Shown piece by piece: positions 1-64,000 of a DNA stretch of 64,000 bases. The position numbers and the translations under genes are program-made. The stretch is from Lysinibacillus sp. FSL W8-0992. Lineage in GTDB: Bacteria > Bacillota > Bacilli > Bacillales_A > Planococcaceae. The stretch's first letter is position 1; every line of letters begins with the position of its first letter. The notes below the pieces were generated by a model that had not been told where the DNA came from, ran no database searches, and saw only the letters and a program-made list of their open reading frames with translations. The DNA is taken from NCBI RefSeq assembly GCF_038008685.1, contig NZ_JBBOZQ010000001.1, positions 310,001-374,000 on the forward strand. The letters run 5' to 3'.

Positions 1-30
1 ATATAGATTACCCAAGGAGATCGAATAATC

Positions 31-2052
31 ATGAGTCTTAAGCACAAATCATTTACGATAGATGAGCATTATATAAATTCACTTCCTTTTCCTGCAATTG
101 TTATAACACAAAATGGACAAGCAACTATTTCAGGAAAACACGCTGAAGAATTATTTGGTTTTTCAGTCAATGACATTACAGGACATACTACTCCATCCAT
201 ACATGAAAATCTACTAAGAAATCTTTCAAATGAGACGTTTCAATCGATTTTACAAAAAGAAGAAAGTACATATATAGATCAGGTTCAAGTTTGCACCCAA
301 GCTGATGAAGAAATCACTACAGCAATGCTAGCTAAGCCATACTTTGAACAGGGTGAACACCTTATTCTCATTATGTTTATGTTACCAGAGTTAATGATTA
401 ATTCGGTTTCAAACAGTAGTACTTATGTAGACTTAAAGCAAGGTTTAGACTCTACTTTTATGACCGTAACGCTTGATCGTGATGGATTTATTTTAGAATG
501 TAATGCAGAGTTTTTAAAAATTAGCCAATGGACACCAAAGCGTGTTATCGGCAAAACATTCTGGCAGTTATTCCCTGAAAATGAAGTAAGTGAAAAAATT
601 ACAAATACAATTTGGCGCAATTTAAATAATGGTCACACATGGCAAGGCGAAATTGAAAAAGTTACGAAAACAGGGCAGTCTTATTGGGTGCTTCTCACAG
701 CTATCCCAACATTTAATCTAGAAGCTAATGAGCAACAATTTATTTTAATTGAAAAGGATATTACAAAATCTAAGACGATACAACATCAGCTTGAAAAAAT
801 TGCTTACATAGATACAGAAACAGGCTTAATGAATGCTCATCGACTAGAAAAAGTAATTTCCAAAATGATCGAGGAAGAAAAACACTTCTCCTTCGTCTAT
901 TTAAGTATCGATAAGTTTTACACATTAAAAGAATTACATGATCAACAAATAAACCAAAGTCTTATTATTGAATTTACAAATCGTATCAAAATGTACTTCC
1001 AGGACAGTACAATGGCACGTATTAACGAAAATGATTTCGTTGTCATCACACCTTTAAGTGAATGGTTTATTCAAGGCTTCTTGTCCTATTTACAACAGCA
1101 TCCAATTTATAGCAGCAATATTGCAGTTCCTATTTCAATTAGTGGCGGGATTACACGCTTCCCTGAGGATCAAACTACCTTCTCACAGCTAATGAAAGCG
1201 TCTATCGCAACGATTACAACAGTTCGCGAAGCTGGTGGCGACAAAATTGTCTCCCTTTCAAAAGCAACTCATAAAGCTTTAAATCGTAAAGCATTAATTG
1301 AGAAACGTCTACTACAAGCACTTGATCAGAAAAACCTAAAAGTACTTTATCAACCACAAGTTGACGTTTACTCGGGTAAAATTACAGCTGTAGAGGCACT
1401 AGTTCGTTGGGAAGATGAAGTTATTGGCGTAGTTTCACCAGATGAGCTCATTCCAATTGCTGAGGAAACAGGGCTAATAAACAATATTGGTTCGTTTATG
1501 CTGGAAAGGGCTTGCGAACAAGCGCTTATTTGGAAGAAGGCTGGTTTCAATTTAAAGGTGGCGGTTAACTCGTCTGTCCGCGAATTCCGTGACAAAAACA
1601 TGGCCAAGTCAATTCTTGAAATGTTAGCAAAAACAAATTGTCCTGCAAACCTTATTCAAATTGAAATTACAGAGAAATTTGCATTGGAAGCTGAAGCTGC
1701 AACCTTTATTACACAACAAATGCGCAAGCTTGAAAACGAGGGCATCGCTTTCGTCTTAGATGATTTCGGTACAGGTTATGGTTCATTCCGCTATATGCAA
1801 ATTTTACCGATTGATACATTAAAAATTGATAAAGCATTTACTAGTTCGTTATTAAAATCCGAAAAATCACAAAAGCTTATGCATGGTATGATACAGTTAG
1901 GCAAATCCATGGAACTAAAAGTGGTAGCTGAGGGTGTTGAAACGGCTGAGCAAGCTAATCTGTTAATTACTTATGGCTGCGATACTATTCAAGGATTTCA
2001 CATTAGCAAACCTGTTACACCAGAAGAAATCGAGGCACTACTTGTAAAATAA
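31..2052 (+). CDS. PAS-PAS-GGDEF(degenerate)-EAL cyclic-di-GMP phosphodiesterase
   Basis: This is a putative c-di-GMP phosphodiesterase. Two PAS-like regions (about residues 10-120 and 135-255) precede a GGDEF-type domain (about 260-415) and an EAL domain (about 430-673). The GGDEF signature is replaced by INENDF near residue 332, so cyclase activity is unlikely. The EAL domain looks intact: EALVRW near 455, IEITEK, LDDFGTGYGSF, LKIDKAF, VVAEGVET and a C-terminal QGFHISKP. No membrane segment is visible, so it should sense its signal in the cytoplasm. AAGGAGA lies just upstream of the ATG. A terminator follows, so it appears to end its own unit. Catalytic activity is inferred from motifs only. 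Confidence 0.9.
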   Translation: MSLKHKSFTIDEHYINSLPFPAIVITQNGQATISGKHAEELFGFSVNDITGHTTPSIHENLLRNLSNETFQSILQKEESTYIDQVQVCTQADEEITTAMLAKPYFEQGEHLILIMFMLPELMINSVSNSSTYVDLKQGLDSTFMTVTLDRDGFILECNAEFLKISQWTPKRVIGKTFWQLFPENEVSEKITNTIWRNLNNGHTWQGEIEKVTKTGQSYWVLLTAIPTFNLEANEQQFILIEKDITKSKTIQHQLEKIAYIDTETGLMNAHRLEKVISKMIEEEKHFSFVYLSIDKFYTLKELHDQQINQSLIIEFTNRIKMYFQDSTMARINENDFVVITPLSEWFIQGFLSYLQQHPIYSSNIAVPISISGGITRFPEDQTTFSQLMKASIATITTVREAGGDKIVSLSKATHKALNRKALIEKRLLQALDQKNLKVLYQPQVDVYSGKITAVEALVRWEDEVIGVVSPDELIPIAEETGLINNIGSFMLERACEQALIWKKAGFNLKVAVNSSVREFRDKNMAKSILEMLAKTNCPANLIQIEITEKFALEAEAATFITQQMRKLENEGIAFVLDDFGTGYGSFRYMQILPIDTLKIDKAFTSSLLKSEKSQKLMHGMIQLGKSMELKVVAEGVETAEQANLLITYGCDTIQGFHISKPVTPEEIEALLVK

Positions 2053-2062
2053 AAAACAAGAT

Positions 2063-2110
2063 AAAGAGCTGTTCCTAAGGATACAATCACTTACGGAGCA
2101 GCTCTTTTTT
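2063..2110 (+). terminator. Rho-independent terminator after the EAL gene
   Basis: AAGAGCTGTTCC pairs with GGAGCAGCTCTT (one G-U pair) across a short loop, followed by a T-run. It lies 11 bases after the stop codon. Confidence 0.85.
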
Positions 2111-2142
2111 ATTACTTTTCATAATCTAGAGTTACATAGCAT

Positions 2143-2610
2143 TTATTTTCTGTAAGTCCTTTTCAGCTTTGACTTGCTGGAACGTACAGCCCGAAACACA
2201 AACTGCATTAATACTTCTGCAAATACTAGGCCCATAACAATTGCACCTGTAATTAAAAACGCCTTCAGTCCATACTGTAAGCCTTGTAAATAATCATCCT
2301 CCACTACATTTCGCATTGCATTGTAAGCCATCCCCCCTGGTACGAGGGGAATTATTCCCGCTACAATAAAGATAATCATCGGCATTTTAAAACGACGTGC
2401 ATATAAATGCGCAACAATCGCTATGATAAATGAGCTGAAAAACGAAGCGTCTACAACGTCCATACCGTGCTCTGTTAATAAATAATAAATCATCCAGCCA
2501 ATCACACCTACAAAACCACAATGGAACAAGGTTTTTCTAGGAACATTAAAAATAATTGCAATTCCGGCCGTTGAAAAAAAGCTCACAATTAATTGTACGA
2601 ATATATCCAT
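2143..2610 (-). CDS. threonine/serine exporter family protein, small subunit (YjjB/ThrE_2-like)
   Basis: The product is a 155-residue integral membrane protein with about four hydrophobic segments and the glycine/proline-rich stretch IIPLVPGGMAYNAM. That stretch is typical of the C-terminal half of ThrE-type exporters (DUF3815/ThrE_2). The gene starts 12 bases after the stop of the YjjP-like gene, so the two form an operon and probably one two-component carrier. The Shine-Dalgarno (GGGGGCGGG) is purine-rich but imperfect. Substrate is inferred from the family: export of threonine/serine or small organic acids. No terminator is visible in the roughly 30 bases to the EAL terminator region, which could act from both sides. 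Confidence 0.8.
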   Translation of the reverse strand: MDIFVQLIVSFFSTAGIAIIFNVPRKTLFHCGFVGVIGWMIYYLLTEHGMDVVDASFFSSFIIAIVAHLYARRFKMPMIIFIVAGIIPLVPGGMAYNAMRNVVEDDYLQGLQYGLKAFLITGAIVMGLVFAEVLMQFVFRAVRSSKSKLKRTYRK

Positions 2611-2622
2611 TTTTCCCGCCCC

Positions 2623-3375
2623 CTAAAATGATAGGATGACGGCAATTGCTGAACCGATAGCAAAAGCTGTTAAAAACGCCTCTGCTCCCTTTGCCATCCC
2701 TGACATAAAATGACCTGCCATTAAATCCCTTACCGCGTTGGTGATTAAAATACCTGGTACTAGTGGCATAACAGAGCTAATAATAATTTTATCAATTTCT
2801 GTACCATAGTTAAATTTCACCGCAAAAAAAGCAATCGTACCAATAATTAACGAAGCTGTGAACTCCGAGAAAAACTTCACTTTTGTTAAATGGTTCATTA
2901 GAATAAGAGTAAGAAACCCTAACCCTCCTGCTATAAATGCTGCAGGGAAATCAGACCATCCACCCTTAAACATAATTAGAAAACAGCCACTCGCAAGTGC
3001 TGCTGAAAATACTTGTATATACATTGGCAAAAAATAATTTGTTTTTTGTATCGTCTTTAGCTCGTCATAAGCGTCTTCTAATGATATTATGTGAGATGTG
3101 AGTCTACGAGATACTGAATTTACCATGGATATTTTTTGTAAATCAGTAACCCTACTGGAAATCGAAGTGATTCTCGTCGGCTGTGTCTTGCCTAACGAAA
3201 AAATGATACCTGTAGGTGTAGCATAACATTGCGCATCTAGCATATTTTGAGATTGTGCCATACGTAGCATCGTATCTTCAACACGATATGTTTCTGCACC
3301 ACTTTCAATCATAATTCGCCCTGCAAGTAACAAGCAGTCAATAGTAAATTCATTATCCACTTCATGTGATAGCAT
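2623..3375 (-). CDS. threonine/serine exporter family protein, large subunit (YjjP/ThrE_1-like)
   Basis: The 250-residue protein has a soluble N-terminal part (about 1-115) followed by about five membrane segments. The stretch LAGRIMIESGAETYRVEDTM near residue 18 is the hallmark of the ThrE_1/DUF1212 family, and VMPLVPGILITNAVRDL near 205 is the matching transporter signature. It is the first gene of a two-gene operon with the YjjB-like partner. GAAGGAGGT lies about 12 bases before the ATG. In Corynebacterium the two halves are fused as ThrE; here they are split, as in Escherichia coli YjjP/YjjB. The substrate is not shown by the sequence. Confidence 0.82.
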   Translation of the reverse strand: MLSHEVDNEFTIDCLLLAGRIMIESGAETYRVEDTMLRMAQSQNMLDAQCYATPTGIIFSLGKTQPTRITSISSRVTDLQKISMVNSVSRRLTSHIISLEDAYDELKTIQKTNYFLPMYIQVFSAALASGCFLIMFKGGWSDFPAAFIAGGLGFLTLILMNHLTKVKFFSEFTASLIIGTIAFFAVKFNYGTEIDKIIISSVMPLVPGILITNAVRDLMAGHFMSGMAKGAEAFLTAFAIGSAIAVILSF

Positions 3376-3747
3376 TCCAGTTATCTACCTCCTTCAAAAG
3401 GTTCCTTGCATATAGTAACGAACTGCAAATAAAAACTCAACCAAAAATCTTCGATATTATCAATTATATTTTGGAATAATTGTATCTGTCGCTAAATGAT
3501 ACAATGCCTTCAGTTCAAAATCCATTTATTAATCGAATTTAATTGAGCTTAAAACTGAAAAATACAGTTTGCAAAATCGAGTCTTTATAAGTTATTCACG
3601 TGGTGGTTATAAAAAACTGTTACATATTCTATTTTTTATTATATTTCTATTTAATTATATAAAATATTTGTAGATTTCTATAACTTTTCCAATGTCTCGT
3701 ACGTCTGATTTTATAGAAGAATAATTATAGAAAGGAGCAAACCAACA
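3376..3747. other. divergent intergenic region, 372 bp
   Basis: AT-rich DNA between the exporter operon (leftward) and the deacetylase gene (rightward). Apart from the ECF-like promoter candidate at 3679-3705 and the AAAGGAG ribosome binding site at 3731-3738, I see no gene or strong hairpin. Confidence 0.6.
3679..3705 (+). promoter_or_regulatory. possible ECF-sigma promoter for the deacetylase gene
   Basis: TATAAC, 17 bases, then CGTC resembles the AAC...CGTC layout of Bacillus ECF sigma promoters (SigM/SigV/SigX/SigW type). It sits about 40 bases before the start codon. Such sigma factors often control envelope genes, which fits, but the -35 is imperfect. Confidence 0.35.
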
Positions 3748-5154
3748 TTGATAGAGGAGCGCAGAAAAAGACGCCGCCCAATAATTGATTTATTGTTAAT
3801 TGGGCTCATTGTTACATTAATATCCATCATCCTTGTTATTATACTATCTAAGGACGAATTTAAATTTCAAAAAATAAGTGCCTCGAAAGACACAAATAGT
3901 GAATCTAATTTATCCACAGAAAACTCTGCGTTTCCTGGCATACGTATTGTATCTGACGTTTCTAACGATAAACGCTCACCTTTTGCCGTTCACTATCCAC
4001 AAACAGAAAATAAAGTTTTTAACGAGACCGTATTACAATATATTACGGATGCTAAAGACAACTATCTGTCATCTATGAAAAATAATAAGAATAAAGAGGC
4101 TAAGGGTGAGCTTACTATAAATTTAGAGACCTTCCCATATCACGAGCACTACTATTCATTTGTCTTGACGAAAATGCAGTATTTAGGCGGAGCTAATCAT
4201 GTCGTTTCAACAACAACATTTTTCTATAATAACGAGACAGGTGAACAAATTAATATACAAACGTTATTACAAAACGATAACAATAACTTATCAACTTTAG
4301 CAGCCTATGTTCGCAAAGATTTACAACAAAACCTTCAGTTAAAAGAAGTACTAAATGAAGATGAGCTACTTAAAGTGACGGAGCCAAAGTGGGAAAACTT
4401 TAATCGGTTTGCCATTGTCGATGATTCGATACATTTTTACTTTGACGAATATGAAATTGCAAGTGGATCAGCAGGTGCACCTATAGTGAAGCTTTCACTT
4501 TCACTTATCAATCCATTGTTAGCCTCTGAATTCCAAATTGCTATGGAGACAATGGAACCAACTAAACCTCCTGTTTCCCCAGGAGATCCAAATGTTAAAC
4601 GTATTGCGTTAACATTTGATGACGGTCCACATCCGAAAGTTACAGAGCAAATTTTAAATACGCTCGACAAATACGATGCTAAAGCTACATTCTTTATGCT
4701 TGGCAGTCGTGTAAAACACTATCCTGATATCGCCAGAGATGTTCTTGCACGTGGTCATGAAATTGGAAACCATACATGGAACCATCCTGTATTGACAAAA
4801 ATGCCGTTAGAACAAGTATTAAAAGAATATACATCAACTGCTAATGAAATTGAATTAGCAATTAATCAGGGCGCAACCGTTTTTAGACCACCATATGGAG
4901 CGACCAATGATGAAATAAATGAAAAAATACCAGTTCCTGTAGTACTATGGAGTATTGACACATTGGACTGGAAACATCGTAATTCACAATTATTACTAAC
5001 GTATATTAAAAGTAATTTGCACAATAACTCCATCGTTTTAATGCATGATATTCATCAATCAACAGCAGATGGACTCGATGCTGTACTCGCCTATTTACAA
5101 GGAGAGGGCTATGAATTTGTTACAGTATCTGAAATTCTTCCATATCGTCAATGA
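3748..5154 (+). CDS. pdaC: membrane-anchored polysaccharide deacetylase, PdaC-like
   Basis: A 468-residue protein, the same length as Bacillus subtilis PdaC (peptidoglycan N-acetylmuramic acid deacetylase). It has one N-terminal membrane anchor (about 14-34), an extracellular DUF4163/DUF3298-type region (about 60-265) and a C-terminal NodB domain (about 284-468). All five NodB motifs are visible: TFDDGPHP, HEIGNHTWNHP, FRPPYGA, WSIDTLDW and IVLMHDIH. It should act on wall glycans outside the membrane. Translation starts at TTG with AAAGGAG nine bases upstream; no ATG is near. Substrate (MurNAc, GlcNAc or chitooligomers) is inferred from overall architecture and length. Confidence 0.85.
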   Translation: MIEERRKRRRPIIDLLLIGLIVTLISIILVIILSKDEFKFQKISASKDTNSESNLSTENSAFPGIRIVSDVSNDKRSPFAVHYPQTENKVFNETVLQYITDAKDNYLSSMKNNKNKEAKGELTINLETFPYHEHYYSFVLTKMQYLGGANHVVSTTTFFYNNETGEQINIQTLLQNDNNNLSTLAAYVRKDLQQNLQLKEVLNEDELLKVTEPKWENFNRFAIVDDSIHFYFDEYEIASGSAGAPIVKLSLSLINPLLASEFQIAMETMEPTKPPVSPGDPNVKRIALTFDDGPHPKVTEQILNTLDKYDAKATFFMLGSRVKHYPDIARDVLARGHEIGNHTWNHPVLTKMPLEQVLKEYTSTANEIELAINQGATVFRPPYGATNDEINEKIPVPVVLWSIDTLDWKHRNSQLLLTYIKSNLHNNSIVLMHDIHQSTADGLDAVLAYLQGEGYEFVTVSEILPYRQ

Positions 5155-5158
5155 ATAG

Positions 5159-5199
5159 AAAAAGTGTTAGATTGACTAAAATCAATCTAACACTTTTTT
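5159..5199. terminator. bidirectional terminator hairpin (conserved repeat-associated form)
   Basis: AAAAAGTGTTAGATTGA pairs perfectly with TCAATCTAACACTTTTT. The same hairpin recurs at 25533-25572, 34736-34775 and 51579-51617, each time beside the roughly 150-bp GC-rich repeat. It can serve both the deacetylase gene and the leftward beta-propeller gene. Confidence 0.85.
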
Positions 5200-5330
5200 G
5201 CTATGCCATTGATGTCCGTTTTGGTGGTTTCTTCTCGCTTAGAACAGTTAGACGCTTCCCCCGCTAACGCGAGGGTTGTTACGTCTTACGTTTTGTTTGT
5301 TCGGCGCAGGAGTCACCCCCTTTGCTACCA
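5200..5330. repeat. GC-rich intergenic repeat, copy 1 (diverged)
   Basis: Shares GATGTCCG, TTACGTTTTG, GCAGGAGTCAC and GCTACCAT blocks with the copies at 51.6-52.2 kb, in the same orientation. It directly follows the conserved hairpin and fills the gap between two convergent genes. Confidence 0.7.
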
Positions 5331-7430
5331 TTAATTGATGTTTAGTGTATCAAGCGGTTTGAAATCTTTTAATTGGTAGCTCTTTACTTCATTGCGTGCA
5401 ATTGTGTATAAAGTATCCTCTACATAAACTACACGTTGGACGTTTTGCTCCCAATTTTCATATGGCTCACCCGTGCTTTTATTAATGATATTTCCTTTTA
5501 GTGCAATGCCCTTCTCCGCTGTAATTTCATAAATTTGTGCACCTTGACCTTGGTATACAACTTCATCGTCCTTCCCTGCCTCATAAAGCACGACTGGGAA
5601 GCCGAAGTAATGATATTCTTTATTGCGGAACAATGCTTTTGGATTGTATTGTACGTCTGAATAAGAGCCTTTTCCACCAATTTTCACTGTAGATTGCTCT
5701 TTTGGGTTTTTAAAATCTGTAACATCAAATAGCGACATTTTCATATTAGTCGTTACCGTGAAATTACGCTTCGTATAAGCATCAAAACGTTCTTCCGTAT
5801 CATAACCAATTCCAATTAGGTGTGTATCATCTAATGGATGTAAATAGTTGCTAAACCCTGGGATTTTCAATTCACCTAGTACTGTTGGCTTTCTTGGATT
5901 TGCTACATCGATAACAAATAGTGGATCAACTTGTTTAAATGTTACGACATATGCTTTCTCTCCCATAAAGCGTGCTGAATACACTTTTTCCCCTGGCGCC
6001 AAATCCTTTACTGCACCAATCTCCTTTAAGCTTTTATCTAAAATAAACAAATGGTTTCGGGAAATATTTTTCTCATCCCACATGTTGCCTTCAGTCGTAA
6101 CAATGCGGAAATTCCCCTCGTACTCATCCATTGAATATTGGTTTAACACAGAGCCTTTAACTTCACTCGTACCAACAAAGTTCATGGCTGTTCCATCTAA
6201 ATCCCATTTAAATACTTGTGTATTACTTGATAGAGGCATCCAGATTCTGTCCATGATACCTCCGAATGGAACTGCTTGATTGCCATCATAAATTGGTGTA
6301 GTTAAATATAGCGCATCTTCTGACATATAAAGTCCACTACTACCTCCTAAATAACCTTTTGTATTAGCAGTAGTTTTAGCTCCATTTTTTAAATCAATTG
6401 CTGTAATTAAACTATACGTGCCATCCATTGTGTTTGGTAAAATTGAAATCTTATCAAGAGGTAAGCTTTTGTATTCCTTACTGTCTACACTATCATACAT
6501 TTTTGGCTTTAAATCTTGGGTCCCTTCCTCTTGAAGAATCCAATAATTAGGATGCATATTGCCGATTAAATACAGCGTATCATTTGTAATTCGCATATCC
6601 TGTAAATAGCCCTCTTGAGCAACTTCACGAATAAATTTTGGATTTTTCGGATTTGTAATATCATAAAAAACGGCCGTCGACATGCTTGTGCCTGATTTTT
6701 CAATGTAGTCTTCTCCGATTGCAATTAATACATTATCGTATAATGCTAACTTCACAATATATTGAGATTCCTTTTGTTTAATTGTCGTTGCCAGCTTCAA
6801 GTTTTTAGGATTATTTGCATCAACAACAGTTATACTTTGATCTTTTATAGCGTAAATAAAACCATCTTTCACAACTACTATATCGCCCTCTTCGACACCT
6901 TCTACTTGGTTATTTGTCGTAGAAGAACTATTAGCTGAAGGTGCGCTATCTTTACTGCTTGAGGCACTATCCTCAAGAATGCCCATTTCGGGCTCCCTAT
7001 TACCATTTGCCATAATAGCTTCAAAATATTGTTGCAATTCTTTTTCAGATTTTACAGGCTCTAGTTTTTCAATAACGGTAAATGCAATATCATGGGATGT
7101 CGTCTTAAGCGTACTATAAGCGAATGCTTCTTTATTTACATGTAATCGATAACTACCAGGAGAAAGTTTACTAACAATAAGTGATTTTTTATCTTCTCCC
7201 AACGTAATTGTTGCTGTCACTCTTTGCCCCGCTTCATCGGTAACATAGACAAATTCATCCGTTATATTTTTTGATTTTAAAGCTTGTGTAAAGGATGCTG
7301 TCCAACTTTGCGTTGATATAATTGTACTTGTTGCTTTAGCATGCGCTTCTGGGGAAACCATAAATGTGAAGACCCCTGGCAAAACAGCTAAAACAACGAT
7401 AATCATTATGGCTAACCATTTACCTCTCAT
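5331..7430 (-). CDS. secreted/anchored beta-propeller domain protein with N-terminal Ig-like domain
   Basis: A 699-residue exported protein: N-terminal signal/anchor (about 5-25), an SbsA-like Ig domain (about 40-125), a Ser-rich linker near 150-180, and a long C-terminal Beta_propel (PF09826-type) region with repeated 'VFYDITNPKNPKFI'-like blades (VDANNPKNLK, VIDVANPRKP, LFDVTDFKNP). It probably binds or scaffolds something at the cell surface; no catalytic residues are apparent. The reading frame extends to 7448, but that ATG overlaps the GAAGGAG element, which is correctly spaced for the ATG at 7430. Function unknown. Confidence 0.85.
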   Translation of the reverse strand: MRGKWLAIMIIVVLAVLPGVFTFMVSPEAHAKATSTIISTQSWTASFTQALKSKNITDEFVYVTDEAGQRVTATITLGEDKKSLIVSKLSPGSYRLHVNKEAFAYSTLKTTSHDIAFTVIEKLEPVKSEKELQQYFEAIMANGNREPEMGILEDSASSSKDSAPSANSSSTTNNQVEGVEEGDIVVVKDGFIYAIKDQSITVVDANNPKNLKLATTIKQKESQYIVKLALYDNVLIAIGEDYIEKSGTSMSTAVFYDITNPKNPKFIREVAQEGYLQDMRITNDTLYLIGNMHPNYWILQEEGTQDLKPKMYDSVDSKEYKSLPLDKISILPNTMDGTYSLITAIDLKNGAKTTANTKGYLGGSSGLYMSEDALYLTTPIYDGNQAVPFGGIMDRIWMPLSSNTQVFKWDLDGTAMNFVGTSEVKGSVLNQYSMDEYEGNFRIVTTEGNMWDEKNISRNHLFILDKSLKEIGAVKDLAPGEKVYSARFMGEKAYVVTFKQVDPLFVIDVANPRKPTVLGELKIPGFSNYLHPLDDTHLIGIGYDTEERFDAYTKRNFTVTTNMKMSLFDVTDFKNPKEQSTVKIGGKGSYSDVQYNPKALFRNKEYHYFGFPVVLYEAGKDDEVVYQGQGAQIYEITAEKGIALKGNIINKSTGEPYENWEQNVQRVVYVEDTLYTIARNEVKSYQLKDFKPLDTLNIN

Positions 7431-7567
7431 TATTTTCCACTCCTTCATATACTTGTTTTATAATTAGACTACTGAAGTGTTATAAAGTTACATTTAAAGA
7501 AAAAATTTTATAAAAAAATAAAAGCGATACATTGAAACAAAACTTCGAGCAGCTTGTCGGTAACTAA

Positions 7568-7610
7568 AAATAATCCATTTTGATAAAAGTATTATCAAAA
7601 TGGATTATTT
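7568..7610 (-). terminator. terminator of the SRPBCC gene
   Basis: A perfect 19-bp inverted repeat with a five-base loop, followed on the minus strand by TTTTTAG. It lies 40 bases past the stop codon of the 7650-8111 gene. Confidence 0.75.
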
Positions 7611-7649
7611 ATTAATGGTTGCTAATAAGGACTGTCCTTCCTTCTCCTC

Positions 7650-8111
7650 TTATAAACCTTCACCAAAATCTAGCGTGCTACCTGTTTCTACTAAAGTTTT
7701 TGTATTACTTAAAATCATCCACCAAGCTGTGTCACTGTTGTCATAGGAGGCATCGCCTTCTTTCCATTGGTCATGAATAAGCGTCAATTTCGTGCATGAT
7801 CCAACAGGCTCTAAAAGATAAGAAATTCTAGATTCCAATGCTTTATTTTCCTTTACATAAGACTTTCCAGGATAGTGAGTAAAACGCAGTAACCGATTTG
7901 GTTCATATTCCAATACGTTGCCGTATACATGTACTGTTTTATCTCCATCTACACCTGGACCGACATATTCCAAAAGGTCACCAACTTGAAATGTAGAGTT
8001 AATGACAGAACCATAATAAATTTGTTTTGTACCTTCTGGAGAGATAAGTGCTTTCCAAACTTCCTCAGGTGTACCTGCAATAAAAAATTGATATTTTAAA
8101 TCATTCATCAT
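7650..8111 (-). CDS. SRPBCC (AHSA1-like) domain protein
   Basis: A 153-residue START-like fold protein of the activator-of-Hsp90-ATPase (AHSA1) family. FFIAGTPEEVWKALISPEGTK at the N-terminus and LTLIHDQW with a tryptophan-rich C-terminal helix fit the family. In bacteria these bind hydrophobic ligands but rarely have a proven role. AGGAGGC is eight bases before the ATG at 8111; the frame upstream (to 8171) lacks a ribosome binding site and overlaps the preceding terminator, so the shorter protein is chosen. It follows the WYL regulator, a pairing commonly seen for this family and suggestive of regulation by it. Confidence 0.8.
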   Translation of the reverse strand: MMNDLKYQFFIAGTPEEVWKALISPEGTKQIYYGSVINSTFQVGDLLEYVGPGVDGDKTVHVYGNVLEYEPNRLLRFTHYPGKSYVKENKALESRISYLLEPVGSCTKLTLIHDQWKEGDASYDNSDTAWWMILSNTKTLVETGSTLDFGEGL

Positions 8112-8152
8112 TTTTATGCCTCCTATAATTTTGTTTTGAACATTTACAGTAT

Positions 8153-8186
8153 AAAAAAACTTCACTGACAACTACGGTCAGTGAAG
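8153..8186 (-). terminator. terminator overlapping the stop codon of the WYL regulator
   Basis: CTTCACTGAC pairs with GTCAGTGAAG; on the minus strand seven T residues follow. The stop codon of the regulator (8178-8180) lies inside the stem. Confidence 0.8.
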
Positions 8187-9152
8187 TGAAGTATTTTGAT
8201 AATGCTTGAATAACTCAAAGCTAATAGTTGCCAATTTTTCCTGTAATAAAGTTGGCTCCAAAATAGTAAGTGATTTACCATAGGGAAGAAGAAAGTAAGG
8301 TACAAAACGATGAATGGACTCTTTATCAACCTTAAATAGAGCCTGATTATTTTTTCGCTCTATTAAAGCATGATTGAATAACCAATGCTGACATAAATCA
8401 TCTAGCACATGTGCATTACCTTCGATACGGACTGAAACGAGTTTATCAAGCTGATTCGAATCAGGTAAAAGGTCTTTTAAAAAGTAAGAACGTGCTGAGA
8501 ATCCAAAAGGTCGATCAAATTTTTGATCTGTTTTGGACAATGATTGAATACGATCAATTCGAAAACTCCGCACTTCTTTCCGCAAATGGCAATAAGCTAC
8601 TGTGTACCATTTACTTTTCCAATATACAATACCATAAGGGTCGATATAACGAGATTGAGGTTCAATCTCTCTTTCTTTATGATAAACGATATTTACACTA
8701 TAACTGTCTGCAACAGCCATTTCTAAATCTTGAAGAATAGATTTTAAAGAAGGTGCAACAGTCGGATGTATAACTTCAAATCCTCTTAAATGATTATTAA
8801 TATGATTCAGTTGTTCCTCGTTTGTATACATTTTCAATTTAGAAATGGCTTCATCTAAAGTTTCACTAAAAGGATACCCGGCATCTATTGCAAATTTTGC
8901 AGCGTGTACAAGCGCTTTCTGCTCATCCGGGTTAAAAAATAAAGGGGCCTTTGTAAATTCATTTAGTAAACTGTACCCACCGTTATGCCCTGCATCTGAA
9001 ATGATTGGTACGCCACTTGCACATAGAGCATCAATATAACGGTATACCGTACGGATACTGATTTCTAATTCTTCAGCTAGCTCCTTTGCAGTCAATTGTT
9101 TCCTTGTTTTAAGGAGCCATAATATAGAAAGCATATTAACCATTTTAGACAT
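8178..9152 (-). CDS. YafY-type WYL-domain transcriptional regulator
   Basis: A 324-residue DeoR-type regulator. The N-terminal winged helix-turn-helix spans about residues 1-60 (KQLTAKELAEELEISIRTVYRYIDAL). The middle and C-terminal parts carry the WYL domain (YGIVYWKSKWYTVAYCHLRKEVRSFRIDRI, about 170-205) with a WCX-like tail. WYL domains sense nucleotides or other small ligands. The longest frame starts at a TTG (9158) only four bases from AAAGGA; ATG 9152 has ten bases and is preferred. The downstream SRPBCC gene is separated by a terminator, so it would need its own promoter. Confidence 0.85.
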   Translation of the reverse strand: MSKMVNMLSILWLLKTRKQLTAKELAEELEISIRTVYRYIDALCASGVPIISDAGHNGGYSLLNEFTKAPLFFNPDEQKALVHAAKFAIDAGYPFSETLDEAISKLKMYTNEEQLNHINNHLRGFEVIHPTVAPSLKSILQDLEMAVADSYSVNIVYHKEREIEPQSRYIDPYGIVYWKSKWYTVAYCHLRKEVRSFRIDRIQSLSKTDQKFDRPFGFSARSYFLKDLLPDSNQLDKLVSVRIEGNAHVLDDLCQHWLFNHALIERKNNQALFKVDKESIHRFVPYFLLPYGKSLTILEPTLLQEKLATISFELFKHYQNTSLH

Positions 9153-9516
9153 ATACAAAGATTCCTTTCTCCGAAATTCAAATCCACTTAATGCGCTCCT
9201 TCTGGAAGAACATTCTACTTTATTATAAATATCTTACTGTGGCATTTAAATAAAGGTTGGTAAAATATTTCCTATACGGAGGTCAGCTCAGACTGTAGAT
9301 GGCTACTGCCGTTGATTTCTATAACGAACCGTAGATTTTTTTCTTACTAATACATAATATTGTGTGAAAATTGAGAATTGTGTGAGTGCCTGGCACCTAA
9401 AAATAAAAAAATGACAAAAGGCATTGTCAAGAAATAATCTTGACGCCTTTTGTCGAGCATCTCAGCTAAACTAATTAATTGGTTAGCTTAACATTAAAAA
9501 ATATAATACCTCTCTT
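9153..9516. other. intergenic region with one TGCCTGGCA repeat and an operon terminator
   Basis: Contains a single GAGTGCCTGGCACC element at 9384-9397 (see the repeat family) and the terminator at 9404-9454. I see no gene in the rest, which holds the promoter region of the WYL regulator. Confidence 0.6.
9404..9454 (-). terminator. terminator of the lysine-catabolism-like operon
   Basis: GACAAAAGGC and GTCAAG pair with GCCTTTTGTC and CTTGAC around a three-base bulge. On the minus strand a T-rich tract (TTTTTTTATTTTT) follows. Confidence 0.8.
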
Positions 9517-10719
9517 TTACTCATCAAATGGCCATTTAGGTAACATTTTGGCTAACGGCTTATCGTTTCGTCGACCAAGTACATAATCGGCTTGCATAAT
9601 GGTATGAATTTCTCGTGTACCTTCATAAATTACTGGCGCTTTAGAGTTACGAAGATAACGCGCAACAGGATAGTCATCTGAATAGCCGTACGCACCATGA
9701 ATTTGCAGCGCGTCATCTGCTGCCTTATTGGCAAAATCACAAGCCTGCCACTTTGCCAACGAAGTTTCCCTTGTGTTGCGAATTCCATTATTTTTCAACT
9801 CACCAACTCGATAAACAAGTAGACGACTCATTTGATAGCCTGCTTCCATTTTGGCAATCATTTGGCCGACAAGTTGATGCTCACCGATTGGCTTGCCAAA
9901 TGTCTCACGCTCATGACAATATTTCACACTTGCCTCAATACACGCTTGAATAAGACCAACTGCACCCGCTGCTACTGTAAAGCGGCCATTATCCAATGCA
10001 GACATGGCAATTTTGAAGCCTTCTCCCTCTTCACCTAAACGATTTTCAACCGGAATGCGCAAGTCCTCGAAAAAAAGTTCTCCTGTATTGCCTGCACGAA
10101 TTCCATACTTCCCTTTAATCGCCTTGGATGAAAAGCCATCCATTGAGCGTTCAACAATAAAGGCACTGATACCATGATGTTTTTTCGATTTGTCTGTATA
10201 GGCAAAAACAATAAAGTGATCAGCTATATCACATAAAGAAATCCACGTTTTTTGCCCATTTAACACATAACAATCACCATCTCGGACTGCAGTGGTAGTC
10301 ATTGCCGCTACATCAGAACCTGCACCAGGCTCAGTCAACCCAAATGCCCCAATACGTTCACCTTTCGCCTGTGGCACAAGGTATTGCTGTTTTTGCGCTT
10401 CAGTGCCCCATTGCATTAACGTCATACTATTTAAACCTATATGGACGGATACAGCCGTTCGAAAAGCTGTATCCCCTCGTTCAAGTTCCTCACAAACGAT
10501 AGCAAGTGCATTATAATCCATGCCACTGCCACCGTACTTTTCAGGTACGCATACACCCATAAATCCGAGCTCAGCAAGCTTTGACCATATGCTTGCATCA
10601 AAGCTCCCCTCTGCATCCCACTTTGCAATATGTGGCATTATTTCATCATCAACAAACTGGCGTACAGTTTTTCTTAGTATTTCCTGCTCTGTTGTAAATT
10701 CGAAATTCAAGGCCTTCAC
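9517..10719 (-). CDS. acyl-CoA dehydrogenase (short-chain/glutaryl-CoA-type) in a lysine-degradation-like operon
   Basis: A 400-residue flavin-dependent acyl-CoA dehydrogenase. FGLTEPGAGSDVAAM (FAD/substrate loop) and CHERETFGKPI are visible. The glutamate in VIYEGTREIHT (about residue 366) occupies the usual catalytic-base position. It is the last gene of an operon with a lysine-dehydrogenase-like enzyme and an aldehyde dehydrogenase, which makes glutaryl-CoA dehydrogenase an attractive but unproven assignment. The stop of the upstream gene abuts the GTG start used here. The Shine-Dalgarno is weak; a TTG three codons further in has better spacing to TAGGTG, so the first three residues are uncertain. 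Confidence 0.85.
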   Translation of the reverse strand: MKALNFEFTTEQEILRKTVRQFVDDEIMPHIAKWDAEGSFDASIWSKLAELGFMGVCVPEKYGGSGMDYNALAIVCEELERGDTAFRTAVSVHIGLNSMTLMQWGTEAQKQQYLVPQAKGERIGAFGLTEPGAGSDVAAMTTTAVRDGDCYVLNGQKTWISLCDIADHFIVFAYTDKSKKHHGISAFIVERSMDGFSSKAIKGKYGIRAGNTGELFFEDLRIPVENRLGEEGEGFKIAMSALDNGRFTVAAGAVGLIQACIEASVKYCHERETFGKPIGEHQLVGQMIAKMEAGYQMSRLLVYRVGELKNNGIRNTRETSLAKWQACDFANKAADDALQIHGAYGYSDDYPVARYLRNSKAPVIYEGTREIHTIMQADYVLGRRNDKPLAKMLPKWPFDE

Positions 10720-11892
10720 CTACCATTTCACAATCATTGCAGACTTATGAGATGTTTCCTTAATGACAACACCACGTTTTGCCATTTCTTTAATATACGG
10801 CTCACCTGGTACAATCGTTTCTGGAGCAAATACTCCACGTTCTGTAATAAGCCCATCGCCAATCATTTGTGCTACTACAGAAATTGTATTCGCTGTAGCA
10901 CGAGCCATCGCTGTCTCATTAATTGTCATATCTTTACGTACAACCATTTCGTACTCATATGTGACTTGCTGTTGCGCCTTTTCACCTGCTACTATTACAC
11001 GTAATAGCACCGCATCAGGCTTCGTTCCTAGTTCAAGTTTTTTCTTCAGTGCTTCCCTGACAACCGCTCTTACAGGCACTTCTTGATTTTCCAGCTCTAC
11101 ATTATTACTAGCATCTAAAAATCCTAAGTCTGCTAATAATTTAAATTTCTCTGCATGCCCCTTATAACGAATCGTTTTATATTCTAATGTGTGGACATTT
11201 GGGAATGTCTTATAAAGAGTGGAAATACCACCCGATGTATAAAATGCCTCAAGCACACCAAAACCATCGAAATATATAGGTTCAATTCCTGATAATGATG
11301 GAACTTCTTCAAGCTTGCCTTTTTGAATCATTTTAGAAGGCTGTGTATAGTGGTCAAATACACCATCAAGAGAAAAGACACGCGTATAGTGCAAAGGTGG
11401 CTTCGGCTCTGTAGGAATGCCTCCTACATATAGTTTAATAGATTCTACTTCATCTAGTTTTGTTGCGCCATAGCCTGCTAATATGTTCACCATACCTGGT
11501 GCTACACCTAAATCAGGAATGATTGTCACACCTTTTGCCTTTGCTTCTTCATGTAATGCCAAAATCTTGTCAGTTACACCACCGATATGTCCTCCTAAAT
11601 CTACGGAATGAACACCTGCCTCTATCGCAGCCCTTGCCACACGTTCATTGAACGAATAGAACAGTGCATTCACAACAACATTACCTTTTGCAATAACAGA
11701 TGTTAATGAGTCATCACTTTCCGCATGCAGCTCTACTACTTCAACTTTATCTGTATTTAATGTATCTACAAATTTTTGAGCTGTATTTACGTCGATATCT
11801 CCTAAAATAACACGTTCAACATTGTTATTTTTTATTAAATCACGAGCTACTTCTTTCCCCATCAATCCTGCACCTAATACAACAACTTTCAT
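10720..11892 (-). CDS. saccharopine dehydrogenase-family protein, probable L-lysine 6-dehydrogenase
   Basis: A 390-residue NAD(P)-binding enzyme starting MKVVVLGAGLMGKEVARDL, a Rossmann GxGxxG. The rest follows the saccharopine dehydrogenase/reductase fold: VDLGGHIGG and PDLGVAPGMVNILAGYGA. Free-standing proteins of this size include lysine 6-dehydrogenase of Geobacillus, which oxidises the epsilon-amino group of lysine to give aminoadipate semialdehyde. Its place between an aldehyde dehydrogenase and an acyl-CoA dehydrogenase supports lysine breakdown. The longest frame begins at an ATG touching AAAGGGG; the third or fourth codon (11895 or 11892) is better spaced. Saccharopine reductase remains an alternative. 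Confidence 0.8.
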   Translation of the reverse strand: MKVVVLGAGLMGKEVARDLIKNNNVERVILGDIDVNTAQKFVDTLNTDKVEVVELHAESDDSLTSVIAKGNVVVNALFYSFNERVARAAIEAGVHSVDLGGHIGGVTDKILALHEEAKAKGVTIIPDLGVAPGMVNILAGYGATKLDEVESIKLYVGGIPTEPKPPLHYTRVFSLDGVFDHYTQPSKMIQKGKLEEVPSLSGIEPIYFDGFGVLEAFYTSGGISTLYKTFPNVHTLEYKTIRYKGHAEKFKLLADLGFLDASNNVELENQEVPVRAVVREALKKKLELGTKPDAVLLRVIVAGEKAQQQVTYEYEMVVRKDMTINETAMARATANTISVVAQMIGDGLITERGVFAPETIVPGEPYIKEMAKRGVVIKETSHKSAMIVKW

Positions 11893-11918
11893 CATGAACA
11901 TCCCCTTTCATTGATCTG

Positions 11919-13397
11919 TTACTTTGTATCGATTTGTGCTCTTTGTAATTTGCCGCTGTAGTCAACGTATATGCTCTTCCATTCTGTGTAGACATCCAAT
12001 GCTGCTACACCAGAATCTCGATGTCCATTTCCAGTTCCTTTCGTTCCCCCGAAAGGCAAATGGATTTCAGCACCTGTCGTACCTGCATTGATATAAACAA
12101 TACCTGTATCTAAGTCTCGTTGAGCGCGGAAAATCGTATTAACATTTTGTGAGAAGATAGAGCTTGATAAGCCAAATTTCACACCATTATTGACTTCAAT
12201 TGCTTCATCTAAGTTGGCAACTTCAATAAGAGAGACGACCGGTCCAAAAATTTCTTCCTGTGCAATAATCATATGAGGCTTGACATTGGTAAACAATGTT
12301 GGCTCATAGTAAAACCCTTTATCATAAGGAGCCTCGTTTAAAATTTTGCCTCCTGTTAATAAGGTTGCACCTTCCTGTTTACCAATCTGTACATAATGAT
12401 TAATTTTTTCCAATGCCGCTCTATTAATCACCGGACCAATTTTCACACTTTCATCTAAACCGTCTCCAATTGTTAAAAACTGCATTGCTTCTAATAGACG
12501 GTTTTCTAATTCTTCTCTTACATCTTTATGCACAATCACACGACTACATGCTGTACATCGTTGACCTGCTGTACCAAATGCACTCCATAATATCGCTTCT
12601 GTAGCAAGCTGTAAGTCTGCATCGTCCATGACAATTACAGCATTTTTTCCACCCATCTCTAGTGACACTTTCTTTAAATGCTTCCCACCAAGTTCCGCCA
12701 CCTTACTTCCCGTTGTGGTAGAGCCTGTAAACGAAATCACTTTTACATCTGGATGCTCAATCAATGCTGTCCCTACAGTTGGCCCTGTACCAAAAATAAT
12801 ATTTGCTACCCCTTCCGGTAAGCCCACTTCCTCAAAAATTTTCCCCATTTCATACGCCATCATTGGTGTTTCATTAGATGGCTTCCAAATGAATGTATTG
12901 CCCGCGACAAGGGCAGGGAAAGATTTCCACGTAGCGATAGCAACAGGGAAGTTCCACGGTGTTATTAGGCCAACTACACCTATTGGTGCTCGCACACTCA
13001 TGGCGAATTTATTAGCAAGCTCAGACGGTGTTGTCTCCCCAAACAACCTTCGCCCTTCCCCTGCCATATAATAAGCCATATCAATTCCTTCCTGTACTTC
13101 CCCTCTTGCTTCTTCAATCACTTTACCCATTTCTTTTGTTAAAACGGTCGCCAAATATTCTTTCTTTTCTTTCATCCGTTGACCGATGGCATATAAATAA
13201 TCTGCACGCTTTGGTGCTGGCACAAGTGCCCATTGTTTTTGTGCAGCCTTCGCTACAGCTACCGCTTCCATCACTTCATTTGCGGTTGAAAGCGGTATTG
13301 TTGCTAAGTGCTCTCCGTTTGCAGGATTTGTCACTGCTATACTTTGTAAATGCGAATGTGTAACCCATTTACCACCGATATAGTTTTTAATTTCCAT
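11919..13397 (-). CDS. NAD(P)-dependent aldehyde dehydrogenase, likely aminoadipate-semialdehyde dehydrogenase
   Basis: A 492-residue member of the aldehyde dehydrogenase superfamily. GLITPWNFPVAIATWK, FTGSTTTGSKVAE, LEMGGKNAVIV (general-base Glu) and GTAGQRCTACSR (nucleophile Cys about residue 281) are intact, as is EEIFGPVV. As first gene of the operon it would oxidise the semialdehyde made by the lysine dehydrogenase-like enzyme to alpha-aminoadipate; this substrate is inferred from context. CAGGGGG is eight bases before the ATG at 13397; the longer frame starts at a GTG overlapping that element and is rejected. A 26-bp gap separates it from the next gene. Confidence 0.87.
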   Translation of the reverse strand: MEIKNYIGGKWVTHSHLQSIAVTNPANGEHLATIPLSTANEVMEAVAVAKAAQKQWALVPAPKRADYLYAIGQRMKEKKEYLATVLTKEMGKVIEEARGEVQEGIDMAYYMAGEGRRLFGETTPSELANKFAMSVRAPIGVVGLITPWNFPVAIATWKSFPALVAGNTFIWKPSNETPMMAYEMGKIFEEVGLPEGVANIIFGTGPTVGTALIEHPDVKVISFTGSTTTGSKVAELGGKHLKKVSLEMGGKNAVIVMDDADLQLATEAILWSAFGTAGQRCTACSRVIVHKDVREELENRLLEAMQFLTIGDGLDESVKIGPVINRAALEKINHYVQIGKQEGATLLTGGKILNEAPYDKGFYYEPTLFTNVKPHMIIAQEEIFGPVVSLIEVANLDEAIEVNNGVKFGLSSSIFSQNVNTIFRAQRDLDTGIVYINAGTTGAEIHLPFGGTKGTGNGHRDSGVAALDVYTEWKSIYVDYSGKLQRAQIDTK

Positions 13398-13496
13398 TAC
13401 AAACACCCCCTGATAAATCTATGATGCTTTGGTTCCACGTACCTTTTGCTTTCGCTACAGAAAATATCTGCCGCTATTGCTTCCTATGTGCACTAC

Positions 13497-13525
13497 ATAA
13501 CATATATGCAGTTACAAAGTGTCAA
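13497..13525 (-). promoter_or_regulatory. sigma-A-type promoter of the lysine-catabolism-like operon
   Basis: On the minus strand TTGACA, 17 bases, TGTTAT (four of six at -10). It would give a 5' leader of about 90 bases before the aldehyde dehydrogenase start. Confidence 0.55.
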
Positions 13526-13538
13526 AATTCCGAATTTT
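13524..13538. promoter_or_regulatory. palindrome overlapping the -35 box, candidate operator
   Basis: AAAATTC C GAATTTT is a perfect 7+1+7 palindrome touching the TTGACA of the operon promoter. It is placed to act as a regulator site. It does not match the CodY consensus well. Confidence 0.35.
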
Positions 13539-13834
13539 CATTTTAAAGTAACCCCATGATTCTTAAATCTAATCACGAAGCAACGTTGGTGAAAAATATC
13601 GGTGACAATTGCCAAAGGCTTTATCTTTGTCCAGCAATTTCAAATAGATAGTGCATACTTTCATCACTATATAGAAACAACTGATGCAAAGATAAATAAT
13701 ACACATTCTAGTTTTTTATATTCGACATTTTCTAGCTTATTCCCTTTTTTTCTAAAATTATTAATTATGTACTGAAACTATCCTGTCTAATAATCGTATA
13801 CAATAACAATAAATGATATTGGAGGAATTACATT

Positions 13835-14635
13835 ATGAATAACCATGAAATCGACTACAAAATATTTGGTGATGACATGCAATATGTGCAAGTTGAGCTA
13901 GATCCGCAAGAAACGGTAGTAGCAGAAGCAGGAGCCTTAATGATGATGGATGATGCTATTCAGATGGAAACAATTTTTGGTGATGGCTCAAGAGGTAGTT
14001 CACAAAGCGGTTTTATGGGGAAATTACTTGGAGCAGGTAAACGTCTTGTGACAGGTGAAAGCTTATTCATGACTACATTTACGAACGCTGGTTCAGGTAA
14101 ACGTCATGTCTATTTCGCATCGCCATATCCTGGGAAAATTATCCCTATGGATTTAAGTCAACTAAAAGGGAAAATTGTTTGTCAAAAGGATGCTTTTTTG
14201 GCGGCTGCTAAAGGCGTTTCAGTTGGTGTTGAATTCCAGAAAAAAATTGGCGTAGGGTTCTTCGGTGGTGAAGGCTTCATTATGCAAAAACTTGAAGGCG
14301 ACGGTATGGCTTTCGTACATGCAGGTGGTGCAATTCATCAAAAAACTTTACAGCCTGGCGAAGTATTGCGTGTTGATACAGGTTGTTTAGTAGCGATGAC
14401 TTCTGACGTTGATTACAATATCGAAATGGTTGGCGGCGTAAAAACTGCGCTATTTGGTGGTGAAGGAATTTTCTTCGCAACATTACGCGGTCCAGGTACT
14501 GTTTGGGTTCAATCATTACCGTTTAGCCGTTTAGCAAGTCGCGTCTTTGCAGCTGCTCCGATTTCACAAGGCGGTGGCGGCCAGTCAGCAGGTGAAGGTG
14601 GTATCGGTGGACTATTCGATATGTTCAATAAGTAA
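13835..14635 (+). CDS. AIM24/TIGR00266 family protein
   Basis: A 266-residue glycine-rich protein of the AIM24 (TIGR00266) family, with the beta-rich signatures [39 protein letters not shown] and [11 protein letters not shown]. The C-terminus is a glycine-rich tail ([15 protein letters not shown]). No signal or membrane segment is present. The mitochondrial namesake affects inner-membrane organisation; bacterial function is unknown. TTGGAGG lies well placed before the ATG. The gene stands alone between divergent and convergent neighbours, with a long hairpin at 14760-14802. Confidence 0.85.
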
Positions 14636-14759
14636 CTAGAGCGTAGTCACAAAAAATAGGAAAATAGCTAGCTAAACAGGACTCATGCATCCTATAGTTG
14701 CAGTCTATGTTCTGTTTCGTTTCACTTAGCATGGTTATTCAAAATGTAATAGATTACTT

Positions 14760-14802
14760 TATAGGGTTGCTTGTTCTTTTGGAAGAATCAAGCAACCCTA
14801 TA
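14760..14802 (+). terminator. long hairpin, probable terminator of the AIM24 gene
   Basis: TATAGGGTTGCTTG pairs with CAAGCAACCCTATA, and TTCTT/AAGAA extends the stem. The T-run is weak, so termination strength is uncertain. Confidence 0.55.
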
Positions 14803-14835
14803 CTTATATTTAATGATGCTTTTTCAAAATTGTTT

Positions 14836-14994
14836 GAGTGCCTGGCACTTTGATTATTTACTTTCCACGATCAACTGTACGCCGCAACCCTTGCTGTCGC
14901 GCGGTCTGTAGCGTCTTCCGCTGCGTGGATTTTTAGCCTTTGCTAACATGGAAATTGTTTGAGTGCCTGGCACTTATTCCGAGTGCCTGGCACC
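14836..14994. repeat. composite repeat: TGCCTGGCA elements flanking a fragment of the GC-rich repeat
   Basis: GAGTGCCTGGCAC(T/C) occurs at 14836-14849, 14961-14974 and 14981-14994. Between the first and second lies about 60 bp resembling the GC-rich repeat (GCCGCAACC, GCTGTCGCGC, GCGTCTTCCGC, TTTGCTAACATGG). The same nesting occurs at 59075-59212. Confidence 0.65.
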
Positions 14995-15006
14995 CATGTT
15001 GTTTGT

Positions 15007-16785
15007 CTATTCTATTTCTTTCGTTTCTTCTCTTAACCATGCACTCTCTTCTTCAGTTAAATAAGGCGCTAGCTTTGTGTAAACCTCTTGATGATAATTG
15101 TTTAACCATTGCTTTTCACTCTCTGTTAACATATCTTTATTAATACCCGCTAAATCAATAGGGCAATACGTAACTGCTTCAAACTTCATAAATTGACCAA
15201 ATTCTGTTTTCTCGTCTTCAACTACTAACATCATATTTTCAATTCTAATTCCATATTTACCTTCAAGATATATTCCCGGTTCATTCGTAACAATCATGCC
15301 TTTTTCTAATGTAACATGATTAGTACTGCGAATGCTTTGTGGCCCTTCATGAACATTCAGGAAAAATCCTACCCCATGCCCTGTCCCACACTTATAATCC
15401 AAACCATACTGCCAAATTGGTTGTCTTGCTAAAACATCTAAGTTAGAGCCTGTTGCTCCGTATAAATATTTTACTGAGCTTAATGCTATAAAGCCTTTTA
15501 ACACTAAAGTAAAATCTCTTTTTTGTTCTTCAGTAAGTTTTCCTAAAACGATCGTTCGTGTAATATCTGTTGTTCCATCGTAATACTGTCCGCCTGAATC
15601 AATTAAAAATAGTCCTTCGTTGTTCAAAGTATGTTGCGATTCTTGATTAGCTTTATAATGCATCATCGCTGCATGTTCTTTATAACCTGCAATCGTATCA
15701 AAGCTAGGTCCAACAAAACCTTCTTGTTCACTTCTGAAATTTTCTAATTTTTCTTCTGCCGTAATCTCTGTAATTTCTTCTTTATCTACAAAGTGTTTTA
15801 GCCACTTTATAAATTTCACCATAGCTAAACCATCTTTTATTTCACACCATTTTAAATTTTTTATCTCGACGTCATTTTTAATCGCTTTTAAATTCGTCGT
15901 AATGTTAGGACTTTCGATTTTCTTTGTTTGTTCATTAATGGCATTTAATAATCTGATACTTGTTTTATTTGTATCTAAAATCACGACATCTTCGTGTGAA
16001 AGATTTTCCAAGAATGTTTGTATTTCATCATTCTCTCTTACTTCAATTCCTTCTGCCTCTAGTTCCGATTTAACCAAAGCTGGAACCTTGCACGAATTAA
16101 TAAATAAATAACATTTATGTTCCGCTACGATTACATTGGCTATGGCAACTGGATTGTTAGGCACATCGTTACCTCTTATATTTAAAAGCCACGCAATATC
16201 ATCAAGGGAAGTTAAAATATAATAATTTGCCCCTTTATTTTTCATTTCTGCTCTTACTTCATTTAATTTCTCTACTCGAGATTTCCCTGCATAGTTTACG
16301 TCATGCGTAAAAATTGAACCTTTAGGAATCTCCGGTCTGTCTTCCCACAGATCACCAATAAAATCTTGATCCATTTTTAATTCGATACCTTTTGCTTTTA
16401 AATCTTCTTCCATCTTTTTAACCATATCTATTGAAAAAACATTTCCATCAAAGCCAACAACGCTTCCTTCATTCAGAACATCTGCTAGCCATTCTGAATA
16501 AAATGGTACCCCTGGATCTACCATTCTAAATAATCTAATTCCCGAGTTCTCAAGCTGCTTTTCAGCTTGAATATAGTATCTGCCATCCGTCCATAATCCA
16601 GCATCATTTAACGTAATCACTACAGTACCTGCAGACCCTGTAAATCCTGATATCCATTCTCTACATTTCCAATGTTCTGCTATATATTCACTCTGATGTG
16701 CATCAAAACTTGGAATTATATAAGCATCCATTTGATTTTCTTGCATTAGCTCTCTTAGCTTTTCGATTCTATTTTTAATATTCAT
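15007..16785 (-). CDS. Xaa-Pro aminopeptidase (M24B, long form)
   Basis: A 592-residue aminopeptidase P of the long, eukaryote-like type, with two creatinase-type N-terminal domains and a C-terminal pita-bread M24 domain (about 300-540). Dinuclear metal ligands are visible: SGGQYYDGTTDITRT (two Asp), GTGHGVGFFLNVHEGP (His), TNEPGIY and FEAVTYCP (two Glu). It would remove N-terminal residues preceding proline in the cytoplasm. TGGAGG is eight bases before the ATG at 16785; the longer frame to 16836 has no ribosome site. The start overlaps the end of the EutH gene by 11 bases, implying coupled translation. Confidence 0.88.
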   Translation of the reverse strand: MNIKNRIEKLRELMQENQMDAYIIPSFDAHQSEYIAEHWKCREWISGFTGSAGTVVITLNDAGLWTDGRYYIQAEKQLENSGIRLFRMVDPGVPFYSEWLADVLNEGSVVGFDGNVFSIDMVKKMEEDLKAKGIELKMDQDFIGDLWEDRPEIPKGSIFTHDVNYAGKSRVEKLNEVRAEMKNKGANYYILTSLDDIAWLLNIRGNDVPNNPVAIANVIVAEHKCYLFINSCKVPALVKSELEAEGIEVRENDEIQTFLENLSHEDVVILDTNKTSIRLLNAINEQTKKIESPNITTNLKAIKNDVEIKNLKWCEIKDGLAMVKFIKWLKHFVDKEEITEITAEEKLENFRSEQEGFVGPSFDTIAGYKEHAAMMHYKANQESQHTLNNEGLFLIDSGGQYYDGTTDITRTIVLGKLTEEQKRDFTLVLKGFIALSSVKYLYGATGSNLDVLARQPIWQYGLDYKCGTGHGVGFFLNVHEGPQSIRSTNHVTLEKGMIVTNEPGIYLEGKYGIRIENMMLVVEDEKTEFGQFMKFEAVTYCPIDLAGINKDMLTESEKQWLNNYHQEVYTKLAPYLTEEESAWLREETKEIE

Positions 16786-17890
16786 TACTAATACCTCCAT
16801 TATTCTTAAGACTAAATTTTTTATTTTCTCGATCATACAGCCATAAGGCTAGTACTATACTTAATAAGCCTGCAGTAAGCTTCGAAACTATAAACGCTCC
16901 TAACATTTCTGGGGCTACTTCTGACACATATCCAAATTGGCCACCAAATACAAACGCTCCACTTACTCCAAAGGCAGTACATACTACTTTTCCTTTAGGA
17001 TTCATATCCTTGTATGTGCCAAATATTAATAAATTGCTAGCTAAATTTCCGATAATGCCTGCTACCGCCGCAGAATTAATACCAAATTTCTTCCCTATTT
17101 TTTTAAACCTATTTTTAAAAATTAGACTAATCAGTTCTAGCATAGGATATGCACCAGCTAAAATAAATGCAATTTTTCCTACTATTACCATAGATTCAGA
17201 TAGAGGTGCTAATCCTGAAACGAGCTTAACACCAAATATTACATCTACACCTTGTAAAAGTAATCCTACAGCACTTAGACTCATTATAAGCTTGCCAAAT
17301 ACATTAAAAACTTTTATAAACACATGCGGAGCTTTTAATAATCCAACCCCTAAAATAATGGCAAAAACAAATATAGGTACCAGATTCCATGCTAATAGAT
17401 TAAAATTCATTTTTTGCCATAAGCCTGCTGCAAGGCATCCTATTGGTATTGTAATAATTCCAACCAAAACACCTTTAGAAAAAAATTTTTCATCTTCTTT
17501 CGAAAGCATTCCTAAAGCGACAGGAATTGAAAAACTAATTGTGGCTCCTAAAGTAGAAGCAATGATAATTCCTGAGAATGCTCCCATTTCCTTTGTCATT
17601 GCTAGCTCCTCAGCCATTTGATAGCCCCCCATATCTACAGCTAAAAAAGCTGCAGGAATGATAGAAGGATCTAAATGAAATACTTGACATAGTGGAATAA
17701 TCTTAGCGGATAAAAAATTTGCTAAGATAGGTGCTAAAGAAAGTATTCCTATCATACCAAGCCCTAAAGCCCCCATGGTTTTTATGCCTTCCTCAAATTT
17801 CCGACCCAGTTTTAAATGATTACCGGTAATATAATCAATACCTCCGATTACAAAAAATGAGCCAATTAGGAGCAATACAAATTTATCCAT
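16775..17890 (-). CDS. eutH: EutH-family permease
   Basis: A 371-residue protein with about 10 membrane segments and strong resemblance to the ethanolamine permease EutH (GIDYITGNHLKLGRKFEEGI, AAFLAVDMGGYQMAEELA, GNLASNLLIFGTYKDMNPKG). No other eut gene (ammonia-lyase, shell proteins) is near. Instead it lies between an XRE-cupin regulator and aminopeptidase P, so its substrate may not be ethanolamine. The start is taken at the ATG 17890, eight bases after a weak GAAAGTG; a GTG four codons upstream is the alternative. It ends inside the peptidase gene start. Confidence 0.8.
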   Translation of the reverse strand: MDKFVLLLIGSFFVIGGIDYITGNHLKLGRKFEEGIKTMGALGLGMIGILSLAPILANFLSAKIIPLCQVFHLDPSIIPAAFLAVDMGGYQMAEELAMTKEMGAFSGIIIASTLGATISFSIPVALGMLSKEDEKFFSKGVLVGIITIPIGCLAAGLWQKMNFNLLAWNLVPIFVFAIILGVGLLKAPHVFIKVFNVFGKLIMSLSAVGLLLQGVDVIFGVKLVSGLAPLSESMVIVGKIAFILAGAYPMLELISLIFKNRFKKIGKKFGINSAAVAGIIGNLASNLLIFGTYKDMNPKGKVVCTAFGVSGAFVFGGQFGYVSEVAPEMLGAFIVSKLTAGLLSIVLALWLYDRENKKFSLKNNGGISNEY

Positions 17891-17930
17891 TTTTATTTTC
17901 ACTTTCTATTAACTTTATTTAACGTTTTGA

Positions 17931-18509
17931 CTAATCAGAAGCTATATTATTTAACCCACTATTATAGAAATTAGGCGTATTAACAGCGATGAGCTTAACC
18001 TTTTTGTTAGTATAATTTGCCCAATTGTGAGCAATATTTGAGTCCATATGAATACTATCACCAGGATACACTTCATAGCTCTTGCCATTTATGTAAACCG
18101 TTAATATACCCTCTAAAACATAAATGAACTCTTCTCCCTCATGCTTATAGGATAATATTTCTTCATCTTTCTTTTGAGGTAGTATTTCGATAAGCCTAGG
18201 AACAAGTTGTTTATTTTCCAAATTTGTACTTAAACTATACTTAATAAAGCCACCATCTACGGCGTCTATTATTTCTTGTTCATAACTCCTTAAAACGACA
18301 TCTTTCTTTTTATGTGGATAATCAAAAAAATGTGTTAAATGTACTTCCAAAATATCAGCTAGTTTTTCAAGTGAATCAACTGCTATAGTAGTAAGACCTC
18401 TTTCTAATTGAGATAAAAACCCAACAGAAAGTTCGCTTTTTTCACTTAACTCTTTCAAAGTAATTCCTTTTTCAGTTCTTAATTTCTTGATTTCCATCCC
18501 TATATTCAT
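17931..18509 (-). CDS. XRE-family regulator with C-terminal cupin domain
   Basis: A 192-residue transcriptional regulator. Residues 5-60 form an HTH_3 domain (IKKLRTEKGITLKELSEKSELSVGFLSQLERG read as a helix-turn-helix), and residues 110-180 form a cupin_2 barrel (HEGEEFIYVLEGILTVYINGK, YPGDSIHMDSNIAHNW). Such regulators (PuuR/SinR-cupin type) sense small ligands such as amines. It is the first gene of the operon with EutH and aminopeptidase P and probably controls it. GGAGG is seven bases before the ATG. An inverted-repeat array lies just upstream (18528-18584). Confidence 0.87.
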   Translation of the reverse strand: MNIGMEIKKLRTEKGITLKELSEKSELSVGFLSQLERGLTTIAVDSLEKLADILEVHLTHFFDYPHKKKDVVLRSYEQEIIDAVDGGFIKYSLSTNLENKQLVPRLIEILPQKKDEEILSYKHEGEEFIYVLEGILTVYINGKSYEVYPGDSIHMDSNIAHNWANYTNKKVKLIAVNTPNFYNSGLNNIASD

Positions 18510-18527
18510 TCCTTCACCTCCTCAAAA

Positions 18528-18584
18528 TTTCATAATTATGAATAATATAATACATTTAAGCTAAATATTCAATGTATTATGAAA
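18528..18584. promoter_or_regulatory. inverted-repeat array upstream of the XRE-cupin operon, candidate operator
   Basis: TTTCATAATTATGAA (near-palindrome) is followed by TAATACATT and its complement AATGTATTA; TTTCATAAT also recurs inverted as ATTATGAAA. The spacing from the start fits the promoter region, so autoregulation is plausible. Confidence 0.4.
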
Positions 18585-18667
18585 TAAATTCACGCAAATG
18601 AAATTTATTAATAAACATACTTTCTTATTGCTCTCAATAATAGTGCGCAGCATTATTCCATCTATTA

Positions 18668-18702
18668 CAAAAAAAAGACGCTCGATCCATTAGATCTTGC
18701 GC
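18668..18702 (-). terminator. terminator of the 2-hydroxyacid dehydrogenase gene
   Basis: Imperfect stem (GGCGC and GATC pairing with GATC and GCGTC around two mismatches) followed on the minus strand by eight T residues. It lies about 120 bases past the stop. Confidence 0.6.
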
Positions 18703-18820
18703 CTACGTTATGCAATATTAAAATTAAAAAGCTATCCTATTGTCACTACCTCAACTAAAGTTGAAGTTGGTTTTGAATGGAGGTCGCTCGCATGAGTGGA
18801 AGCACCCCTTTAATAGTTGT

Positions 18821-19783
18821 TTAGTCAATTCTATTCGATATTGGCTTGCCTTCTCCATATGCCATTAGTGCATTGACATTGAGCATTAGCATAGCTGTTC
18901 TTGTTTTTAACGACGCACTACCGATATGCGGAAGCGCAACGACGTTTGGTAAGGTTAACAGAGGATGATCCAATGCAACTGGCTCATGCTCAAAAACGTC
19001 TAGCCCTGCAGCCCATAGCTTGCCATTTTTCAACGTGTCATAAAGGGCATTTTCATCAATAATTCCTCCACGAGAGGCATTAATCAATACTGCATCCTCT
19101 TGCATTAAGGCAAGCTCCTTCGCGCCGATTAAACCAACTGTATCGCTATTATAAGGGGTCATTATAACAACAAAATCAGATTTCGTTAAAAGCTCCTCTA
19201 GGGATGCATAACGGAAGCCATACATTTCTTCCGCTTCATGGCGACGTCTACGGTTATGATATAAAACTTTCATATCAAAGCCCTTCGCACGTCTCGCAAC
19301 AGCCTGCCCGATACGTCCCATGCCGATAATGCCAATCGTTGAGCCCGACACATCTTTACCAACTAATTGCATAGGGTACCAGCTTTTCCAATGACCATCA
19401 CGTAAATAACGCTCACTTTCTGGTATTCTACGTGCTGTTGCTAGCAATAAGCCAAATACTAAATCAGCTGTCGTATTTGTTAATACGCCAGGCGTATTTG
19501 TAGCCATTATGCCTCTTTTACGCAACGCTGGTACATCAATATTGTTAAAACCAACTGCTAGATTTGTCACTAGTTTTAAATTGGGGGCGTGTTTTAATAA
19601 TTCTTCGTCGACTTGGTCTGCAATCGTTACCCACAATACTTCACAATCCGCTACTGCTGCTAAAAGTTTGTCTCGCGGAATAACGATTTCTTCTTCCTCC
19701 CATTGTTCTATATCATAATGCTCTTCTAAAGGCTCAACAAACTGAGCCGGAAATTTTCGTGTAATAAACAATTTCTTTTTCAT
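18821..19783 (-). CDS. D-2-hydroxyacid dehydrogenase (glyoxylate/hydroxypyruvate reductase-like)
   Basis: A 320-residue NAD(P)-dependent reductase. The nucleotide-binding domain carries GIIGMGRIGQAVARRA (about 150-165). The catalytic triad is visible as Arg in NASRGGIID, Glu in DVFEHEP and His in LPHIGSAS. It resembles YvcT/GhrB proteins, which reduce glyoxylate, hydroxypyruvate or 2-ketogluconate; the exact substrate is not determinable. The ATG is preceded by AAAGGGGTG. The gene seems monocistronic, with a terminator downstream. Confidence 0.87.
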   Translation of the reverse strand: MKKKLFITRKFPAQFVEPLEEHYDIEQWEEEEIVIPRDKLLAAVADCEVLWVTIADQVDEELLKHAPNLKLVTNLAVGFNNIDVPALRKRGIMATNTPGVLTNTTADLVFGLLLATARRIPESERYLRDGHWKSWYPMQLVGKDVSGSTIGIIGMGRIGQAVARRAKGFDMKVLYHNRRRRHEAEEMYGFRYASLEELLTKSDFVVIMTPYNSDTVGLIGAKELALMQEDAVLINASRGGIIDENALYDTLKNGKLWAAGLDVFEHEPVALDHPLLTLPNVVALPHIGSASLKTRTAMLMLNVNALMAYGEGKPISNRID

Positions 19784-20172
19784 ATTCCAACACCCCTTTG
19801 AGTCAATTCCCCATTTTGCCTTTAGCGTAACACTAATATGCTAACGTCACAAGCAAGCTTTTATATTCAATATTTCCATTTTGCACGATAAAAAAATACG
19901 GTTTTCTGCTTTTTTTAAATCTATCCTTCATATCAGTAATTTTATCCTTCAGTTATGGGATTTTATCCTTTTTTAAACTTCTCTACCCTCTATTTCAACA
20001 ATTTTATCCATAAAAAAACTATGCACTTTTATATGCATAGTTCAGAGTTATCATAACAGTTATCAAGAAGTTCAGTAATTTTAAAAAGGGATATATAACT
20101 ATAAAAAAACAAGTGCGTCCGCATACGTTATGCTTGAGCACAAAAAGTGTCTCACGCACTCTTTAATTTTAA
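19784..20172. other. intergenic region with short tandem motif and two hairpins
   Basis: Holds three ATTTTATCC-like units at 21-bp spacing (19918, 19939, 19960; a further one at 20001). It also holds a hairpin at 20018-20041 (ACTATGCA with TGCATAGT, T-run on the minus strand) and the branched terminator at 20105-20160. I see no reading frame with a ribosome site. Confidence 0.55.
20105..20160 (-). terminator. branched (three-way) terminator of hemAT
   Basis: The outer stem AGTGCGT/ACGCACT encloses two separate hairpins (GCATA/TATGC and GAGCAC/GTGTCTC). On the minus strand the outer stem is followed by TTGTTTTTTT. It lies directly after the hemAT stop. Confidence 0.75.
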
Positions 20173-21465
20173 TTAGAAATCTTTAATCGTCGTATCAAGA
20201 CGACTTGCAACTCGTTCTAGTTCCTCCGAAGATTCGCCAATGGTTTCAATTACATTTGCCAACTCAGTAATTTGACTTCCAACATTTTGGAAGTTTACGA
20301 TAGAGCCCTCTACTGAGCCAGATATCGCATCGAATGCTTTTAATGAGTTCAAATTTTGCTCGATACTATTATTTACGAGCTCTTGTATTTCTTGAATTGC
20401 CTGAACTACATGTTTCGTAATGCCATTAGACATGCCGATCAAATCTGCAATTTGTTCCACTGATTCTTTCGTTTGATCTGCTAACTTACGTACCTCATCG
20501 GCTACTACTGCAAAACCTTTTCCATGTTCCCCAGCTCGTGCAGCTTCAATTGCTGAATTCAATGCTAGTAAATTAGTTTGTCCAGAAATGCTTTTCACCA
20601 TCTCGATTACTTTATTAATTTTTGAAGAGGAATGGTTCAACTCTTCTACCATTATCGCCATTTCAGCAGTCTTATCATTAATTTTTCCAGTTTGTTCATT
20701 TAATAATACGATTTTCGAATAGCCTTCAGATGAAACTTTTTGCATCGTCTTGGCTTCATCAATACTTTCCTTTAAGTAAGCATCTACTTGCTTCGTACTA
20801 GAAATAAGCTCCATTACCGATTCATTTGTTTCATGAGACTGGGCTTCTAACTGCGTCGAAATTCCACCAACTATATCTTTTACATGTGCACGGATACTAC
20901 TTCGTTGCTCTTCTACTATAGAATTAGAATAGTTGTTATACTCTTCCAAAACAATTTGCTGTTCAAAATTACACATTTTACTAATAGCATCACATAACTT
21001 TTCTTCTTCTTCTTTTGATAGATGCAAATTATAGACGATTTTCCGCAAAGATTTTTCTAGATTTTGAAACGCAGCTAAATACCATTTCGGATATAAATTA
21101 ATCTTTACATGCATTTTTCCTACGCTCCGACGCTTTTCTAAAAAGTTGTCATCGATTTTCCCTTCAAACATTTCAATTATATGATGGCGAAGTGTTTGGC
21201 GAAGGCGTTCACTCGAACTGTGCTTTTGTATAACATCTCGTAAAGTTGGTACACTCTCTACTGCTTTATAAAATGTTTCGACCACTTCCACAACACTTTG
21301 CTCAACATATGGCTTTAAACTTTTTATTAACTGTAAATCTTGTTTTGTTAGATTGACGAGTTGTAGCTGTAGCAGACGTTCTGGATCTTGAATAGTTACA
21401 CCTGTATTTGACACATCATTCATAACAATTGTATTTTGCTTAGGTCTATTCCTAAATTGAAACAT
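20173..21465 (-). CDS. hemAT: globin-coupled methyl-accepting chemotaxis sensor (HemAT)
   Basis: A 430-residue soluble oxygen sensor, close to the 432 of Bacillus subtilis HemAT. Residues about 40-185 form a sensor globin; [16 protein letters not shown] supplies the proximal haem histidine. The C-terminal half is an MCP signalling coiled coil with the highly conserved hairpin tip [20 protein letters not shown]. It should report oxygen to CheA/CheW and steer aerotaxis. The frame extends to 21498, but only the ATG at 21465 has a purine-rich site (GGGGTGG) and it matches the MxFxxxRKQ start of known HemATs. No chemotaxis genes are adjacent. Confidence 0.92.
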
Positions 21466-21718
21466 CTTTCCACCCCATAAAGTAATATATTGTGCCATTC
21501 TATTTTTTCGTACGCAACTTATCTATAATTGATTATAAAGTGTATTGATTAATAGATACAATAGTTCAGTAAAAATTATCTATTAGACCACCTATTGACA
21601 CTCATTATCACTGTTTTTATAATACTTTTTATCTATTTTACTATTGCAGAATTACCAATAATTAGTTAATAATAACGTTTTTATATTCACCAACTTAATG
21701 AATAGCTCTAGGTTCAAA

Positions 21719-21760
21719 AAAAAAAATCACTCATTATTGTGACAAATGAGTGACTTTTTT
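21719..21760 (-). terminator. terminator of uppP
   Basis: TCACTCATT pairs with AATGAGTGA; on the minus strand a run of nine T residues follows. It begins right at the stop codon of uppP. Confidence 0.88.
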
Positions 21761-21763
21761 CAT

Positions 21764-22597
21764 TTACATAAAAATAATAATACTTAGTATAGCAGCTAAT
21801 ACCAAACGATAAATCGCAAATGGCATTAGTTTTACTTTTGAGATAAGAGCTAAGAAAAACTTAATGGATAGTAATGCAAATACAAATGAACTAATAAAAC
21901 CAACTACATAAAATCCTAAATAATCCATTGAAAGGGTATCCCAGTTTTTCAATACAGATACAAGGCTTGCACCTGCCATTATTGGAACAGCCATAATAAA
22001 CGTGAAATCAGCAGCTACTCGGTGACTAATTCCGAAAAGGACACCACCTGAAATAGTTGCACCCGAACGAGAAAATCCTGGCCATAAAGATAAACACTGT
22101 ACTAAACCTACTTTAAACGCCATGCCATAAGAAATATCATCTAATGATTCGACTTTAGGTTTTCTTGGTGCAAATTTATCGGCAGCAATCATTAAAATTG
22201 CACCAGCTACTAATGCATAAATAACATGCTCTACTTTAAATAAATGATCGTCAATAAAATCTTTAAACGCAAATCCTAATACAACTGCTGGTAACATACC
22301 GACAATTACATGCATTAAGTTAAAGCGACCTTTCATAGATCGTGATTGTCCACTAATATTATATAGACCCACGAGGCTTAGCATACGCTTCCACATGACC
22401 ACTACGACCGCTAATATCGACCCTAACTGAACAACGATTTTAAAAGTATTAGCCGGATACTTTCCTAAAAACTCCTCTGTCTTTAACCACATATCATCCA
22501 CAATAATCATATGACCTGTAGAAGATACTGGTGCAAACTCTGTCATTCCTTCGACAAAGCCTAAAATTAGTGCCTTCAATAATTCTATTATATCCAC
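21764..22597 (-). CDS. uppP: undecaprenyl-diphosphatase UppP (BacA family)
   Basis: A 277-residue polytopic enzyme (about eight membrane segments) that recycles undecaprenyl pyrophosphate to the monophosphate carrier for wall synthesis and confers bacitracin tolerance. Both active-site motifs are present: EGMTEFAPVSSTGH (about 16-29) and PGFSRSGATISGG (about 168-180). Length is normal. The ATG follows AAGGTAAGGTG. It is preceded by a 290-bp leader with a sizeable stem-loop (22670-22731), so regulation in the leader is possible, and is closed by a strong terminator. Confidence 0.93.
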   Translation of the reverse strand: MDIIELLKALILGFVEGMTEFAPVSSTGHMIIVDDMWLKTEEFLGKYPANTFKIVVQLGSILAVVVVMWKRMLSLVGLYNISGQSRSMKGRFNLMHVIVGMLPAVVLGFAFKDFIDDHLFKVEHVIYALVAGAILMIAADKFAPRKPKVESLDDISYGMAFKVGLVQCLSLWPGFSRSGATISGGVLFGISHRVAADFTFIMAVPIMAGASLVSVLKNWDTLSMDYLGFYVVGFISSFVFALLSIKFFLALISKVKLMPFAIYRLVLAAILSIIIFM

Positions 22598-22669
22598 ATT
22601 GTCACCTTACCTTTTAACTTTATTCTTCTTTTGTTCTATGTGCGGAAAATGAAGCTTCTACAATAGATA

Positions 22670-22731
22670 CCAATTGTAAGGTAGCTTTCATAAACTTCCT
22701 AGTACCTCATACGAAAGCTAACCTCAGTTGG
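22670..22731 (-). promoter_or_regulatory. large stem-loop in the uppP 5' region
   Basis: CCAATTG pairs with CAGTTGG, and AGGT plus AGCTTTC pairs with GAAAGCT plus ACCT around a one-base bulge. This gives an approximately 18-bp stem 70-130 bases upstream of the uppP start. I cannot tell a leader RNA element from a terminator of the upstream gene; no T-run follows. Confidence 0.35.
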
Positions 22732-22886
22732 AAACAGTCAGCCTTTATGTTGAATAAGCTGCTGTGTACTTCTTTCACAATCCGAATTCACTTTAATTAT
22801 GACGATAACATTAAATACTTAGCCATAATCGTTTTTTGCACGCACCAACTTATTATAAGCTACTCTTTTTTCATATACTACCTCTT

Positions 22887-23966
22887 TTACTGAAAAGTAA
22901 TATCAACAACCCATAGCTCAGAACGACTACCTATACGCATTGGTGGTCCCCAAAATCCAAAGCCCGATGAAACAAGTGTATGCATTTGTCCCTTCATCTT
23001 ATAACCATGATCCAGCTCAAAAACACGAGCTGTAATATACTGGTTAGGCCATAATTGCCCTTTGTGCGTATGACCAGACATATGGAGATCTACCCCTGCC
23101 TGCTCTGGTGTTGCCAAATCATCCGGTGTATGATTCATCACAAACCAAGGCAAATGATCTTTCAATTTTATAGCATCGAGTTGTTGTCTTTCTTTATTCG
23201 TAATATCTTCTTGGCCCGTTACTATAAACGCATTGCCAACCCGAATTGTTTCATCTCGTAAAATTTCCACACCAGCTTTTTTCATTTCCTCTACAAATTC
23301 AGGAATTTTCTTACCATAATATTCGTGATTACCAAGCACACCATATACACCATAAGTAGCCGTAAGCTGTTTCATCACATCAGCCATTCCGTCTTGAACA
23401 AACCATTTTGGGTCATCATCAACAATGTCTCCTGCTAAAAAAACAACATCTGGCTTCGCTTCATTCGATAAATTTACAAAACGTTGTAAATGCTTTTTAT
23501 TTGATAACACGCCTAAATGAAAATCGGAAGCAATAACAACCCGCATCGACGATAACTCACTATCTTTTTTATCCATTGTAATGTCTAAATTACGGACAAC
23601 TGGAGAATATGCCAGATACGTACCGACAACCCACAGTACAAAGAACGTAAAGACAGCCAAACTTCCAATAATGCGAATATTATTGAATGGCGTTACCCAC
23701 ATAACAACTTGTACTGTTAAACATAACAATAAGCCGTATTCAAATATAAACATCCAATAATTACCGATTACAGAAAACACTCGTAAAGATTCATGTATCC
23801 TTCCTATAAGAACACTAAAGGAAACGATATAAAGTAACAGCCAATAGAAAACTGGATAGTAAAACCAATTCATTGCGACAAGCCACTGCTTTAAGCCCCA
23901 CCCTAAATAGAACGTTAAAGCACTATATATACCTAAAAAAAGAACGCCCATGCTTATTTTTGCCAT
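22887..23966 (-). CDS. membrane-anchored metallophosphoesterase (YkuE-like)
   Basis: A 359-residue protein with four N-terminal membrane segments (about 6-24, 38-56, 66-90, 100-118) and a C-terminal calcineurin-type phosphoesterase domain. The full metal-ligand set is visible: SDFHLG, AGDIVDDD, GNHEYY, MNHTP and SGHTHKGQ. Related enzymes cleave phospholipid headgroups or UDP-diacylglucosamine-type substrates at the membrane; the actual substrate is unknown. GAGG is eight bases before the ATG. It is upstream of uppP with a 290-bp gap and no obvious terminator between them, so partial read-through is possible. Confidence 0.87.
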   Translation of the reverse strand: MAKISMGVLFLGIYSALTFYLGWGLKQWLVAMNWFYYPVFYWLLLYIVSFSVLIGRIHESLRVFSVIGNYWMFIFEYGLLLCLTVQVVMWVTPFNNIRIIGSLAVFTFFVLWVVGTYLAYSPVVRNLDITMDKKDSELSSMRVVIASDFHLGVLSNKKHLQRFVNLSNEAKPDVVFLAGDIVDDDPKWFVQDGMADVMKQLTATYGVYGVLGNHEYYGKKIPEFVEEMKKAGVEILRDETIRVGNAFIVTGQEDITNKERQQLDAIKLKDHLPWFVMNHTPDDLATPEQAGVDLHMSGHTHKGQLWPNQYITARVFELDHGYKMKGQMHTLVSSGFGFWGPPMRIGSRSELWVVDITFQ

Positions 23967-24125
23967 ATACTAGTCCTCTACTTTCATATATTCATAGTGA
24001 TTATAGCATTACAGATGGAAATCGTATTTTTAAAAGCTCTTTTATTTTAGGCAATATTTCAGTAACATTATAGATGTACTAGAAAATTTATGCATAAACG
24101 AGCAAATAAAGGGGTGTTGTCTCAG

Positions 24126-25274
24126 ATGGGGAAGTATAAATTTGAATCCACAGAACATGAGTTATTCCGCAAAACGTTCCGTAAGTTTTTAGCAGAAGAA
24201 GCTGAGGCCCATTATAATCAGTGGGAAAAAGATCACCTTATTCCGCTTGGTTTTTGGCGTAAGCTTGGACAATTAGGTTATCTATGTCCACAAGTGGAAG
24301 AACAATATGGGGGTCTCGGATTAGATTTTAGCTTTGGTGTCATTATCCAAGAAGAATTAGAACGTGTAGGTTCAAGCCTTATCGGTGTCGGTTTGCATAA
24401 TGATATCGTTGTCCCTTACATCGAGGCATATGGGACAGCTAAACAAAAATCACGCTGGCTCCCAAAATGTGTCACAGGTGAAACTATTACAGCAATTGCA
24501 ATGACAGAGCCCGGAACAGGCTCCGACTTAGCAAATATACAAACGACTGCTATTCGAGATGGCGATCATTATATTGTTAATGGTCAAAAAACCTTTATTA
24601 CGAATGGGATTCATGCAAATTTAGTCGTTGTCGCGGTAAAAACGAACCCCCATGCTGAGAAAAAACATCGAGGAATTAGCCTTCTCGTTATTGAGGCAGG
24701 AACAACAGGCTTTACAAAGGGGCGTAAACTTGAAAAAGTAGGCATGCATGCGCAAGATACGGCTGAACTATTTTTTGAGGATTGTCGTGTTCCAGTAGAA
24801 AATTTATTAGGTGAGGAAGGAAAAGGCTTCACCTACATGATGGAAAAGCTACAGCAGGAGCGTCTAGCTGTAGCAGTCGCAGCCCAATCTGCAGCCGAAG
24901 ATATGCTTGCTTTAACAATTGATTATGTTAAATCACGTCAAGCTTTCGGAAAATCCATTAGTGATTTCCAAAATACGCAATTTAAAATTGCGGAAATGGC
25001 GACAAAAATAGAGCTTGGCAAAACGTTTTTAGAATCTTTAATCGAAGAACATATTGCTGGTAAAGACGTTGTAACAAAGGTTTCTATGGCGAAATACTGG
25101 ATTACTGAAAATGCTCGAGAGATATCTACTCAGTGCATGCAGTTGCACGGTGGCTACGGTTATATGGAGGAATATAAAATTGCACGACGTTATCGTGATA
25201 TTCCCGTAATGTCTATATACGCTGGCACAAATGAAGTGATGAAAATGATTATTGCCAAAAATGTAGGGCTATAA
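24126..25274 (+). CDS. acyl-CoA dehydrogenase, long-chain/isovaleryl type
   Basis: A 382-residue flavoprotein for the first step of fatty or branched acyl-CoA oxidation. AMTEPGTGSDLANIQ and SRQAFGKSISDFQNTQ are typical. The usual catalytic position near the C-terminus reads IYAGTNEV with Ala in place of Glu. By alignment with long-chain (ACADL) and isovaleryl enzymes the base is expected in the helix AQSAAEDMLALTIDYV (Glu about residue 258), where one is present. AAAGGGGTG precedes the ATG at 24126 by nine bases; the frame upstream to 24090 has none. Monocistronic, with a shared terminator at 25533. Confidence 0.87.
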   Translation: MGKYKFESTEHELFRKTFRKFLAEEAEAHYNQWEKDHLIPLGFWRKLGQLGYLCPQVEEQYGGLGLDFSFGVIIQEELERVGSSLIGVGLHNDIVVPYIEAYGTAKQKSRWLPKCVTGETITAIAMTEPGTGSDLANIQTTAIRDGDHYIVNGQKTFITNGIHANLVVVAVKTNPHAEKKHRGISLLVIEAGTTGFTKGRKLEKVGMHAQDTAELFFEDCRVPVENLLGEEGKGFTYMMEKLQQERLAVAVAAQSAAEDMLALTIDYVKSRQAFGKSISDFQNTQFKIAEMATKIELGKTFLESLIEEHIAGKDVVTKVSMAKYWITENAREISTQCMQLHGGYGYMEEYKIARRYRDIPVMSIYAGTNEVMKMIIAKNVGL

Positions 25275-25400
25275 AAAGCATTGTCGTTGCGAGGAATTGT
25301 GACCACAATTAATAAGAGGCAGAGATAAACTTGAAAATTTTAAAAGAAGGATCAATTTATCTTTTAAGATCAATAAATAATTAGAAGTGAGAACTAGTTG

Positions 25401-25527
25401 TTGGTAGCGGAGGCGGCGACTCCTGCGGGAACGCACGCTGCGTAAGACGCAACAAACCGCGCGTTAGCGAGGGTTGCGGCTTACGGTGTGCCCGCGGAAA
25501 GCGTCCGCCGTAGCGGACAACAACGGC
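25401..25527 (-). repeat. GC-rich intergenic repeat, copy 2
   Basis: Inverted relative to the copies at 5.2 and 51.6-52.2 kb. Shared blocks: GGTAGCGGAGGCGGCGACTC, CCTGCGGGAACGCACG, GCGTAAGACGCAAC, GGTTGCGGCTTACG, TGTGCCCGCGGAAAGCG and CCGTAGCGGACA. It is followed by the conserved terminator hairpin. Confidence 0.8.
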
Positions 25528-25532
25528 ATAGC

Positions 25533-25572
25533 AAAAAGTGTTAGATTGATTGCAGTCAATCTAACACTTTTT
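25533..25572. terminator. bidirectional terminator (conserved repeat-associated hairpin)
   Basis: AAAAAGTGTTAGATTGA pairs with TCAATCTAACACTTTTT around TTGCAG. It lies between the convergent acyl-CoA dehydrogenase and histidine kinase genes and can serve both. Confidence 0.87.
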
Positions 25573-25593
25573 CTCTTTTGTCCTAGCTGCTTC

Positions 25594-27783
25594 TTACACT
25601 GCTGGTATTCGAACGATTACTTTAAATAAATCTCCATCTACGTCTATGCTCATACGTGCTCCGTGCAAATCTACAATAGATTGTGCAATGGCTAAACCTA
25701 ACCCTGAGCCCTCTGTATGACGTGAAGCATCTGCTCTCTTAAAGCGTTCAAATAATTCATCAGCATTTTCGCTTATTTCATATTTCGCAACATTTTTCAC
25801 AGTGAATTCAGCATCACCGTTAGTCGTTCTTTTTAACGTAACATAAACACGTGTACCTTCTAAGGCATATTTCAATACATTGACAATTAAATTATCGATA
25901 AGTCTCCACCATTTTTGTCCATCAACATAAGCGTAAATAGGATCATTAGACATCGACATGCGCAAATCTAAGCGTGCTTTACTTAAATCTTCCTCATGCT
26001 CTCCTACCGCCTGCTGAACAAGCTGTGTCACATCAACACGACTTCGATGAAGCTCAATATTGCCACTCGCCATTTTGGATACTTCAAACAGATCCTCAAT
26101 TAATACTTTTAATCGGTCTGATTTTTTATCGAGAATATGAATATACTGCTTACGCTCCTCTTCCGTAATATCTGGATTTTTCAGTAAATCTGTATACGTA
26201 ATTATAGATGTAAGAGGGGTACGTAAGTCATGGCTAACATTTGTAATTAACTCTGTTTTCAAACGTTCACTCTTTGCCTGTTCATGCATTGATGTGCGAA
26301 CACCTTCACGTAAATGATTAAGATTTTCTGCATGAGCTGCTAACGGGGATTTCCCCTTTACTTTCACATCTTGGTTTAGGCGCCCTTCCGCCATATCCTT
26401 TGTATCCTTCATAATGCGATTTAAATAACCCATTTTAGAAAGGAAAACAATCATTGCTGGAATGCCGACAATCGTACATATTCCTAATACGAGAATTGGG
26501 AATCCCCCCCCCCACATCATACTAGCAACAAGACTACCACCACCAAAAAAGGCAGCTGCGACTAAAACAATTGAATGTAAAGCGATTGATCGATTTAAAA
26601 ATAAATCAGTCATCGATTCCCCTATTCCCCACAAATAACTATCTTGTACATTTTGACTTAGTTTGTTCACTGTATTTACACGATCATACAACCAAATAAC
26701 TTGCACGAAAAATGCAACACCAATAATGATTAAAATTAATACTTTAAATACAAAGTCAATTAAAAATCGTACATAATTGTATTGATACGTATATTCAATT
26801 GCTTCGAATGCAATATGTGAAGAAAACCAGTATACACAACCTGTAATGAACAGGAATACTATTTGGATATCAATGCGTAGCTTGGCTAAAGATTCTTTTT
26901 CCTTTAAGCTGCCTATAGTAGGAAGCAATTCTTTACGTCCTTTCCAAGCAAAGAATGCTGCTATTAGACTTGTAAGCCAAATAACAAAAAACATGTATTG
27001 ATTCCGTTTAAATTGGTCATATCCATCCATTATCGCTGCAGACTGTGCAGCTCTTTTCGAGATAGTAATCGTTCCTGTGTATTCACTCGTTTCATTTAAT
27101 ACATCCGATTCAATGTAGACATCCGAACCGTATAACAAATGACTTGAATTGTTACTGATGCTTCCCGTTCTTAGCGGAGGGTGTACATATGTTATTTTGT
27201 ATACATTGCTGTCAGTAATATCTCCGGATTGAAAAGTTTCTCCAGTTTCAACATTCGTTAATTCATAAGATAAATAGCTATAGTTTTTCGCAAAATCTTT
27301 TGCTTCATCTTTTACAGCTTTTATATATTTATCGATGAGTGCACCCTTTTGCGCCGCAATTTTCTTACGAACATATTCATCATCTTCAAAGTTTTTCGTA
27401 ATATCTTTTATTTTGGCATCTCGCTCATTTTCAAGCTTTGTTTTTAATTCGGTGGCATTATTATCAGCAGCTTCTTGAATCTTCTCTTCATATTGACTCT
27501 TTATATTATCAATTTGTGTGCCTAATGAACCGTAATAATTGCGGTGTTCCTCAATTTCATTTTCTGAAACTGTAATCTTGCTCTTCAATTCCTCAGCCGT
27601 TGGTAAATTAAGCACTAACGGCCCTAGCTCTGCTTGAAAGCTGTCCAGTTCATTTTGAAAATTTCCGGATTGAAAATACGATTTCCCTACATACTGATAG
27701 CCAATTTTAGAAAACGTAAATACACCGAAAATAAACCATGTTAAACAAATAAGTGCAAGAAGAGGCTTCCAAATTTTCATCAT
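25594..27783 (-). CDS. sensor histidine kinase with large extracytoplasmic and multi-pass membrane region
   Basis: A 729-residue kinase. One N-terminal membrane segment (about 8-28) is followed by a mostly helical extracytoplasmic region (about 40-245), then about five membrane segments to about residue 450. A HAMP-like stretch and the kinase core come next: NVSHDLRTPLTSI (phospho-accepting His about 518), DNLIVNVLKYA (N box) and GSGLGLAIAQSIV (G box). The HisKA/HATPase order is normal. GGGGGGAG is eight bases before the ATG. It is cotranscribed with the response regulator and a small membrane protein. A ten-G homopolymer lies near codon 424 (26504-26513). The signal is unknown. Confidence 0.9.
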   Translation of the reverse strand: MMKIWKPLLALICLTWFIFGVFTFSKIGYQYVGKSYFQSGNFQNELDSFQAELGPLVLNLPTAEELKSKITVSENEIEEHRNYYGSLGTQIDNIKSQYEEKIQEAADNNATELKTKLENERDAKIKDITKNFEDDEYVRKKIAAQKGALIDKYIKAVKDEAKDFAKNYSYLSYELTNVETGETFQSGDITDSNVYKITYVHPPLRTGSISNNSSHLLYGSDVYIESDVLNETSEYTGTITISKRAAQSAAIMDGYDQFKRNQYMFFVIWLTSLIAAFFAWKGRKELLPTIGSLKEKESLAKLRIDIQIVFLFITGCVYWFSSHIAFEAIEYTYQYNYVRFLIDFVFKVLILIIIGVAFFVQVIWLYDRVNTVNKLSQNVQDSYLWGIGESMTDLFLNRSIALHSIVLVAAAFFGGGSLVASMMWGGGFPILVLGICTIVGIPAMIVFLSKMGYLNRIMKDTKDMAEGRLNQDVKVKGKSPLAAHAENLNHLREGVRTSMHEQAKSERLKTELITNVSHDLRTPLTSIITYTDLLKNPDITEEERKQYIHILDKKSDRLKVLIEDLFEVSKMASGNIELHRSRVDVTQLVQQAVGEHEEDLSKARLDLRMSMSNDPIYAYVDGQKWWRLIDNLIVNVLKYALEGTRVYVTLKRTTNGDAEFTVKNVAKYEISENADELFERFKRADASRHTEGSGLGLAIAQSIVDLHGARMSIDVDGDLFKVIVRIPAV

Positions 27784-27798
27784 GTTTTCAACTCCCCC

Positions 27799-27954
27799 CT
27801 AAAAAATTTTTTCGAAAAATTGTAGCATTTCGGAGGAGCGGGAATTTACCATTTTATATGCATAAATACCGAAATAAACGAGACCGATAACACCTGCCAC
27901 AAATCCTGCTATTGTTACATACTTCTCTATTTTATTTTTCCATTTTATAGCCAA
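27799..27954 (-). CDS. small single-pass membrane protein between response regulator and kinase
   Basis: A 51-residue frame too short for routine gene calling. It starts at TTG nine bases after AAAGGTGG, overlaps the last 23 bases of the response regulator, and stops 15 bases before the kinase start, where its TAG runs into the kinase's Shine-Dalgarno. The predicted protein is basic at the N-terminus (MAIKWKNKIEKY), then one membrane helix (VTIAGFVAGVIGLVYFGIYA) and a short polar tail ending LQFFEKIF. The position and topology suggest a kinase accessory peptide. There is no family I recognise; the TTG start is inferred. Confidence 0.6.
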   Translation of the reverse strand: MAIKWKNKIEKYVTIAGFVAGVIGLVYFGIYAYKMVNSRSSEMLQFFEKIF

Positions 27955-28624
27955 CGCCCCACACCACCTTTAAATAACGTGGATTTTTCGGATCTGCTTC
28001 AATTTTTTCACGTATTTTCCGAATGTGAACTGCTACAATATTTTCAGCATTGTAAGCTTCCTCATTCCATACACGTTCATAAATTTCTCGGATTGAAAAA
28101 ACACGTCCTGCATTTTTCATTAGTAATTCTGTAATTTTATATTCAATTGGCGTTAAACGAACAGGTTCGCCTTCCAACACAACTTCCTTAGCATCTTCAT
28201 CTAGCACTAAACCATCAATTTCTACCTTTGCTGCGCCGTCATTATACGTCCCAAGTTGTACATAACGACGCAATTGTGATTTAACACGCGCCAACAGCTC
28301 TAATGGATGGAATGGTTTCGTAACGTAATCATCTGCTCCAACGGATAAGCCATGAATCTTGTCACCATCTTCAGCTTTCGCACTAAGCATTATAATTGGA
28401 ATGTTGCGCTCTGCTCTAATTTTAAACGTCGCCGTAATACCATCCATATTTGGCATCATAATATCTAAAATAATTAAATGTACTTCATTATTTTCTAGCT
28501 TCTCAAGTGCTTCTACACCGTCTGCTGCCTTAATGACATGATAACCTTCATTTTTTAAGTAAATTTCAATACCATCACGAATATCTTGATCATCGTCTGT
28601 TACAAGAACTGTTAACTTCGTCAT
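27932..28624 (-). CDS. OmpR/PhoB-family response regulator
   Basis: A 230-residue regulator. The receiver domain (about 4-118) has the acidic pair DDD near residue 10, phospho-acceptor Asp54 in LIILDIMMP, the conserved Ser/Thr in MLSAKAE and Lys in VTKPF. The C-terminal winged helix (about 130-230) has RLTPIEYKITELLMKNAGRVFS and VHIRKIREKIE. It pairs with the kinase downstream. GCGAGGTG precedes the ATG at 28624; the longer frame begins at the GTG inside that element. It is the first gene of the operon; targets are unknown. Confidence 0.92.
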   Translation of the reverse strand: MTKLTVLVTDDDQDIRDGIEIYLKNEGYHVIKAADGVEALEKLENNEVHLIILDIMMPNMDGITATFKIRAERNIPIIMLSAKAEDGDKIHGLSVGADDYVTKPFHPLELLARVKSQLRRYVQLGTYNDGAAKVEIDGLVLDEDAKEVVLEGEPVRLTPIEYKITELLMKNAGRVFSIREIYERVWNEEAYNAENIVAVHIRKIREKIEADPKNPRYLKVVWGVGYKMEK

Positions 28625-28733
28625 GATATACACCTCGCTCTCAACTAATAGTCTACATATAAAATCTTAAAAACCAACTAGGATAAAAATGAAGAATTTC
28701 TTAAGCTTTTACCATTTTCCATTCTTACTATTT

Positions 28734-29591
28734 CTATTTTTTCCTTCCCGCAAAAGTAAGAACTACAATGCCACTAAGTAGCATTGCAACACCAAACCAA
28801 GATGTTACGCTTAAATGCTCGCCAACTAGCACTACACCTAACATTGCTGCAGTTAAGGGCTCCGCAAGTGACAATGTTACAGCAGATGATGAGCTAATTT
28901 TCTGAAGACCACTTAAAAACAATAAATACGCTATGCTTGTACACATAACGCCCATAAAAAGCATTGTCCATAAGTTTTGTGTCACTGCTAGCCAGCTAAA
29001 CCCACTGCCAATTGAAAACGGTAGTAATAAAAGCGCACAAATCGAAAACGTCATAGCCACTGCAGGTAATGCTTCCTGCTGTGCCATTAGTTTTTTACTT
29101 ATATTTGTATATACTGCGAAAGAAACACCCGCACAAATGGCTAGCCCTATGCCACCCATATGTATAGTTCCATCTCCATTATTAATAAACAATAAAATAC
29201 ATCCTGTAATTGTCATAACAGTTGCGATGCCCCATACTTTTGTTGGTCGCGTTTTCAAAAGTAGCCACTCCAGCACGCCTGAAAACATCGGGGCACTACC
29301 AATTGTTACAACAGTGCCAATTGCTACGCCTGTTAGACGGATAGATGTAAAAAAAAGACCTTGGAATAAAGCAATACTTGCCGCCGCCAATATTGTCCAT
29401 TTCCAGGACCATGTTCGAAAAGTAATTTTACGTAACAACACTACTACAACTAATAATAATCCACCACCAATTGCTGAGCGAATAGTCGCCACTGCAAACG
29501 GTGATACGCCATTATCTAAAAAAGTTTGTGCTGTCCCTGTCATTCCCCATAAAATAGCTGCTAGAAGTACAAAAAAATATGGATAGACCAT
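28734..29591 (-). CDS. EamA/DMT-family transporter
   Basis: A 285-residue membrane protein with ten predicted helices arranged as two EamA repeats (the first starts FFVLLAAILWGMTGTAQTFL, the second with GIGLAICAGVSFAVYTNISK). It belongs to the drug/metabolite exporter superfamily, in which substrates range from amino acids to purines. AGGAGGG is eight bases before the ATG at 29591; the extra nine residues of the longer frame are not supported. It stands alone, and I see no convincing terminator downstream. Confidence 0.87.
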   Translation of the reverse strand: MVYPYFFVLLAAILWGMTGTAQTFLDNGVSPFAVATIRSAIGGGLLLVVVVLLRKITFRTWSWKWTILAAASIALFQGLFFTSIRLTGVAIGTVVTIGSAPMFSGVLEWLLLKTRPTKVWGIATVMTITGCILLFINNGDGTIHMGGIGLAICAGVSFAVYTNISKKLMAQQEALPAVAMTFSICALLLLPFSIGSGFSWLAVTQNLWTMLFMGVMCTSIAYLLFLSGLQKISSSSAVTLSLAEPLTAAMLGVVLVGEHLSVTSWFGVAMLLSGIVVLTFAGRKK

Positions 29592-29748
29592 TGCTGATTC
29601 CCTCCTAACCTTTAACACTATTACTGTTAACTATACAGATTTATCCAAAATCAAACAATTCCCAACTTACTTTCCTTACATACAATCCATTATTATGTTT
29701 TCTATAACAGAGGAGGTATAATAATAACATTAAAAGGAGCGACCGTTT

Positions 29749-29979
29749 ATGTATAAAACTATTGAAGAAACAGCCCTGGATCTTGGCATGCCTGAGGAGC
29801 AGATACTACGACTTGTTTATGAAGGACGCATCCGTTCAATTTATGATGGGGACCAAATATTGATTAATAGTGGACAATTTAGTACCTATTTTGAACAGTT
29901 AGAACGGATAAAAGAAGAAATAGAAATTTGGCGTAACACACCTATTCCTGAAGATATTGACGTGAAGGACGAAGACTAA
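29749..29979 (+). CDS. small helix-turn-helix protein (excisionase/MerR-like fold)
   Basis: A 76-residue protein. The first half (TIEETALDLGMPEEQILRLVYEGRIRSIYDGDQILI) has the layout of an excisionase-type winged helix (HTH_17). The second half is acidic and helical (FEQLERIKEEIEIW). AAAAGGAGC lies nine bases upstream of the ATG. There is no integrase or other mobile-element gene nearby, so it is more likely a small chromosomal DNA-binding protein than a true excisionase. Function not known. Confidence 0.65.
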   Translation: MYKTIEETALDLGMPEEQILRLVYEGRIRSIYDGDQILINSGQFSTYFEQLERIKEEIEIWRNTPIPEDIDVKDED

Positions 29980-29988
29980 ACTTTAAAA

Positions 29989-30033
29989 GTGCCAGTCACT
30001 CAAACAATTCAAAATTGTTTGAGTGACTGGCAC
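29989..30033. repeat. TGCCAGTCA palindrome, hairpin form of the TGCCTGGCA repeat
   Basis: A 21-base arm (GTGCCAGTCACTCAAACAATT) is followed after three bases by its perfect complement. It lies between the convergent HTH gene and homoserine dehydrogenase gene and could end transcription from both, although T-runs are short. Confidence 0.8.
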
Positions 30034-30041
30034 CTACTCAA

Positions 30042-31028
30042 CTAAATACTTACTACAAATCCAGCACGTTTTCCGATAATCTCAGCGTAGTCCTCAACCA
30101 TCACACTTGCCGTTGGATACATGCCTGCGCCCGGACCTACTAATGTTAATGTACCAATATAATTCGTTTCAAGCGCAACCGCATTATTAACGTCATCAAC
30201 CGGATAAAGCGGATGCTCTTTATCTACTAATTGTGGACCGACCTTTGCTACCACTTTACCATTTGCAAGTTTCTCCACTTCAGCTACATGGCGATAACGT
30301 AAGCCTTTTTCACAAGCATCCTTTACCTGTTCAGCTGAGATACAGTCAATGCCAATCACTTCGACGTCAGCCCAATCTGGTTGTTCACCAAATGCTAATG
30401 CGCTTAAAATCATTAACTTTTTAAAGGCATCTTGACCAGATACATCATTATATGGGTCAGCTTCTGCATAACCTAAATTTTGCGCCTCTTTTAAAGCTTT
30501 CTCAAAGGACCAGCCCTGTGCGCGCATTTTTGTTAAAATATAATTAGATGTTCCATTCAAGACACCTTGAATACGGCTTACATCATTTACAAGCAAAATA
30601 TTTTTCATCGTTTTAATAACAGGCACGCCGCCTGCTGTTGTTGCTTCGAAGCCCACGAATACACCATTTGACTTTGCAAGTTCTTGTAACTCTAAGCCAC
30701 GTTTTGCAAACATCACTTTGTTTGCTGTAATCACATGACACTTATGTTCAACTGCACGCTTTAAATAACCAAATGCCGGTTCTTCATTGACAATTGCTTC
30801 AAATACAACTTGCATGCCAGGTTCTGCCAAAACCTCATCCATACTCGTTGTTAATAAATGAGCAGTACCTGGAACACGTTCACGACTAGTATCCGTTACT
30901 AATATTTTTGCTACTTCCAATTCAATGCCTAATTTCCGTTTAAGTTCTTCACGCTTTTCATTCAATATATGATAGATACCTTGACCTACAGTTCCAAATC
31001 CTAAGATCGCTGCCTTTATAGTTGCCAT
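30042..31028 (-). CDS. hom: homoserine dehydrogenase, short form without ACT domain
   Basis: A 328-residue enzyme that reduces aspartate semialdehyde to homoserine for methionine and threonine synthesis. It has the Rossmann motif AAILGFGTVGQGIYHIL, GVLNGTSNYILTKM and the catalytic helix EADPYNDVSGQDAFKKL. The protein ends near VVSI shortly after the catalytic domain, whereas Bacillus subtilis Hom (433 residues) carries a C-terminal ACT regulatory domain. No frameshift remnant of an ACT domain is visible downstream. GGAGGG is ten bases before the ATG at 31028; the longer TTG-started frame contains that element. Confidence 0.9.
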   Translation of the reverse strand: MATIKAAILGFGTVGQGIYHILNEKREELKRKLGIELEVAKILVTDTSRERVPGTAHLLTTSMDEVLAEPGMQVVFEAIVNEEPAFGYLKRAVEHKCHVITANKVMFAKRGLELQELAKSNGVFVGFEATTAGGVPVIKTMKNILLVNDVSRIQGVLNGTSNYILTKMRAQGWSFEKALKEAQNLGYAEADPYNDVSGQDAFKKLMILSALAFGEQPDWADVEVIGIDCISAEQVKDACEKGLRYRHVAEVEKLANGKVVAKVGPQLVDKEHPLYPVDDVNNAVALETNYIGTLTLVGPGAGMYPTASVMVEDYAEIIGKRAGFVVSI

Positions 31029-31446
31029 ACTTGTTATTCCCTCCAACGTACATTTCTCCAGTTTTATATATATATAAAGTCTGTGCCTACAAGCACATAT
31101 TCAAATAATTCAAAATTTAACCTAAAGAAAATTGTAACGCAAATAAATACATTGCACAAGAAAAATCTTTCTAGGATGGACAATTGTTTTCTCTAGGAGT
31201 GCAAAAGAAATCGGTTTCATTGCCTTTATTATACGTTTTATTAATAAATCTATAATTTTTGAACAACTTTTGACGAACTCTTATTACAAAAAGAAATGCC
31301 TTTCTTCTATTATATATGTATGAAGATACCCGTTATAGAATAAGCTGTTTTGAAAAGCAGTAACTATTTCCACAAGTAACGTAAAACGCAACAAAAAGCT
31401 CATTCCCTATAGCAGTAGAGAATGAGCTAAAAAATATAAGGGAAAG
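31029..31446. other. intergenic region upstream of hom
   Basis: AT-rich, about 360 bases without a gene apart from the terminator at 31392-31430. No T-box, S-box or other recognisable leader was found upstream of hom, and no clear promoter. Confidence 0.5.
31392..31430 (-). terminator. terminator of the 31447-31833 gene
   Basis: AGCTCATTC pairs with GAATGAGCT, extended by CTA/TAG. The minus strand then reads TTTTTG. Confidence 0.8.
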
Positions 31447-31833
31447 TTAACTTGCTTGTAAAAATAATCGGTAACGATATTGCGCTAAAGCTGATTGCAC
31501 TAGCTTTATTTCTTCTTGTGTAAAGTTCGGTACTGCATATGTGCGTTCAATTAATTGAAACGACCCGTATTTTAAATAATATTCTGTCGCTGGTAGTGCA
31601 ATATGACTTGTACCGTTAGCTTCATACTCTTCAAAAACTTCTTTGACTATGTAGCCTTCTTCTTTAGCATATACGATTTCTTCAAAAGCACTATGTCCAA
31701 AAGTTTGTTGCCATTTTGTTTCAACTGTCGAAAGTAAGTTTTGAATGGATAGGTTGTTCACAAAATGTTGACTTTCATTTAATTCATAAATTATATAAGC
31801 TGTTACATTTTGTGCACGATAAACATTTCCCAT
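31447..31833 (-). CDS. hypothetical protein
   Basis: A 128-residue soluble protein of mixed alpha/beta composition with no signal sequence, membrane segment or motif that I recognise. AAGGAGTG lies six bases before the ATG. It is monocistronic with its own terminator. A perfect 12-bp stem-loop (31866-31896) lies immediately upstream, in its presumed leader. Confidence 0.75.
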   Translation of the reverse strand: MGNVYRAQNVTAYIIYELNESQHFVNNLSIQNLLSTVETKWQQTFGHSAFEEIVYAKEEGYIVKEVFEEYEANGTSHIALPATEYYLKYGSFQLIERTYAVPNFTQEEIKLVQSALAQYRYRLFLQAS

Positions 31834-31865
31834 TTAAAACACTCCTTCGATCAGTTTTTTTAAGC

Positions 31866-31900
31866 GAGTGTAGCTACTGGCTATGTAGCTACACTCTTTT
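31866..31900. terminator. perfect 12-bp hairpin upstream of the hypothetical gene
   Basis: GAGTGTAGCTAC pairs exactly with GTAGCTACACTC around a seven-base loop, with TTTT following on the plus strand. No plus-strand gene ends here, so it may instead be a leader structure or unrelated repeat. Confidence 0.4.
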
Positions 31901-32239
31901 CATATATTTATTCAAAAGTGGGGGAGCACTTATGAAAACAAATTAATTGTTACCACCTAAACTGTAGCGGCATTTAGAATTACGTAACATCGACAATCTT
32001 TAAAATTGTTCTAGGTTGGTAGCCATTCGAACATTTAACTTAATCCCTAGTATATAGCATGGTTTTAATCAAGTCAACAATACTTATAAAAATACTAGGT
32101 ATTATTTATAGGAAATTTCAGATAACTTACCGAATGAGGTAATGATTGATGTAGCAACGTTATACGCATTACCAAATGAGGTACTTCGAATGAGAAAATA
32201 CGTTAACGCTACGACATGAACCTAATTTATCAATTTATA
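31901..32239. other. intergenic region downstream of metY
   Basis: About 340 bases without a gene. It holds two near-identical 12-mers, ACCGAATGAGGT and ACCAAATGAGGT (around 32130 and 32173), but no clear terminator for metY and no reading frame with a ribosome site. Confidence 0.45.
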
Positions 32240-33541
32240 TTAAGCTTCTACTTTTTGTTCAGTAGGTGTTACTTGTGCAATTGCTTGTTCTAAGTCTGCA
32301 ATAATATCCTCAACTGCCTCTAAACCGATTGATAAGCGAATGAGCGACTCGGATACGCCAGTTTGGATTAGTTCCTCAGCAGATAATTGTTGATGGGTTG
32401 TAGATGCTGGGTGAATAATTAACGATTTTGCATCTCCAACGTTTGCTACATGCGAGAATAGTTTCACGCTGTCTATTAGCTGACGCCCTGCTTCTCGTCC
32501 ACCTTTAATGCCAAATGTAAGCACTGAACCGAAGCCATTTTTCAAGTATTTCTTCGCTAAGTCATGGGAAGCAAAATCCTCTAATCCATTATAGTTTACA
32601 TATTCCACGGATGGGTGGTTACGTAAATATTCAGCAACTGCTAACGCATTCTCATTATGTTTAGGAATACGCAAATGAAGCGTTTCTAAACCTTGTAGTA
32701 AGTTAAAGGCAGCATCAGCACTTAATGTTGGACCAAAATCACGTAGTAGTTGCACACGCAGTTTTGTGGCAAATGCAGCAGCTGCAGTATCAATACCATA
32801 TCGCAATCCATGATACGATGTGTCTGGCTCTGTAAATCTAGGGAATCTACCTTGTGTCCAATCAAATTTCCCAGCATCTACAACAACGCCACCTAAAGTT
32901 GTACCATGACCGCCGATCCATTTTGTTGCTGAGTGAACAACTATATCTGCACCAAAGTCGATTGGCGTTGCGCCATATGGTGAAGCAAATGTGCTATCAA
33001 TAATTAATGGCAAGCCATTTTCATGTGCAATCGTTGCTACTGCTTCTACATCTAAAACCTTTAAACTTGGATTGCCGTAAATTTCAGCAAACACTGCTTT
33101 TGTGTTTTCATTAATCGCAGATCGGAAGTTCTCAGGGTTTGTTTCATCTACAAAAATTGTTTTAATACCGTAGTTTGGTAGTGTATTTGCTAATAAGTTA
33201 TATGTTCCTCCGTATAAAGAGCTTGCTGCTACGATTTCATCCCCTGCACTTGCTAGATTTAAAATTGAAAATGCGATAGCTGCTGCACCTGATGAAAGTG
33301 CTACTGCTGCTGTACCGCCTTCCAGTAAAGCGACGCGTTTTTCAAAAACATCTACAGTTGGATTTGTAATACGTGTGTAAATATTGCCCGCTTCTTCTAA
33401 TGCAAAAAGACGTTGCGCATGAGCAGTGTCTTTAAATACGAAAGCTGTTGAACGGTACACTGGTACAGTTCGAGAACCTGTCACTGGGTCAGGCTCTTGA
33501 CCACCGTGTAATAGTAATGTTTCTGGTTTGAAATTCGACAT
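32240..33541 (-). CDS. metY: O-acetylhomoserine sulfhydrylase
   Basis: A 433-residue PLP enzyme of the Cys/Met metabolism family. It makes homocysteine directly from O-acetyl-L-homoserine and sulfide. The PLP lysine lies in VVHSATKWIGGHGTTLGGVV; SSLYGGTYNLLANTL and ARFPR-type substrate motifs and the C-terminal SIGLEAVEDIIADLEQA are present. AAGGAGG is well placed before the ATG. A SAM-I riboswitch and terminator lie directly upstream, so expression should stop when S-adenosylmethionine is plentiful. Length (about 430) is typical of MetY rather than the shorter MetB/MetC. Confidence 0.92.
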   Translation of the reverse strand: MSNFKPETLLLHGGQEPDPVTGSRTVPVYRSTAFVFKDTAHAQRLFALEEAGNIYTRITNPTVDVFEKRVALLEGGTAAVALSSGAAAIAFSILNLASAGDEIVAASSLYGGTYNLLANTLPNYGIKTIFVDETNPENFRSAINENTKAVFAEIYGNPSLKVLDVEAVATIAHENGLPLIIDSTFASPYGATPIDFGADIVVHSATKWIGGHGTTLGGVVVDAGKFDWTQGRFPRFTEPDTSYHGLRYGIDTAAAAFATKLRVQLLRDFGPTLSADAAFNLLQGLETLHLRIPKHNENALAVAEYLRNHPSVEYVNYNGLEDFASHDLAKKYLKNGFGSVLTFGIKGGREAGRQLIDSVKLFSHVANVGDAKSLIIHPASTTHQQLSAEELIQTGVSESLIRLSIGLEAVEDIIADLEQAIAQVTPTEQKVEA

Positions 33542-33602
33542 ATTTTCTTCCTCCTTAATGGTTTTACGATGGTACCGGAGATGAGGAGGATTTATGTGTA
33601 GA

Positions 33603-33635
33603 AAACAAAAACCCTCTTCAGTTAAGAAGAGGGTT
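33603..33635 (-). terminator. S-box expression-platform terminator
   Basis: On the minus strand AACCCTCTTC pairs with GAAGAGGGTT and is followed by TTTTGTTTT. It lies directly 3' of the aptamer and before the metY ribosome binding site. Confidence 0.88.
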
Positions 33636-33651
33636 GCGGTTGCAAGTTTTC

Positions 33652-33770
33652 CTCCCCTTATCTGCCAGATCCAAGTAAGAATCTGTAGGAATTAGCACCT
33701 TAGCAAGTTTGTCACTCACTGGTTGCCGGGCATCATAGGGCCTATCCCTCCGCCGCTCTTGATAAGAGTA
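33652..33770 (-). promoter_or_regulatory. SAM-I riboswitch (S box) aptamer controlling metY
   Basis: The minus strand reads CTCTTATCAAGAG, CGGCGGAGGGATAGGCCC, GATGCCCGGCAACC, GGTGCTAATTCC and CAGATAAG in order. These are the conserved S-box blocks from the P1 5' strand through the kink-turn and P3/P4 to the P1 3' strand. The terminator at 33603-33635 completes a transcription-attenuation switch. Confidence 0.95.
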
Positions 33771-33798
33771 TGTGATTCAATTTCCATCGTTGTTACAC

Positions 33799-33827
33799 AG
33801 TATAAACATAGACTTTTTTTCTGTCAA
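33799..33827 (-). promoter_or_regulatory. sigma-A promoter of the S-box/metY unit
   Basis: TTGACA, 17 bases, TATACT on the minus strand. Initiation would be around 33792, about 25 bases before the aptamer. Confidence 0.8.
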
Positions 33828-33925
33828 CAGTAAAATTTATTTTTTTCTGAAACTTCTGTCTGCTAATTTACGTAATAAGAGCACATACACTATATTAAAA
33901 AATAAAAATGAAAGGAGCATTTTTT

Positions 33926-34567
33926 ATGGAAAAAGCCATTATTTTTTTTATTATTATTATCATCGGTTATTTAATCGGCTGTATCCACGGATCTAAAGTA
34001 GCACAATTTCTATCGGGTGTAGATTTAAAAAAGACTGGTCATGGCAATGCTGGTGCCTCGAACGCAACGCTTTCTCTTGGCTGGAAATACGGCCTATTAG
34101 TGGCGCTAATTGATATTGGTAAAGGCGTCGGTGCTATTCTCTGTGCCATCTACTACTTTTCTTCTAATGCATCACAATTCACCGAAATACAAACGTGGCT
34201 CTTAATCTATACAATGGCTGCTAGTGTTATTTTAGGGCATAATTTCCCATTCCATATGGGCTTTAAAGGTGGCAAAGGTACTGCCTCCATTATTGGGATT
34301 TTACTTGCTGTCGATTGGAAAATTGCTTTATGTGCACTTATATTATTTGTGATTTTATCTTTCGCTACAAACTATTTAATCGTCGGTGTGTTAGAATTTT
34401 ATATTGTATTTTGTACAGCAACTTATTTATGGATACCTGGAATTGGCCCAACTATTATTTCCATTCTACTTTTATGCATAGCGTTCATTTTGCATATTGA
34501 AAATATTAAAAGGCTATTCCAAGGAACAGAACCGAAAGTAACATCTGCCTTTAAAAAGTCAGCATAA
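33926..34567 (+). CDS. plsY: glycerol-3-phosphate acyltransferase PlsY-type
   Basis: A 213-residue membrane enzyme with about five to seven helices that transfers the acyl group from acyl-phosphate to glycerol-3-phosphate. Family motifs are present in a somewhat divergent form: GYLIGCIHGSKV, KKTGHGNAGASNATLSLG and GHNFPFHMGFKGGKGTAS. The serine and His/Gly positions differ slightly from the canonical RSGSGNIGATN, so it may be a second PlsY paralogue. GAAAGGAGC precedes the ATG at 33926; the ATG at 33908 overlaps that element. Monocistronic, with a repeat-associated terminator downstream. Confidence 0.85.
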   Translation: MEKAIIFFIIIIIGYLIGCIHGSKVAQFLSGVDLKKTGHGNAGASNATLSLGWKYGLLVALIDIGKGVGAILCAIYYFSSNASQFTEIQTWLLIYTMAASVILGHNFPFHMGFKGGKGTASIIGILLAVDWKIALCALILFVILSFATNYLIVGVLEFYIVFCTATYLWIPGIGPTIISILLLCIAFILHIENIKRLFQGTEPKVTSAFKKSA

Positions 34568-34597
34568 ACCAAGAGGATGAGACATATCTTTGAGGAC

Positions 34598-34735
34598 ACT
34601 AGTTGGTGGTAACGAGAGGTGTGACTCCTCGGCTACAGTACAAAATTAAGACGCAACTGACAGCGTGGCAGCGACGATTACGGCTGATTGTGTACCCGTG
34701 GAATGCATCCGCAGAAGCAGACATCAACGCATAGC
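34598..34735 (-). repeat. GC-rich intergenic repeat, copy 3 (degenerate)
   Basis: Aligns in order with copy 2 (GGTGGTAACGAGAGG, GTGACTCCT, AAGACGCAAC, ACGGCTGATTGTG, ACCCGTGGAATGC, AGCAGACATCAACG) but with many changes and small losses. It is followed by the conserved hairpin, which is intact. Confidence 0.65.
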
Positions 34736-34775
34736 AAAAAGTGTTAGATTGATAGCAGTCAATCTAACACTTTTT
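34736..34775. terminator. bidirectional terminator (conserved repeat-associated hairpin)
   Basis: AAAAAGTGTTAGATTGA pairs with TCAATCTAACACTTTTT between the convergent plsY and CoA-transferase genes. Its perfect conservation beside a decayed repeat suggests selection on the terminator. Confidence 0.87.
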
Positions 34776-34782
34776 AAATATA

Positions 34783-36303
34783 TTATTTAGCAAATGATGG
34801 ATCTAGCATTGTACCGTTCTTTGCTAAATTCACATGCCAAGAAAGTGCTTTTTCTAAATCATGCGGTGTATGGTGACCACCTGTTGCTTCATTTGCGTCA
34901 TTAAAGTACGCCCATAATTGCTCTTTATAATCTGGATGCGCACAGTTTTCAATGATTAGACCGACACGCTCTTTAGGTGCTAAACCTCTTAAGTCTGCAA
35001 CGCCCTGCTCTGTTACGATAACATCCACATCATGTTCGGTATGGTCTACATGCGAAACCATTGGAACGATACTAGAAATTTTTCCACCTTTTGCATACGA
35101 TTTTGTCACGAAAATACCTAATCGTGCGTTACGAGCAAAATCTCCAGAACCTCCAATACCATTCATCATCTTTGTGCCAGAAACATGAGTTGAATTTACA
35201 TTCCCATAAATATCTAATTCAAGCGCTGTATTGACAGAGATCAAGCCGAGTCGACGGATAATTTCTGGGTGATTAGAAATTTCCTGTGGTCGTAATACTA
35301 ATTTATCTGCATATTTTTCAAAATTTCCGTAAACTTGGTTTCCTACTTTTTCAGATAGGGTAATAGAAGTAGCAGATGCAAAGCTTACTTTTCCAGCATC
35401 CATTAATTCAAATACAGCATCCTGTAGTACTTCCGAATAAACTTCTAAATTTTCAAACTCGGAATCTTTGAAACCTAATAATACAGCATTCGCTACTGAA
35501 CCTACACCTGATTGTAGTGGGCGTAAACTCGTAGTTAAACGACCTACTTTAATTTCTTCTCTTAAGAAATTCAGTAGATGATTTGCCATAATATCTGTTT
35601 CTTCATCAGCGGGAACAATCATTGATGGTGCATCTAAAATATCTGAAATAACAATGCCTTTTACTTTGTCTAAATTTAGTGGAATGCCAATTGTACCAAG
35701 ACGATCTGACACATCTAGCATTGGAATTGGATCACGTTTACCTTGTGGTCCTGGAACAAAAATATCATGCACACCTTCTAATGCATCAAGCTGTGCTATG
35801 TTTAGCTCGATGATAACTTGGTCTGCTTCTTGTACGAAAATCGGAGAGTTACCAACTGAAGTTGTAGGAATCAATAAGCCATCTTCTGTAATAGCAGCAG
35901 CTTCAATAATAGCGAAGTCAATCGGACCAATAATGCCTTGGCGTACTAATTCAGCATTGTGTGATAAATGGGCATCAACATAAGTAACTTCCCCACTATT
36001 AATCATGTTTCGAATACCTGCGTCTCCTTGGAAAGGACCTCGCTTGCGAATAACACCAGCTTCTGCTAAGTATTGGTCAACTTCAGGCCCAAGTGATGCA
36101 CCTGTATATACATCTACCTTGAAGCTTTCTGTTTTTGCTTTCTCAACAAGTGCAAGCGGTACCACTTTTACGTCACCTGCACGTGTAAACCCGCTCATAC
36201 CAAGTACCATGCCGTCCTTAATCCAAGATGCTGCTTCTTCTGCTGATACGACTTTGTTTCGTAATTGTTCATTACGAAGCTTTTTTGCTAACTTTTCATC
36301 CAT
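34783..36303 (-). CDS. succinyl-CoA:acetate/propionyl CoA-transferase (acetyl-CoA hydrolase/transferase family)
   Basis: A 506-residue class-I-type CoA transferase of the Ach1/Cat1/AarC family. GMSGFTRAGDVKVVP at the N-terminus and the region ALELDIYGNVNSTHVSG (active-site Glu) followed by MNGIGGSGDFARNA are diagnostic. The length equals AarC/YgfH-type enzymes. It would exchange CoA between succinyl-CoA (or propionyl-CoA) and acetate, linking the TCA cycle with acetate handling. GGAGGAAT is eight bases before the ATG. Monocistronic. Acceptor specificity cannot be told from sequence here. Confidence 0.88.
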   Translation of the reverse strand: MDEKLAKKLRNEQLRNKVVSAEEAASWIKDGMVLGMSGFTRAGDVKVVPLALVEKAKTESFKVDVYTGASLGPEVDQYLAEAGVIRKRGPFQGDAGIRNMINSGEVTYVDAHLSHNAELVRQGIIGPIDFAIIEAAAITEDGLLIPTTSVGNSPIFVQEADQVIIELNIAQLDALEGVHDIFVPGPQGKRDPIPMLDVSDRLGTIGIPLNLDKVKGIVISDILDAPSMIVPADEETDIMANHLLNFLREEIKVGRLTTSLRPLQSGVGSVANAVLLGFKDSEFENLEVYSEVLQDAVFELMDAGKVSFASATSITLSEKVGNQVYGNFEKYADKLVLRPQEISNHPEIIRRLGLISVNTALELDIYGNVNSTHVSGTKMMNGIGGSGDFARNARLGIFVTKSYAKGGKISSIVPMVSHVDHTEHDVDVIVTEQGVADLRGLAPKERVGLIIENCAHPDYKEQLWAYFNDANEATGGHHTPHDLEKALSWHVNLAKNGTMLDPSFAK

Positions 36304-36613
36304 TCCTTATTCCTCCATCCCACATTTATTTACTTCAACTAGATTATTTGTCCTTCACATCGGTACACCCAACCAATGTAAAAAAACAGGAGATAAATAA
36401 CCTGTCGTCATACATAATTTTACACTATTCAGAACATTTAAGCTATATCTAACAAAATATTTTACTTTACGAGTGAATTAAGTATTAGTCTTAATTATTT
36501 GAAAATAGTTTCATCTTAAACGTTCACCCTCTTTTATATTGGATTTGATTCGATTTTAGCTATAAATCGTGATATGCTCTTGGTATATTAATTGGGAAAA
36601 GGGGACTTTATAG
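36304..36613. other. divergent intergenic region, 310 bp
   Basis: Promoter region for the CoA-transferase (left) and the nitroreductase (right). A candidate promoter for the latter is TTGGAT, 16 bases, TATAAA (36539-36566). Nothing else stands out. Confidence 0.45.
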
Positions 36614-37345
36614 ATGGTTAAAGAATTATTACGTAACCACTCTTCGGTTCGTATTTATGATGGGAATCCTATATCTAAAGAAATCGTTGAGGATTTAATT
36701 GCTACTGCACAGATGGCAGCAACTTCTCACTTTGTACAAGCATATAGCGTAATTTGGGTAACGGACGAGGAGAAAAAAGAAAAGCTAGGTTTGCTGTCAG
36801 GAAATCCACGTCAATACGAAACTTCAGGTGGTGCTTTTGTATTTTGTGTAGACTTTAAACGACTACAAATGGCAGGGAAATTAGAAGGCGTTGATATTGT
36901 TGCAGATTCGGCTGAGAACGTTCTTGTTGGCGTAGCGGATGTATCATTATTTGCACAAAATTTTGTTATTGCTGCTGAATCTATGGGATACGGTATTTGT
37001 TATATAGGCGGTGTACGTAATAAGCCTGAAGAAATTAGTGAATTATTTAATTTACCTGATTATGTATTCCCATTGTTCGGTTTAACAATAGGCGTTCCAG
37101 CTCGACGCAATGAGGTTAAACCTCGTTTACCAGTGGCTGCTATCCTCCATGAAAATGCATACAATACGGAAAAATATGAGGAACTGTTACCTGCTTATAA
37201 TGAAACAATGGAAGAATATTACAATAGTCGTTCCTCAAATCGTAAAATTGATAATTGGACAAAGCAAATGGCTGATTTTTTAGTTGAACAGCGTCGTCCA
37301 CACATTAATAGCTTCCTAGCACAAAAAGGATTTAATTGGAAATAA
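36614..37345 (+). CDS. NADPH-dependent flavin/nitroreductase (NfsA/FRP type)
   Basis: A 243-residue FMN enzyme of the oxygen-insensitive nitroreductase family. The N-terminal RNHSSVRIYDGNPISKEIVEDL supplies FMN phosphate contacts, and ESMGYGICYIGGVRNKPEEI with LFGLTIGVPA completes the FMN site. It probably reduces flavins, quinones or nitro compounds with NADPH; some relatives are bacillithiol- or stress-linked. AAAAGGGGA is eight bases before the ATG. Monocistronic, with a terminator at 37352-37394. Confidence 0.88.
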   Translation: MVKELLRNHSSVRIYDGNPISKEIVEDLIATAQMAATSHFVQAYSVIWVTDEEKKEKLGLLSGNPRQYETSGGAFVFCVDFKRLQMAGKLEGVDIVADSAENVLVGVADVSLFAQNFVIAAESMGYGICYIGGVRNKPEEISELFNLPDYVFPLFGLTIGVPARRNEVKPRLPVAAILHENAYNTEKYEELLPAYNETMEEYYNSRSSNRKIDNWTKQMADFLVEQRRPHINSFLAQKGFNWK

Positions 37346-37351
37346 CATTAC

Positions 37352-37394
37352 TTAAGTGGGGTTACTATCGTCTGATAATAACTCCACTTTTTTC
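37352..37394 (+). terminator. terminator of the nitroreductase gene
   Basis: AAGTGG...GTTA pairs with TAA...CTCCACTT around a 12-base loop; TTTTTTC follows. Confidence 0.75.
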
Positions 37395-37547
37395 ATATTT
37401 TCAACGTTTTTTTAATGCCAACCTAGTATTTTTGACTTGATTGATATGTTAAATTCAGGTACAAATTAAACGAAAAGACTCTTTCCTTTTCCAACATTTC
37501 CATTAATATTAATAGAAGGACCCTATCTCGAAAGGAGTTTTGTAAAA

Positions 37548-37973
37548 ATGTCCTTTGTTAATAAGCATCTTGCCCGTACCCTAGAACAACAACATAAGAG
37601 AAGCGTAAGAGGTTTATTTTTAAAAATCCAAGACTTAAATAACGAGTGTTTACTTTTAAGAAAGCGACTTGAACAACATATCGACCTCAATCAATACAAA
37701 GAAGCTATTGCATATGTCGATCAATTCGTTTCCTATACAACCATTTTAAACTTAAAATTTGTGACAAATACTCAAAACCTAGAAGTGGTTGTGCTGCATA
37801 CACTTTTATTGGAGCATATTATAGCAAACGAAACAGCCCATTCTTTGGAGTACGAAAATAATTTGTTACAAGGCTATATTCATGAGATATTCGCATTAAA
37901 CGATCACGCCGCAACACTCTTTTCTAATCATAAAGAAAAGCTGCTACGTTACATCGAGAATCAGACTACATAA
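37548..37973 (+). CDS. hypothetical helical protein
   Basis: A 141-residue protein predicted to be almost entirely helical (KIQDLNNECLLLRKRLEQHI, HTLLLEHIIANETAHSLEYE), without signal peptide, membrane segment or known motif. It is fairly basic at the N-terminus (QQHKRSVRG). CGAAAGGAG lies nine bases before the ATG. Alone between two terminators. I do not recognise a family. Confidence 0.72.
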   Translation: MSFVNKHLARTLEQQHKRSVRGLFLKIQDLNNECLLLRKRLEQHIDLNQYKEAIAYVDQFVSYTTILNLKFVTNTQNLEVVVLHTLLLEHIIANETAHSLEYENNLLQGYIHEIFALNDHAATLFSNHKEKLLRYIENQTT

Positions 37974-38022
37974 AAAAGACGATCAAGACAACAAAATTCA
38001 TTGTGCTGATCGTCTTTTTTTT
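37972..38022. terminator. bidirectional terminator
   Basis: AAAAAAGACGATCA pairs with TGATCGTCTTTTTT around a 21-base loop. It lies directly between two convergent genes, overlapping the stop codon region of the leftward one. Confidence 0.88.
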
Positions 38023-39700
38023 ATTGTAAGCCTTTAATTATTAGCGAGCGTACTGGTAAAAATTGCTCTCCTGTATTTCCATAAGTTAGTATTACTTCGT
38101 CACCTTCTTGTAAATAAATTGCAAGAGGCTCCGTTTCTGCACTTACTAAATAATTTTCACCATTATTCAGTAAAAACGATACGATGGTAAAGTCACCGAG
38201 GCGCTCCTTATAAACGCGCAGTACTGTTCCACTTGCATTTTTCTCTTCTGCATTTGAACTACCATCTACCGTACTTCCACCACGGCTAAGTGCTGTTTTA
38301 TATAATTTCAATGCTTCTTTCGGTGTTGTTGCATAAGCTGAAATTTCAGGATTTGCTGCGGACACGATGAAATAATTTTGTAAGAAGCCATTAGCATCTA
38401 GCACTGCTGTTAACCAACTTGCCTCACCATAAAAGTTATACAATACAGGCATTTCTCCTGCCCACTTTTTCTCAATAAATTTCTTTTCAATGATTTGCAA
38501 ATTCCCTTGTGAATCCATATACGATTCATCTTGATTTCCTGTGTAATATGTCGCTTCCCCAGTTCGGGCATTCGTTAATGAGTAGCCAAGCATTGAATCC
38601 ACGCCCTCTTTCGGACTTGTGAAGTCAGTGAAATAATACATATCGCCTGCCTCATCGAATATTGGGCTGACATTTGATTCCGTGCCTTCATCTGAAGGTA
38701 ATTTGACATCTTTCTTACCAAACATACTATTCCAGTAACCATGAACGTATTTTCCATAATAGCTATTTTGTAAACTTACTGTCTCTGGTGAAACGGCACC
38801 ATCAATAAATGCCGGAACATCATCTAATTTTACAAGCTCAGATTTACCTGTTAATGCATCTACAAGTACAATGCCCTGTACATCAAAGCCATTTCGTGCA
38901 GAAATAAATTCCCCATAAGAACGGATATAGTATGGTTTACCGTCATCATCAATTTCTAGCTGAACATCTCCATAGAAAATAAGGAATGGATGTTGCAAGC
39001 GTATATGACGCTCTAAATTAGCATTTAAAAACGCAGAAGGAACGTATTTCATTTCCTGCGGGATAAATTTAGGATTGTCAGCTGAGTCCGTCGCACTCAT
39101 CGTAAAATAACCTGGTGTCGTTTTACCATTCATCCATTTAAAGAAACCAGAAAATTCAACTGGTGCGATATAAACATACTCACCATTTACTTTTTGAATT
39201 TGTAAACGTCCTAGCTCGTAATAACTTGTATTCGGTACTTGCCCAAATGCTTTTTTCATTTTATTTCGGACGAATTTAGGTGGGACACTTGCTGGTGTTT
39301 GCGTTTCATCAAACGGCTTAATCTCAACTTCTTCTTTCATTTCCGCTGATTTGAATTTATCGTTAGCATTCCACAGTGGCGCGGACAATACATAGACCCC
39401 AACAACTAAGCTTGCTAAAAATAAAACACCTTTAATCTTTCTTTCAATACCACTTGCAAGAAATGCACCACATAAAGTGAGTAGTATAATTACTGGCCAA
39501 AAGACAAGCCAGTTAACATCAATTTTTGTAACATACAGCGCAATACCCGACGCTATAAATCCTATTACAAAAACACCAATAAAAAAGTAACCAACTACTT
39601 TTTTCGATTCACCATCTTCACGCTTCTTCGTTATTAGCGGTGTTAATAGTACACTCGCAATTAATGCAATGACTACAGAAGCTATTAATAGCTTAGTCAT
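38021..39700 (-). CDS. large membrane protein with extracytoplasmic domain, function unknown
   Basis: A 559-residue protein with four N-terminal membrane segments (about 5-23, 38-60, 68-88, 93-112) and a large C-terminal domain (about 130-559) that should face outward. The domain contains paired beta-rich blocks (YELGRLQIQKVNGEYVYIAP, GDMYYFTDFTSPKEGVDSML) and ends in an OB-like beta segment (VLRVYKERLGDFTIVSFLL). I do not recognise it. The longest frame starts with GTG at 39709, too close to GAGGAG; ATG 39700 is preferred. Monocistronic. Confidence 0.75.
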   Translation of the reverse strand: MTKLLIASVVIALIASVLLTPLITKKREDGESKKVVGYFFIGVFVIGFIASGIALYVTKIDVNWLVFWPVIILLTLCGAFLASGIERKIKGVLFLASLVVGVYVLSAPLWNANDKFKSAEMKEEVEIKPFDETQTPASVPPKFVRNKMKKAFGQVPNTSYYELGRLQIQKVNGEYVYIAPVEFSGFFKWMNGKTTPGYFTMSATDSADNPKFIPQEMKYVPSAFLNANLERHIRLQHPFLIFYGDVQLEIDDDGKPYYIRSYGEFISARNGFDVQGIVLVDALTGKSELVKLDDVPAFIDGAVSPETVSLQNSYYGKYVHGYWNSMFGKKDVKLPSDEGTESNVSPIFDEAGDMYYFTDFTSPKEGVDSMLGYSLTNARTGEATYYTGNQDESYMDSQGNLQIIEKKFIEKKWAGEMPVLYNFYGEASWLTAVLDANGFLQNYFIVSAANPEISAYATTPKEALKLYKTALSRGGSTVDGSSNAEEKNASGTVLRVYKERLGDFTIVSFLLNNGENYLVSAETEPLAIYLQEGDEVILTYGNTGEQFLPVRSLIIKGLQ

Positions 39701-39891
39701 ACCGTTCACCCTCTCCTCACTTACTGTCTACTTATTTACGGTTACATATTGAAAAAGTTTCAAACATAAGTTGAATTGGATACATCTCCCCTTCACTTAA
39801 TAGAAGAACATTGCGAGGTAAAAAGAGCTTATACTTGAAAAAGGAAATTTAAACACCGATAGAGAATTTCAATGTAAAGGAGCTGAAAAAC

Positions 39892-40542
39892 TTGGCTAGA
39901 AAAATTTTGTTAACGTTTATCATACTATTTGGTCTTTATTATATTTTTTTCTTTTCACATATTGACCAAAGTTTGAAACTAATATTCAAAGTCATTCCTA
40001 TGATTTTGATTATAATTATGGCTGCAACCCAAAAAGCACAATCAATTAAAAAATATCAACTGTTAATAGTTATTGGGCTAATATTTTGTATGGTAGGCGA
40101 CTACACATTACAATGGTTTCTTATTGGTCTTTCAAGCTTCTTAATTGGCCATATTTTTTATATTTTTGCCTTTTCAAGTACAAATGAACAGCCAGTACCA
40201 ACATGGGCGAAAATTGTATTACTGTTATATGGTGTATTAATGGCGGGCTGGATTGCCACTACTGTCTTTAAATCTGGTGAAACTATACTTACTTTTGCAG
40301 TTTTAGCGTATATTTCAATCATTTTAACAATGGGCTGGACTGCCATTCGCACTCGTTCTACTTTCGCTATCATTGGCGCAATATTATTTATCGCATCCGA
40401 TTCCTATTTAGCGATTAATAAATTTGTCATGCCATTACCTTTTTCACATGAAGTTATTATGATGACCTATTATAGTGCTCAAATACTTATTGCATTGAGC
40501 ATCCTTCAATATTCCGAAATCCGAAGTAAAGTGGTACAATGA
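39892..40542 (+). CDS. YhhN/TMEM86-family membrane protein
   Basis: A 216-residue protein with about eight membrane helices. The pair GDYTLQ (about 66) and [13 protein letters not shown] (about 168) are the conserved polar motifs of the YhhN family. Its animal member TMEM86B is a lysoplasmalogenase; bacterial activity is not established. It starts at TTG, nine bases after AAAGGAG, with no alternative ATG. The TGCCTGGCA hairpin repeat follows immediately, then pepT. Confidence 0.8.
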
Positions 40543-40544
40543 AA

Positions 40545-40589
40545 GTGCCTGGCACTCAAACAATTCAGAATTGTTTGAGTGCCAGACAC
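40545..40589. repeat. TGCCTGGCA hairpin repeat between yhhN and pepT
   Basis: A 22-base arm (GTGCCTGGCACTCAAACAATTC without its last two bases as the core) faces its complement with one mismatch and a single-base loop. It fills the gap between the two codirectional genes, so it might attenuate transcription into pepT. Confidence 0.8.
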
Positions 40590-40612
40590 CTACAAAGGAG
40601 GCCGTATATTCT

Positions 40613-41842
40613 ATGAAAGAACAAGTAATCGAGCGATTAATTCGCTACGCAAAAATTGATACACAATCAGACTTCACAAGTGAAACAACTCCTTCCACTC
40701 AAAAGCAATTTGACTTATTGCATGTATTGAAGGATGAACTTGCCGCAATCGGCTTAACAGACATTACATTAGATAACAATGGCTACTTATTTGCAACACT
40801 TGAAGCAAATACAGATAAAGAAGTACCGACTATTGGCTTTTTAGCGCATGTGGATACAGCAACAGACTACACTGGTACAAATGTTAATCCGCAACGAATT
40901 GACAATTATGATGGCGGTGACATTCAATTAAACGAAAATTTAGCCATGTCTCCAACTGAATTCCCTGAACTAAAAAATTACATTGGACAAACTCTAATTA
41001 CAACAGATGGTACGACACTTTTAGGTGCGGACGATAAAGCGGGTATTGTTGAAATCATAACTGCTATGGAATATTTAATAAATAATCCTTCAATTAAGCA
41101 CGGTAAATTACGTGTAGCGTTCACTCCTGATGAGGAAATTGGCCGTGGACCGCATAAATTTGATGTCGCTGCATTTGGCGCTGATTACGCATATACAATG
41201 GATGGCGGACCACTAGGTGAACTTCAGTACGAGAGCTTTAATGCTGCAGGTGTTAAAGTTATTACAAAAGGAACAAGCGTACACCCAGGTTCAGCGAAAA
41301 ATAAAATGGTCAACTCTATCACAATGGCTATTGCTTTCCAAAACGAAATGCCTACAGATGCAGTACCTGAAAAAACAGAAGGCTATGAAGGTTTTATCCA
41401 TTTAATGGGCTTTAAAGGCGCTATTGAACATACAGAGCTTTCTTATATTGTACGTGACCATGATCGTCAAAAATTTGAGGCGAAAAAACAATTAATGCGC
41501 GATGCTGCTGCCAAAATACAAGCTCAGTTTGGTAAGGATGCATTAACAATTTCTATCGAGGATCAATACTATAACATGGGTGAAAAAATTGAACCTGTAA
41601 AAGAAATTGTTGACATTGCACGTCAAGCAATGGAAAAATTAGATATTACACCGAATACATTACCGATTCGCGGTGGTACTGATGGCTCACAACTTTCTTA
41701 TATGGGCTTACCAACGCCAAATATTTTTGCAGGTGGCGAGAACATGCATGGTAAATACGAATATGTATCTGCCGAAACAATGGAAAAAGCTACACAAGTT
41801 ATTATTGAAATCGTGCAATTATTTGAACAGCAAGGCAAATAA
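40613..41842 (+). CDS. pepT: peptidase T (tripeptide aminopeptidase)
   Basis: A 409-residue M20B metallopeptidase, the same size as Bacillus subtilis PepT. Two-zinc ligands and catalytic residues are visible: [45 protein letters not shown] and the C-terminal [13 protein letters not shown]. It releases the N-terminal residue from tripeptides in the cytoplasm. AAAGGAGG precedes the ATG at 40613 by 11 bases; the longer frame runs back into the repeat and is not used. A branched hairpin downstream probably ends the transcript. Confidence 0.93.
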
Positions 41843-41911
41843 GTCATTTTTTAATTCGAGCGATAAGAAACAATTTATAACGAGGACTTTCTAAAAAGTC
41901 TTTAAGATATT

Positions 41912-42004
41912 AAAATCCGCTTCGCTCCTGATGGGTAAGGTACGACTAGTAAAGCTACTAGGCTCGTGCATTTGCTTTTTGTTAGGAGTCAACGCGGATT
42001 TTTT
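41912..42004 (+). terminator. large branched hairpin, probable pepT terminator
   Basis: The outer arms AAAATCCGC and GCGGATTTT enclose CTCCT/AGGAG and an inner hairpin GTACGA-CTAGTA / TACTAG-TCGTGC. A T-run follows the outer arm. It is unusually long (about 90 nt) for a terminator. Confidence 0.6.
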
Positions 42005-42270
42005 CTTTAATAATCAATTATGTCTCGGTAATTGATTACACATTTTTATAGCCCGCTTGAAAGGCTACTCAATAAATCTACTACATATGCTGGGTCCTTT
42101 GATTGCAGGTGAATCTTCATTGTGAACTGCTCGTATATAGCATTTATTCATCTTTTATGGAATTAGCTGCCTCTGCTGAAGTAAGTTAAAGATTGCTCGT
42201 TATGTAGATGGTGATTTCTCTGTAACAATAACTGAATTTTCAAATTACATAAAAGTTAGGATGATGGATT
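42005..42270. other. intergenic region before the DMT exporter gene
   Basis: About 265 bases following the branched hairpin, with no reading frame that has a ribosome site and no clear promoter motif. Confidence 0.4.
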
Positions 42271-43245
42271 TTGAAAGAAATTGCATTAGGCATTTTAGCT
42301 TCACTTTTTTTTGCTGTGACATTTATTTTAAATCATGCAATGGAAATGCAAGGAGGCAGTTGGCTATGGAGTGCATCCCTTCGTTATTTCTTCATGTTGC
42401 CATTTTTACTAGCTATCGTCTTCTATCGTAAGGGCTTTTCGCAACTAACTAATGAAATGAAAAGTAGACCTGTAGCATGGCTACTATGGAGCTTCGTTGG
42501 CTTCGTGTTATTTTATGCACCAATTACATTTGCTGCTGCATTCGGTCCGGGCTGGCTCGTTTCTGGAACATGGCAATTTACGATTGTCGCTGGGGTTCTA
42601 CTCGCTCCCCTCTTTGTAACAGTAATTGCTGGAAAAACAGTGCGTCAAAAAATCCCGTTAATTTCTTTGCTTATTTCATGTGTTATTTTAGCAGGAATTC
42701 TACTTATTCAAGTACCACAGGCACAGTCTGTTCCAACAAAAAATCTATTATTAGGAATTTTACCTGTTGTAGTCGCTGCATTTGCCTACCCACTCGGTAA
42801 TCGCAAAATGATGGAGGTATGCGGGGGACGTGTTGATACATTTCAACGGGTGCTTGGAATGACAGTTGCTTCAATGCCTGCTTGGATTGTGATGGCCATT
42901 TATGCCATTTTAACAGTTGGACTGCCTTCATTAAGTCAAGTTCTACAATCACTACTAGTTGGGATTAGCTCAGGTGTAATTGCAACTATTTTATTTTTCA
43001 TCGCAACTGATCGCGTTCGTGAACATCAAGGCAAACTAGCAGCTGTTGAGGCAACTCAATCAACTGAAATACTATTTGTCATTATTGGTGAGGCGTTACT
43101 ACTTGGAATTGCGTTTCCAGAGCCAATTGCTCTTGCTGGACTTGGTATTATTATTATTGGTATGTTGTTACATAGCTACTATACGATGGTGCTTGGAAAG
43201 AAAAGCGTTTCCCCACAATCTCCCCCTTCTGAGCAGTCAACTTAA
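42271..43245 (+). CDS. multidrug-resistance efflux transporter family protein (DMT superfamily)
   Basis: A 324-residue, ten-helix membrane protein of the EmrE-like efflux family in the DMT superfamily. Distinctive stretches are SLFFAVTFILNHAMEMQGGSWLWSASL (in part) at the N-terminus and VEATQSTEILFVIIGEALLL near the C-terminus. The tail is polar (KKSVSPQSPPSEQST). The start is TTG at 42271, about seven bases after AGGATG; no closer ATG fits. It is convergent with the Fur-box RNA candidate and DUF4395 gene and has no obvious terminator of its own. Confidence 0.8.
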   Translation: MKEIALGILASLFFAVTFILNHAMEMQGGSWLWSASLRYFFMLPFLLAIVFYRKGFSQLTNEMKSRPVAWLLWSFVGFVLFYAPITFAAAFGPGWLVSGTWQFTIVAGVLLAPLFVTVIAGKTVRQKIPLISLLISCVILAGILLIQVPQAQSVPTKNLLLGILPVVVAAFAYPLGNRKMMEVCGGRVDTFQRVLGMTVASMPAWIVMAIYAILTVGLPSLSQVLQSLLVGISSGVIATILFFIATDRVREHQGKLAAVEATQSTEILFVIIGEALLLGIAFPEPIALAGLGIIIIGMLLHSYYTMVLGKKSVSPQSPPSEQST

Positions 43246-43271
43246 CAAAGGCTGTTGAACTATCTACCAAT

Positions 43272-43306
43272 AAAAAGGACGACTCATTCCGTATGAATGA
43301 GCCGTC
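43272..43306 (-). terminator. Rho-independent terminator of the Fur-box small RNA
   Basis: A 12-bp stem and five-base loop. Read on the minus strand, its one imperfect pair is G-U and a U5 tract follows. On the plus strand the same pair would be an A-C mismatch with no T-run. The hairpin therefore belongs to a minus-strand transcript. Confidence 0.85.
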
Positions 43307-43435
43307 TAGAGATTTTACGTTCCCAAAAAATGAGGGGGGTTTTAGGAGCGCTTTATGAACTAGCAAACTTCTGGAGAAAAGTAGCTAAAGTTCATCCTCT
43401 CTACACTTGTTTTGCAGAGAAGGAATAATCTTTAC
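43272..43435 (-). ncRNA. candidate Fur-repressed small regulatory RNA (FsrA-like)
   Basis: An RNA of about 165 nt is predicted from a near-consensus promoter (43443-43471) that is covered by a perfect Fur box, to the terminator at 43272-43306. It lies between convergent genes and has no reading frame with a ribosome site. Near its 5' end CUCUGCA/UGUAGAG forms a 7-bp hairpin. AUGAAC...UAGC pairs with GCUA...GUUCAU. The region between this and the terminator appears single-stranded and holds CGCUCCU and ACCCCCCUC, both complementary to Shine-Dalgarno sequences. Iron-starvation-induced RNAs such as FsrA repress iron-rich enzymes through C-rich loops. Identity with fsrA is inferred from logic, not alignment. 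Confidence 0.75.
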
Positions 43436-43438
43436 AAT

Positions 43439-43457
43439 GATAATGATAATCATTATC
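43439..43457. promoter_or_regulatory. perfect Fur box
   Basis: GATAATGATAATCATTATC matches the 19-bp Fur consensus at every position. It covers the -10 and part of the spacer of the minus-strand promoter, the expected geometry for repression by Fe-Fur. Confidence 0.93.
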
Positions 43458-43471
43458 AATTAAATTGTCAA
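43443..43471 (-). promoter_or_regulatory. sigma-A promoter of the Fur-box small RNA
   Basis: TTGACA (perfect), a 17-base spacer, TATCAT (five of six). The start is expected at about the G complementary to 43435. Confidence 0.85.
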
Positions 43472-43508
43472 CTATTATCTTTAAATTATCTTAAAACTTT
43501 TTTAACGA

Positions 43509-43940
43509 TTATAATGCTTTCTTAAGTGTCCGTCTATATTGCCATTGCTTTAGCTGAAAATGTAAAAAGCAACCGATACAAAACCCTGCAATTGCAACTG
43601 ATGAAGCGATTGCTACCATCGTTGTAAAAACATACCCTACTACTTGCCAATTAAACAAAAACGCGACAAGACCACCAGCTAAACATATGCTTGCAATACT
43701 TGAATTAAACTTTTGCTGCTGTGCGTCCTCTGGTATGTACGCAGTAGGAGCTTTTTTCAAAAACAGCTTTCCAAATCGGATGATTGGATTAAAATTACAT
43801 AATACACCGAGTAAATTGGCTACTAAAGGAATCGCTAATATCCATTCAAACCCTGTCAGCCATGTCAGTATGACACTTAACAGTATAGTCCACTGATTGA
43901 GTCGTACGAGCGGCCTTGGAATTGCATGTGGCAATGACAT
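43509..43940 (-). CDS. DUF4395 family membrane protein
   Basis: A 143-residue protein with four membrane segments in two pairs. IPRPLVRLNQ at the N-terminus and the central CNFNPIIRFGKLFLKKAP followed by PEDAQQQKFNSSIA are characteristic of DUF4395. The second half contains GFCIGCFLH with two cysteines. Family function is unknown; members often neighbour thioredoxin-like or sulfur-transfer genes. AAAGGTAGG precedes the ATG. Convergent with the DMT gene; its transcript would run into the Fur-box small RNA unit, and no terminator is visible between them. Confidence 0.82.
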   Translation of the reverse strand: MSLPHAIPRPLVRLNQWTILLSVILTWLTGFEWILAIPLVANLLGVLCNFNPIIRFGKLFLKKAPTAYIPEDAQQQKFNSSIASICLAGGLVAFLFNWQVVGYVFTTMVAIASSVAIAGFCIGCFLHFQLKQWQYRRTLKKAL

Positions 43941-44057
43941 TTTAAAACCTACCTTTCAGATATGTTTAATGTATTTTACTACATTGCATTCCATTTGTGA
44001 AGTAAAAATGAATAACTTATAATTGAAGTTAATGATTGAAAAGAAAAGGTGATGACA

Positions 44058-44768
44058 ATGCCCGCTTTAACGATGGATCAAGTCAGACAACTGAATTCCT
44101 ACAGTATTTATACAACGGAGCCAAAACGAACGTTATTTACATTGGCTGATATACATAAAGACTTTTACCATCCTGATTTTTTAAATTTAATGATGGGCAT
44201 TACAGATGCTGCAACAGAAACAGCAGCCATTTCCCATTTTGCACGTCGCTATGGTATGTTTTTCGCTATGCAGCTTTATATGCTTGCTGCCTACGACGAA
44301 GTATGGGATGGTAAACCCATTGAAATTCGCTTTGATGCAGCTAAGGAATTCAATAGCTTTACTGTCGCAATGTTCGTTAACCCTAACGATTGGCGTTATG
44401 TGGATGAAGATGAGCGACAATCGGTCATTGAAAAAATTTTATATGACGGGCATGTTATCGTTCAGCAACTGCGCAGAGTAACATCGATTTCACCCTTAAC
44501 AATTTGGGAAAACTTCTTTGGCTACCTCCTTTGGCATTATCATATTCTGTTGTCTAACCCTGGCTTAGCAGATCAAGCAATGGATGATATTGAAATTTTA
44601 GAGAACCCAAAAACATGGGCTCGCTTTTCACAAAAATCATGGTGGGCGGAATATACTGGCGGTCAGAGCCCTACAAATTTAGTTAATGTTCCTGTCCGAA
44701 AATCTTGCTGCTTTTCAAAGGATATTCCAGGCCTACTTGCATGTGGATTTTGCCCACTTAAGAAATAA
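44058..44768 (+). CDS. FhuF-like ferric-siderophore reductase family protein
   Basis: A 236-residue soluble protein. Its C-terminus SCCFSKDIPGLLACGFCP has the exact C-C-x10-C-x2-C spacing that binds the [2Fe-2S] cluster in FhuF. The rest is divergent but consistent in size with FhuF (about 260). FhuF-type proteins reduce iron in hydroxamate siderophores in the cytoplasm. The gene lies about 620 bp from the Fur-box small RNA, though no Fur box is evident in its own upstream region. AAAAGG is eight bases before the ATG at 44058; the GTG at 44049 is too close. A terminator follows. Confidence 0.75.
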   Translation: MPALTMDQVRQLNSYSIYTTEPKRTLFTLADIHKDFYHPDFLNLMMGITDAATETAAISHFARRYGMFFAMQLYMLAAYDEVWDGKPIEIRFDAAKEFNSFTVAMFVNPNDWRYVDEDERQSVIEKILYDGHVIVQQLRRVTSISPLTIWENFFGYLLWHYHILLSNPGLADQAMDDIEILENPKTWARFSQKSWWAEYTGGQSPTNLVNVPVRKSCCFSKDIPGLLACGFCPLKK

Positions 44769-44772
44769 CAAA

Positions 44773-44819
44773 AAGCCTTACTCTCACATTTGCGTGAAAA
44801 AGTAAGGCCTTCTTTTTAT
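44773..44819. terminator. terminator of the FhuF-like gene
   Basis: AAGCCTTACT pairs with AGTAAGGCCTT, with TCAC/GTGA inside, followed by TCTTTTTA. It may also serve the convergent GNAT gene. Confidence 0.82.
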
Positions 44820-44854
44820 TTAAATATATCCATATTTGTTAATTAACATTACGG

Positions 44855-45535
44855 TTATTTTTCATAGACAACGAACCAATCATTTTGTTCTTCATACATT
44901 GCAGTTCCCGTATAGCCCTCTTTCAAAAATTGCTGCTGTAAAGCCGTATCCCTCATTAAAACAGCTCTTTTTTCAGTATATACAGGTTGTTCCTGCTGTA
45001 GATTTTTATAAAAGATATAGCGTAATTTATCAACATACTTAATCTTCAAGCCCTTTATGACGAGCCCTTGAGAAAACTTATCTTTTAAGCTTGGAATATT
45101 ATAAGGTTTAACCGTAGAGCAAACATAGTCATAGCAATCTAAATCAATTTCATTCATGACAATAGTCGCTAACGTTTTTTGTAATCCGTAGCCACGATAA
45201 TGTGGTGAAACATTGGATATCTCCTGATATAAAACGCGATGGAATTGATCCTCAGCAATGCCGCAATCATATCCAAGATGCTCGTCATCAATAGGCGGAT
45301 TTAATAATGCTCGAAAACCGATTAACGCATTATTAACGTATGCCCCTATCATCAAACCATTTCCCTGCAAAATGTATTCGAATTCTTCTGTAGTTAATGG
45401 CTGTAAAATGCTTTGATCGGGTAATGTTTCATATACCTCTTGCTGTAATTTCTGTATTGCTGGTAAATGCTGCAGCTGTAAGTGAGTAACATAAAAAGGC
45501 GTTTCTCCAAGTATTCCTTCATAAATTCTTTCCAT
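44855..45535 (-). CDS. GNAT-family N-acetyltransferase
   Basis: A 226-residue protein with a GNAT core; NVSPHYRGYGLQKTLATIVMN (in part) is the acetyl-CoA-binding loop and helix (RGYGLQ for R/Q-x-x-G-x-G/A), and LMIGAYVNNALIGFRALL is the preceding beta hairpin. The acceptor is unknown. It starts 12 bases after the epimerase gene stop and is cotranscribed with it, so it may acetylate an amino acid or peptide in the same pathway. AAGGGGG precedes the ATG. Confidence 0.8.
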   Translation of the reverse strand: MERIYEGILGETPFYVTHLQLQHLPAIQKLQQEVYETLPDQSILQPLTTEEFEYILQGNGLMIGAYVNNALIGFRALLNPPIDDEHLGYDCGIAEDQFHRVLYQEISNVSPHYRGYGLQKTLATIVMNEIDLDCYDYVCSTVKPYNIPSLKDKFSQGLVIKGLKIKYVDKLRYIFYKNLQQEQPVYTEKRAVLMRDTALQQQFLKEGYTGTAMYEEQNDWFVVYEK

Positions 45536-45547
45536 GTTGAAGCCCCC

Positions 45548-46660
45548 TTAAGCTGTTACTGTTGTTGAAAAATTGCATAGTTCCTTAAGTATTTCTTCAT
45601 CTACATCTACACCTAAGCCAGGTTTTTCTGTTAAACAAATGAACGGAACATCATAGTGTAAATTGCCGATGTCCTTTGAGAATTTTAATGGACCTGTTAA
45701 TTCTACACTTGTCATAATTTTTTTAGAAAATGCTACATGGAAACCAGCTGCAGAACCTACAGAAGACTCAACCATTGAACCAATTTGACATTCAATACCT
45801 GCCATTTCTGCCATTACCGCTAATTTCATAGCAGGGTAAATCCCCCCGCACTTCATTAATTTAATATTCACTTTGTCTGCAGCACGTTTCAAAATGATTT
45901 CACGCATTTCACGTACTCCACGAAGTCCCTCATCAATCATTAACGGTACATCGGATTTCGATTTAATTTCTACCATTCCATCAATATCTTCACTATCAAC
46001 AGGCTGTTCTAACCAGTCGATATTTAAATCCTTTAGTGCTCGTAAACCTTGTAATGTGGTAGAAGCATTTCCCCACCCTTGGTTTACATCTACACGTATT
46101 GCAATATCCTCACCTACACGCTCACGTACTGCTTTTATGCGGGCAACATCTCTTCTAACTTCAGTTCCCACTTTCATTTTAAATGATTGATAGCCCATTT
46201 CCACGCGTTTAGCTGCCTCATTTGCCATTTCTTCAGGCGTTCCGATACTCAACACATGTGTAATTGGGAATTTCTCATGATAACGACCGCCAAGTAGCTG
46301 ATAAACTGGAACCTGTAATGCTTTACCAGCAATATCAAAACAGGCAATATCGATTGCCGCTTTAGCAGCAGGTACATCTTTTACGATGTGATTCATTTTA
46401 TCGTGAAGCTTCTCAAAAGCCATAGGGTCTTCTCCAATGACTGCAGGTACAAGTTGGTGTTTTAAAATAGCATACGTACTTTCCCATGACTCACCTGTAA
46501 CATGTTCATCAGGTACTGCTTCTCCATATCCAACAATGCCTGTATCAGTTGTTATTTTCAAAATGATAGAAGGCATTGTATCATATGTAGCATAGCTAAT
46601 AATAAAAGGATCAATAAGTGGTAATTGAATTGCAAAAATTTCTACTTGTTGGATTTTCAT
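45548..46660 (-). CDS. dipeptide epimerase-like enolase-superfamily enzyme
   Basis: A 370-residue member of the MR/MLE group of the enolase superfamily. The active site is complete: FKMKVG (Lys-x-Lys), VDVNQGW, WLEQPV, MIDEGL (three Mg2+ ligands) and NIKLMKCGG (opposite Lys). The closest named role is L-Ala-D/L-Glu epimerase (YkfB) and related dipeptide epimerases in murein-peptide recycling; o-succinylbenzoate synthase or muconate cycloisomerase are less likely from the motif spacing. TAGGAGTATG precedes the ATG. It is divergent from a wHTH regulator and followed by a GNAT gene. Confidence 0.82.
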   Translation of the reverse strand: MKIQQVEIFAIQLPLIDPFIISYATYDTMPSIILKITTDTGIVGYGEAVPDEHVTGESWESTYAILKHQLVPAVIGEDPMAFEKLHDKMNHIVKDVPAAKAAIDIACFDIAGKALQVPVYQLLGGRYHEKFPITHVLSIGTPEEMANEAAKRVEMGYQSFKMKVGTEVRRDVARIKAVRERVGEDIAIRVDVNQGWGNASTTLQGLRALKDLNIDWLEQPVDSEDIDGMVEIKSKSDVPLMIDEGLRGVREMREIILKRAADKVNIKLMKCGGIYPAMKLAVMAEMAGIECQIGSMVESSVGSAAGFHVAFSKKIMTSVELTGPLKFSKDIGNLHYDVPFICLTEKPGLGVDVDEEILKELCNFSTTVTA

Positions 46661-46738
46661 TTTATATCATACTCCTATATAATTTATAGTTGTCGTTAAT
46701 ATGTCGCTAATTATTTAAAAAATAATAGAAAAGGACAG

Positions 46739-47983
46739 ATGCCTTTGTCTACTAAAATAGCAATTATATGTTCGAAACCTTTTAAGAATCGTATACTTAG
46801 TATCGCACAAAACATAGAGAATATTCAATTAGAATTTTATCTTTACAATCAGCCTTCTGATGCACCGTCTTTGTTAAAACAAATTAAGCCCTGTGATGCA
46901 CTATTATTTGGAGGAACATTGCCGTATTTACATGCGCAAACATCTTTAGCAACATTACCGATTCCATGGAATTATTTAAAACAAGATGAGATGACAATTT
47001 CTACGACTTTATTATCTCTTATAGCGAACCAGGCAATTCCTTTACAAAGGCTTTCTATCGATGTCATGCACCCTATATTTGTTGATAACGTTCTTACGGA
47101 GATAGAATACACCGGTACAAAACCATATGTTCATTCTATTTCAATTACAGAAACGGCTGACGATGTTTTGCAAAAGCATATCGCTCTATGGGAGTCCAAA
47201 CAAATTGACTATATCGTTACAAGCATTCATACCGTATTTGATGAATTGCAGCTACGAAACATTCCTGCTATGCGAATGCTAGATGCAACGAGTTCCATTA
47301 TAAAATGTCTAGAAGAAACGAGATCACAATCTCTTCTTACTAAATCAGAATCCGCAAAGGCTGCCGTTGGATTTTTAGATATTCCTGAAACTAGTCATTG
47401 TTCGAATATTTTACAGCAAATAACTGCTACAACACATTCAACCTTCAAGCAAATTAGCTCTAACTATTTTGAGCTTTATACAACAGCAGGACATTTACAA
47501 CATGCACTCGAAAAAGAAAATTTGCAGCATCTTATACAACAAATTGACGTTCCCTTTAGGCTTGCTTTTGGCTATGGACATTCGATTTTTGAAGCAGCCG
47601 AAAATGCTACACATGCATTAAAATTTGCCAAACCTTTTGAAATTTATATTTTGGATGAACATAAAAATTTATCTGGACCATTCCCTAAATCAGAAAGTAA
47701 ACTCTCTTTAAAAACAAAAGATCCGTTTGTTTTACAAATGGCTAAACAGACAAGCTTAAGCCCATTAAACATTTCTAAAATTATTCAATTTAGCAAAGAA
47801 CGACAGGCATCACAATTTACAGCGCAAAATCTTTCAGAGTACTTACAAGTTACACGACGTACGACTGAACGTATTATCAAAAAATTAGTTGATCATGGCT
47901 ATGCTAAAGTTGTTGGCGAAGAAATGCCCCACCAACAAGGACGACCACGCACTATTTATGAATTGGACTTTGCAACCTATTAA
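46739..47983 (+). CDS. transcriptional regulator with GGDEF-like middle and C-terminal winged helix
   Basis: A 414-residue cytoplasmic protein. Residues about 1-190 look like a periplasmic-binding or Rossmann-type sensor. The part about 225-315 contains FRLAFGYGHSIFEAAENATHAL, which recalls the degenerate cyclase domains of PucR/CdaR-type regulators. The last 75 residues form a winged helix (TAQNLSEYLQVTRRTTERII) ending RPRTIYEL. It is divergent from the epimerase operon (78-bp gap) and probably controls it. AAAAGGA is only three to five bases from the ATG; TTG two codons later (46745) is better spaced, so the exact start is uncertain. Confidence 0.75.
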   Translation: MPLSTKIAIICSKPFKNRILSIAQNIENIQLEFYLYNQPSDAPSLLKQIKPCDALLFGGTLPYLHAQTSLATLPIPWNYLKQDEMTISTTLLSLIANQAIPLQRLSIDVMHPIFVDNVLTEIEYTGTKPYVHSISITETADDVLQKHIALWESKQIDYIVTSIHTVFDELQLRNIPAMRMLDATSSIIKCLEETRSQSLLTKSESAKAAVGFLDIPETSHCSNILQQITATTHSTFKQISSNYFELYTTAGHLQHALEKENLQHLIQQIDVPFRLAFGYGHSIFEAAENATHALKFAKPFEIYILDEHKNLSGPFPKSESKLSLKTKDPFVLQMAKQTSLSPLNISKIIQFSKERQASQFTAQNLSEYLQVTRRTTERIIKKLVDHGYAKVVGEEMPHQQGRPRTIYELDFATY

Positions 47984-47992
47984 TATACAAGA

Positions 47993-48115
47993 ACAAGCCC
48001 CTACACAGCGCTTTTCATTGGCGAACGAAGAATCTCATCATATGGCATCAACCATGCTTAGAACGTCTCTTCACTTTCCAATAGCAATCTATGTACCGGG
48101 GCTTGTCCTGTTTTT
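47993..48115 (+). terminator. long-range hairpin after the regulator gene
   Basis: ACAAGCCCC (plus TACA) pairs with GGGGCTTGT (plus TGTA) across about 90 bases, with CCTGTTTTTATTT following. The arm distance is unusual, so confidence is moderate. Confidence 0.5.
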
Positions 48116-48137
48116 ATTTAAGCAAGACTCATTTTTA

Positions 48138-49586
48138 TTAGTCTGCTACAACCATATTATTCATCTCTTGTTCTTGCGCTTCTTTTTTTCGTTGCTTTGC
48201 CTCTTCAATCTGTTCTGGTGTCATCTTTACAATCGCAAATCCAACATAACCATAAATTATTGAAATAATTGGCACAGCAAAGTTAAGAATTGCATAAGGT
48301 GCATATTCCATCGCACTTACACCTAATGTCGCTAAAATAAATACGCCACAAGTGTTCCAAGGGAAGAATACAGATGTTAATGTTCCCCCATCTTCTAGAG
48401 CACGCGATAAATTTTTTGAGTGCAAGCCTCGTTTTTGGTAAACGTCAGCAAACATTCGTGAAGGGACAACAATTGATATGTACTGCTCAGAACATGTCGC
48501 ATTTGTTGTAATACATGCAGCAATTGTTGAAGCAATAAGGCTACCTGTAGATTTAGCAAACTTAACGACAACATCCATAAGTGCCTTTAACATGCCTGAA
48601 TATTCTAGGACCCCACCAAATGTCATGGCAACAATTGTCATTGAAACCGTATACATCATTGAATCTAAGCCACCACGATTAAAGAGGTCGTCCACCATTT
48701 CATTTCCTGTAGAAATCGCAAACCCTTCTTGTAAGGCATGGACAGCCATAGTTGGTGATCCACCTTGTACAAAAATTTGTAATAAGAAGCCTGAAATAAC
48801 CCCAATAACTAATGCTGGGATTGCCGGAACTTTTTTTGCCACCATTACAATAACGCCAACTGGGACAAGTAATAACCATGGAGAAATCACAAAGCTTTTT
48901 TCCATCACATCAAGCGTTGTCATAATTTTTTCTGAATCCATCGATACATCAGCGAAACGTCTTCCCATAAAGCCAAATGCGACAAGTGTAATGATTAATG
49001 CGGGAATAGTTGTGTAAAGCATATGTTTTATATGATCAAACAAGTCTGTGTTTGTTAGACCTGCTGCTAGATTTGTAGTATCAGATAAAGGTGACATTTT
49101 ATCACCAAAATAAGAACCTGAAATAACTGCTCCTGCAATCATTGGTGCGGGAATACCCATACTTAACCCGATCCCCATACCAGCGACACCGATTGTTGCC
49201 ATTGTTGACCATGAGCTTCCAATTGCTAGCGAAACGATTGAACATAATAGTAAAATCGTTACTAAAAACCAAGCTGGAGAAATTAATTTTAATCCGTAGA
49301 AAATCATTGTGGCAACGACTCCTCCACCAATCCACGCACCTATTGTCAAACCAACTAAAATGATAATGACAATGGCCGGAAGAGCTAGGCGGATACCTTT
49401 ATACATCATTTCCTCAATTTCCATCCACTTAAAACCATGCATTTTGGCAACAATCGCTGCTACAATTGTTCCAACAATCAATGGCACGTGAGGACTCTGC
49501 TCTAACATAACTACTGTAACAAGCATCGTAGTAATCATTATTGCGAAAGTTAGGAGTGCCCAACTCGCACTAATTTCCTTTTTCAT
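48138..49586 (-). CDS. nhaC: Na+/H+ antiporter NhaC family
   Basis: A 482-residue antiporter with about 12 membrane helices. GSYFGDKMSPLSDTTNLAAG is the defining NhaC motif, and FPWNTCGVFILATLGV near the C-terminus is its counterpart in the second repeat. NhaC proteins expel Na+ in exchange for H+, though several paralogues carry malate/lactate (MleN) or other anions. AAGGGG is eight bases before the ATG at 49586; the longer frame contains that element and is rejected. The C-terminal tail is charged (EAKQRKKEAQEQE). Confidence 0.88.
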   Translation of the reverse strand: MKKEISASWALLTFAIMITTMLVTVVMLEQSPHVPLIVGTIVAAIVAKMHGFKWMEIEEMMYKGIRLALPAIVIIILVGLTIGAWIGGGVVATMIFYGLKLISPAWFLVTILLLCSIVSLAIGSSWSTMATIGVAGMGIGLSMGIPAPMIAGAVISGSYFGDKMSPLSDTTNLAAGLTNTDLFDHIKHMLYTTIPALIITLVAFGFMGRRFADVSMDSEKIMTTLDVMEKSFVISPWLLLVPVGVIVMVAKKVPAIPALVIGVISGFLLQIFVQGGSPTMAVHALQEGFAISTGNEMVDDLFNRGGLDSMMYTVSMTIVAMTFGGVLEYSGMLKALMDVVVKFAKSTGSLIASTIAACITTNATCSEQYISIVVPSRMFADVYQKRGLHSKNLSRALEDGGTLTSVFFPWNTCGVFILATLGVSAMEYAPYAILNFAVPIISIIYGYVGFAIVKMTPEQIEEAKQRKKEAQEQEMNNMVVAD

Positions 49587-49813
49587 TGTCCCATCCCCTT
49601 TTTTTGCACCCAATGACAATTTACTATTTCACAAGTGCAAATATATTTTTACGATTTTTAGCTTAATATCCCAAAAATAGAAAGTCAACGCAAAAATTTT
49701 ATGCTTCTATAGCAATTTCGACTGTTAAAGGGAAAAAAAACGCTTCCAAATAGCTTTTACAAACCATTCAAAACAGCGTATCTTTATGCATTTCTGCTGT
49801 TTATAGGCAATCT

Positions 49814-49856
49814 AAAAAAGGTTCTTCCCAACGTAAATTGTTGGATAGAACCTTTT
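49814..49856 (-). terminator. terminator of the M20 amidohydrolase gene
   Basis: AAAAGGTTCT and CCAAC pair with AGAACCTTTT and GTTGG; the minus strand continues with T residues. Confidence 0.85.
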
Positions 49857-49865
49857 CAAAATATT

Positions 49866-50981
49866 CTACTTATTTTCAGGCTTTTTTTCTAATACACAAG
49901 CAAGTACTTTCGATGCATCTATTAACGCACTTCGTTCAAAAGTCATTTTTGGGTGATGTAACCCAGGGCCTAAATTAGCACCAATTCCAATCATCGTTGC
50001 CTTTAGCTCTGGTTTTTTCACTGTATAAAAATGAAAATCATCGCTACCAGGTGTTGTAATTTCCTCAGCTAAAAATTGCTCGCCAAGTGATTCTAATATA
50101 GCGTTTTTAGCCATACGAGCAGCTATAGGCGAAACTTCTGCACCAGGCGTGAAATCGACCCATTTCCATTTCAGTTCAATTTCAAACTGCTGCTGAATTG
50201 ATTTCAAACCTGCTTCAATACGGCTTCGAAGCAACTCAAGCTGATCATTATGCTGTGCCCGAATATCCATTGCAAAGCTTGCAGTACCTGGAATAATATT
50301 CGTGCTACCACCATCCGCAATAATCTTTGTTAATTTTGCAGAGTGCGGCTCGAACGGCGACAAATGGATACTATTTAACATTAACTGGATAGCCATAATA
50401 ACATCAATCGCATTTTTCCCTTGGTGTGGTCTTGCACCATGTGCATCTGTGCCATGAATAGTCCCATCTAAAAAATACGCTGCTCCATGATGGATAGCAG
50501 GTGAAACCTTTCCTAAAGGAAGCTCTTCAATAGGTCTCAAATGGACACCAAATAAATGTGAAACTCCATCTACAGCACCACGATCAAATGCGGCACAAGC
50601 ACCATTTCCTACTTCTTCAGCAGGTTGGAAAATAAATCGTACACGATGTTGTAACGGTCGATCTTTTAGTAACAATAATGCTCCTAGAACCATTGTAATA
50701 TTGGCATCATGACCACACGAATGGTTTGCCTGCCATTTGCCATCTACCTCTTGCCATAGTGCATCAATATCTGCACGAACTGCAACGATCTCATCGCCTG
50801 TACCAATTTCTGCAAGCAACCCTGGTACATCGCCTAACAAACGGTATGAAACGTTTAAATCATCTAATATAGATGTAATTTTTTTTGTTGTTTCATACTC
50901 CTTCCAGCTTACTTCTGGATAATTATGAAAATGTTCAAACCATTGATACATTGTTTCTTCTAACATTGCTGCACTTGTCAT
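49866..50981 (-). CDS. M20-family amidohydrolase/carboxypeptidase
   Basis: A 371-residue metallohydrolase of the M20D group (N-acyl-amino-acid or hippurate hydrolase type). Metal ligands: SCGHDANITM (His, Asp), QPAEEVGNG (Glu-Glu), HGARPHQGKNAID in the dimerisation domain and GSDDFHFYT plus LHHPKMTF near the C-terminus. It would release free amino acids from N-acyl substrates; the real substrate is unknown. GAGG lies seven bases before the ATG at 50981; the frame upstream to 51023 has no ribosome site. Monocistronic. Confidence 0.87.
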   Translation of the reverse strand: MTSAAMLEETMYQWFEHFHNYPEVSWKEYETTKKITSILDDLNVSYRLLGDVPGLLAEIGTGDEIVAVRADIDALWQEVDGKWQANHSCGHDANITMVLGALLLLKDRPLQHRVRFIFQPAEEVGNGACAAFDRGAVDGVSHLFGVHLRPIEELPLGKVSPAIHHGAAYFLDGTIHGTDAHGARPHQGKNAIDVIMAIQLMLNSIHLSPFEPHSAKLTKIIADGGSTNIIPGTASFAMDIRAQHNDQLELLRSRIEAGLKSIQQQFEIELKWKWVDFTPGAEVSPIAARMAKNAILESLGEQFLAEEITTPGSDDFHFYTVKKPELKATMIGIGANLGPGLHHPKMTFERSALIDASKVLACVLEKKPENK

Positions 50982-51169
50982 AACTACACCTCGATATACC
51001 TTTTTTTCTCCCCCATTATACATGAAAGCTTTTTAGAAAAGTATATATGAAATTAGTACTATATTCATTTAAATATCATATAACTTAATATTAAGAGTAT
51101 GTTTAAAACCTTCTTACTATTTTATGTAAACTTCATACAAATTGTGTCTGTACAATTTGTATACATATC

Positions 51170-51217
51170 AAAGGGCTGTGCTAAAAGATATAGTTCTACT
51201 TTTAGCACAGCCCTTTT
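51170..51217. terminator. terminator of the 47-residue gene
   Basis: AAAGGGCTGTGCTAAAAG pairs perfectly with CTTTTAGCACAGCCCTTT around a 12-base loop. It starts 11 bases after the small gene's stop. Confidence 0.85.
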
Positions 51218-51227
51218 GAAAAATGTT

Positions 51228-51371
51228 TTATAAACTTGTAAAAAACCCCTCTGGATATTCTTCATAATGTATTTGAATTGGTTGCTCCTCATTGTTTTGG
51301 TCAGTAATTTGTAATTCCGACTCCTGGTCCATCAAATATGTTTCAAATTTCGATTTTAAAATGTGCTCCAT
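51228..51371 (-). CDS. 47-residue acidic protein, function unknown
   Basis: A short gene with complete signals: promoter TTGATT, 18 bases, TATAAT (51412-51441); AAAGGAGG seven bases before the ATG; its own terminator. The product begins MEHILKSKFETYLMDQESEL, is acidic and hydrophilic, and ends YPEGFFTSL. It has no membrane segment, signal peptide or cysteine. I do not recognise a family. Because all expression signals are strong, I regard it as a real gene. Confidence 0.72.
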   Translation of the reverse strand: MEHILKSKFETYLMDQESELQITDQNNEEQPIQIHYEEYPEGFFTSL

Positions 51372-51411
51372 TTCGTTACCTCCTTTATTAATAGAATTTT
51401 CTGATAAAAGA

Positions 51412-51441
51412 ATTATATACTAGCTTTTTATTAAAAATCAA
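51412..51441 (-). promoter_or_regulatory. sigma-A promoter of the 47-residue gene
   Basis: TTGATT and TATAAT separated by 18 bases on the minus strand, about 30 bases before the ribosome binding site. Confidence 0.65.
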
Positions 51442-51578
51442 CAAATAATACTCATTATGCATAATAAATATTAATTTCATCTCATTTCGAGATAATAAAA
51501 CTTTAAATTTATTGCAGTTCCACGTAAAAATCATGCCTTTTTCTTTTTTGAAATCTAAAAATAGATAGAGGAAATGGA

Positions 51579-51617
51579 AAAAGTGTTAGATTGACTGTAA
51601 TCAATCTAACACTTTTT
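51579..51617. terminator. conserved repeat-associated hairpin
   Basis: AAAAAGTGTTAGATTGA pairs with TCAATCTAACACTTTTT. Unlike the other three copies it is not adjacent to a gene end; it heads the tandem repeat array. Confidence 0.75.
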
Positions 51618-52216
51618 CGCCATGTCTTTGATGTCCGCTACGGCGCGTGTTTCCGCGGGCACATCGTAAGCCACAACCGTCGCTGTCGCGCCGCCTGTTG
51701 CGTCTTACGTTTTGTGCTGTTCCCGCAGGAGTCACTCGCCTTCGCTACCATCGTTCACTTCTATTTTTTTATTTACTGCAATAGATTGAACCTCTAAGGC
51801 TTCATTTTTATTACATTAGCGAAAAAATGCCATTAATCTATCACTTTTTACCGCATCGTTAATGTCCGCTACGGCGCGTGCTTTCCCTGGGCACATCGTA
51901 AGCCACAACCGTCGCTGTCGCGCCGCCTGTTGTGGCTTACGTTTTGTGCTGTTCCCGCAGGAGTCATTCGCCTTCGCTACCATCGTTCATTTCTAATTTT
52001 TTATTTACTGCAATAGATTGAACCACTAAGTTTCATTTTTATTACATAGCGGAAAAATGCCCTCAATCTATCACTTTTTCGCCATGTCTTTGATGTCCGC
52101 TACGGCGCGTGTTTCCGCGGGCACATCGTAAGCCACAACCGTCGCTGTCGCGCCGCCTGTTGTGGCTTACGTTTTGTGCTGTTCCCGCAGGAGTCACTCG
52201 CCTTCGCTACCATGGA
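51618..52216 (+). repeat. tandem array of the GC-rich intergenic repeat, 230-bp period, three units
   Basis: The block GATGTCCGCTACGGCGCG starts near 51629, 51860 and 52090. Each unit contains GGGCACATCGTAAGCCACAA, CGTCGCTGTCGCGCCGCCTG, TTACGTTTTGTGCTGTTCCC and GCAGGAGTCA(C/T)TCGCCTTCG. The first two units are joined by about 90 bp of AT-rich linker that is itself duplicated (TTTACTGCAATAGATTGAAC). The third unit ends just before the TRAP gene. Units differ by a few substitutions, so the array is fairly recent. Confidence 0.88.
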
Positions 52217-52264
52217 CTTTTGCTTTTATTTTATAATACAGTTTGAAATTTTATTATTTTTTAA

Positions 52265-54310
52265 TTAAACAGTCACACTTTTAGTATGGCTGTTGTCATT
52301 ATCAGTACCGTTTCCACCATATTTGTGCTGTGTTAAAATTTGAATTACTACAAGTACAATAAAAATTCCAAGTCCTGCCCAGTCTGAAAACTTTTCAGGA
52401 TAGATAAGCAATAGTCCAGCTACGATAGCAAACAAACGCTCAATCCATAGAACTTTACGGTACCAGAACCCTATTACGCCAGCACCGATTGCGACCATCC
52501 CCGTAACAGCGGTAAATACTACCCATAAAATTTGCGGTATCGTCGTATCTATCATTAATAAAGCTGGCGAGAAAACAATCATATATGGAATAATAAATGC
52601 TGCAATAGCAAGCTTTGCAGAGTTAACGCCAGTCTTAATTGGATCTCCACCTGAAATACCAGAAGCAGCAAATGCGGCGAGTGCTACAGGTGGTGTAATA
52701 TCGGCAATGATACCAAAGTAGAATACAAAGAAGTGTGCCGATAATAAAATAACAACTGGCACTAATTCTTGTGGTGTATTTGGCGATAATAATGCCACAA
52801 TTGCAGGTGCTGCTATCGTTGACGTAATAACGTAGTTTGCCGTTGTTGGGGCACCCATTCCTAAAATTAGTGATGCAATCATAACGAAAACAAGCGTTAA
52901 AATAATGCTTCCCCCTGCTAATGCTACTAAACTATTGGCTAAACTTAATCCTAGGCCAGTTTTAACAACTACTCCGACAATAATACCTGCACAAGCTGTT
53001 GCTGCTACAACACCCAATGCCGTACGAGCGCCCTCCACTAACGCATCGACAATATCTTTTGGCTTTAAACGAGTATCTTTGTTGAACATTGTTACAGCAA
53101 TTGAAATAACAATTCCGTAAAGTGCAGCATGCATAACAGGTGTTCCGGTTAACATCAAAACAATAATAGCAATAATAGGTAGTAATAAATATATCTTCTT
53201 GAATACTTCTTTACGATTAGGCATTTGATCATCACGTAAGCCTCTTAAGCCGACCCGTTTTGCTTCAAAATGCGTCATAATCCAAATACCTGTAAAATAA
53301 AGCAACGCAGGAATTGCGGCTGCTTTTGCAATATCCCAATATGTAATTCCGCGTCCTATAAATTCTACCATTAGAAACGCCGCGGCACCCATAATCGGAG
53401 GCATTAACTGACCACCAGTAGAAGCTGCTGCTTCAACTGCACCAGCAAATTCTTTACGATATCCAAGTTTTTTCATCATCGGGATTGTATACGAACCTGA
53501 TGTTACAACGTTGGCCACAGAACTTCCTGAAATCATCCCTTGTAGAGCACTTGAGAAGACAGCTACCTTAGCTGGACCACCAATTAATTTTCCAGCGAAA
53601 GCTACAGCTAAATCATTAAAATACTGACCAACCCCTGTTTTTACAAGGAACGCACCAAATAATAAGAACACAAAAATAAATGTAGCAGATACACTAATCG
53701 GTGTTCCTAAAATACCATCTGTCGTAAAATACATAAGGTTAACGATACTTTCAAAATCTTGTCCTCTGTGCGCCATAAAGGCAGGGAAATAAGGACCAAA
53801 ATAAGCATAAATCAAGAAACAAGTCGCGATAATCATAATCGGTAAGCCTACCGCTCGGCGAGCAGCCTCAAGCACGAGAACGACAGCAATTAAACCTACT
53901 AAAAAGTCCAACTGTGTGATAGTACCATTACGATTAACAAGCTCCGTATAATTTAATGCCCAATACGAACCTACAACTACAGATAATAACGATAAAATAT
54001 AATCAAACCATGCAATTTTATGCTTTGGCGCTTTTCTTCGAGCTGGGAATAATAAGAAAATAAGTGCTAACCCAAACCCTAAGTGGATAGTCCGTTGAAT
54101 CGGTGCTGTAAATTGCCCGAAAATCGCAGTATATAATTGAAACAATGAAAATGCTAATAATCCAAAGAAGATTATATGCTTCATGATTCCTGAAATCGTA
54201 CGCACATTTGATTCAATATCGTACTTTTCAAGTATTGCTTGTTGCTCTTCTGCCGATATTTGTTCAAATTGTTCTTTTACTTCGTTGTTGCGTTCCTTCA
54301 GTTTTGTCAT
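52265..54310 (-). CDS. TRAP transporter fused permease (DctQM type, TAXI class)
   Basis: A 681-residue membrane protein with some 18 helices: the small DctQ-like part is fused in front of the large DctM permease. GSSVANVVTSGSYTIPMMKK and GGQLMPPIMGAAAFLM are typical, as is MGAPTTANYVITSTIAAPAI. With the TAXI-type binding protein it should import an organic acid or similar solute using an ion gradient. AAAGGAG is ten bases before the ATG, and the start overlaps the DUF1850 stop by four bases (ATGA). It is the last gene of the three-gene cluster. Confidence 0.9.
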   Translation of the reverse strand: MTKLKERNNEVKEQFEQISAEEQQAILEKYDIESNVRTISGIMKHIIFFGLLAFSLFQLYTAIFGQFTAPIQRTIHLGFGLALIFLLFPARRKAPKHKIAWFDYILSLLSVVVGSYWALNYTELVNRNGTITQLDFLVGLIAVVLVLEAARRAVGLPIMIIATCFLIYAYFGPYFPAFMAHRGQDFESIVNLMYFTTDGILGTPISVSATFIFVFLLFGAFLVKTGVGQYFNDLAVAFAGKLIGGPAKVAVFSSALQGMISGSSVANVVTSGSYTIPMMKKLGYRKEFAGAVEAAASTGGQLMPPIMGAAAFLMVEFIGRGITYWDIAKAAAIPALLYFTGIWIMTHFEAKRVGLRGLRDDQMPNRKEVFKKIYLLLPIIAIIVLMLTGTPVMHAALYGIVISIAVTMFNKDTRLKPKDIVDALVEGARTALGVVAATACAGIIVGVVVKTGLGLSLANSLVALAGGSIILTLVFVMIASLILGMGAPTTANYVITSTIAAPAIVALLSPNTPQELVPVVILLSAHFFVFYFGIIADITPPVALAAFAASGISGGDPIKTGVNSAKLAIAAFIIPYMIVFSPALLMIDTTIPQILWVVFTAVTGMVAIGAGVIGFWYRKVLWIERLFAIVAGLLLIYPEKFSDWAGLGIFIVLVVIQILTQHKYGGNGTDNDNSHTKSVTV

Positions 54311-54825
54311 TTCAACCTAACTCCTTTCCATCTTTCATAAAGTGATAATCGCTTCACCTCAAATAAATAGGATTTACCCCTTTGTAAATCTTTTTTTAAA
54401 TCATATTCATAACTTTTATAAACAAAAACAAGATCCAAGTCTAAATCCCCAATAAAAATTGTGAAATTATCAATGACTTCCTTGTCAAATTGCAGAAAAT
54501 ACTTACCATCTCGTTGTGTTAATGTTTGATTTTCTTCCGCGTAACCCGGCATACCAACCGCTAAGTCTTCATACTCCATTCCTAACATTTGAATACGCTT
54601 CTTTTCTACGCATCGATAATATTCAAACACATCAGATTTATGGATTGAATGTGTGTACCTTATACTGAAAGCATTATCAGCAGCAAATGGTATATAATGC
54701 ACTTTCGGATTGTCTATACGTGTTTCTGTAAATGCGAATACCTTTTGAAGAGGAAGAAAAATAATTATGCCAAAGCATATACAACATAAGGCTATAACAA
54801 AAACTACTCTCCTCTTTCGCATCAC
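54307..54825 (-). CDS. DUF1850 protein of a TAXI-TRAP transporter cluster
   Basis: A 172-residue protein with one N-terminal membrane segment (about 8-28) and an extracytoplasmic domain. FSIRYTHSIHKSDVFEYYR is the signature of DUF1850 proteins, which are nearly always coded between TAXI binding proteins and fused TRAP permeases; their role is unknown. The start is GTG 54825, seven bases after GGGGG; the next codon is ATG and could be used instead. Its stop overlaps the permease start, indicating coupled translation. Confidence 0.85.
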   Translation of the reverse strand: MMRKRRVVFVIALCCICFGIIIFLPLQKVFAFTETRIDNPKVHYIPFAADNAFSIRYTHSIHKSDVFEYYRCVEKKRIQMLGMEYEDLAVGMPGYAEENQTLTQRDGKYFLQFDKEVIDNFTIFIGDLDLDLVFVYKSYEYDLKKDLQRGKSYLFEVKRLSLYERWKGVRLK

Positions 54826-54879
54826 ATCTATTCCCCCACTTTAAAAACTATCCGCTTTTTTGTTTTGCCTTAACGAATC

Positions 54880-54918
54880 AAAAAGGACCCGAAGCTTTAC
54901 GCAATCCGAGCCCCTTTG
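54880..54918 (-). terminator. intra-cluster terminator after the TAXI binding protein
   Basis: AAAGG and CTCG pair with CCTTT and CGGG (with one bulge), followed on the minus strand by TTTTTGATT. It lies between the binding-protein gene and DUF1850, so partial read-through would give more binding protein than permease. Confidence 0.6.
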
Positions 54919-55019
54919 TCTGTTTAGGAAAATGCTTATTCAATGTCGAGAATATTCACATCACATAGTCAAACTAAGAGCAAATAAAAGCTTTCTCATT
55001 AGCATGGAACTTGTGTTTT

Positions 55020-55979
55020 TTATTTCTTTTCATCAAAGTATTTTTGTGCGCCTGGATGAATATCAATGCTGATACCATCTAAAGCCGTTTCCGCTTTAAT
55101 AAATGCACCTTTTGCATGCGAAATCTTATCCGTGTTGTCATAAATAGCTTTCGTCATAGCGTAAACAACATCGTCTGGTAAATCTTTTTTCACTGCCAAC
55201 ATCGCAAGTACAGAAACTGTCTCCGTATCATTTGCAATACCGTAAGTACCAGCTTTTACTGTGTCTTTTGCATAGTAAGGGTATTTGGCAATTAGCTCAT
55301 CTACTTTCCCAGCATCTACACCGATAATATTGACTTTTGTTGTTGCATTTAATGCTTCTACAGCTCCTGTTGGTGTACCAGCCGTAATAAATGCAGCATC
55401 AATTTGTCCTGATTGAAGTCCATCAGTAGACTCACCAAAATCAAGATTTTGCGCTTTTACGTCATCCATTGTTAAGCCATGGATTTCAAGTAATTGTTCA
55501 GCATTCGCATAAGTCCCTGAACCTGGAGCACCTACAGAGACTTTTTTCCCTTTTAAATCAGCATATGTTTTAATACCTGAAGCTTCTGTCGTCACTAATT
55601 GCACAGTCTCTGGGTAAAGGGCACCTAAAGCAGCAATTGAATCGATTTTTTTACCATCAAACATTAATTTTCCTTCAGTTGCGTAATAAGCAATATCCGT
55701 TTGTACAAACGCAATCTCACCTTTACCATCTTGCAAAGCAGTCATATTAGCTGCAGATGCTTGAGAAACTTCTGCTGTTGTTTTAATGTCTGTTTCTGTT
55801 GTAATTAAATCAGCAAATGTACCACCTAATGCATAGTAAGTACCTTGCGTTCCACCCGTTAATAAACTTAAATATTCTGGCTTATCAGAGCCAGTACTAC
55901 TATCAGTTCCACATGCAGCTAAAATAAATAATGCAATGGCACTTAATAGCATTAACAATCTAAATTGCTTTTTCTTCAT
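55020..55979 (-). CDS. TAXI-family TRAP transporter solute-binding lipoprotein
   Basis: A 319-residue exported lipoprotein. The signal peptide ends ILAAC (lipobox, Cys near residue 22). The mature part begins with the TAXI motif GGTQGTYYALGGTFADLI and contains VQTDIAYYA, GSGTYANAEQLLE and DAAFITAGTPT, typical of this periplasmic-type binding protein family. It captures the substrate (glutamate, dicarboxylates or unknown) for the DUF1850/permease pair downstream. AAAGGGGG precedes the ATG. It is first in the cluster, with a terminator before the next gene. Confidence 0.92.
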   Translation of the reverse strand: MKKKQFRLLMLLSAIALFILAACGTDSSTGSDKPEYLSLLTGGTQGTYYALGGTFADLITTETDIKTTAEVSQASAANMTALQDGKGEIAFVQTDIAYYATEGKLMFDGKKIDSIAALGALYPETVQLVTTEASGIKTYADLKGKKVSVGAPGSGTYANAEQLLEIHGLTMDDVKAQNLDFGESTDGLQSGQIDAAFITAGTPTGAVEALNATTKVNIIGVDAGKVDELIAKYPYYAKDTVKAGTYGIANDTETVSVLAMLAVKKDLPDDVVYAMTKAIYDNTDKISHAKGAFIKAETALDGISIDIHPGAQKYFDEKK

Positions 55980-56257
55980 ATTAATCTTCCCCCTTTTGGA
56001 AATATTATAAGAATCTATTTAAAATTATCAAATTAAGTATAATTATGTCAATCAATTTATAGTAAATTCAGATAATTATATTTATACCCTTTGTCCCATT
56101 CATCAATTATCACTACTTACAAATAAACTCTCATTTACCCTTTATTTATCTCTAATAAACTATTAAATTATATTTTATCAGAAAATATAATTAATTTAAA
56201 ATGTATACATTTTGTATAAAAGTTACATTACACCCTTTACCAATGGTCCTTATTACA
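55980..56257. other. intergenic region upstream of the TAXI gene
   Basis: Very AT-rich (long runs such as AAATTATATTTTATCAG). It must hold the promoter for the TRAP cluster, but I could not single one out, and I see no gene. Confidence 0.4.
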
Positions 56258-56299
56258 AAGAAAAGACTGTATCTAAATTTTCCATAGATACAGTCTTTC
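56258..56299 (-). terminator. terminator of the first sodC gene
   Basis: AAAGACTGTATCTA pairs with TAGATACAGTCTTT around a nine-base loop, with TTCTTTG following on the minus strand. Confidence 0.85.
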
Positions 56300-56307
56300 T
56301 ATCGCCC

Positions 56308-56862
56308 TTATTGAATAACCCCACATGCAATTCTTGCACCAGAATTACCAGAAGGATCCGTTTTATAGTCGTCCGCCGATTCATGAATAACTAACGCTGT
56401 ACCTTCTCCATCAAGTAAGGAATTTTCTACATTTTTTTGTAAAGAGACACCTTCAGCCACGAAATTTAAATCTACAGTACCATCTTCACCACTTTCTAAA
56501 TTTGGTAAGTCACCTAAGTGATAGCCCTTTGGATTTAATGTACCATGCTCTTTATTTGTCGGATTAAAGTGAGGACCCGCCGATTCAAACGTTGGTGGTT
56601 CACATTTTCCTACCGAATGAATATGAATACCATGTGTTCCTGCTGGTATGCCACTTAATGCTAATGTTACTTTGACTCCATTGTCCTCTTCTTCAAAATA
56701 GGCATTTCCATAGCTTTCATTGTTTGAACCAATTACTTTTGCAGTTGCCGTTAAAGTTGATTTTGGAGCGTTTACAGCTACTTTATCCTCTTTTTTATCA
56801 AAGAAGCTGCATCCTCCGACAAATACGGTCAATGAAATAATTAATATAGATATTTTTTTCAT
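56308..56862 (-). CDS. sodC: superoxide dismutase [Cu-Zn] lipoprotein, paralogue 1
   Basis: A 184-residue exported lipoprotein: signal peptide ending FVGGC, then a Cu/Zn SOD domain. Metal-site blocks are HGIHIHSVGKC, GPHFNPTNKEHG, GYHLGDLPNL and LVIHESADDY; the disulfide cysteines are in GKCE and ARIACGV. It should dismutate superoxide at the outer face of the membrane, although some Bacillus homologues (YojM) are weak enzymes. GGAGG precedes the ATG at 56862; the longer frame lacks a site. It is closely related to the gene at 57134. Confidence 0.9.
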   Translation of the reverse strand: MKKISILIISLTVFVGGCSFFDKKEDKVAVNAPKSTLTATAKVIGSNNESYGNAYFEEEDNGVKVTLALSGIPAGTHGIHIHSVGKCEPPTFESAGPHFNPTNKEHGTLNPKGYHLGDLPNLESGEDGTVDLNFVAEGVSLQKNVENSLLDGEGTALVIHESADDYKTDPSGNSGARIACGVIQ

Positions 56863-57093
56863 GTTATTACCTCCTCTATTTCTGATGGTACCCATCTCAC
56901 CGATTACTTATGCAATATGTACTGGTGATTTCCCATCACTTTTCAAAAGGTAATACAATAACTTCTGCATCTTACCAGCTTTGTATGAAGTAATGCTACT
57001 GTGAAGAATACTGTTCAAGTCGCTCCCTTTATAGCATGTCTGGCTCTAACAACATGGTGATTTTTGGAAATAAATAGAGCCGTTATTTAAAAT
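56863..57093. other. spacer between the two sodC genes
   Basis: About 230 bases with no reading frame or hairpin that I consider real; presumably carries the promoter of the left sodC copy. Confidence 0.4.
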
Positions 57094-57132
57094 GAGAAAG
57101 GACTATATCTATATAAGATATAGTCCTTCTCT
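57094..57132 (-). terminator. terminator of the second sodC gene
   Basis: AGAAAGGACTATATCT pairs with AGATATAGTCCTTCT around a short loop, just past the stop codon. Confidence 0.8.
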
Positions 57133-57133
57133 A

Positions 57134-57676
57134 TTATGATTGAATTACGCCACATGCAATTCTTCCACCAGATTCACCAGTGGGATCAGTCATGTAGTCG
57201 TCTGTTGATTCATGAATAACGATCGCAGTACCCTCTCCATCAAGTAAAGAATACTCTGCATCTTTTTTCAAAGTGACACCTTCTGCCATAACAGTCATTT
57301 TGGCCGTGCCATCCTCAGCTATTTCTAAATTCGGCAAGTCTCCAAGGTGGTGACCATTCGGATTATCCTTCCCATGCTCTTTAAAAGTTGGGTTAAAGTG
57401 GCCGCCAGCTGTTCCGAAATCTGGACCTTCACATTTTCCAGCTTCATGTATATGCATGCCATGTAATCCTTTTGCCTCTGCAGGAAAACCACTTAAATTT
57501 AATGTCACCTTGACACCATTATCCTGCTCTTCAAAATAGGCATCTCCATAGCTTTCATTATTAGATCCTATAACTTTTGCAGTTGCTGTTAAAGAAGAGT
57601 TAGCTTCCTCCTTATTACTAGCACACCCAACCAAAAATACACCTAAAGAAATAATCAATAAAGTTGTCAGTTTCAT
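57134..57676 (-). CDS. sodC: superoxide dismutase [Cu-Zn] lipoprotein, paralogue 2
   Basis: A 180-residue lipoprotein (lipobox FLVGC near residue 18) with a complete Cu/Zn SOD domain: HGMHIHEAGKC, GGHFNPTFKEHG, GHHLGDLPNL, IVIHESTDDYMTDP and GGRIACGVIQS. It shares long identical stretches with the neighbouring copy (TATAKVIGSNNESYG, SLLDGEGTA), so the pair arose by tandem duplication. Each copy has its own ribosome site and terminator, so they are probably separate units. AAAGGAGG precedes the ATG. Confidence 0.9.
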   Translation of the reverse strand: MKLTTLLIISLGVFLVGCASNKEEANSSLTATAKVIGSNNESYGDAYFEEQDNGVKVTLNLSGFPAEAKGLHGMHIHEAGKCEGPDFGTAGGHFNPTFKEHGKDNPNGHHLGDLPNLEIAEDGTAKMTVMAEGVTLKKDAEYSLLDGEGTAIVIHESTDDYMTDPTGESGGRIACGVIQS

Positions 57677-57755
57677 TAAATTACCTCCTTTTTTTTATAG
57701 TTTATCACCTGTCTAAATAATTGTGCAACTGATAACTAGGCATTTATACTCATAG

Positions 57756-57800
57756 TAAAAAATAAGGATTTCTCAGAAAAAAACACTGAGAAATCCCTAT
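57756..57800 (-). terminator. terminator of the LysM-3D gene
   Basis: AAGGATTTCTCAG pairs with CTGAGAAATCCCT; on the minus strand TTATTTTTTAC follows. Confidence 0.85.
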
Positions 57801-57805
57801 TTTAA

Positions 57806-58594
57806 TTAATTTAAAATTTTTACTGTAACTGTTCTTACACCCCAATTACGGGCTTGTCCATCTGATGGAATAAAAACATCAATTTTATTTCCTTTTATCG
57901 CACCGCCAGTATCAGCAGCAATCGCTTCACCATACCCTTCAACCCATACCTTTGTTCCAAGAGGAATAACTCTTGGGTCAACAGCAATTACTTTTAAATT
58001 TGGATTTGAGCGTATATCGGTCCCGTTCGCTGTAATACCTGAGCAACCTGTACAATATGCCGTATAAGCCGTAGCACGCATTGTATATGTTTGGCCATCT
58101 TGGTTAGATGGCGCACTCGTAACTGTTGTTACAGGCTTTGGTGTAGTTTTTTTCACAGTACTCGAAGAACTAGAAGTACTCGCTACACTCTTTTCAGTTT
58201 TAGGTTTTGCTGCAGATGCCTTAACAGCTAAAGCGTCACCAACTAAAATTAAATCAGATGAAAGGTTGTTCCATTCTTGTAAATCTTCAACTTTCACATT
58301 ATAAACTTTTGCAAGGCTGAATAATGTGTCGCCAGCCTCAATAAGATGAGTCTCGTCGGTCGTATCCTCTTTTAAAATTCTTTCGATACTTAAGGCTTGT
58401 TCCGGATCAACCCATATGGTATCAATTTCATCTAACTCCTTCAAATCCGCTAAACTCAAATTAAAAATATTGGGTAATCCCCACAGTGTCTCGCCAATCT
58501 GACCAGTATATGCTGCCTTAGCGGGAGTGGTACTCCCGAACATCCCCATGCCAAGAGTCAATGCTACAGCTAATGCTATCGCTTTTTTCTTCAT
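57806..58594 (-). CDS. secreted LysM-3D domain cell-wall protein (YocH-like)
   Basis: A 262-residue exported protein. It has a signal peptide (about 1-28), two LysM-like segments (about 30-80 and 84-130; HLIEAGDTLFSLAKVYNV), a Ser/Thr/Pro linker and a C-terminal 3D domain (about 170-262). The three aspartates of the 3D domain are in VIAVDPRVIP, AADTGGAIKG and KIDVFIPS. 3D domains are double-psi beta-barrels of lytic transglycosylase/resuscitation-promoting type. It probably trims peptidoglycan; YocH of Bacillus subtilis is WalR-controlled. GGAGG is 11 bases before the ATG at 58594. Confidence 0.88.
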   Translation of the reverse strand: MKKKAIALAVALTLGMGMFGSTTPAKAAYTGQIGETLWGLPNIFNLSLADLKELDEIDTIWVDPEQALSIERILKEDTTDETHLIEAGDTLFSLAKVYNVKVEDLQEWNNLSSDLILVGDALAVKASAAKPKTEKSVASTSSSSSTVKKTTPKPVTTVTSAPSNQDGQTYTMRATAYTAYCTGCSGITANGTDIRSNPNLKVIAVDPRVIPLGTKVWVEGYGEAIAADTGGAIKGNKIDVFIPSDGQARNWGVRTVTVKILN

Positions 58595-58923
58595 AATAAG
58601 TAATACCTCCAGTTGTTTAATTTTCTGCATTCTGTTGCTAGCACACTAGAGAATTAGGCTCTTAAATTATGCATGCAATATTGTAGAATGCTTCTAAATT
58701 TCACAGGACATCGGACCTGATATTACAAATTATTACTATTTAAACAAGATTTTATACAATTCCAATCATTTTTTTAGCAAATTAAACATTTAAATGGAAA
58801 ATATAGCTCGTATTACTACTAACCATTTGCATATTTTATATAATGGAAATACAGCTTATGTAACCGATAATATAGTAAAGGGGGGTATCTAATAGATTCA
58901 ATCTTTTAAATGAGAAATTTCTT
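58595..58923. other. intergenic region upstream of the LysM-3D gene
   Basis: AT-rich, about 330 bases. It should contain the promoter and a long leader of the wall-protein gene; no clear WalR box pair or riboswitch was found. Confidence 0.4.
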
Positions 58924-59076
58924 ATGGGGCTAGTACTAAGCGTAGAATATGAAGGGGCTCAATTTATAGGCCTACGCAATACTGACCTACGCCTTAAAAG
59001 AATATATGGGCAAAGGTTGCAAATTAAAAGTACACCGAATGAAGGCACAACAATCACCTTCAACATCCCAAAATAG
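58924..59076 (+). pseudogene. remnant of a sensor histidine kinase C-terminus (HATPase end)
   Basis: The frame ending at 59076 reads FIGLRNTDLRLKRIYG, LQIKSTPNEG and TTITFNIPK-stop. This is the last helix-strand part of a LytS/YesM-type kinase ATPase domain (normally GIGLxNTxxRLKxxYG...GTxVxFxIP). Nothing of the N, H or earlier G boxes remains; about 50 codons are open, and upstream is closed by a stop near 58877. No ribosome site precedes it. A TGCCAGGCA repeat begins at its stop codon. I read it as a decayed gene end. Confidence 0.65.
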
Positions 59077-59212
59077 TGCCAGGCACTCACACAATTCTCA
59101 CACAATTTATGGATAGCCAAATAAAAATCCACTGCGTCTCCTGCGGCTTACAATGTGCCCGCGGAAAGTGTAGTGGATTTTTACAATTTAAGATGCGAAG
59201 TGCCAGGCACTC
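59075..59212. repeat. composite repeat: TGCCAGGCA elements flanking a GC-rich repeat fragment
   Basis: AGTGCCAGGCACTCACACAA occurs at 59075 and again at 59199. Between them, an AAAAATCCAC/GTGGATTTTT stem encloses GCGGCTTACAATGTGCCCGC, a core of the GC-rich repeat. It has the same nesting as 14836-14994. Confidence 0.7.
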
Positions 59213-59257
59213 ACACAATTTTTACGAGTTAAGACGCTGTTATTTTCCATGCATCGA

Positions 59258-59698
59258 TTACCAAATTACGGGCTTAGCTACCATTAGCCATAGCATAATG
59301 AGCAGTAATACAATATACATCCATGCCTTTCGATGTAAAAGCGAGGCAAATTTTTGCTGATTGTAGGCTGGCGTATTAAATGTTCGAATGGTCGGTTTAA
59401 ACGCTCGCGCCAAAAAGACGATGGAACCTGCCATAACAAGAAATGTTAACACTACCCAAGATGTTGTCCATGGATATCCTCCACGCCACATTAATAAAAT
59501 GCCCGAGGCAACTAGAACATGTCCAGCGTGTTTAACAATCGTAATCGCACCCTGAAATACTTGGATATATGGCGGCATTTCCTCATGCGCAGCTGTATGC
59601 ATTTTCTTTACTATTGCTAAAACTACGAACAATGGCCCAATCGAAAGGATAGCACTTAAAATATGTATATATAGAAGAAGTGTATAAATCGATATCAT
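59258..59698 (-). CDS. four-helix membrane protein, DUF2269-like
   Basis: A 146-residue protein with four membrane segments. The start YTLLLYIHILSAILSIGPLFVV and paired histidines (HAGHVLVASGILLMW, LLHRKAWMYIVLLL) resemble DUF2269-type or small cytochrome-b-like integral membrane proteins. Haem binding by the histidines is possible but unproven. AAAGGGAG precedes the ATG. It stands alone; no clear terminator. Confidence 0.7.
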   Translation of the reverse strand: MISIYTLLLYIHILSAILSIGPLFVVLAIVKKMHTAAHEEMPPYIQVFQGAITIVKHAGHVLVASGILLMWRGGYPWTTSWVVLTFLVMAGSIVFLARAFKPTIRTFNTPAYNQQKFASLLHRKAWMYIVLLLIMLWLMVAKPVIW

Positions 59699-59878
59699 AA
59701 TGCATACTCTCCCTTTAATAAGTCTTACTAATTATAGCATTCCTCATTATGTTCTCTCATTCTAAATGTGAATCCTTTGTAAACGTAGCATGAATCATTG
59801 TAAAATTGTTTGAAATCTGCACAATGAGGGTATTGATTATAGTAACATGCACTTATAGAACAAAAAGGAGTGATTCTT

Positions 59879-60511
59879 ATAGGAATTCATCAATTTTTTA
59901 CAAGCCTTAATGATTTAGAACGTATTATTCGTTGCCCTGGCCGCTTCAAATTCGAAGAGCATAATGTAGCTGCCCATTCATGGAAAGTTTCACAATATGC
60001 CATGTTTTTTGCAACTCTTGAAGAAATGAATGGCGCTACAGTAAACTGGAAGTCATTATATGAAAAAACCATCAATCATGATTTCGCTGAAGTATTTATC
60101 GGTGATATAAAAACTCCCGTTAAGCATGCTAGTCCTGAGCTGAAACAAATGCTCGCACATGTGGAAGAAAAAATGATGGAAAAATTCATTATTAATGAAA
60201 TCCCGAAAGATTTCCAGGACATCTTTTTCGAGCGTATGAAAGAAGGCAAAGATGCAACACTTGAAGGACGTTTGCTTGAATTTGCAGATAAACTAGATCA
60301 ATTTTATGAAGCATTTGCAGAATTAAAGCGTGGTAATACCGATATGGAATTCGTCTATATGTATCAAACAGCGCTGGCGAAGCTTTTAGCTATTCCCCTT
60401 CCGGCAACAGTCCAATATTTCCGTACTGAAATATTGAAAGATGCTGTTAAGGAGAAAACACATATTGATATTCAAACGCTAACAAATGAAGTATTAAACA
60501 CAAACAAATAA
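59879..60511 (+). CDS. HD-domain nucleotidase-like phosphohydrolase (YfbR-like)
   Basis: A roughly 210-residue HD_3 protein. The metal ligands are AAHSWKV (His), NHDFAEVFIGD (His-Asp) and FADKLDQFYEAF (Asp), as in YfbR 5'-deoxynucleotidases. It probably dephosphorylates nucleotides. The start is unusual: the frame is open from a GTG (59870) that forms part of the Shine-Dalgarno AAAAAGGAG. The codon at the ideal eight-base distance is ATA (59879), giving (M)GIHQFFTSLNDLE. No ATG fits. I annotate from ATA with reservation. A terminator follows at 60523-60562. Confidence 0.8.
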   Translation: MGIHQFFTSLNDLERIIRCPGRFKFEEHNVAAHSWKVSQYAMFFATLEEMNGATVNWKSLYEKTINHDFAEVFIGDIKTPVKHASPELKQMLAHVEEKMMEKFIINEIPKDFQDIFFERMKEGKDATLEGRLLEFADKLDQFYEAFAELKRGNTDMEFVYMYQTALAKLLAIPLPATVQYFRTEILKDAVKEKTHIDIQTLTNEVLNTNK

Positions 60512-60522
60512 TGTGCATGTAC

Positions 60523-60562
60523 AAGTTTTCCGATGAATTGATCGACGGAAGGCTTTTTTTAT
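60523..60562 (+). terminator. terminator of the HD gene
   Basis: AAG...TTCCG pairs with CGGAA...CTT across a 13-base loop, followed by TTTTTTTA. Confidence 0.65.
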
Positions 60563-60606
60563 TTCCTAAAAAAAGTCGTATAATAGGAGTGATGGGAGGG
60601 AAAATT

Positions 60607-61113
60607 TTGTCACATGAATGTTCAATAGTAGAAGATTTACTACCATTATATAAAACTAAAGGTCTACAAGCCGATACAACTGAATTTGTCGAACAGCATT
60701 TAGCTACATGTAAACACTGTCAGCAGTTGGCCGCAACGAAGCTTTCATCTAATCAAAACTTATCCATGAAAAGCACATTAACATTTTTCCATCTTGTTTT
60801 TATCGTGCTATCTTTTATGTTTGCCCTCAACTCATCTCTACTCGGCGATCATAAAAGCTTTGTCGCGTTATATGCCCTTTTCGGCTGTTTAACCTATTTA
60901 TTTTATAAAAACATTTGGATAGTCTTTGCCATCAGCTCTATACCTGTTTTTGTATGGGCCATCATTAATAATTTTAGCAATCCACTCTATATTCATGGTG
61001 TCTCTTTTATGGATATTAGTGCACTTATCATTGGCGCTAGCTATATAGCTCTATTACATACGATTTTCGCCTTGCTTGGCTCTGCCTTTGCCATCATTTT
61101 ACGGAGGTTTTAA
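60607..61113 (+). CDS. zinc-finger (zf-HC2) membrane protein, anti-sigma-like
   Basis: A 168-residue protein: an N-terminal cytoplasmic zinc-binding anti-sigma-type domain (SHECSIVEDLLPLY, then FVEQHLATCKHCQQL, giving HxxxCxxC) and about four membrane helices. Such proteins often hold ECF sigma factors at the membrane, but no sigma-factor gene is adjacent, so its partner is unknown. GGGAGGG is six bases before TTG 60607; the reading frame extends back to 60511 through the upstream terminator, and the ATG at 60592 has no proper spacing. A hairpin follows the stop. Confidence 0.75.
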   Translation: MSHECSIVEDLLPLYKTKGLQADTTEFVEQHLATCKHCQQLAATKLSSNQNLSMKSTLTFFHLVFIVLSFMFALNSSLLGDHKSFVALYALFGCLTYLFYKNIWIVFAISSIPVFVWAIINNFSNPLYIHGVSFMDISALIIGASYIALLHTIFALLGSAFAIILRRF

Positions 61114-61155
61114 ATGATAAAAGCATCTCTCGTATGAAAGATGCTCCTTATCATT
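61113..61155. terminator. hairpin between zf-HC2 and PhnA-like genes
   Basis: AATGATAA and GCATCT pair with TTATCATT and AGATGC. T-runs are weak on both sides; it could end either convergent gene. Confidence 0.6.
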
Positions 61156-61162
61156 CCGGCTA

Positions 61163-61501
61163 TTAGGCTTTTTTCACGAACTCTGATTTTAGTTTCATTG
61201 CGCCGAAACCGTCAATTTTACAATCAATATTGTGGTCACCTTCAACAAGGCGAATACTTTTAACCTTTGTGCCCATTTTTAGAGTTGAAGAGCTTCCCTT
61301 TACTTTTAAATCTTTAATAACTGTTACTGCATCACCATCTGCTAACAAGTTACCATTTGCATCTTTTACAATAAGTGCATCTGACTCTTGCTCTGTTGCA
61401 CTAGTGCTCCATTCATGTGCACATTCTGGACATATAAAGTTTGCGCCATCCTCATATGTGTATTCAGAATTACATTTCGGACAATTTGGATATGCTGCCA
61501 A
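61163..61501 (-). CDS. PhnA/YjdM-family zinc-ribbon protein
   Basis: A 112-residue protein with an N-terminal zinc ribbon ([20 protein letters not shown], then CPECAHEW) and a C-terminal SH3-like beta domain ([20 protein letters not shown], then [12 protein letters not shown]). This is the PhnA/YjdM family. Despite the name it is not needed for phosphonate breakdown; its role is uncertain. It starts at TTG with GGGAGG eight bases upstream. Monocistronic. Confidence 0.9.
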
Positions 61502-61762
61502 TTCCGCTTCCTCCCTTGAATTTTCGTTAAGTAAATGATTACGCTCCTATCTTTACACACTTACTATAATTTCGCAAAGGTTGTTCGCATTTTCCGTTCG
61601 TATTTGTGAAAAATATATGAAGCCATTCCATATAATCCAAGCCCTTTATATGTATAAATTTCATGTTTTATAGCACGTGCCCATTGACTTTTTTTCAAAA
61701 ACCATCTTACTTGCAAGTTTGTTTATCATGCCGTATTATATCCTTAAAGGCTGCATTGTTCG
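61502..61762. other. intergenic region left of the structured RNA
   Basis: AT-rich, about 260 bases. It contains repeated GTTCG motifs (61583, 61596, 61758) but no inverted CGAAC partner at LexA spacing, and no gene. Confidence 0.4.
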
Positions 61763-61768
61763 TATAAT
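61763..61768 (+). promoter_or_regulatory. -10 box of the structured RNA candidate
   Basis: A perfect TATAAT. The -35 at 17 bases (ATCCTT) is poor, so another sigma factor or an activator may be needed. Start expected near 61775. Confidence 0.4.
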
Positions 61769-61774
61769 ATTAAG

Positions 61775-62000
61775 TTTTAACCTTTAAGCTGTAAAAGGGA
61801 GTTTTATTATTGGAGTTGGAATGACGGGCCTCACACTTAGGTGCATGAGGATAAGCAGGAAAACTTCTGCGAACACCCACTTTGAGGAGTGGTGGTTTAA
61901 AACTTTCTATAAGAAATACGGCATACGCGGCTTTTACTTTAAATGTTGTTATATCAAGCTTTATATAGCATCTTAGCCAATTTGGTTAAGGTGCTTTTTT
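61775..62000 (+). ncRNA. candidate structured RNA of unknown class
   Basis: The unit folds into nested long-range helices. P1: TTTAA and GTAAAAG (61783-61797) with CTTTTAC and TTTAAA (61931-61943). P2: GGAGTTTTA (61798-61806) with TAAAACTTTC (61898-61907). Inside are three consecutive hairpins: CCTCACAC/GTG-CA-TGAGG (61829-61850), GCAGGA/TTCTGC (61855-61870) and AACACCCACT/AGTGGTGGTT (61872-61897). A strong terminator ends the unit. The match to 6S, tmRNA, SRP, RNase P or common riboswitches that I can recall is poor. An overlapping 51-codon frame (61821-61976, SD GGAG) starting MTGLTLRCMRISRK is the alternative reading. Confidence 0.6.
61967..62000 (+). terminator. terminator of the structured RNA unit
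   Basis: AGCATCTTA pairs with TAAGGTGCT, with GCC/GGT inside, followed by six T residues. There is no conventional gene just upstream on this strand. Confidence 0.88.
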
Positions 62001-62166
62001 CATACCATAATAACCGATGGGGTTAAATTGGGGTTAAACTTCTTTGTAAATGATGATAAATAATAATAAACCGTGTTTACGGATAAGTTCTAGTAATTAT
62101 TTGCTAAATATTTTAGATGAATGTTTTTTCGCATTTTTGTTCCCTAACATTCCATGATTTACATGT
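62001..62166. other. spacer before the zeta-like kinase gene
   Basis: AT-rich region without a gene. The promoter candidate for the kinase is at its right end. Confidence 0.4.
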
Positions 62167-62172
62167 TATAAT
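62164..62172 (+). promoter_or_regulatory. extended -10 promoter of the zeta-like kinase gene
   Basis: TGTTATAAT is a perfect extended -10. A weak -35 (CTAACA) lies 17 bases upstream. The expected leader contains the palindrome TTCGTACGAA near 62190 and a five-codon frame (ATG GAG GTT AAA ATA TAA) just before the kinase start. Confidence 0.55.
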
Positions 62173-62220
62173 CTATAAATAATAAATATTCGTACGAACA
62201 TGGAGGTTAAAATATAAATT

Positions 62221-62955
62221 ATGAATCTAATCACTACTGCAGCAATGTATCAAATAAATTCTGAATATGTTCAGGAGAGAAAAAATCGTCATAACTTAAT
62301 AATTTGTAAGAAAACAGAAGATCGCATATCCAAATACCCTGCATCTGCTGTTTTAACAGCTGGAGGGTCTGGCGCTGGTAAATCCCATTTTATAGAAAAG
62401 CTATTCTTGAATTCACCAGATGAAGACTATGTTTTAATAGACTCTGATAATATAAAAGAAGAATTACCTGAATATGTAGAAGCTGTGAAAGAAAAGAATT
62501 TAGATGCTGCAGATATTGTTCACAAGGAAAGTGGGCATATTGCTGATTCGCTTTTAGAATTTTGTGTCTCCAAAAACTATTCTTTTATATATGATGGTAC
62601 AATGTCCAACTATGATAGATATGACAAATTAATTACTAAATTAAAGGATTCTCAATTTAATATTAGTGCTTTATACGTTGATATAGATGTTAATATTGCT
62701 TTAAGAAGAGCAATAACACGTGCGCTGAAGACTGGACGTGCTGTACCAGAGGATGTAATAAAACTAACCAATGTAGACTCAGCCAAAACTTTTCACAAGT
62801 TATTTCCACGGTTTGACGAAGCAATCATGTTCAATAATTCTAAAGAGTTTCATGCAAATAAGGACATTATTCCATTCGCAATAAAAGAGCATAGAGCATT
62901 AAAGCCTGTTAGTTTCGACGAATATAAATTGTTTATCCAAAAAGTAAATTCTTAG
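62221..62955 (+). CDS. zeta-toxin-like P-loop kinase
   Basis: A 244-residue protein with the zeta-toxin fold. It has Walker A GGSGAGKSHF (about 47-56), VLIDSDNIKEELPEY (catalytic/substrate Asp), HKESGHIADSLLEF, SFIYDGTMSN and an arginine-rich lid RRAITRALKTGRAVP. Zeta toxins phosphorylate UDP-N-acetylglucosamine and block wall synthesis unless held by an epsilon antitoxin. No epsilon gene lies upstream. GGAGG is 14 bases from this ATG, unusually far, because a five-codon leader frame uses the space; translation may be coupled. Other zeta-like kinases act on different small molecules, so toxicity is not certain. Confidence 0.8.
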   Translation: MNLITTAAMYQINSEYVQERKNRHNLIICKKTEDRISKYPASAVLTAGGSGAGKSHFIEKLFLNSPDEDYVLIDSDNIKEELPEYVEAVKEKNLDAADIVHKESGHIADSLLEFCVSKNYSFIYDGTMSNYDRYDKLITKLKDSQFNISALYVDIDVNIALRRAITRALKTGRAVPEDVIKLTNVDSAKTFHKLFPRFDEAIMFNNSKEFHANKDIIPFAIKEHRALKPVSFDEYKLFIQKVNS

Positions 62956-62987
62956 TTCACCTCCATTTTTTGTTAAAACTTTATGAA

Positions 62988-63054
62988 AAGACACCTTTTT
63001 TACAAAAAAGTTGTCTTTTTTTTAATTTAATTCAAAAAAGGATGTCTTTTTTTT
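62988..63054 (+). terminator. terminator with duplicated 3' arm
   Basis: AAGACACCTTTTTT pairs with AAAAAAGTTGTCTT around ACA, followed by T8. A second copy of the 3' arm (AAAAAAGGATGTCTTTT) lies 30 bases on and could pair with the same 5' arm instead. Confidence 0.75.
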
Positions 63055-63101
63055 GATTTAATGGGTATATTAATATTAACTATAATTTAGGGGGAGATAA
63101 T

Positions 63102-63281
63102 ATGGTCAATGTATTCGGTAATATGGTTAAGAAACTTAAAGATGAACAATTCATCAAAAGTGTTTCTGAGAGTATGCCTCCTGAACCTGAAATCACTCCT
63201 GAATTCATGGAGTCCTACAACCAATATCAAAAAAGAGCAGCTGAGCGTAAAAAAAAAGGTAAACAATTACAACTTATCTAA
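63102..63281 (+). CDS. 59-residue basic protein downstream of the zeta-like kinase
   Basis: A small gene below usual length cutoffs, with GGGGGAG five to six bases before its ATG and a terminator at 63322-63361. The product begins MVNVFGNMVKKLKDEQFIKS, has a proline-rich middle (SMPPEPEITPEF) and a very basic tail (QKRAAERKKKGKQLQ). It has no membrane segment. It lies about 145 bp after the kinase gene and beyond a terminator, so it likely has its own promoter. A role as antitoxin for the kinase is only a guess from position. A longer frame overlapping it (63109-63324) has no ribosome site. Confidence 0.68.
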   Translation: MVNVFGNMVKKLKDEQFIKSVSESMPPEPEITPEFMESYNQYQKRAAERKKKGKQLQLI

Positions 63282-63321
63282 TATAAACATTTTTGTTCTA
63301 CCTGCCAATAAAATACTTCTA

Positions 63322-63361
63322 TAAAAACAAGAATGTTGATTTAACTGCATTCTTGTTTTTT
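63322..63361 (+). terminator. terminator of the 59-residue gene
   Basis: AACAAGAATG pairs with CATTCTTGTT, followed by T7. Confidence 0.87.
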
Positions 63362-63444
63362 TATCAAATAGATAAATACCTCTTACTTCCAATCTGATTA
63401 TTATTTTAGTACCCAGAATTCTCAAAGAGATGATTTAACAAACA

Positions 63445-63468
63445 ACAAAAGACCACCCATAGGTAGTC
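63445..63468 (-). terminator. short terminator of the secreted-protein gene
   Basis: On the minus strand GACTACC pairs with GGTGGTC (one G-U), followed by TTTTGTTG. It is about 15 bases after the stop. Confidence 0.6.
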
Positions 63469-63484
63469 ATTTTACAAATATAGA

Positions 63485-63883
63485 TTAACGATTGGGATTT
63501 CGATTAATAAATCCCTCAATTTCATCAGCTAGTCTATATACAAGATCGAAATAATCCCTCTCTGTCATAACACCCTTTTTTCTCCATTTTTGCATTTCTT
63601 CATAATGGAAATTATAAAAATATCCTTCCACCTCTTTTCTTTCAATACCTTTTTCCTTGGCCATTTCAGATATAGAAAGACCTTCATTCCAATTGTGATT
63701 ATATTCCTCCATGCTCATCCCTAAGAAATTACATATTGCCTCATAATCGTATTTAACATGATATATTACCGTTCCTTCATTTTTTTCTTCTTTTTCTTGT
63801 TTATTTTCTTCTGCATGAATTAATGTTGAAAAGGATAAAACTAAGGTTAATAAAAGAAAAAAACTTTTAAAAATGAATTTCAT
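63485..63883 (-). CDS. secreted hypothetical protein
   Basis: A 132-residue protein with a clear signal peptide (MKFIFKSFFLLLTLVLSFST, cleavage near HAEE) followed by an acidic Lys/Glu-rich stretch and a helical region. The region MSMEEYNHNWNEGLSISEMA reads like a helix-turn-helix-type or sporulation-protein-like fold (KEKGIERKEVEGYF), but it would lie outside the cytoplasm. GGAGG is seven bases before the ATG. I do not recognise a family; the gene is monocistronic. Confidence 0.75.
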   Translation of the reverse strand: MKFIFKSFFLLLTLVLSFSTLIHAEENKQEKEEKNEGTVIYHVKYDYEAICNFLGMSMEEYNHNWNEGLSISEMAKEKGIERKEVEGYFYNFHYEEMQKWRKKGVMTERDYFDLVYRLADEIEGFINRNPNR

Positions 63884-64000
63884 TATAGAACCTCCAATCT
63901 TTATTAAATTTAATGTGTGAGGATTTAGTAATAACTATGTGAACACCTACTTTCCACTTTCTCTCTACCTTACCAACCAATTATTTATATTCGGTTTGCT

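Follow-up and report, generated by a model that had tools for sequence, protein, structure and literature searches.

Genes and features at the locus

Within the window, i.e., the whole analysed stretch of 64,000 nucleotides from Lysinibacillus sp. FSL W8-0992, a predicted small RNA of about 165 nt lies on the minus strand (43272–43436), as indicated by its promoter, terminator, conservation, and fold. It is convergent with an EmrE-type transporter gene on the plus strand (42271–43245; PF13536, E 1.7e-108). A DUF4395 gene (43509–43940, minus strand; PF14340, E 1.9e-29) stands between the RNA and a plus-strand gene for a FhuF-like ferric reductase (44049–44768). The latter assignment is based on a match to TIGR03951 (E 1.2e-8, 35.2 bits, below the cut-off of 63.85), and the protein gave no Pfam match at E 0.01. 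The protein (44049–44765) ends in CC-x10-C-x2-C, which we take to be the iron-sulphur motif of FhuF. Elsewhere in the window, a SAM riboswitch (33655–33768, minus strand) and 6S RNA (61745–61937, plus strand) were found above their gathering scores.

Promoter, Fur box, and transcript limits

The minus strand carries a −35 element, TTGACA (43466–43471), and, 17 nt from it, a −10 element, TATCAT (43443–43448), an arrangement that is common in relatives as TTGACN-17-TATCAT. The Fur box GATAATGATTATCATTATC (43439–43457, minus strand) overlies the −10 element and agrees at 19 of 19 positions with the consensus scored here, presumably the classical Fur consensus. The 5′ end of the transcript is a predicted one, set 7 nt past the −10 element, and its 3′ end is placed at the close of the terminator T run. 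The intrinsic terminator (43272–43306, minus strand) consists of a hairpin at 43306–43278 and a T run at 43276–43272, and it varies between genomes; a terminator-like hairpin followed by a T run is found in 74 of the 84 distinct RNA copies described below. One G-U pair of the hairpin on the minus strand reads C-A on the plus strand. The first-pass annotation had reported this promoter, the perfect Fur box over its −10 element, and the strand-specific terminator pair, and all three were confirmed.

A pattern scan of both strands returned this Fur box as the sole site in the 64-kb window with at most three mismatches; the box is near-palindromic, so a single site scores on each strand. Shuffled windows gave a mean of 0.06 matches at the same threshold, and two matches occurred in 1 of 100 shuffles. 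Across the whole genome, the pattern scan found 5 perfect Fur boxes and, at up to three mismatches, 50 strand-wise matches compared with 10 for the reversed pattern. Several of these boxes directly precede genes that, judged by eye, resemble lipoprotein or transport genes, so Fur control seems to be active in Lysinibacillus sp. FSL W8-0992.

Conservation and taxonomic range

With a 219-nt query, blastn matched all 32 Lysinibacillus genomes searched at E values of 2.1e-57 or below, and several of them hold a second copy of the RNA. A covariance model (R2) was built from 25 sequences of a 131-nt core whose first position is the final base of the Fur box. It matched 102 of 261 genomes of the family, covering 13 of 19 genera, and 8 of 299 genomes of the class, all eight of which belong to the same family, Planococcaceae. 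These searches used strict filters that may miss weak relatives, and the RNA is called absent from the other six genera in the sense of not detected.

The family hits outside Lysinibacillus, excluding those already collected, were fetched (60 hits), and a zone comprising the 30 nt upstream and the first 6 nt of each hit was searched for a Fur box. A box with at most three mismatches was present in 55 of the 60, and the remaining five had four, five, six, six, and ten mismatches, the last being taken as chance. The threshold of three was reached by none of 3600 windows placed elsewhere in these loci, outside the surroundings of the RNA; in a first control, in which random windows could overlap the box, one of 60 windows did so in 18 of the 60 loci. 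The R2 model itself contains at most the last base of the box. TTGACN-17-TATCAT precedes 58 of the 60 hits. The conservation of promoter and Fur box in related genomes, to which the first-pass annotation had tied its reading, was thus checked and found outside the genus. A covariance hit with no Fur box and a missing C run (G040:C18) was taken as a chance match.

A pattern scan of named genomes returned 66 stretches, 63 of which come from Lysinibacillus, Metalysinibacillus, Metasolibacillus, Viridibacillus, Rummeliibacillus, Kurthia, Caryophanon, Psychrobacillus, Paenisporosarcina, and two records named Bacillus. The other three, from Cetobacterium, Ruminococcus, and Paenibacillus, had no R2 match at E 1 and were rejected. 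In Paenibacillus cisolokensis (L305, 7032–7118, minus strand), CUUUUCUCC and a hairpin containing CCCCCUC come after a Fur-box-like site; this arrangement, which R2 does not match at E 1, is perhaps an independent look-alike.

Extra copies of the RNA lie elsewhere in 8 of the 31 other Lysinibacillus genomes, one of which has a third, decayed copy, and three Caryophanon genomes carry two copies in tandem. Several genera also show a recurring further stretch like ACCCUUUAUAUUUUUCUUC downstream of the RNA (L073–L075, L132–L135, L142–L149). In the literature on Lysinibacillus and Planococcaceae, surveyed by title and mostly outside subscription papers, no Fur-controlled small RNA was found described. 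The RNA represents a genuine and apparently undescribed family of Fur-box small RNAs of the Planococcaceae.

Predicted structure and loop motifs

A 169-nt stretch covering the RNA folds at −55.2 kcal/mol (z −6.5), and none of 200 shuffles was equally good. Three stem-loops are predicted on the minus strand, and they recur in most single folds of 15 sequence-divergent members. Stem-loop 1 (43396–43422) is variable and covarying, as 9 of its 10 pairs are changed on both sides in some sequence. Stem-loop 2 (43355–43395), which carries CUUUUCUCC at 43381–43373 with CUCC as its apical loop, is indicated by the folds, the alignment, and the conservation of its motif. Stem-loop 3 (43318–43351) has the loop ACCCCCCUCA at 43340–43331 and is indicated by folds and covariation, with 10 of 11 pairs across both helices changed on both sides. 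In the alignment of 25 sequences, 93.9% of cells are paired, double-sided changes occur in 27 of 37 pairs, and the covariation score is 0.397 compared with 0.026–0.074 for slid structures; this alignment was fitted to the structure and so favours it, and the unfitted single folds mainly agree. The locus is a conserved, structured RNA gene.

The two motifs predicted to be exposed are the apical CUCC of CUUUUCUCC and the ACCCCCCUCA loop. The first-pass annotation had likewise proposed unpaired C-rich stretches suited to masking Shine-Dalgarno sites. The loops predicted to be exposed agree with this, but CGCUCCU, one of the stretches it named, falls in the predicted 5′ arm of the third stem. Overall, two loop motifs persist, CUUUUCUCC and CCCCC(C)UC. 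Among the 60 hits outside the genus, CUUUUCUCC is retained in 58, CCCCCUC in 56, and CCCCCCUC in 29, and the C run takes the form CCCCCCAU in two genomes and CCCCUC in one; these counts are freer than those from pattern-picked sets, though R2 was itself built from such cores. Both motifs are invariant in 32 cores that were selected by a pattern demanding them. The cores and copies (166 loci, 84 distinct) were picked by requiring TTATCATT, a UCUCC motif, and the C run, so invariance in these sets is partly by construction. Stems that change around loops that change little are the pattern expected of exposed pairing seeds.

It is extremely improbable that the transcript serves as the mRNA of a small protein or as a dual-function RNA. 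The frame in question encodes 11 codons (MNFSYFSPEVC) and overlies stem-loop 2. The identical peptide, the commonest one, is found in 21 of the 84 distinct copies, with near variants in a few more. However, by this count the other distinct copies lack the frame, its ATG abuts the purine run with no spacer, and its conservation is accounted for by the pairs of stem-loop 2. No frame is widely recurrent among the 84 copies, in agreement with the earlier description of the locus as free of reading frames. Taken together, conservation, covariation, and the Fur-box test give strong support to a putative Fur-repressed small RNA with C-rich anti-Shine-Dalgarno loops.

Gene order and probable origin of the promoter

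Synteny was studied by tblastn with the neighbouring proteins of the window against the 166 RNA loci, among which some genomes are counted twice and many loci are short. The FhuF-like gene was detected at 144 loci, and at 143 of these it lies upstream of and opposite to the RNA. The DUF4395 gene is located upstream in 66 of the 166 loci, some of them in other genera, and the EmrE-type transporter gene is downstream and convergent in 93. Among the listed loci that lack DUF4395, the distance between the Fur box and the start of the FhuF-like match is about 50–80 nt in five genera and about 150–350 nt in one. The proximity of this gene to the same Fur box in sister genera suggests that, ancestrally, a single Fur box probably served both the RNA and a FhuF-type iron reductase gene.

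This arrangement bears on the view that the sequence is a Fur-controlled 5′ leader or another cis element of a neighbouring gene that releases no free small RNA. Where the FhuF-like gene starts about 50–80 nt away, the box may indeed serve that gene. The first-pass annotation held that the Fur box cannot serve its neighbours, which fits the present locus but is questionable for the five genera with a divergent FhuF-like gene so close by. Nevertheless, the RNA runs away from the FhuF-like gene, has its own terminator, and faces a convergent gene here, and R2 detects a further copy elsewhere in 8 of the 31 other genomes of the genus. We regard a purely cis-acting element as very unlikely, and return to a free small RNA as the preferred reading.

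Candidate targets

Aconitase and sdh are reported to be under the control of both FsrA and IsrR (PMC11257911, PMC8216469; aconitase also PMC9410917). Such RNAs are further described as having C-rich regions that pair with ribosome-binding sites, with citB, sdh, and others as targets (PMC9410917, PMC12871923, PMC11257911, PMC8216469). In Lysinibacillus sp. FSL W8-0992, the Shine-Dalgarno site of sdhC is AAGGGGGGU, which includes a run of six G and is identical in all 16 Lysinibacillus genomes read. Of 397 start regions drawn from the window and from 400 kb of the same genome, only 5 pair with loop 3 as well as sdhC or better. The G runs of sdhC are not diagnostic, because they also precede the gene in other genomes of the class and in 2 of the 3 family genomes in which the RNA was not detected.

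The aconitase gene has the Shine-Dalgarno site AGGGGG in all 10 Lysinibacillus genomes read. Among 45 genomes, this site contains a G5 run in 27 of the 32 that carry the RNA versus 2 of 13 without it. Counted by genus, the ratio is 10 of 12 versus 1 of 7 (Fisher one-sided p 0.006, uncorrected for phylogeny). The exceptions with the RNA are two genera (g5 and g12) that have an ordinary AGGAGG site. The exception without it is genus g11, in which two genomes (G041 and G059) have a fumC leader with a Fur box and a CCCCCC stretch; the main RNA was detected in two other genomes of this genus. Against this background, 66 of the 397 sampled start regions pair with loop 3 as well as the aconitase site of relatives or better, and 42 contain a G5 run. 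Genes with an iron-sulphur-type cysteine motif, of which the sample holds only two and thus too few for a test, had a median loop-3 energy of −12.1 compared with −7.7 (p 0.08).

No acnA was found in the genome of Lysinibacillus sp. FSL W8-0992, where the Pfam Aconitase family matched a leuC-type gene alone, and the other 31 Lysinibacillus genomes gave at least two matches each. This may be a gap in the record or a real loss. Neither aconitase nor fumC was found in the 400 kb suggested by collinearity. In view of the sdhC runs without the RNA, the background of 66 and 42 among 397 start regions, and the aconitase gene not found in this genome, we grade sdhC and aconitase as likely targets, and the evidence on targets as a whole is suggestive only.

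Scans of the same genome for matching sites before ATG found GAGGGGG at 62 sites versus 25 for the reversed control, and TGGAGAAA at 89 versus 43 for the control. Frames of at least 40 codons follow 16 of the 30 GAGGGGG loci read (of 62) and 6 of the 30 TGGAGAAA loci read (of 89). Judged by eye, one of the genes at the loci read resembles an iron-sulphur enzyme (L218, CysH-like). The sequence GAGGGGGGCTTCATG occurs in 12 identical copies among the 62 GAGGGGG sites (e.g., G000:C1:500407–500421); none of the 10 copies read leads into a frame of 40 codons, and the string is probably part of a repeat.

Many of the genes that have G-rich sites in the pattern and energy scans do not look by eye like iron enzymes. 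The loops might accordingly act mainly elsewhere, on uptake, transport, or stress genes, or as a sponge for another RNA. On the other hand, matching sites are present at two of the classical iron-sparing targets, and across genera the one at aconitase tends to occur where the RNA does. A main role outside iron sparing is a minor possibility, and pairing with iron-enzyme mRNAs remains our preferred reading.

A second candidate RNA upstream of fumC

A second Fur-box promoter was observed ahead of fumC, which encodes an iron-free fumarase, with 158–251 nt between the −35 element and the start codon in 27 of 27 loci, all of which were selected from blast matches to the promoter. These loci come from the genus (L447–L466, L082, L088) and from other genera (L083, L084, L085, L093, L089). 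The leaders contain a CCCCC run in 26 of the 27 and UUUUCUCC in 20, and there is usually a terminator-like hairpin upstream of the fumC Shine-Dalgarno site. Neither blast nor the Fur-box scan found a match to this promoter type in the genome of Lysinibacillus sp. FSL W8-0992. Given the combination of Fur box, C run, and terminator-like hairpin, it is possible that the fumC leader yields an iron-sparing RNA or is an attenuator. Fur control of fumC has a precedent in Pseudomonas aeruginosa, as cited in PMC7377471.

We tentatively raise the idea of a two-part iron-sparing system of the Planococcaceae, comprising the RNA, which would have arisen head to head with a FhuF-type reductase gene, and a second Fur-repressed, C-rich RNA released from the fumC leader by early termination, with G-rich aconitase sites co-evolving; we consider this conceivable but doubtful. 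If it is true, one promoter event would permit the iron-free fumarase to be made and, through the RNA, shut down iron-sulphur enzymes that belong to the same cycle.

Proposed mode of action and significance

The mode of action that we propose is as follows. Iron-loaded Fur bound to the −10 box would repress the small RNA. When iron runs out, Fur would leave the box, and a transcript of about 165 nt would be made from 43436 to 43272, which is modelled to fold into three stem-loops and a terminator. CUCC within CUUUUCUCC and CCCCCCUC are complementary to G-rich Shine-Dalgarno sites, and the RNA would most likely pair with the ribosome-binding sites of iron-enzyme mRNAs, with sdhC and aconitase as first candidates. 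Pairing would block translation and spare iron, as with FsrA and IsrR. The RNA itself probably descends from a locus in which it and a FhuF-type reductase gene were served by one Fur box. We infer from these features that the locus quite probably encodes a trans-acting, Fur-repressed, iron-sparing small RNA of a separate Planococcaceae family.

Bacilli would thereby gain a third independent family of iron-sparing RNAs, in addition to FsrA and IsrR. The 13 genera with the RNA and the 6 without detection provide a natural comparison set, in which the aconitase site tends to accompany the RNA. For bacteria in which, by a survey of titles mostly outside subscription papers, no Fur-controlled small RNA has been reported, a covariance model and seeds open to testing are now available.

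Comparison with known iron-sparing RNAs

The first-pass annotation described the RNA as an FsrA-like candidate, the local counterpart of FsrA of Bacillus subtilis or a new member, and suggested a search with the fsrA covariance model. That model (RF02273), run with strict filters and a positive B. subtilis control, matched none of the 32 Lysinibacillus genomes. In 101 genomes it gave two matches at E 0.001, one of them above the cut-off; B. subtilis and one relative from the class were found. A 29-bit hit in another genome (G056) was dropped, as no Fur box lies in the 80 nt upstream. A scan of the locus with all of Rfam to E 10 returned no FsrA. PrrF scored 15.2 bits versus a cut-off of 90 on the promoter and Fur-box stretch (43464–43423), IsrM fell far below its cut-off, and both matches were rejected.

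Common descent with B. subtilis FsrA as a diverged member of that family is nevertheless worth weighing. The promoter logic is alike, with a Fur box over the −10 element, and the C-rich stretches here, like those of FsrA, would face Shine-Dalgarno sites; in a class relative (G073), FsrA reads CCCCAACCCCUCU and its terminator has a C-rich loop. The targets (aconitase and sdhC) likely overlap. However, FsrA consists of one terminator hairpin and has 83 model positions, whereas the present RNA of about 165 nt has three stem-loops and a terminator. In addition to the lack of RF02273 and Rfam matches, the FsrA locus (L039) yielded no R2 match at E 1. The FsrA-associated chaperone FbpB (PF13040) was found in none of the 25 Lysinibacillus genomes searched, with B. 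subtilis positive, and the taxonomic range differs. Descent from FsrA is unlikely, and the comparison holds as an analogy but not as homology in view of RF02273, FbpB, and architecture.

The predicted features of the RNA resemble those of IsrR, which PMC9410917 describes as Fur-repressed, iron-sparing, and 174 nt long, with stem-loops, a terminator, and exposed C-rich regions. By the same account, there are two Fur boxes at IsrR and its C-rich regions number three, compared with one box and two loop motifs here. The paper places isrR in all screened Staphylococcus genomes, and the present RNA is found in one other family; the two are set apart here by description. RsaE/RoxS similarly have C-rich regions that bind ribosome-binding sites (PMC8216469), but the locus has no Rfam match to them and carries a Fur-box promoter. 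The proteobacterial RyhB, PrrF, and BrrF share the iron-sparing logic under Fur control, yet the locus matches none of them except for PrrF on the promoter and Fur-box stretch. Such RNAs have been argued to result from convergent evolution (PMC9410917). By analogy, we read the RNA of the Planococcaceae as an independent family that would work like FsrA and IsrR.
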